DNA of 10,953 nucleotides, taken from positions 171,331-182,283 of the forward strand of contig DBQY01000016.1 of NCBI GenBank assembly GCA_002305805.1, in the 5' to 3' direction. The notes under the pieces were generated by a model, which did not search any database, had not been told where the DNA came from, and worked only from the letters and a program-made list of their open reading frames with translations. This document shows positions 1 through 10,953 of the stretch, one piece after another. This DNA comes from Atopobium sp. UBA1382. GTDB lineage: Bacteria; Actinomycetota; Coriobacteriia; Coriobacteriales; Atopobiaceae. The position numbers and the translations under genes are program-made. The first letter of the stretch is position 1. Every line of letters starts with the position of its first letter.

Positions 1-11
1 TGACCCCCACG

Positions 12-46
12 CGGGCGGCCGGCTTTTGGGTCGGCCGTCCGTTTTT
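12..46 (+). terminator. Intrinsic terminator of an upstream gene
   Basis: A 10-base-pair GC stem (12-21 with 32-41, one G:T pair) encloses a 10-base loop and is followed by five T residues at 42-46. This is a rho-independent terminator reading rightward. The gene it serves lies outside the window; the TGA at positions 1-3 could be its stop codon, but that cannot be tested here. It insulates the flavodiiron gene from upstream transcription. Confidence 0.85.
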
Positions 47-61
47 CTTGCGCGCTCGGGG

Positions 62-67
62 TAGAAT
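62..67 (+). promoter_or_regulatory. Possible -10 box for the flavodiiron gene
   Basis: TAGAAT at 62-67 matches the sigma-70 -10 consensus in five of six positions and lies between the upstream terminator and the ribosome binding site. It would start the transcript near 74. No convincing -35 box is visible, since the proper distance falls in the terminator T-run. AAGGAGG at 96-102 is the ribosome binding site, four bases before the ATG. Confidence 0.45.
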
Positions 68-106
68 GCTGCCAGATAGATGTCACTTCCACCACAAGGA
101 GGCCCC

Positions 107-1291
107 ATGCTTTCCGCTGTTCAAATCAAGCCGGACGTCTACTGGGTCGGCGCGCTCGACTGGAACGCGCGCGAGTTTCATGGCTACACCACCGAGGCCG
201 GTATCACCTACAACGCCTACCTCATCTTGGACGAGAAGGTCACGCTCATCGATACGGCCAAGGTCACCTTCACTGACGAGCTGCTCGAGCGCATCTCCTC
301 GGTGGTCGATCCGTCCAGGATCGACGTCCTCATCGCCAACCACGTGGAGATGGATCATTCCGGCAACACGCCCACGGTCAAGCGTCTGGCACCGAACTGC
401 CAGATCTACTGCTCCGCGCCGCAGGGTGTGAAGAACATGACCGCGCACTTCGGCGATCTGGGCTACAACGGCGTCAAGACCGGCGACACCCTGTGCATCG
501 GCAAGCGCACGTTGACCTTTGTGCAGACGCCGATGGTTCACTGGCCGGACAACATGGTCACCTACGACGCCTACGACAAGATCCTCTTCTCCAACGACGC
601 GTTTGGCCAGCACTTTGCCAGCTCGGCCCGCTTTGACGACGAGAACGACATGTGCGAGGTCATGCACCAGGCGCACAAGTACTACGCCAACATCGTGCAG
701 CCGTACCGCGCACAGGCGGCCGCGGCCGTGAAGGCGGTGCGCGGGCTCGGCCCGGATGCGCTCGAGCTGATCTGCCCGGCGCACGGCATCGTCTGGCGCA
801 GCCATGTGGAGGACATCCTCGCTGCCTACGAGCGCTTTGTCTCCGGAGAGGTGGAGGAGCGCGCGCTGGTGGTCTACGACTCCATGTGGCACTCCACCGA
901 GAAGATCGCCCGCGCGCTCGTGGACGGATTCCTGGCCGCCGGCGTCCCCGCGCAGCTCATGGATCTCAAGGAGAACCACATCTCCAACGTGATGGACGTG
1001 TTCATGGACTGCAAGTACGTGTGCGTGGGCTCGCCGACGCTCAACAGCCAGATGCTGCCGACCGTGGCTGGCTTCCTCACGTACATGAAGGGGCTCTCGC
1101 CCAAGAACGAGAACCGTGTGGGTCTGGCGTTTGGCAGCTACGGCTGGGCACCGATGGGTCCCAAGAACGTCGCGGCAGAGCTCGAGGCGGCAGGTTTCCG
1201 GATGCCCGTCGACACGCTTGCCGTGAACTGGATACCCGGCGAGGAGCAGCTGGATGCCGCCCGCGACGCGGTGGCGAGTCTGATGGCCTAG
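107..1291 (+). CDS. fprA: Flavodiiron protein (FprA family), oxygen/NO reductase
   Basis: This 394-residue protein has the size of a two-domain class A flavodiiron protein. Residues 1 to about 250 form the metallo-beta-lactamase-like domain, with all expected diiron ligands visible: H79, E81, D83 and H84 in HVEMDH, then H145, D164 and H226. Residues about 253-394 form a flavodoxin domain, with an FMN-phosphate loop near YDSMWHSTEK (257-266), SPTLNS at 309-314 and GSYGWAP at 343-349. The family reduces O2 to water, or NO to N2O, in the cytoplasm of anaerobes using electrons from rubredoxin or a flavin reductase. No rubredoxin or reductase domain is fused here, so the electron donor must be encoded elsewhere. 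The ATG at 107 is chosen over the in-frame ATG at 80 because AAGGAGG (96-102) sits four bases before it. The gene is flanked by terminators and is probably monocistronic. Whether O2 or NO is preferred cannot be read from sequence. Confidence 0.95.
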   Translation: MLSAVQIKPDVYWVGALDWNAREFHGYTTEAGITYNAYLILDEKVTLIDTAKVTFTDELLERISSVVDPSRIDVLIANHVEMDHSGNTPTVKRLAPNCQIYCSAPQGVKNMTAHFGDLGYNGVKTGDTLCIGKRTLTFVQTPMVHWPDNMVTYDAYDKILFSNDAFGQHFASSARFDDENDMCEVMHQAHKYYANIVQPYRAQAAAAVKAVRGLGPDALELICPAHGIVWRSHVEDILAAYERFVSGEVEERALVVYDSMWHSTEKIARALVDGFLAAGVPAQLMDLKENHISNVMDVFMDCKYVCVGSPTLNSQMLPTVAGFLTYMKGLSPKNENRVGLAFGSYGWAPMGPKNVAAELEAAGFRMPVDTLAVNWIPGEEQLDAARDAVASLMA

Positions 1292-1324
1292 GGACGCTGC
1301 GGGTAATAGAACCCAAACGTACAG

Positions 1325-1352
1325 GGGCCGCCCGTTTGGGCGGCCCTTTTTT
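1325..1352 (+). terminator. Intrinsic terminator of the flavodiiron gene
   Basis: A perfect 9-base-pair stem (1325-1333 with 1338-1346) with loop GTTT is followed by six T residues at 1347-1352. It lies 33 bases after the fprA stop codon and separates it from the next gene. Confidence 0.95.
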
Positions 1353-1457
1353 CTTAACTTGCACGTAGCTGACACGATTGGAAAAAACTATCGAATCAAA
1401 CCCAGCCATGGACCGTCCGAAACCATCTATCTTCGTGTAAACAGCAGGGGAGGGTTC

Positions 1458-2450
1458 ATGAGGGAGCTAAGGGTTGGGTTTGAGTCGGCGCTGGACTTCT
1501 GGCGGTCGGCACGTGTTGCTGCGCCCGGTCGGGTCTCCGAGGACCCCGAGGGGAAGGTCTACGGCGCGCGCGAGCTCTCGCTCTCCGAGCAGGTGAGTCT
1601 TGCGTGCAACCTCTGCAATACAGAGCCCCCACTCGACGTCGTGGTGCCTGATGCGGCTATGCGCATCAACAGCGAACGCGTGAGCAGCCATGTGTGGTCG
1701 GGTCCAATTCTAGAGAAGCACCTTGTTCTTCTGAGTGGCAGCGTGCGGGTCTGCCGTCCGCCGGCTCTGTTTGTACAGCTTGCTGCAGTTATGGGCGAGG
1801 TCGATCTCGCGAGGGTTGGATACGAGCTGTGTGGCACCTATACGCTCGACGGGGGCTCCGAGAGCGTAGAGGGCATCCCACCTTTGGCCAATCTGGATGA
1901 GCTCGTTGGATATGCAAGGTCCGCGAAGGCTATCGGGGTCCGCGGTGCTGCAAGAGCGCTGCGCGTTCTCGATAACGTGGTTGAGGGGTCGGCCTCTCCC
2001 GAAGAGACCAATGTCGCCATCTTCCTAGCAAGCTCTCGACTGCATGGAGGTGCCGGAGTTCCTGGGTTTCGCATGAACGTTTCGATGCACCTGCCCGACG
2101 AGCTTGCGGCGGCATTGGGCCAGAAGACTGCAAAACCTGACTTCTCGTGGCAAAACGGTACGGTCGGAGAGTATGACAGCGACGCGTTTCATCGCAGTCC
2201 TGACGCTCGCGTCCGCGATGAGAGGAAACGTCGCGCCTATCAGGCTGTGGGGCTTGATTGCGTCACCATGACACGGGGAACCTTTCGGAGCAACGTGGAG
2301 CTCGACCTGTTCGTGGCAGACCTGGAAAAGAGTCTCGGCCTGCATCGGAACCCGCCAAGCGAAAGGATGCTCGCCGCTCGACGGGATCTCCGCGAGCGAT
2401 TGTTTGGCCCAGAGGATATCGCGATGGCAATTCGAGCGCTCAGGGACTAG
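1458..2450 (+). CDS. Hypothetical protein with DUF559/Vsr-like nuclease C-terminus
   Basis: I do not recognise a named gene; the protein has 330 residues. Residues about 55-130 (VVVPDAA, then SGSVRVCRPPALFVQLA, then GYELCGTY) match the general layout of the middle part of actinobacterial AbiEi-like proteins. In those a short beta region is followed by a 'prescribed by this locus, helix, LA' pattern. Residues about 225-275 carry the core of the DUF559/Vsr nuclease fold: PDF at 227-229, GEYDSDAFH at 237-245, then D-x-x-R-(K/R) helices and GLDCVTMT at 265-272. D228, E238 and D240 are the candidate metal-binding residues. No signal peptide or membrane segment is seen. The start at 1458 follows GGGGAGGG (1447-1454); an in-frame ATG at 1359 lies just past the terminator and lacks a site. 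Codon use (AGG, CTA, more A/T at third positions) is unlike its neighbours, which suggests horizontal gain. A role in defence or toxin-antitoxin biology is inference only, and no partner gene is adjacent. Confidence 0.8.
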   Translation: MRELRVGFESALDFWRSARVAAPGRVSEDPEGKVYGARELSLSEQVSLACNLCNTEPPLDVVVPDAAMRINSERVSSHVWSGPILEKHLVLLSGSVRVCRPPALFVQLAAVMGEVDLARVGYELCGTYTLDGGSESVEGIPPLANLDELVGYARSAKAIGVRGAARALRVLDNVVEGSASPEETNVAIFLASSRLHGGAGVPGFRMNVSMHLPDELAAALGQKTAKPDFSWQNGTVGEYDSDAFHRSPDARVRDERKRRAYQAVGLDCVTMTRGTFRSNVELDLFVADLEKSLGLHRNPPSERMLAARRDLRERLFGPEDIAMAIRALRD

Positions 2451-2480
2451 GGCGCGTGCGTTGCCGTTCCAAAATGACGT

Positions 2481-2682
2481 CTCGTGCAACAATTTGCCAG
2501 TCCGGAAATCAAAATGCCCGCTCGTGTAGCACGAAGTAGTTCACAAAAGAAGCCGAACATTATTTTCGGAATTAGTTATCTGGGCAAATGCAATGCCGCT
2601 TGATTTCTCGGAGGCATGGCGCCAAAAAACATGCTGCACGAATGAGCATTTTGATTTGTGAAATCGCTCGATGTTGCACGAG
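2481..2682. repeat. Inverted CTCGTGCAAC / GTTGCACGAG motifs
   Basis: CTCGTGCAAC at 2481-2490 is the exact reverse complement of GTTGCACGAG at 2673-2682. Related copies lie between them: CCGCTCGTG at 2518-2526 (matching CACGAGCGG at 2677-2685 in reverse), TCGTG-TAG-CACGA at 2522-2534, and TGCACGA at 2635-2641. The second arm is also part of a CGCTCG/CGAGCG stem (2665-2670 with 2679-2684). They could be protein binding sites or the ends of a decayed element. The motifs are real, but their meaning is not known. Confidence 0.4.
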
Positions 2683-2758
2683 CGGTCGTTTTGCTGTGCC
2701 GCGGTAAGGCCCGGAGGGTCAACGAGGGGCGTACCGTGCGTGTGGATTCGCGACCTGC

Positions 2759-2764
2759 TAAAAT
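2759..2764 (+). promoter_or_regulatory. Possible -10 box for the CNNM/CorC gene
   Basis: TAAAAT at 2759-2764 matches the -10 consensus in five of six positions. It would start transcription near 2771, giving a leader of about 75 bases before the ATG at 2845. This supports the 2845 start over the in-frame ATG at 2671, which lies upstream of the box. No good -35 box is seen. Confidence 0.4.
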
Positions 2765-2844
2765 CTATCCATTATGTCGACGGCGCCAGCGTCCCTGCCG
2801 TGACATGCATCTGTCATCCGACCGAGGAGGTTGCGCACAAGCGC

Positions 2845-4191
2845 ATGGACGTAGCGATATCTATTGTGGTCACTTTCCTGCTCACGTTGGCCAACGGCTA
2901 TTTCTCGATGTCCGAGCTTGCCGTAGTGAGCGCAAAGAGGGCAGTTCTCGAGCCGGAGGCTGAGGAGGGTGACCGCAAGGCGCGCGCCGCCCTTGACCTC
3001 GGCTCTAACTCCGAGCAGTTCCTCGCCACCATTCAGGTTGCCATCACGCTTGTGGGATTTGCGTCCTCGGCGTTCGCGAGCACCAGCCTTTCCGACCCGT
3101 TGGGTGGCTGGTTCATGAGCCTCGGCATGCCCGAGGGTATTGCCGTTCCCCTGGCGCCCGTCATCATCACCCTCGCGGTCTCCTATCTCTCCATCGTCGT
3201 GGGCGAGCTGGTTCCCAAGCGCATCGCCCTCTCCGATGCGGAGCGCACGGCCAAGTCGGTCGCCGGTCCCATCCGCGGCTTTATGACCATCGCCCGCCCG
3301 CTGGTCTGGCTTACCGCTAAGTCCGCGAACGGGCTTTCGGCTCTCTTGGGCATCAAGTCTGCTGACGAGCGTGACAGCGTCTCCGAGGAGGAGATCAAGT
3401 ACATGGTGGCCGACGCCGACGAGCTCTCCGACCAGGAGAAGTCGATGATTCACGAGGTCATCGAGCTCGGCGACACCATCGCTCGCGAGGTCATGGTCCC
3501 GCGCGTGGACATGACCGCCGTCGAGGACACCATGGCCCTCTCCGAGGTTCTGGCCATCATGCGCCGCACCGGCTACTCGCGCATCCCCGTCTACCACGAG
3601 TCCGTCGACCGCATCGTCGGCATCGCCCACATCAAGGACATCATCAGCCCCATCCTCGACGAGGGCCGTGCCTCCGACCCCGTTGCCCGCCACGCGCGCA
3701 CGGCGGACTTCATCCCGGATACCAAGGACATCATCCCGCTTCTCTCCGAGATGCAGTCCAGCCACGATCAGATGGTCATCGTCGTGGACGAGTACGGCGG
3801 CACGGCCGGCGTCATCACGATCGAGGACATCGTCGAGGAGGTCGTCGGAGAGATCGAGGACGAGTTTGACCCGGACAACAAGTACCTCACGCAGCTCTCT
3901 GAACGCGAGTGGCTTGTTGACGGTCGCTTCTCCATCGATGATGCCATCGAGCTCGGCTGGCCCGTCGAGGACTCCGAGGAGTTCGAGACCATCGCCGGCT
4001 TCGTCCTTGACCAAGCGGACAAGCTTCCGCGCCCCGGTGATGTTTTCACAAAGGATGGGTATCAGTTCCGTGTGCAGTCCATGCGCGGACGTCGCCTCTC
4101 GATGCTGCGCGTCGTTGCCCCCGAGCCTCCGACGGAGGCCGATGCCGACGACGCTGACGGAGAGAAGCGGCCGGCCCCCGCTAAGGAGTAG
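2845..4191 (+). CDS. CNNM/CorC (HlyC) family membrane transport protein
   Basis: This 448-residue protein has the standard architecture and length of the family. Residues 1 to about 185 are the DUF21/CNNM membrane domain, with hydrophobic segments near 3-20, 60-80 and 98-124, the early SMSELAVVSAKR element (21-32) and the GELVPKR motif (120-126). Residues about 210-335 are a CBS pair beginning with the usual EVMVPRVDM (215-223) and including VDEYGGTAGVITIED (314-328). Residues about 345-423 are the CorC_HlyC domain. Family members are linked to Mg2+ export or homeostasis, with the CBS pair sensing nucleotides; older 'hemolysin' names are misleading. The acidic C-terminal tail (about 426-448) is low complexity. 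The start is set by alignment of the N-terminal helix with the family. AGGAGG (2825-2830) lies 14 bases upstream, longer than usual, and no other in-frame start lies closer to it. The gene appears to be single, since the next one has its own -10-like box. Confidence 0.93.
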   Translation: MDVAISIVVTFLLTLANGYFSMSELAVVSAKRAVLEPEAEEGDRKARAALDLGSNSEQFLATIQVAITLVGFASSAFASTSLSDPLGGWFMSLGMPEGIAVPLAPVIITLAVSYLSIVVGELVPKRIALSDAERTAKSVAGPIRGFMTIARPLVWLTAKSANGLSALLGIKSADERDSVSEEEIKYMVADADELSDQEKSMIHEVIELGDTIAREVMVPRVDMTAVEDTMALSEVLAIMRRTGYSRIPVYHESVDRIVGIAHIKDIISPILDEGRASDPVARHARTADFIPDTKDIIPLLSEMQSSHDQMVIVVDEYGGTAGVITIEDIVEEVVGEIEDEFDPDNKYLTQLSEREWLVDGRFSIDDAIELGWPVEDSEEFETIAGFVLDQADKLPRPGDVFTKDGYQFRVQSMRGRRLSMLRVVAPEPPTEADADDADGEKRPAPAKE

Positions 4192-4211
4192 GCCCACGCG
4201 CCGAGTTTCAC

Positions 4212-4217
4212 TACAAT
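4212..4217 (+). promoter_or_regulatory. Possible -10 box for the three-gene envelope operon
   Basis: TACAAT at 4212-4217 matches the -10 consensus in five of six positions and lies 21 bases after the CorC-like stop codon. The predicted leader (about 4224-4267) holds a GGCCC/GGGCC hairpin (4231-4235 with 4242-4246) without a T-run, then GAGGGAG before the ATG at 4268. No terminator separates the preceding gene, so read-through is also possible. Confidence 0.45.
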
Positions 4218-4267
4218 GAGGGAAAAGGCAGGCCCTTTCGCGGGCCGCGACTGAGAGGGAGCCTCAA

Positions 4268-5008
4268 ATGGCTCAGCTGTTCGACTTCAAGAAGGTCACG
4301 ATCGGCCCGCGCGCCCTTGTCGCCGCGGTGGAGCTTGCGCCGAGCGCGCCGCTTCTGACCAGCGAGGATCCGGAGGCAACCGAGCTCGTCCTCGAGCTCC
4401 TGCCCGACCTGCGCGACCACGTCTGCCTTGGCGACGTGGCTCCCACCTTTGGAGAGGTTGCTCCGGACACCGAGCTCGCCCACCTGCTCGAGCACGTGAC
4501 CGTGGAGCTGCTTGCCCAGACCGACATCGCCGGCGACGTCTCCTGTGGCCAGACCACCCAGGTTGACGAGCGCATCTACGAGATTACGCTTAACTGCCCC
4601 GATGACGTCCTCGTCGTTGGGGCGCTGTCGAGCGCCGCCTGGATTCTGCAGTGGGCCTTCTCGGGCGGCGGCGAGCCTCGTCCCGATGTCGATGCCATCG
4701 TCGGCGGTCTCGTGAGCCTCGTTGAGAGCCTCTCCGACCAGGTCGTCGAGGACGATGTCGTTGAGGAAGTGTCCGAGCCGGAGTCCGAGGCTGGGGAGGC
4801 TTTCGCCCCGGAGCCCGAACCCGAGCTGGAGCCCGAACCCGAGGCCGAGGAGGCTTCCGCGCCTGAGCCGGAACCCGAGCCCGAGCCGGAACCGGAGCCA
4901 GAACCCGAGCCCGAGCCCGAGCTGGAGCCGGAACCCGAGCCCGAGCCCCCCGCCCCGAGCACCTGGGACATGGACGACAACGTCCCGCGTCCCCATCTCG
5001 TTCGATAA
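4268..5008 (+). CDS. Cyanophycin-synthetase N-domain-like protein with Pro-Glu tail
   Basis: This 246-residue protein has two parts. Residues 1 to about 135 resemble the N-terminal domain of cyanophycin synthetase (CphA): [13 protein letters not shown] (72-84), then a GD-V-S-C-G-Q-T segment (89-96), then YEITLNC (104-110). These correspond to the family's 'HLIEHVALELQ ... GFGRTR ... Y-V-V-EY' run. The ATP-grasp and Mur-ligase-like catalytic domains of CphA are absent, so the protein cannot make cyanophycin by itself. Residues about 136-180 are an acidic linker, and 181-228 are almost pure Pro-Glu dipeptides, probably a stiff extended rod. The last 18 residues (STWDMDDN...) are a short conserved-looking cap. 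No signal peptide is seen, so a cytoplasmic location is likely. The ATG at 4268 has GAGGGAG seven bases or fewer before it. The YtxH-like gene follows 48 bases on. A scaffold or binding role is inference; the domain match is by eye. Confidence 0.85.
4808..4951 (+). repeat. Pro-Glu coding hexanucleotide repeat
   Basis: About 48 codons alternate GAG/GAA with CCC/CCG, with a few interruptions (Leu, Ala, Ser codons). This makes a degenerate 6-base tandem repeat inside the CphA-like gene. The mixed use of synonymous codons limits perfect repetition, which suggests selection for the peptide rather than recent DNA expansion. Length variation in steps of six bases would keep the frame. Confidence 0.9.
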
Positions 5009-5056
5009 CAGGCGCGTCGCCCGCGCCAGGCAAGTCCGCATCGACAGGAGGTACCA

Positions 5057-5506
5057 ATGAACAAGAAGACGGTTGGCTTCATCTTTGGAAGCATCGTCGG
5101 CGCTGCCGCCGGCGTCGTTGCGGGCGTCATGCTCGCCCCGCGCTCCGGCGCCGAAAGCCGCGCCATGGCGGCCGACGCCATGAACGACGCCTGGGATTCC
5201 GCCGTTGACACCTACGAGCGCGGCGCCAGCGTCGTGAACGACAAGTTCAACGCCGTTCGCCCCACCGTTGACGCCAAGACCGACGAGCTTCGCGCCAAGG
5301 TCGACCTTGCCCGCGAGCGCATGGACCAGCTGCGCGACTCCCTCTCCGAGGCCGTCGCCACCGCCTCCGACCAGGTCAAGGACGCCGCCTCCGCCGTCGC
5401 CGACCGCGTCTCCGCGATGACCGACGCCGCCCCGGCCGCCGAGAAGGCCGCCGAGAACGTTCACGTCGAGGTCGTCGAGGTCGACGAAGAGACCCCCGAG
5501 GCCTAG
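5057..5506 (+). CDS. YtxH-like membrane-anchored protein
   Basis: This 149-residue protein starts with MNKKTVGFIFGSIVGAAAG, a glycine-rich hydrophobic segment (residues about 6-27) with GxxxG spacing, followed by LAPRSGAE (26-33). That is the signature of the YtxH family (APxxGxE/R after the helix). The rest is a long Ala-rich amphipathic helix or coiled coil (about 35-130) with an acidic end. YtxH proteins are small, abundant, often stress-induced envelope proteins of unknown biochemical role. The N-terminal segment probably anchors it in the membrane with the helix in the cytoplasm or at the membrane face. AGGAGG at 5046-5051 lies five bases before the ATG. The PRC-barrel gene begins three bases after its stop, so the two are almost surely co-transcribed. 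Confidence 0.9.
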   Translation: MNKKTVGFIFGSIVGAAAGVVAGVMLAPRSGAESRAMAADAMNDAWDSAVDTYERGASVVNDKFNAVRPTVDAKTDELRAKVDLARERMDQLRDSLSEAVATASDQVKDAASAVADRVSAMTDAAPAAEKAAENVHVEVVEVDEETPEA

Positions 5507-5509
5507 AGC

Positions 5510-6511
5510 GTGCTCAGAATCAGTTCTCTCACGGGCCAGCGTGTCCTTCTCTTCAAGAAGACGACCAAGGCCAAGGATGGCACCGTCACGGACAAGTACC
5601 AGAAGTTCGGACGCGTGCGCGCCGCGGTCTTCTCGCCAGACGGGAAGCACGTCGCTGGCTTCGTGATTAAGCGCCCCGACGTCGCGGGCATGGTCAGGCG
5701 TGCCGACGCCTTTGTGACGTGGGACTCCCTCACGCGCATGGACGAGAAGAACCTCCTCGTGTCACGTCCCGAGGACGGCTTGGATGATGCCGCGCTGACC
5801 CGCCTTGACCTCGACTGGGACCGCTGCATCATGTGGTCCGGCATGGATGCCAAGACCACGGAGGGCAAGCCGCTCGGCTACGTCTCGGATGCCGAGTATG
5901 ACGAGAAGACCGGTAGGGTCACGCGCTTCTTCACTGCCGACGGCGGCATGGCACGCGCCCTCATCGGCTCCTTTGTCATCGAGCCGGACATGGTCCGCGG
6001 CTACCGCGACGGCTTCATGGTCGTGGACGTTCGCGACAAGGGCGTCGAGCTCGACGGCGGCCTCGCCGGCGCCGCCGGCGAGGGGTACGCAAAGGCCAAG
6101 GCCGGCGCGTCCGTCGTTGGAAAGAAGGTCGGCGCCGCGGCAGGCGAGGCCGTGGACAAGGGCTCGTTTGCGCTCGGCAAGGTGCTCGGCAAGGCCCGTC
6201 GCGCCATTGCGGACGCGACCACGCCCGAGGACGAGCCGCCCGCCGTGCCTGAGGTGCCCGCAGCAAACGTCCGCGTGGAGAAGCCCGCGCAGCGCATCGC
6301 CGAGAAGAGCGCCGGTCCCTCGACCGCCAAGAAGGCCAAGCCCAAGACCTACGCGCCCGCCGCCAAGACGACAGCCAAGAAGCCGGCCCCCGAGAAGAAG
6401 CCTGCCCCCTCGACAGGAGACAAGGTCGCGCGTGCCGCCGGCAAGCAGCTCAGCGGCTTTGGCAAGATGTTCGGCGACTTCAAGGACGAGTTCAACAAGG
6501 CCAGCAAGTAG
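5510..6511 (+). CDS. PRC-barrel domain protein with Lys/Ala/Pro-rich tail
   Basis: This 333-residue protein begins with GTG three bases after the YtxH-like stop; GAGG at 5498-5501 gives an eight-base spacing. Residues 1 to about 75 form one PRC-barrel-like beta domain (LRISSLTGQRV, then KFGRVRAAVFSPDGKHVAGFVI). Residues about 115-175 form a second (GKPLGYVSDAEYDEKTGRVTRF, then DGFMVVDV). Residues about 183-232 are a Gly/Ala/Lys helical stretch, and 238-305 are a Lys-Pro-Ala-rich disordered segment like histone H1 or eukaryote-like linker tails. The last 25 residues (SGFGKMFGDFKDEFNK) form an amphipathic helix. PRC-barrels bind proteins or RNA in RimM and photosynthetic reaction centre H subunits; in Actinobacteria related proteins act in cell division or envelope work. 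No signal peptide is seen. The basic tail could bind DNA, acidic polymers or the acidic CphA-like partner encoded upstream; that is inference. Confidence 0.88.
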   Translation: MLRISSLTGQRVLLFKKTTKAKDGTVTDKYQKFGRVRAAVFSPDGKHVAGFVIKRPDVAGMVRRADAFVTWDSLTRMDEKNLLVSRPEDGLDDAALTRLDLDWDRCIMWSGMDAKTTEGKPLGYVSDAEYDEKTGRVTRFFTADGGMARALIGSFVIEPDMVRGYRDGFMVVDVRDKGVELDGGLAGAAGEGYAKAKAGASVVGKKVGAAAGEAVDKGSFALGKVLGKARRAIADATTPEDEPPAVPEVPAANVRVEKPAQRIAEKSAGPSTAKKAKPKTYAPAAKTTAKKPAPEKKPAPSTGDKVARAAGKQLSGFGKMFGDFKDEFNKASK

Positions 6512-6526
6512 CACGAAACGTCAGCC

Positions 6527-6573
6527 GCACAACGCGGGGGCGGGGGCATCGACCTCCGCCCCCGTTCTTGTGC
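6527..6573. terminator. Strong hairpin terminator between convergent genes
   Basis: A 12-base-pair stem (6535-6546 with 6553-6564, one G:T pair) with loop CATCGA is followed on the + strand by TTCTT. The flanks GCACAA (6527-6532) and TTGTGC (6568-6573) also pair. It ends the PRC-barrel operon. It also lies just past the stop codon of the minus-strand EEP gene (6578), so it may stop both transcripts, though the T-run on the minus side is poor. Confidence 0.85.
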
Positions 6574-6577
6574 AGCC

Positions 6578-7897
6578 CTAAACCTCAAGCACGCCGAGCA
6601 GCGCGCGATGGTCCGATCCGCTCACCACTGCCGTCTCGAGGTCGCTCACCTGGACTCCGGAGTCGCGCCAGTAGACGATGTGGTCGATCTCAACCAGCGA
6701 CGGCAGGTTTCCGGAGGGGTACGTCATGTGGAAGCCCTCTCCGGCCTCCGCGCTCGCGTCCACGAAGTCGAGGCCCAGCAGGTCACGGAACTGCGCGTGG
6801 TCCCAGGTGGAGTTGAAGTCACCCATGACGAGGTAGCTGTGGCCGTACCCGGAGAGCTGTCCGATCACGTCCAGCCCCTCGTCCCAGAGGTCCTGCGCCC
6901 CGCGCACCGGCGAGTTGGGGTGCACGCTCACCACGCGCACGGCCACCCCGCCAATCTGGACGGTCCCCGCGGGCATGGAGCTCGTCTCGATGGGCAGCAG
7001 ATTGCCCGAGACGTCGCTCATCGGCGCAAGAGTCCAGATGCCGTTGCGCCCGCCGTTGCTGATCGCAGACGCCTCGTCGGAGATCACGTAGTAGGGGAGC
7101 AGGTCGTAGAGGCCGGCGGCGGCAAGCTCATCCAGGAAGCTGTCGGTCAGCTCCTGCATGCAGAGCACCTCGACGTGCTTCTCGCGGACAAGCGCCACCA
7201 CTTCCTCGGCCGAGGCCCCGCCGTGCGCCGTGTTGAGCGTCATGACGCGGGCCACGTTGTCAGAGGGGTCGGAGACGGCCTGCGCCGCGGTCACGGCCGC
7301 GTCCGAGACGCCCGCCCGCGGCAGCAGGAACCCGGCGTGCCACCAGAGCATCGCCGCCAGCGTAAGGACGCTCACCACAAAGAGCGCCAGGCGTCGCCAC
7401 AGAAGCGCAAGTACCAGGCACAGCAAGATTGGCGCAAAGAGCCACGGCACGAACGAGATCACCTCGGGCACAATCCGACCGTCCGCGAGTTCCGCGGGGA
7501 GGCAGCGAAGCGCCATCAGGGCAAGAACGCCCAGCATGATGAGCCAGAGGAAGAACGAGAGGCACCCGTGCCTCGCGCCCCTGCGGGTGCGTGCGCGCCT
7601 CGGGCGAGAAGGACCCGGCGCCGCGGTCGCTGCCTGTTCGTACGCCTGCGCGTCGGGGACCGTGTCGCCCGCTAGCGGTGTCGCGGGGCGTGCCGCCTCC
7701 ACGGGCGCGCGCCTCACGACCGTTGCCGCGGGCTCCAGCCACTCGTCGACCCGACGGGACGCCTCCGTGTCCGACGCCGGCTCCAGGCTTGCCGTCAGAG
7801 CGGCCCACTCCTCGTCCGGCAGGGGCTCCCACCGGGCGTCGGTCCCCTCAGGATCGAGGGGGTCGGCCTGAGGTTCGGTTGTGGGATGCTGTGCCAT
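6578..7897 (-). CDS. Membrane-anchored endonuclease/exonuclease/phosphatase (EEP) protein
   Basis: This 439-residue protein has a Pro/Ala/Glu-rich cytoplasmic region (1 to about 97) and an Arg cluster (98-109). Three membrane helices follow (about 112-132, 147-167, 170-192), then an EEP catalytic domain (about 215-439). EEP motifs are in order: MTLNTAHGG (219-227, N222), CMQEL (246-250, E249), VSVHPNSP (323-330, H326), MGDFNS (358-363, D360 and N362), EIDHI (403-407, D405) and GSDHRAL (427-433, D429 and H430). All catalytic residues are present, so a metal-dependent phosphodiesterase is likely. The positive-inside rule (Arg cluster before helix 1, RR between helices 2 and 3) puts the catalytic domain outside the cell. 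Substrates in the family range from nucleic acids to phospholipids and phosphoinositides and cannot be chosen here. The ATG at 7897 has only a weak G-rich site upstream. The gene is convergent with the PRC-barrel operon and divergent from gpsA. Confidence 0.92.
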   Translation of the reverse strand: MAQHPTTEPQADPLDPEGTDARWEPLPDEEWAALTASLEPASDTEASRRVDEWLEPAATVVRRAPVEAARPATPLAGDTVPDAQAYEQAATAAPGPSRPRRARTRRGARHGCLSFFLWLIMLGVLALMALRCLPAELADGRIVPEVISFVPWLFAPILLCLVLALLWRRLALFVVSVLTLAAMLWWHAGFLLPRAGVSDAAVTAAQAVSDPSDNVARVMTLNTAHGGASAEEVVALVREKHVEVLCMQELTDSFLDELAAAGLYDLLPYYVISDEASAISNGGRNGIWTLAPMSDVSGNLLPIETSSMPAGTVQIGGVAVRVVSVHPNSPVRGAQDLWDEGLDVIGQLSGYGHSYLVMGDFNSTWDHAQFRDLLGLDFVDASAEAGEGFHMTYPSGNLPSLVEIDHIVYWRDSGVQVSDLETAVVSGSDHRALLGVLEV

Positions 7898-8041
7898 GAG
7901 GCCCCCGTTCGTTGACCCCCCTATCCTACCGAGGCCTCCGGACGGTCCGGGCGCAGGCGAACGAACTCACAAGACCTTCGCGTCCCGCTGCGTGCTCCTT
8001 CGACGAAGATGGACGCGCGCGTATCCGGGAGCCGGTGCGCG

Positions 8042-8069
8042 TGTCATAATCTTACGAACGGATTATCAC
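8042..8069 (+). promoter_or_regulatory. gpsA promoter region with overlapping inverted repeat
   Basis: CATAAT at 8045-8050 is a good -10 box, 36 bases before the GTG start, putting the transcript start near 8057. ATAATC (8046-8051) is mirrored by GATTAT (8061-8066) around a 9-base centre. One further step of pairing (GT with AC) follows after a mismatch. The palindrome covers the -10 box and the expected transcript start, as a repressor operator would. No -35 box is evident. Confidence 0.5.
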
Positions 8070-8086
8070 GCTCGCAGGAGGTAGTC

Positions 8087-9130
8087 GTGGCAGAGGCGGT
8101 TCAGCGCGCCCGCGTGGGCGTTCTCGGAAGCGGCGCATGGGGACTGGCGCTCGCGAGGCTCTTCTCGCTCGAGGGGCATGACGTCGTCGTCTGGTCCGAG
8201 TCCGAGCAGACGGTCGAACGGCTGCGCAAGACCCACGTGATCCCACTGCCAAACGACCCCGAGCTCCCCGCGGAGGTCGCCCTCACCACCAGCGTGGAGG
8301 AGGCGTGTGCCGAGAAGGACGTGGTCGTCTTTGTGACCTCGTCGCGCTTCGTGCGCGGCATGGCGGCGCAGGCGGCGCCGTACGTGCGCCCGGATACCGT
8401 GCTCGTCTGCGCGACGAAGGGCCTCGAGGAGGGCACCCTCGACACGATGACTGAGGTCATCGCCGGCGAGGTGGCCAAGGCCCGACCCGACGTCACCCCT
8501 GTGACTGTGGCGCTCTCCGGCCCCAGCCACGCCGAGGAAGTTGCCTTTGACATGCCGACCGCCATCGTGGCGGCGAGCCATGACGAGCGCGCCGCGCTGC
8601 TCGTCCAGGAGCTCTTCTCGGGCGACGTGCTGCGCGTCTATACCAGCGAGGACGTTCACGGCGTGGAGCTCTGCGGTGCCATCAAGAACGTCATCGCCCT
8701 CGCGTGCGGCATCGCGCGCGGCCTGGGCTTTGGCGACAACTCCTCGGCCGCCCTCATCACGCGCGGCCTGGCCGAGATTCGCCGACTGGGCACCGCGCTC
8801 GGCTGCGACCAAGAGACGTTCTTTGGGCTGGCGTGCACCGGCGATCTGGTGGTCACGGCTGGCAGCCTGCACAGCCGCAACCTGCGCTGCGGCAAGCTGA
8901 TCGGCTCCGGGGTGCCCGTTGACGAGGCGGTGGCCCAGATTGGTGCCGTCGTAGAGGGCCTTAACGCGCTGCCCGCCGTCCTGGAGCTCTCCGCGCACTG
9001 CAACGTGGAGATGCCCATCTGCGAGATGGTGGGCAAGGTGGTCTCGGGCCGGATCGCGCCCGAGGAGGCCACGTCACTGCTCATGAACCGCGAGCTCAAG
9101 CCCGAGGGCCCCGCCGCGTACGAGGCCTAG
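8087..9130 (+). CDS. gpsA: NAD(P)H-dependent glycerol-3-phosphate dehydrogenase
   Basis: This 347-residue protein has the usual GpsA length. The enzyme reduces dihydroxyacetone phosphate to sn-glycerol 3-phosphate in the cytoplasm, the backbone donor for phospholipid synthesis. The N-terminal Rossmann fold shows VGVLGSGAWGLALA (10-23, GxGxxG). CATKGLE (108-114) holds the conserved K111, and SGPSHAEE (144-151) is the family's SGPS motif. ELCGAIKNVIAL (194-205) supplies the catalytic K200, followed by GDNSSAALITRGLAEI (216-231) and TGDLVVTAGSLHSRN (251-265) of the substrate domain. Nothing important is missing. The GTG at 8087 is chosen because AGGAGG (8076-8081) lies five bases before it; the in-frame ATG at 8009 lies upstream of the likely promoter. 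A palindrome over the promoter hints at regulation. No clear terminator follows, and the next gene begins 88 bases on. Confidence 0.97.
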   Translation: MAEAVQRARVGVLGSGAWGLALARLFSLEGHDVVVWSESEQTVERLRKTHVIPLPNDPELPAEVALTTSVEEACAEKDVVVFVTSSRFVRGMAAQAAPYVRPDTVLVCATKGLEEGTLDTMTEVIAGEVAKARPDVTPVTVALSGPSHAEEVAFDMPTAIVAASHDERAALLVQELFSGDVLRVYTSEDVHGVELCGAIKNVIALACGIARGLGFGDNSSAALITRGLAEIRRLGTALGCDQETFFGLACTGDLVVTAGSLHSRNLRCGKLIGSGVPVDEAVAQIGAVVEGLNALPAVLELSAHCNVEMPICEMVGKVVSGRIAPEEATSLLMNRELKPEGPAAYEA

Positions 9131-9176
9131 GCGCACCGCTCCCCAGTTTGCCCGTGCCCTCGGCGGCGCGCAGCGC

Positions 9177-9182
9177 GACAAT
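9177..9182 (+). promoter_or_regulatory. Weak -10-like box before the AMMECR1 fusion gene
   Basis: GACAAT at 9177-9182 lies in the 88-base gap after gpsA and would start a transcript near 9189, with GGGGAGG (9207-9213) as the ribosome binding site. It resembles the TACAAT box at 4212. Read-through from gpsA is an equally good explanation, as no terminator is seen between them. Confidence 0.3.
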
Positions 9183-9218
9183 GGCGAGAAGAACCATGCG
9201 CCCGCAGGGGAGGTTGCC

Positions 9219-10619
9219 ATGCCCGTTGTCGCCGCGTTTGCCGTTCCGCATCCGCCGCTGATCGTCCCCGGGGTGGGGCGTGGCCGCGAGAGGGACATCG
9301 CGGCGACCGTTGTGGCCTACGAGGAGGTCGCGCGGCGCGTGACGGAGCTCGCGCCGGACACGCTGGTGATATCAAGTCCGCATACGACCTCCTATCTTGA
9401 CTACCTGCACATTTCTCCGGGCCGGGGCGCCCACGGGGACTTTCGCGACTTTGGTGACCGCGCGGACGGCTCCGACGTCTCCTATGACGTCGAGCTCGTC
9501 CGGGAGCTCGAGGGCGCGGCGGAGGCCACCGGCATCCCGGCGGGCACGCGCGGCGAGCGCGAAGCGCGTCTGGACTGGGGCGTGCTCGTGCCGCTCCATT
9601 TCATCCAGGCGCGCTGCCAGGGCTTCAAGGTGGTGCGCATGGGACTCGCGGGCTTCTCGCCGCTCGAGCACTACCGGGTGGGCGCCCTCGTGCAGCAGGC
9701 GGCCGCGCGCCTGGGCCGGCGCGTCGTCTACGTGGCCTCCGGCGACCTCTCGCACAAGCTCGCAGCGGACGGCCCCTACGGGTACGCGCCTGACGGCCCG
9801 GTCTTTGACGAGGCCGTCTGCGAGGCCTTTGCCTCGGGGGACTTCCTGCGGCTGCTCACGATGGACCCCGGCCTTTGCGAGCGCGCCGCCGAGTGCGGCC
9901 TGCGCTCGTTCCAGATCATGGCCGGCGCGCTCGACGGAACGCCCGTCCGCGCGGAGCTGCTCTCGCACGAGGGCCCGTTTGGCGTGGGATACGGGGTCGC
10001 CGCGTTCACGCCGGTCGGCCCGGAGGCATCCGATCCCGACCGCCGCTTCGAGGGCGCCTACCTTGCCTGGCACGAGAGCGCGCTCGCGCAGGCGCGCGCT
10101 GCCGAGGACCCGTATGTCCGCCTGGCCCGCGCCTCGCTGGAGCATCGCGTGCGCACGGGTACGACGCTGCCGCTGCCCGCGGACCTGCCCGCCGAGCTCA
10201 CGGACCGCCGAGCCGGCGCGTTTGTCTCCCTCAAGAAGGACGGTCGACTGCGCGGCTGTATTGGCACCATCGCGCCCGTGCGTGCGAGCCTCGCGGAGGA
10301 GATCGTGGAGAACGCGGTCTCGGCAGGCTGCCACGACCCGCGCTTCTCGCCCGTGCGCGAGGACGAGCTGACGGAGCTGGTCTACGACGTGGACGTCCTG
10401 GGCGAGCCGGAGCCCGTGGGAGACCGCTCGGAGCTGGACCCGGCGCGCTATGGCGTGATCGTGAGCACGCCGGACGGTCGGCGCGGCCTCCTGCTGCCGG
10501 CACTCGACGGCGTGGACACCGTGGACGAGCAGCTCCAGATCGCGGCGCGCAAGGGTGGCATCTCGCTGGGCGAGAAGGGCGTGCGCCTGGAGCGCTTCGA
10601 GGTGGTGCGTCACCTGTGA
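9219..10619 (+). CDS. amrA: AmmeMemoRadiSam system protein A: LigB-like domain fused to AMMECR1
   Basis: This 466-residue protein has two domains. Residues 1 to about 267 resemble the LigB-type class III extradiol dioxygenase/MEMO fold. PHPPLIVPGVG (10-20) supplies H11, SSPHTTSY (52-59) supplies H55, SGDLSHKL (174-181) holds D176 and H179, and LLSHEGPFGVGYG (247-259) holds E251. These are candidate metal or active-site residues. Residues about 295-466 are an AMMECR1 domain with the hallmark LRGCIGT (344-350), DPRFSPV (373-379) and GRRGLLLP (420-427). The family is found beside a separate radical SAM enzyme, as here. It is a stand-in for both MEMO and AMMECR1, whose human homologues (MEMO1, AMMECR1) are also poorly understood. 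The biochemical product is unknown to me. The ATG at 9219 has GGGGAGG five bases upstream. Its stop overlaps the next start (GTGA). The symbol is provisional. Confidence 0.92.
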   Translation: MPVVAAFAVPHPPLIVPGVGRGRERDIAATVVAYEEVARRVTELAPDTLVISSPHTTSYLDYLHISPGRGAHGDFRDFGDRADGSDVSYDVELVRELEGAAEATGIPAGTRGEREARLDWGVLVPLHFIQARCQGFKVVRMGLAGFSPLEHYRVGALVQQAAARLGRRVVYVASGDLSHKLAADGPYGYAPDGPVFDEAVCEAFASGDFLRLLTMDPGLCERAAECGLRSFQIMAGALDGTPVRAELLSHEGPFGVGYGVAAFTPVGPEASDPDRRFEGAYLAWHESALAQARAAEDPYVRLARASLEHRVRTGTTLPLPADLPAELTDRRAGAFVSLKKDGRLRGCIGTIAPVRASLAEEIVENAVSAGCHDPRFSPVREDELTELVYDVDVLGEPEPVGDRSELDPARYGVIVSTPDGRRGLLLPALDGVDTVDEQLQIAARKGGISLGEKGVRLERFEVVRHL

Positions 10620-10953
10620 GCGGTACGGCGACGTGCAACGTCTGTCCGCGGCACTGCCGGCTCGCCCCGGGCGCGCTGGGGGCGTGCCGGGCGCGGCGCA
10701 ACGTGGGCGGCAGCGTGGTGTCCCTGTCCTACGGACGGGTGACCTCGCTCGCGCTGGATCCCGTGGAGAAGAAGCCCCTTGCACGCTTTCATCCGGGCTC
10801 CTACCTGCTCTCCGTTGGAAGCTACGGCTGCAATCTCGCATGTCCGTTCTGCCAGAACCACCAGATCTCCCAGGCTGGCGAGAAGGACGTGGGGTGGCGA
10901 GAGCTTTCGCCGGAGGCGCTCGTGGCGATTACGGAGGACGCGCGCCGGCGCGA
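10616..10953 (+). CDS. amrS: AmmeMemoRadiSam system radical SAM enzyme, 5' part (cut by window end)
   Basis: The reading frame starts with GTG at 10616, overlapping the previous stop codon by four bases (GTGA), and runs open to the window edge: 112 codons plus two bases. The overlap implies translational coupling. The translated start TCNVCPRHCRL (6-16) with a further Cys at 24 gives a Cys-rich N-terminus (C7, C10, C14, C24). DPVEKKPLARFHPGS (48-62) is a family-typical stretch, and GCNLACPFCQNHQIS (71-85) is the CxxxCxxC radical SAM cluster motif (C72, C76, C79). The family is related to pyruvate formate-lyase activating enzymes and is normally a little over 300 residues, so about two thirds lies beyond the window. 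The enzyme would act with the fused LigB/AMMECR1 protein on an unknown substrate. It is not a separate pseudogene; it is only truncated by the window. Confidence 0.93.
   Translation, partial: MSGTATCNVCPRHCRLAPGALGACRARRNVGGSVVSLSYGRVTSLALDPVEKKPLARFHPGSYLLSVGSYGCNLACPFCQNHQISQAGEKDVGWRELSPEALVAITEDARRR

Follow-up and report, generated by a model that had tools for sequence, protein, structure and literature searches.

Genes and conserved residues of the locus

The DNA analysed here, hereafter the window, is a stretch of 10,953 nucleotides from a 2.0-Mb draft genome of Atopobium sp. UBA1382 (G000:C19:171331-182283). At its 3′ end lie a gene joining a LigB-type domain to an AMMECR1 domain (the fusion) and the beginning of a radical SAM (rSAM) gene (Table 1). 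An earlier note had assigned them to a LigB-AMMECR1 fusion and an AmmeMemoRadiSam rSAM enzyme, and both families were recovered: the fusion exceeds the cut-offs of PF02900, PF01871 and TIGR04335, the last with 122.9 bits against 99, and the rSAM piece matches TIGR04337.

Table 1. Features of the fusion and rSAM genes in the window.
Feature	Position	Strand	Remarks
LigB-AMMECR1 fusion gene	9219..10619	+	466 aa; AmmeMemoRadiSam protein A with LigB domain in front
LigB-type domain (class III extradiol dioxygenase fold)	9234..9998	+	residues 6-260; PF02900 129.6 bits, cut-off 26.3
His11, predicted metal ligand	9249..9251	+	aligns with His13 of 2-amino-5-chlorophenol dioxygenase beta chain; H in 55/55 rows covering the position
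His55, predicted metal ligand	9381..9383	+	aligns with His62 of 3vsg_B; H in 55/55
Glu225 then Cys226	9891..9896	+	Glu225 aligns with ligand Glu251 of 3vsg_B; E 55/55, C 54/55
AMMECR1 domain	10116..10607	+	residues 300-463; PF01871 144.9 bits, cut-off 25
LRGCIG motif of AMMECR1	10248..10265	+	residues 344-349; R, G, C and second G each 55/55
GTGA overlap	10616..10619	+	rSAM start GTG 10616-10618 inside fusion stop TGA 10617-10619
AmmeMemoRadiSam rSAM gene, 5′ part	10616..10953	+	clipped by window end; remainder in L006 past 57 N
N-terminal four-cysteine stretch of rSAM	10634..10687	+	residues 7, 10, 14, 24; invariant in 18/18 aligned relatives
Radical SAM cluster motif CxxxCxxC	10829..10852	+	residues 72, 76, 79; invariant in 18/18 aligned relatives

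The PF02900 match gives the fusion the LigB fold of class III extradiol dioxygenases, and the 2-His-1-Glu triad is present in the alignment, with H11, H55 and E225 at H13, H62 and E251 of 3vsg_B; this triad argues for catalysis at the predicted LigB site. The fusion's own Glu251 was considered as a metal ligand and dropped, as the alignment with 3vsg_B points to Glu225. An excerpt of PMC11081632 describes His13 of the 2-amino-5-chlorophenol dioxygenase beta chain as a metal ligand and Cys244 of MEMO1, to which Cys226 was compared, as an Fe ligand alongside H49 and H81. Cys226 and the Memo ligand Cys coincide in three MAFFT modes and are offset by three columns in hhalign. In MEMO1 and prokaryotic Memo (PF01875) the ligand Cys follows Met or Ala in all 11 aligned rows, whereas here it follows Glu (by MAFFT, with which hhalign disagrees), and this Cys directly after Glu, found in 54 of 55 rows, also distinguishes the fusion from class III extradiol dioxygenases. 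Human AMMECR1 carries the same six letters LRGCIG, and a patient variant alters a Gly within them (passages of PMC5502304).

The first 112 residues of the rSAM protein correspond to positions 10-114 of the TIGR04337 model, and their 115.2 bits fall under the cut-off of 220 because the piece is cut. A run of 57 N (L006:6285-6341) begins where the window ends; beyond it the reading resumes, matches model positions 168-288 and has its stop ending at L006:6722, so that the rest of the gene, for which the earlier note had proposed a search, does lie downstream. The two pieces of the gene as divided by the N run score 112.1 and 94.1 bits, and complete rSAM proteins of congeners pass the cut-off (G002 232.5, G030 244.6 and G020 229.9 bits). 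Across the N run, 53 model positions are absent over 95 bases and the reading frames disagree, and therefore the N length is not to scale; the run may be an assembly gap or a mask. The rSAM gene is followed by a convergent gene ending 13 bases on, and the gap from gpsA to the fusion is 88 bases in this genome. FUSC-like, NRAMP and MgtE-like transporter genes occupy L006:6736-11902 on the opposite strand, pointing at the rSAM gene.

Elsewhere in the window, positions 4268-5008 code for a small protein in which a cyanophycin-synthetase N-terminal-like domain (PF18921, 35.2 bits) precedes an extended Glu-Pro repeat; the synthetase part itself is missing. A 363-aa ORF at 1359-2450 had no Pfam, NCBIfam or PADLOC match.

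Relation to known systems

The pair is almost certainly the LigB-type form of the AmmeMemoRadiSam system (NCBIfam TIGR04335 for A, TIGR04336 for B and TIGR04337 for rS). Protein A and the congener rSAM proteins score above their cut-offs, and the parts co-occur across the order, class and phylum samples. Calling the locus an AmmeMemoRadiSam module, as the earlier note did, holds for A and rSAM; it does not for B, which is of LigB type and not Memo (TIGR04336 22.1 bits, cut-off 26; no PF01875 match anywhere in the source genome). Since a LigB domain, fused to A, occupies the B slot, we file the pair solely as the LigB-type form. The best named relatives of the fusion come from Olsenella (P0009, 86% identical; P0017, 81%), which suggests an Olsenella-like host, and NCBI names P0009 'AmmeMemoRadiSam system protein A'. 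At least 8000 scored candidates match the fusion at E ≤ 0.001, and both PF02900 and PF01871 occur in 119 of 120 relatives among the matches listed. Matches in control genomes agree with the wide distribution in bacteria and archaea that had been claimed, and the human relatives of two parts, MEMO1 and AMMECR1, appear in passages of PMC11081632 and PMC5502304. One control, Methanosarcina acetivorans, matches AMMECR1, Memo, LigB and the rSAM model alike. This copy is thus a common, typical member of a system named in databases; for Memo-Ammecr1 systems and the rSAM that goes with them, a passage of PMC7159879 refers to Burroughs et al. 2019.

Unlike class III extradiol dioxygenases (LigB; 2-aminophenol 1,6-dioxygenase, 3vsg/3vsh; TK2203, 5hee), the present LigB domain is joined to AMMECR1 and has an rSAM enzyme as its counterpart. 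The AMMECR1 structures PH0010 (1vaj), MM0484 (1zq7) and ST0229 (1wsc), deposited as of unknown function, are AMMECR1-only chains. The predicted model of a congener rSAM, with its CxxxCxxC, is closest in fold to pyruvate formate-lyase activase (PFL-AE), RlmN and TYW1 lying well below; unlike PFL-AE, the rSAM here has an additional N-terminal four-Cys stretch lying outside that alignment. The cut-offs of the activase equivalogs are not reached by the G020 copy (TIGR02493, 37.7 against 231.75 bits; TIGR04041, 40.9 against 250.2).

Co-occurrence and joint loss

Among 31 genomes of the genus, 28 had rSAM at E < 1e-50, and these 28 also had the fusion at E < 1e-160, counting G022, whose fusion spans two contigs, and G025, whose fusion spans two frames. 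Neither gene survives in working form in the other three: G004 lacks the fusion and shows rSAM only as a weak match resembling a paralogue, G015 retains the AMMECR1 end plus a short rSAM start, and G017 retains LigB pieces with stops and has no rSAM match. In a gpsA tree of 28 genomes every loser adjoins a keeper (G015/G003, G017/G021 and G004/G012), and well-supported branches force each of the three joint losses. This tree is of one gene with two deeply different types, and because G004 and G012 sit on long branches, the G004 loss is the least sure of the three. The sequences flanking the locus in G015 and G017 remain alignable with the keepers G003 and G021.

The order sample, 53 genomes from the class draw (rSAM at ≥ 200 bits, plus the split G000 copy), contained 33 genomes with both genes, 19 with neither, one with the fusion only (G217) and none with rSAM only. 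This is the strong co-occurrence that had been named as a check. By genus, 16 of 26 had both throughout, 6 neither and 4 were mixed, and the two genes were close on one strand in 32 of the 33 genomes, those of G201 being 102 kb apart. For the 119 genomes of the class, the counts of both, fusion only, rSAM only and neither were 83, 3, 2 and 31 at ≥ 200 bits with the split G000 copy counted, and 80, 6, 1 and 32 at the curated 220 bits. In the phylum (149 genomes; 220 bits, G000 added), 52 genomes had both, 5 AMMECR1 only, 9 rSAM only and 83 neither; as the phylum Fisher p-values ignore kinship, the argument for coupling leans on the repeated losses. Of the 53 phylum genomes with AMMECR1 and a full or partial rSAM, 40 had the rSAM gene either at a distance or on a different contig.

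That rSAM is dispensable was considered from the fusion-only genomes and rejected as weak, because G049, G074, G145 and G217 are drafts with rSAM-bearing relatives in the same genus or family. In G124 (L190:3815-5820) rSAM lies beside Memo without any AMMECR1 match in the genome, and G037, G052, G103, G135 and G156 are similar. In G168 (L150) matches to Memo, AMMECR1 and rSAM follow one another, the last covering only model positions 1-80.

The four-base overlap in relatives

The overlap by GTGA described in the earlier note is confirmed, the same four bases serving stop and start. A four-base overlap between the fusion stop and an in-frame ATG or GTG exists in 27 of the 28 congeners having both genes, that is, all 25 genomes testable in the spacing analysis together with G022 and G025, and this exceeds chance. 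In the genus, the first rSAM Cys codon lies 14 to 59 bases from the fusion stop, and G010, G019 and G026 offer an additional possible start slightly downstream of the overlap start. The exception, G020, is the sole such break among the 28: a 488-aa SLFN_AlbA_2/HATPase_c_4 ORF (L187:5341-6807) separates the fusion from rSAM, and the fusion there still ends in GTGA. In a wider set (the best 80 of 572 confirmed loci), the 49 loci with AMMECR1 upstream of rSAM allow a start at -4 in 12, at -8 in 10, at -1 in 1 and elsewhere in 26. Because of the 27 of 28 congeners against these mixed starts, coupling by overlap characterises this lineage rather than the AmmeMemoRadiSam system.

Since the two genes overlap and disappear together, the fusion and rSAM very likely act in one process. 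The functional coupling proposed in the earlier note is thereby borne out by co-presence, co-loss and the conserved overlap; its statement that the products are made in step is plausible within the genus and less so beyond it, given the distant rSAM genes in the phylum and the 13 of 80 rSAM loci (best 80 of 572) without AMMECR1 despite 8 kb on both sides.

Architectures and neighbours in other genomes

The phylum sample holds 57 AMMECR1 genes: 23 lie in one open frame with LigB (judged, as for Memo, by the length and coordinates of the frame), 16 adjoin a LigB gene, 4 are in frame with Memo, 11 adjoin a Memo gene and 3 have neither beside them, namely those of G048 and G063, with Memo on another contig, and of G112, starting 297 bases from a contig end. 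Within flanks of up to 8 kb, the wider rSAM loci (the best 80 of 572 that were confirmed) comprised 53 with AMMECR1 in the stretch covered, as 42 LigB fusions, 5 with LigB separate, 2 Memo fusions and 4 alone, and 27 without, of which 14 were cut on at least one side and the other 13 were those with full flanks. With 23 of 57 phylum genes and 42 of 80 wider loci having it, the fused LigB-AMMECR1 form is not special.

A repeated third partner, which the earlier note had suggested looking for, did not emerge: with ORFs of ≥ 60 aa taken by a longest-ORF picker and BLASTP clusters required in ≥ 6 loci, nothing beyond the pair's own components recurred in more than 8 of the 80 loci (best 80 of 572). 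The four recurrent clusters were rSAM (71 loci), the fusion with separate LigB or Memo (49), separate AMMECR1 (10) and a response-regulator-like group of 10 proteins in 8 loci at scattered distances; a transporter cluster was absent from these four. As a partner, gpsA was rejected, its match ending less than 200 bases from the fusion in only 8 of 31 genus genomes. The genus (G000-G030) has two types of gpsA, about 40% identical, of which one alone was found beside the fusion.

A defence system was also rejected: the fusion has no PADLOC match, and the G030 rSAM matches viperin weakly (23.6 bits), probably through the common rSAM fold. So was a mobile element, as coverage of the fusion reaches 80% in none of the phage or plasmid records. 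The uncultured phage LR756501.1 (735,411 bases) encodes a stand-alone 182-aa AMMECR1 with the LRGCIG letters (L301:5968-6516), and LR756503.1 gives the same AMMECR1 match; one rSAM query and one Memo query found nothing in LR756501.1. An 8,758-base faecal clone filed as 'UNVERIFIED' Bacteriophage sp. (MT836786.1, L302) has a Memo match at 3918-4685 and a fusion match at 4305-5159, and may be bacterial DNA instead.

Proposed mechanism and alternatives

In the portions of the literature searched, no paper was found that gives a reaction for the AmmeMemoRadiSam system. Our leading reading, to which we give a probability of about 0.45, is a small-molecule or nucleobase pathway shared by a metalloenzyme that works without O2 and a radical partner. 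Computation gives the domains, the conserved residues, the predicted fold, the co-loss coupling and the overlap; the metal, the order of steps and the substrate are inferred. The fusion would be a two-domain metalloenzyme whose LigB domain coordinates Fe(II) or a comparable metal through His11, His55 and Glu225, and whose AMMECR1 domain, with LRGCIG, may form or cover the substrate site. The metal could serve as a Lewis acid or an O2-free redox centre; use of O2, as in class III extradiol dioxygenases, would be unlikely because the hosts are presumably strict anaerobes. The rSAM enzyme would generate a 5′-deoxyadenosyl radical for a C-H step, earlier or later than that of the fusion, on the substrate that the two share, and this substrate would be a small molecule or nucleobase made elsewhere rather than a peptide encoded by a neighbour.

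It is rather unlikely, though worth weighing, that the PFL-AE-like rSAM instead modifies or radicalises the AMMECR1 domain itself, for example at LRGCIG, the fusion then working with the LigB metal without O2. The scores for named activases, far below their cut-offs, speak against this, as do the remote rSAM genes in 40 of 53 phylum genomes, a Haloferax control having AMMECR1 but no rSAM match, and RGCIG in G145 and G074, two genomes that yielded no full rSAM (assembly gaps are possible, and relatives have rSAM). To our knowledge, humans do not have this rSAM. The motif is intact in human AMMECR1 (passages of PMC5502304), which therefore goes against its existing solely as an rSAM target. Distinctly unlikely is the fuller form of this idea, in which rSAM is the activase of its operon mate, a radical or modification at LRGCIG drives O2-free LigB metal chemistry, and human AMMECR1 and MEMO1 are remains of its halves; if true, the Gly changed in the patient variant would lie in a former active motif.

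We also think it unlikely that rSAM and the fusion act in turn on an RNA or protein encoded elsewhere, since RlmN and TYW1 fall well below PFL-AE in the model comparison of the congener rSAM and no neighbour recurs in more than 8 of the best 80 of 572 loci. A non-catalytic fusion that senses or delivers iron, as proposed for MEMO1 in iron homeostasis, would fit the Fe bound by MEMO1 through H49/H81/C244 (PMC11081632, excerpt) and the NRAMP and MgtE-like genes downstream; it is very unlikely, however, given a dioxygenase-like residue set invariant in 55 of 55, transporter genes on the other strand and no transporter among the four recurrent clusters (best 80 of 572 loci). That the genes are chance neighbours with no joint function is hardly credible: the upstream gpsA, so seldom near the fusion, does resemble such a neighbour, but the co-presence and repeated joint loss of fusion and rSAM hold even where the genes are far apart.

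The system spans bacteria and archaea, and passages of PMC11081632 and PMC5502304 tie its human relatives to disease. Its components A, B and rS were already named in NCBIfam and the pair itself is common, so that the interest lies in the system and a clean test rather than in this copy. New here are the counts of co-loss and co-presence, the conservation of the overlap, the lack of a recurrent third gene in the loci compared, the PFL-AE-like model and the predicted His-His-Glu plus Cys site. What is gained is a compact form made of two proteins that disappear together, with no obvious third partner and with named residues, and experiment could therefore separate a pathway from self-activation of the pair.
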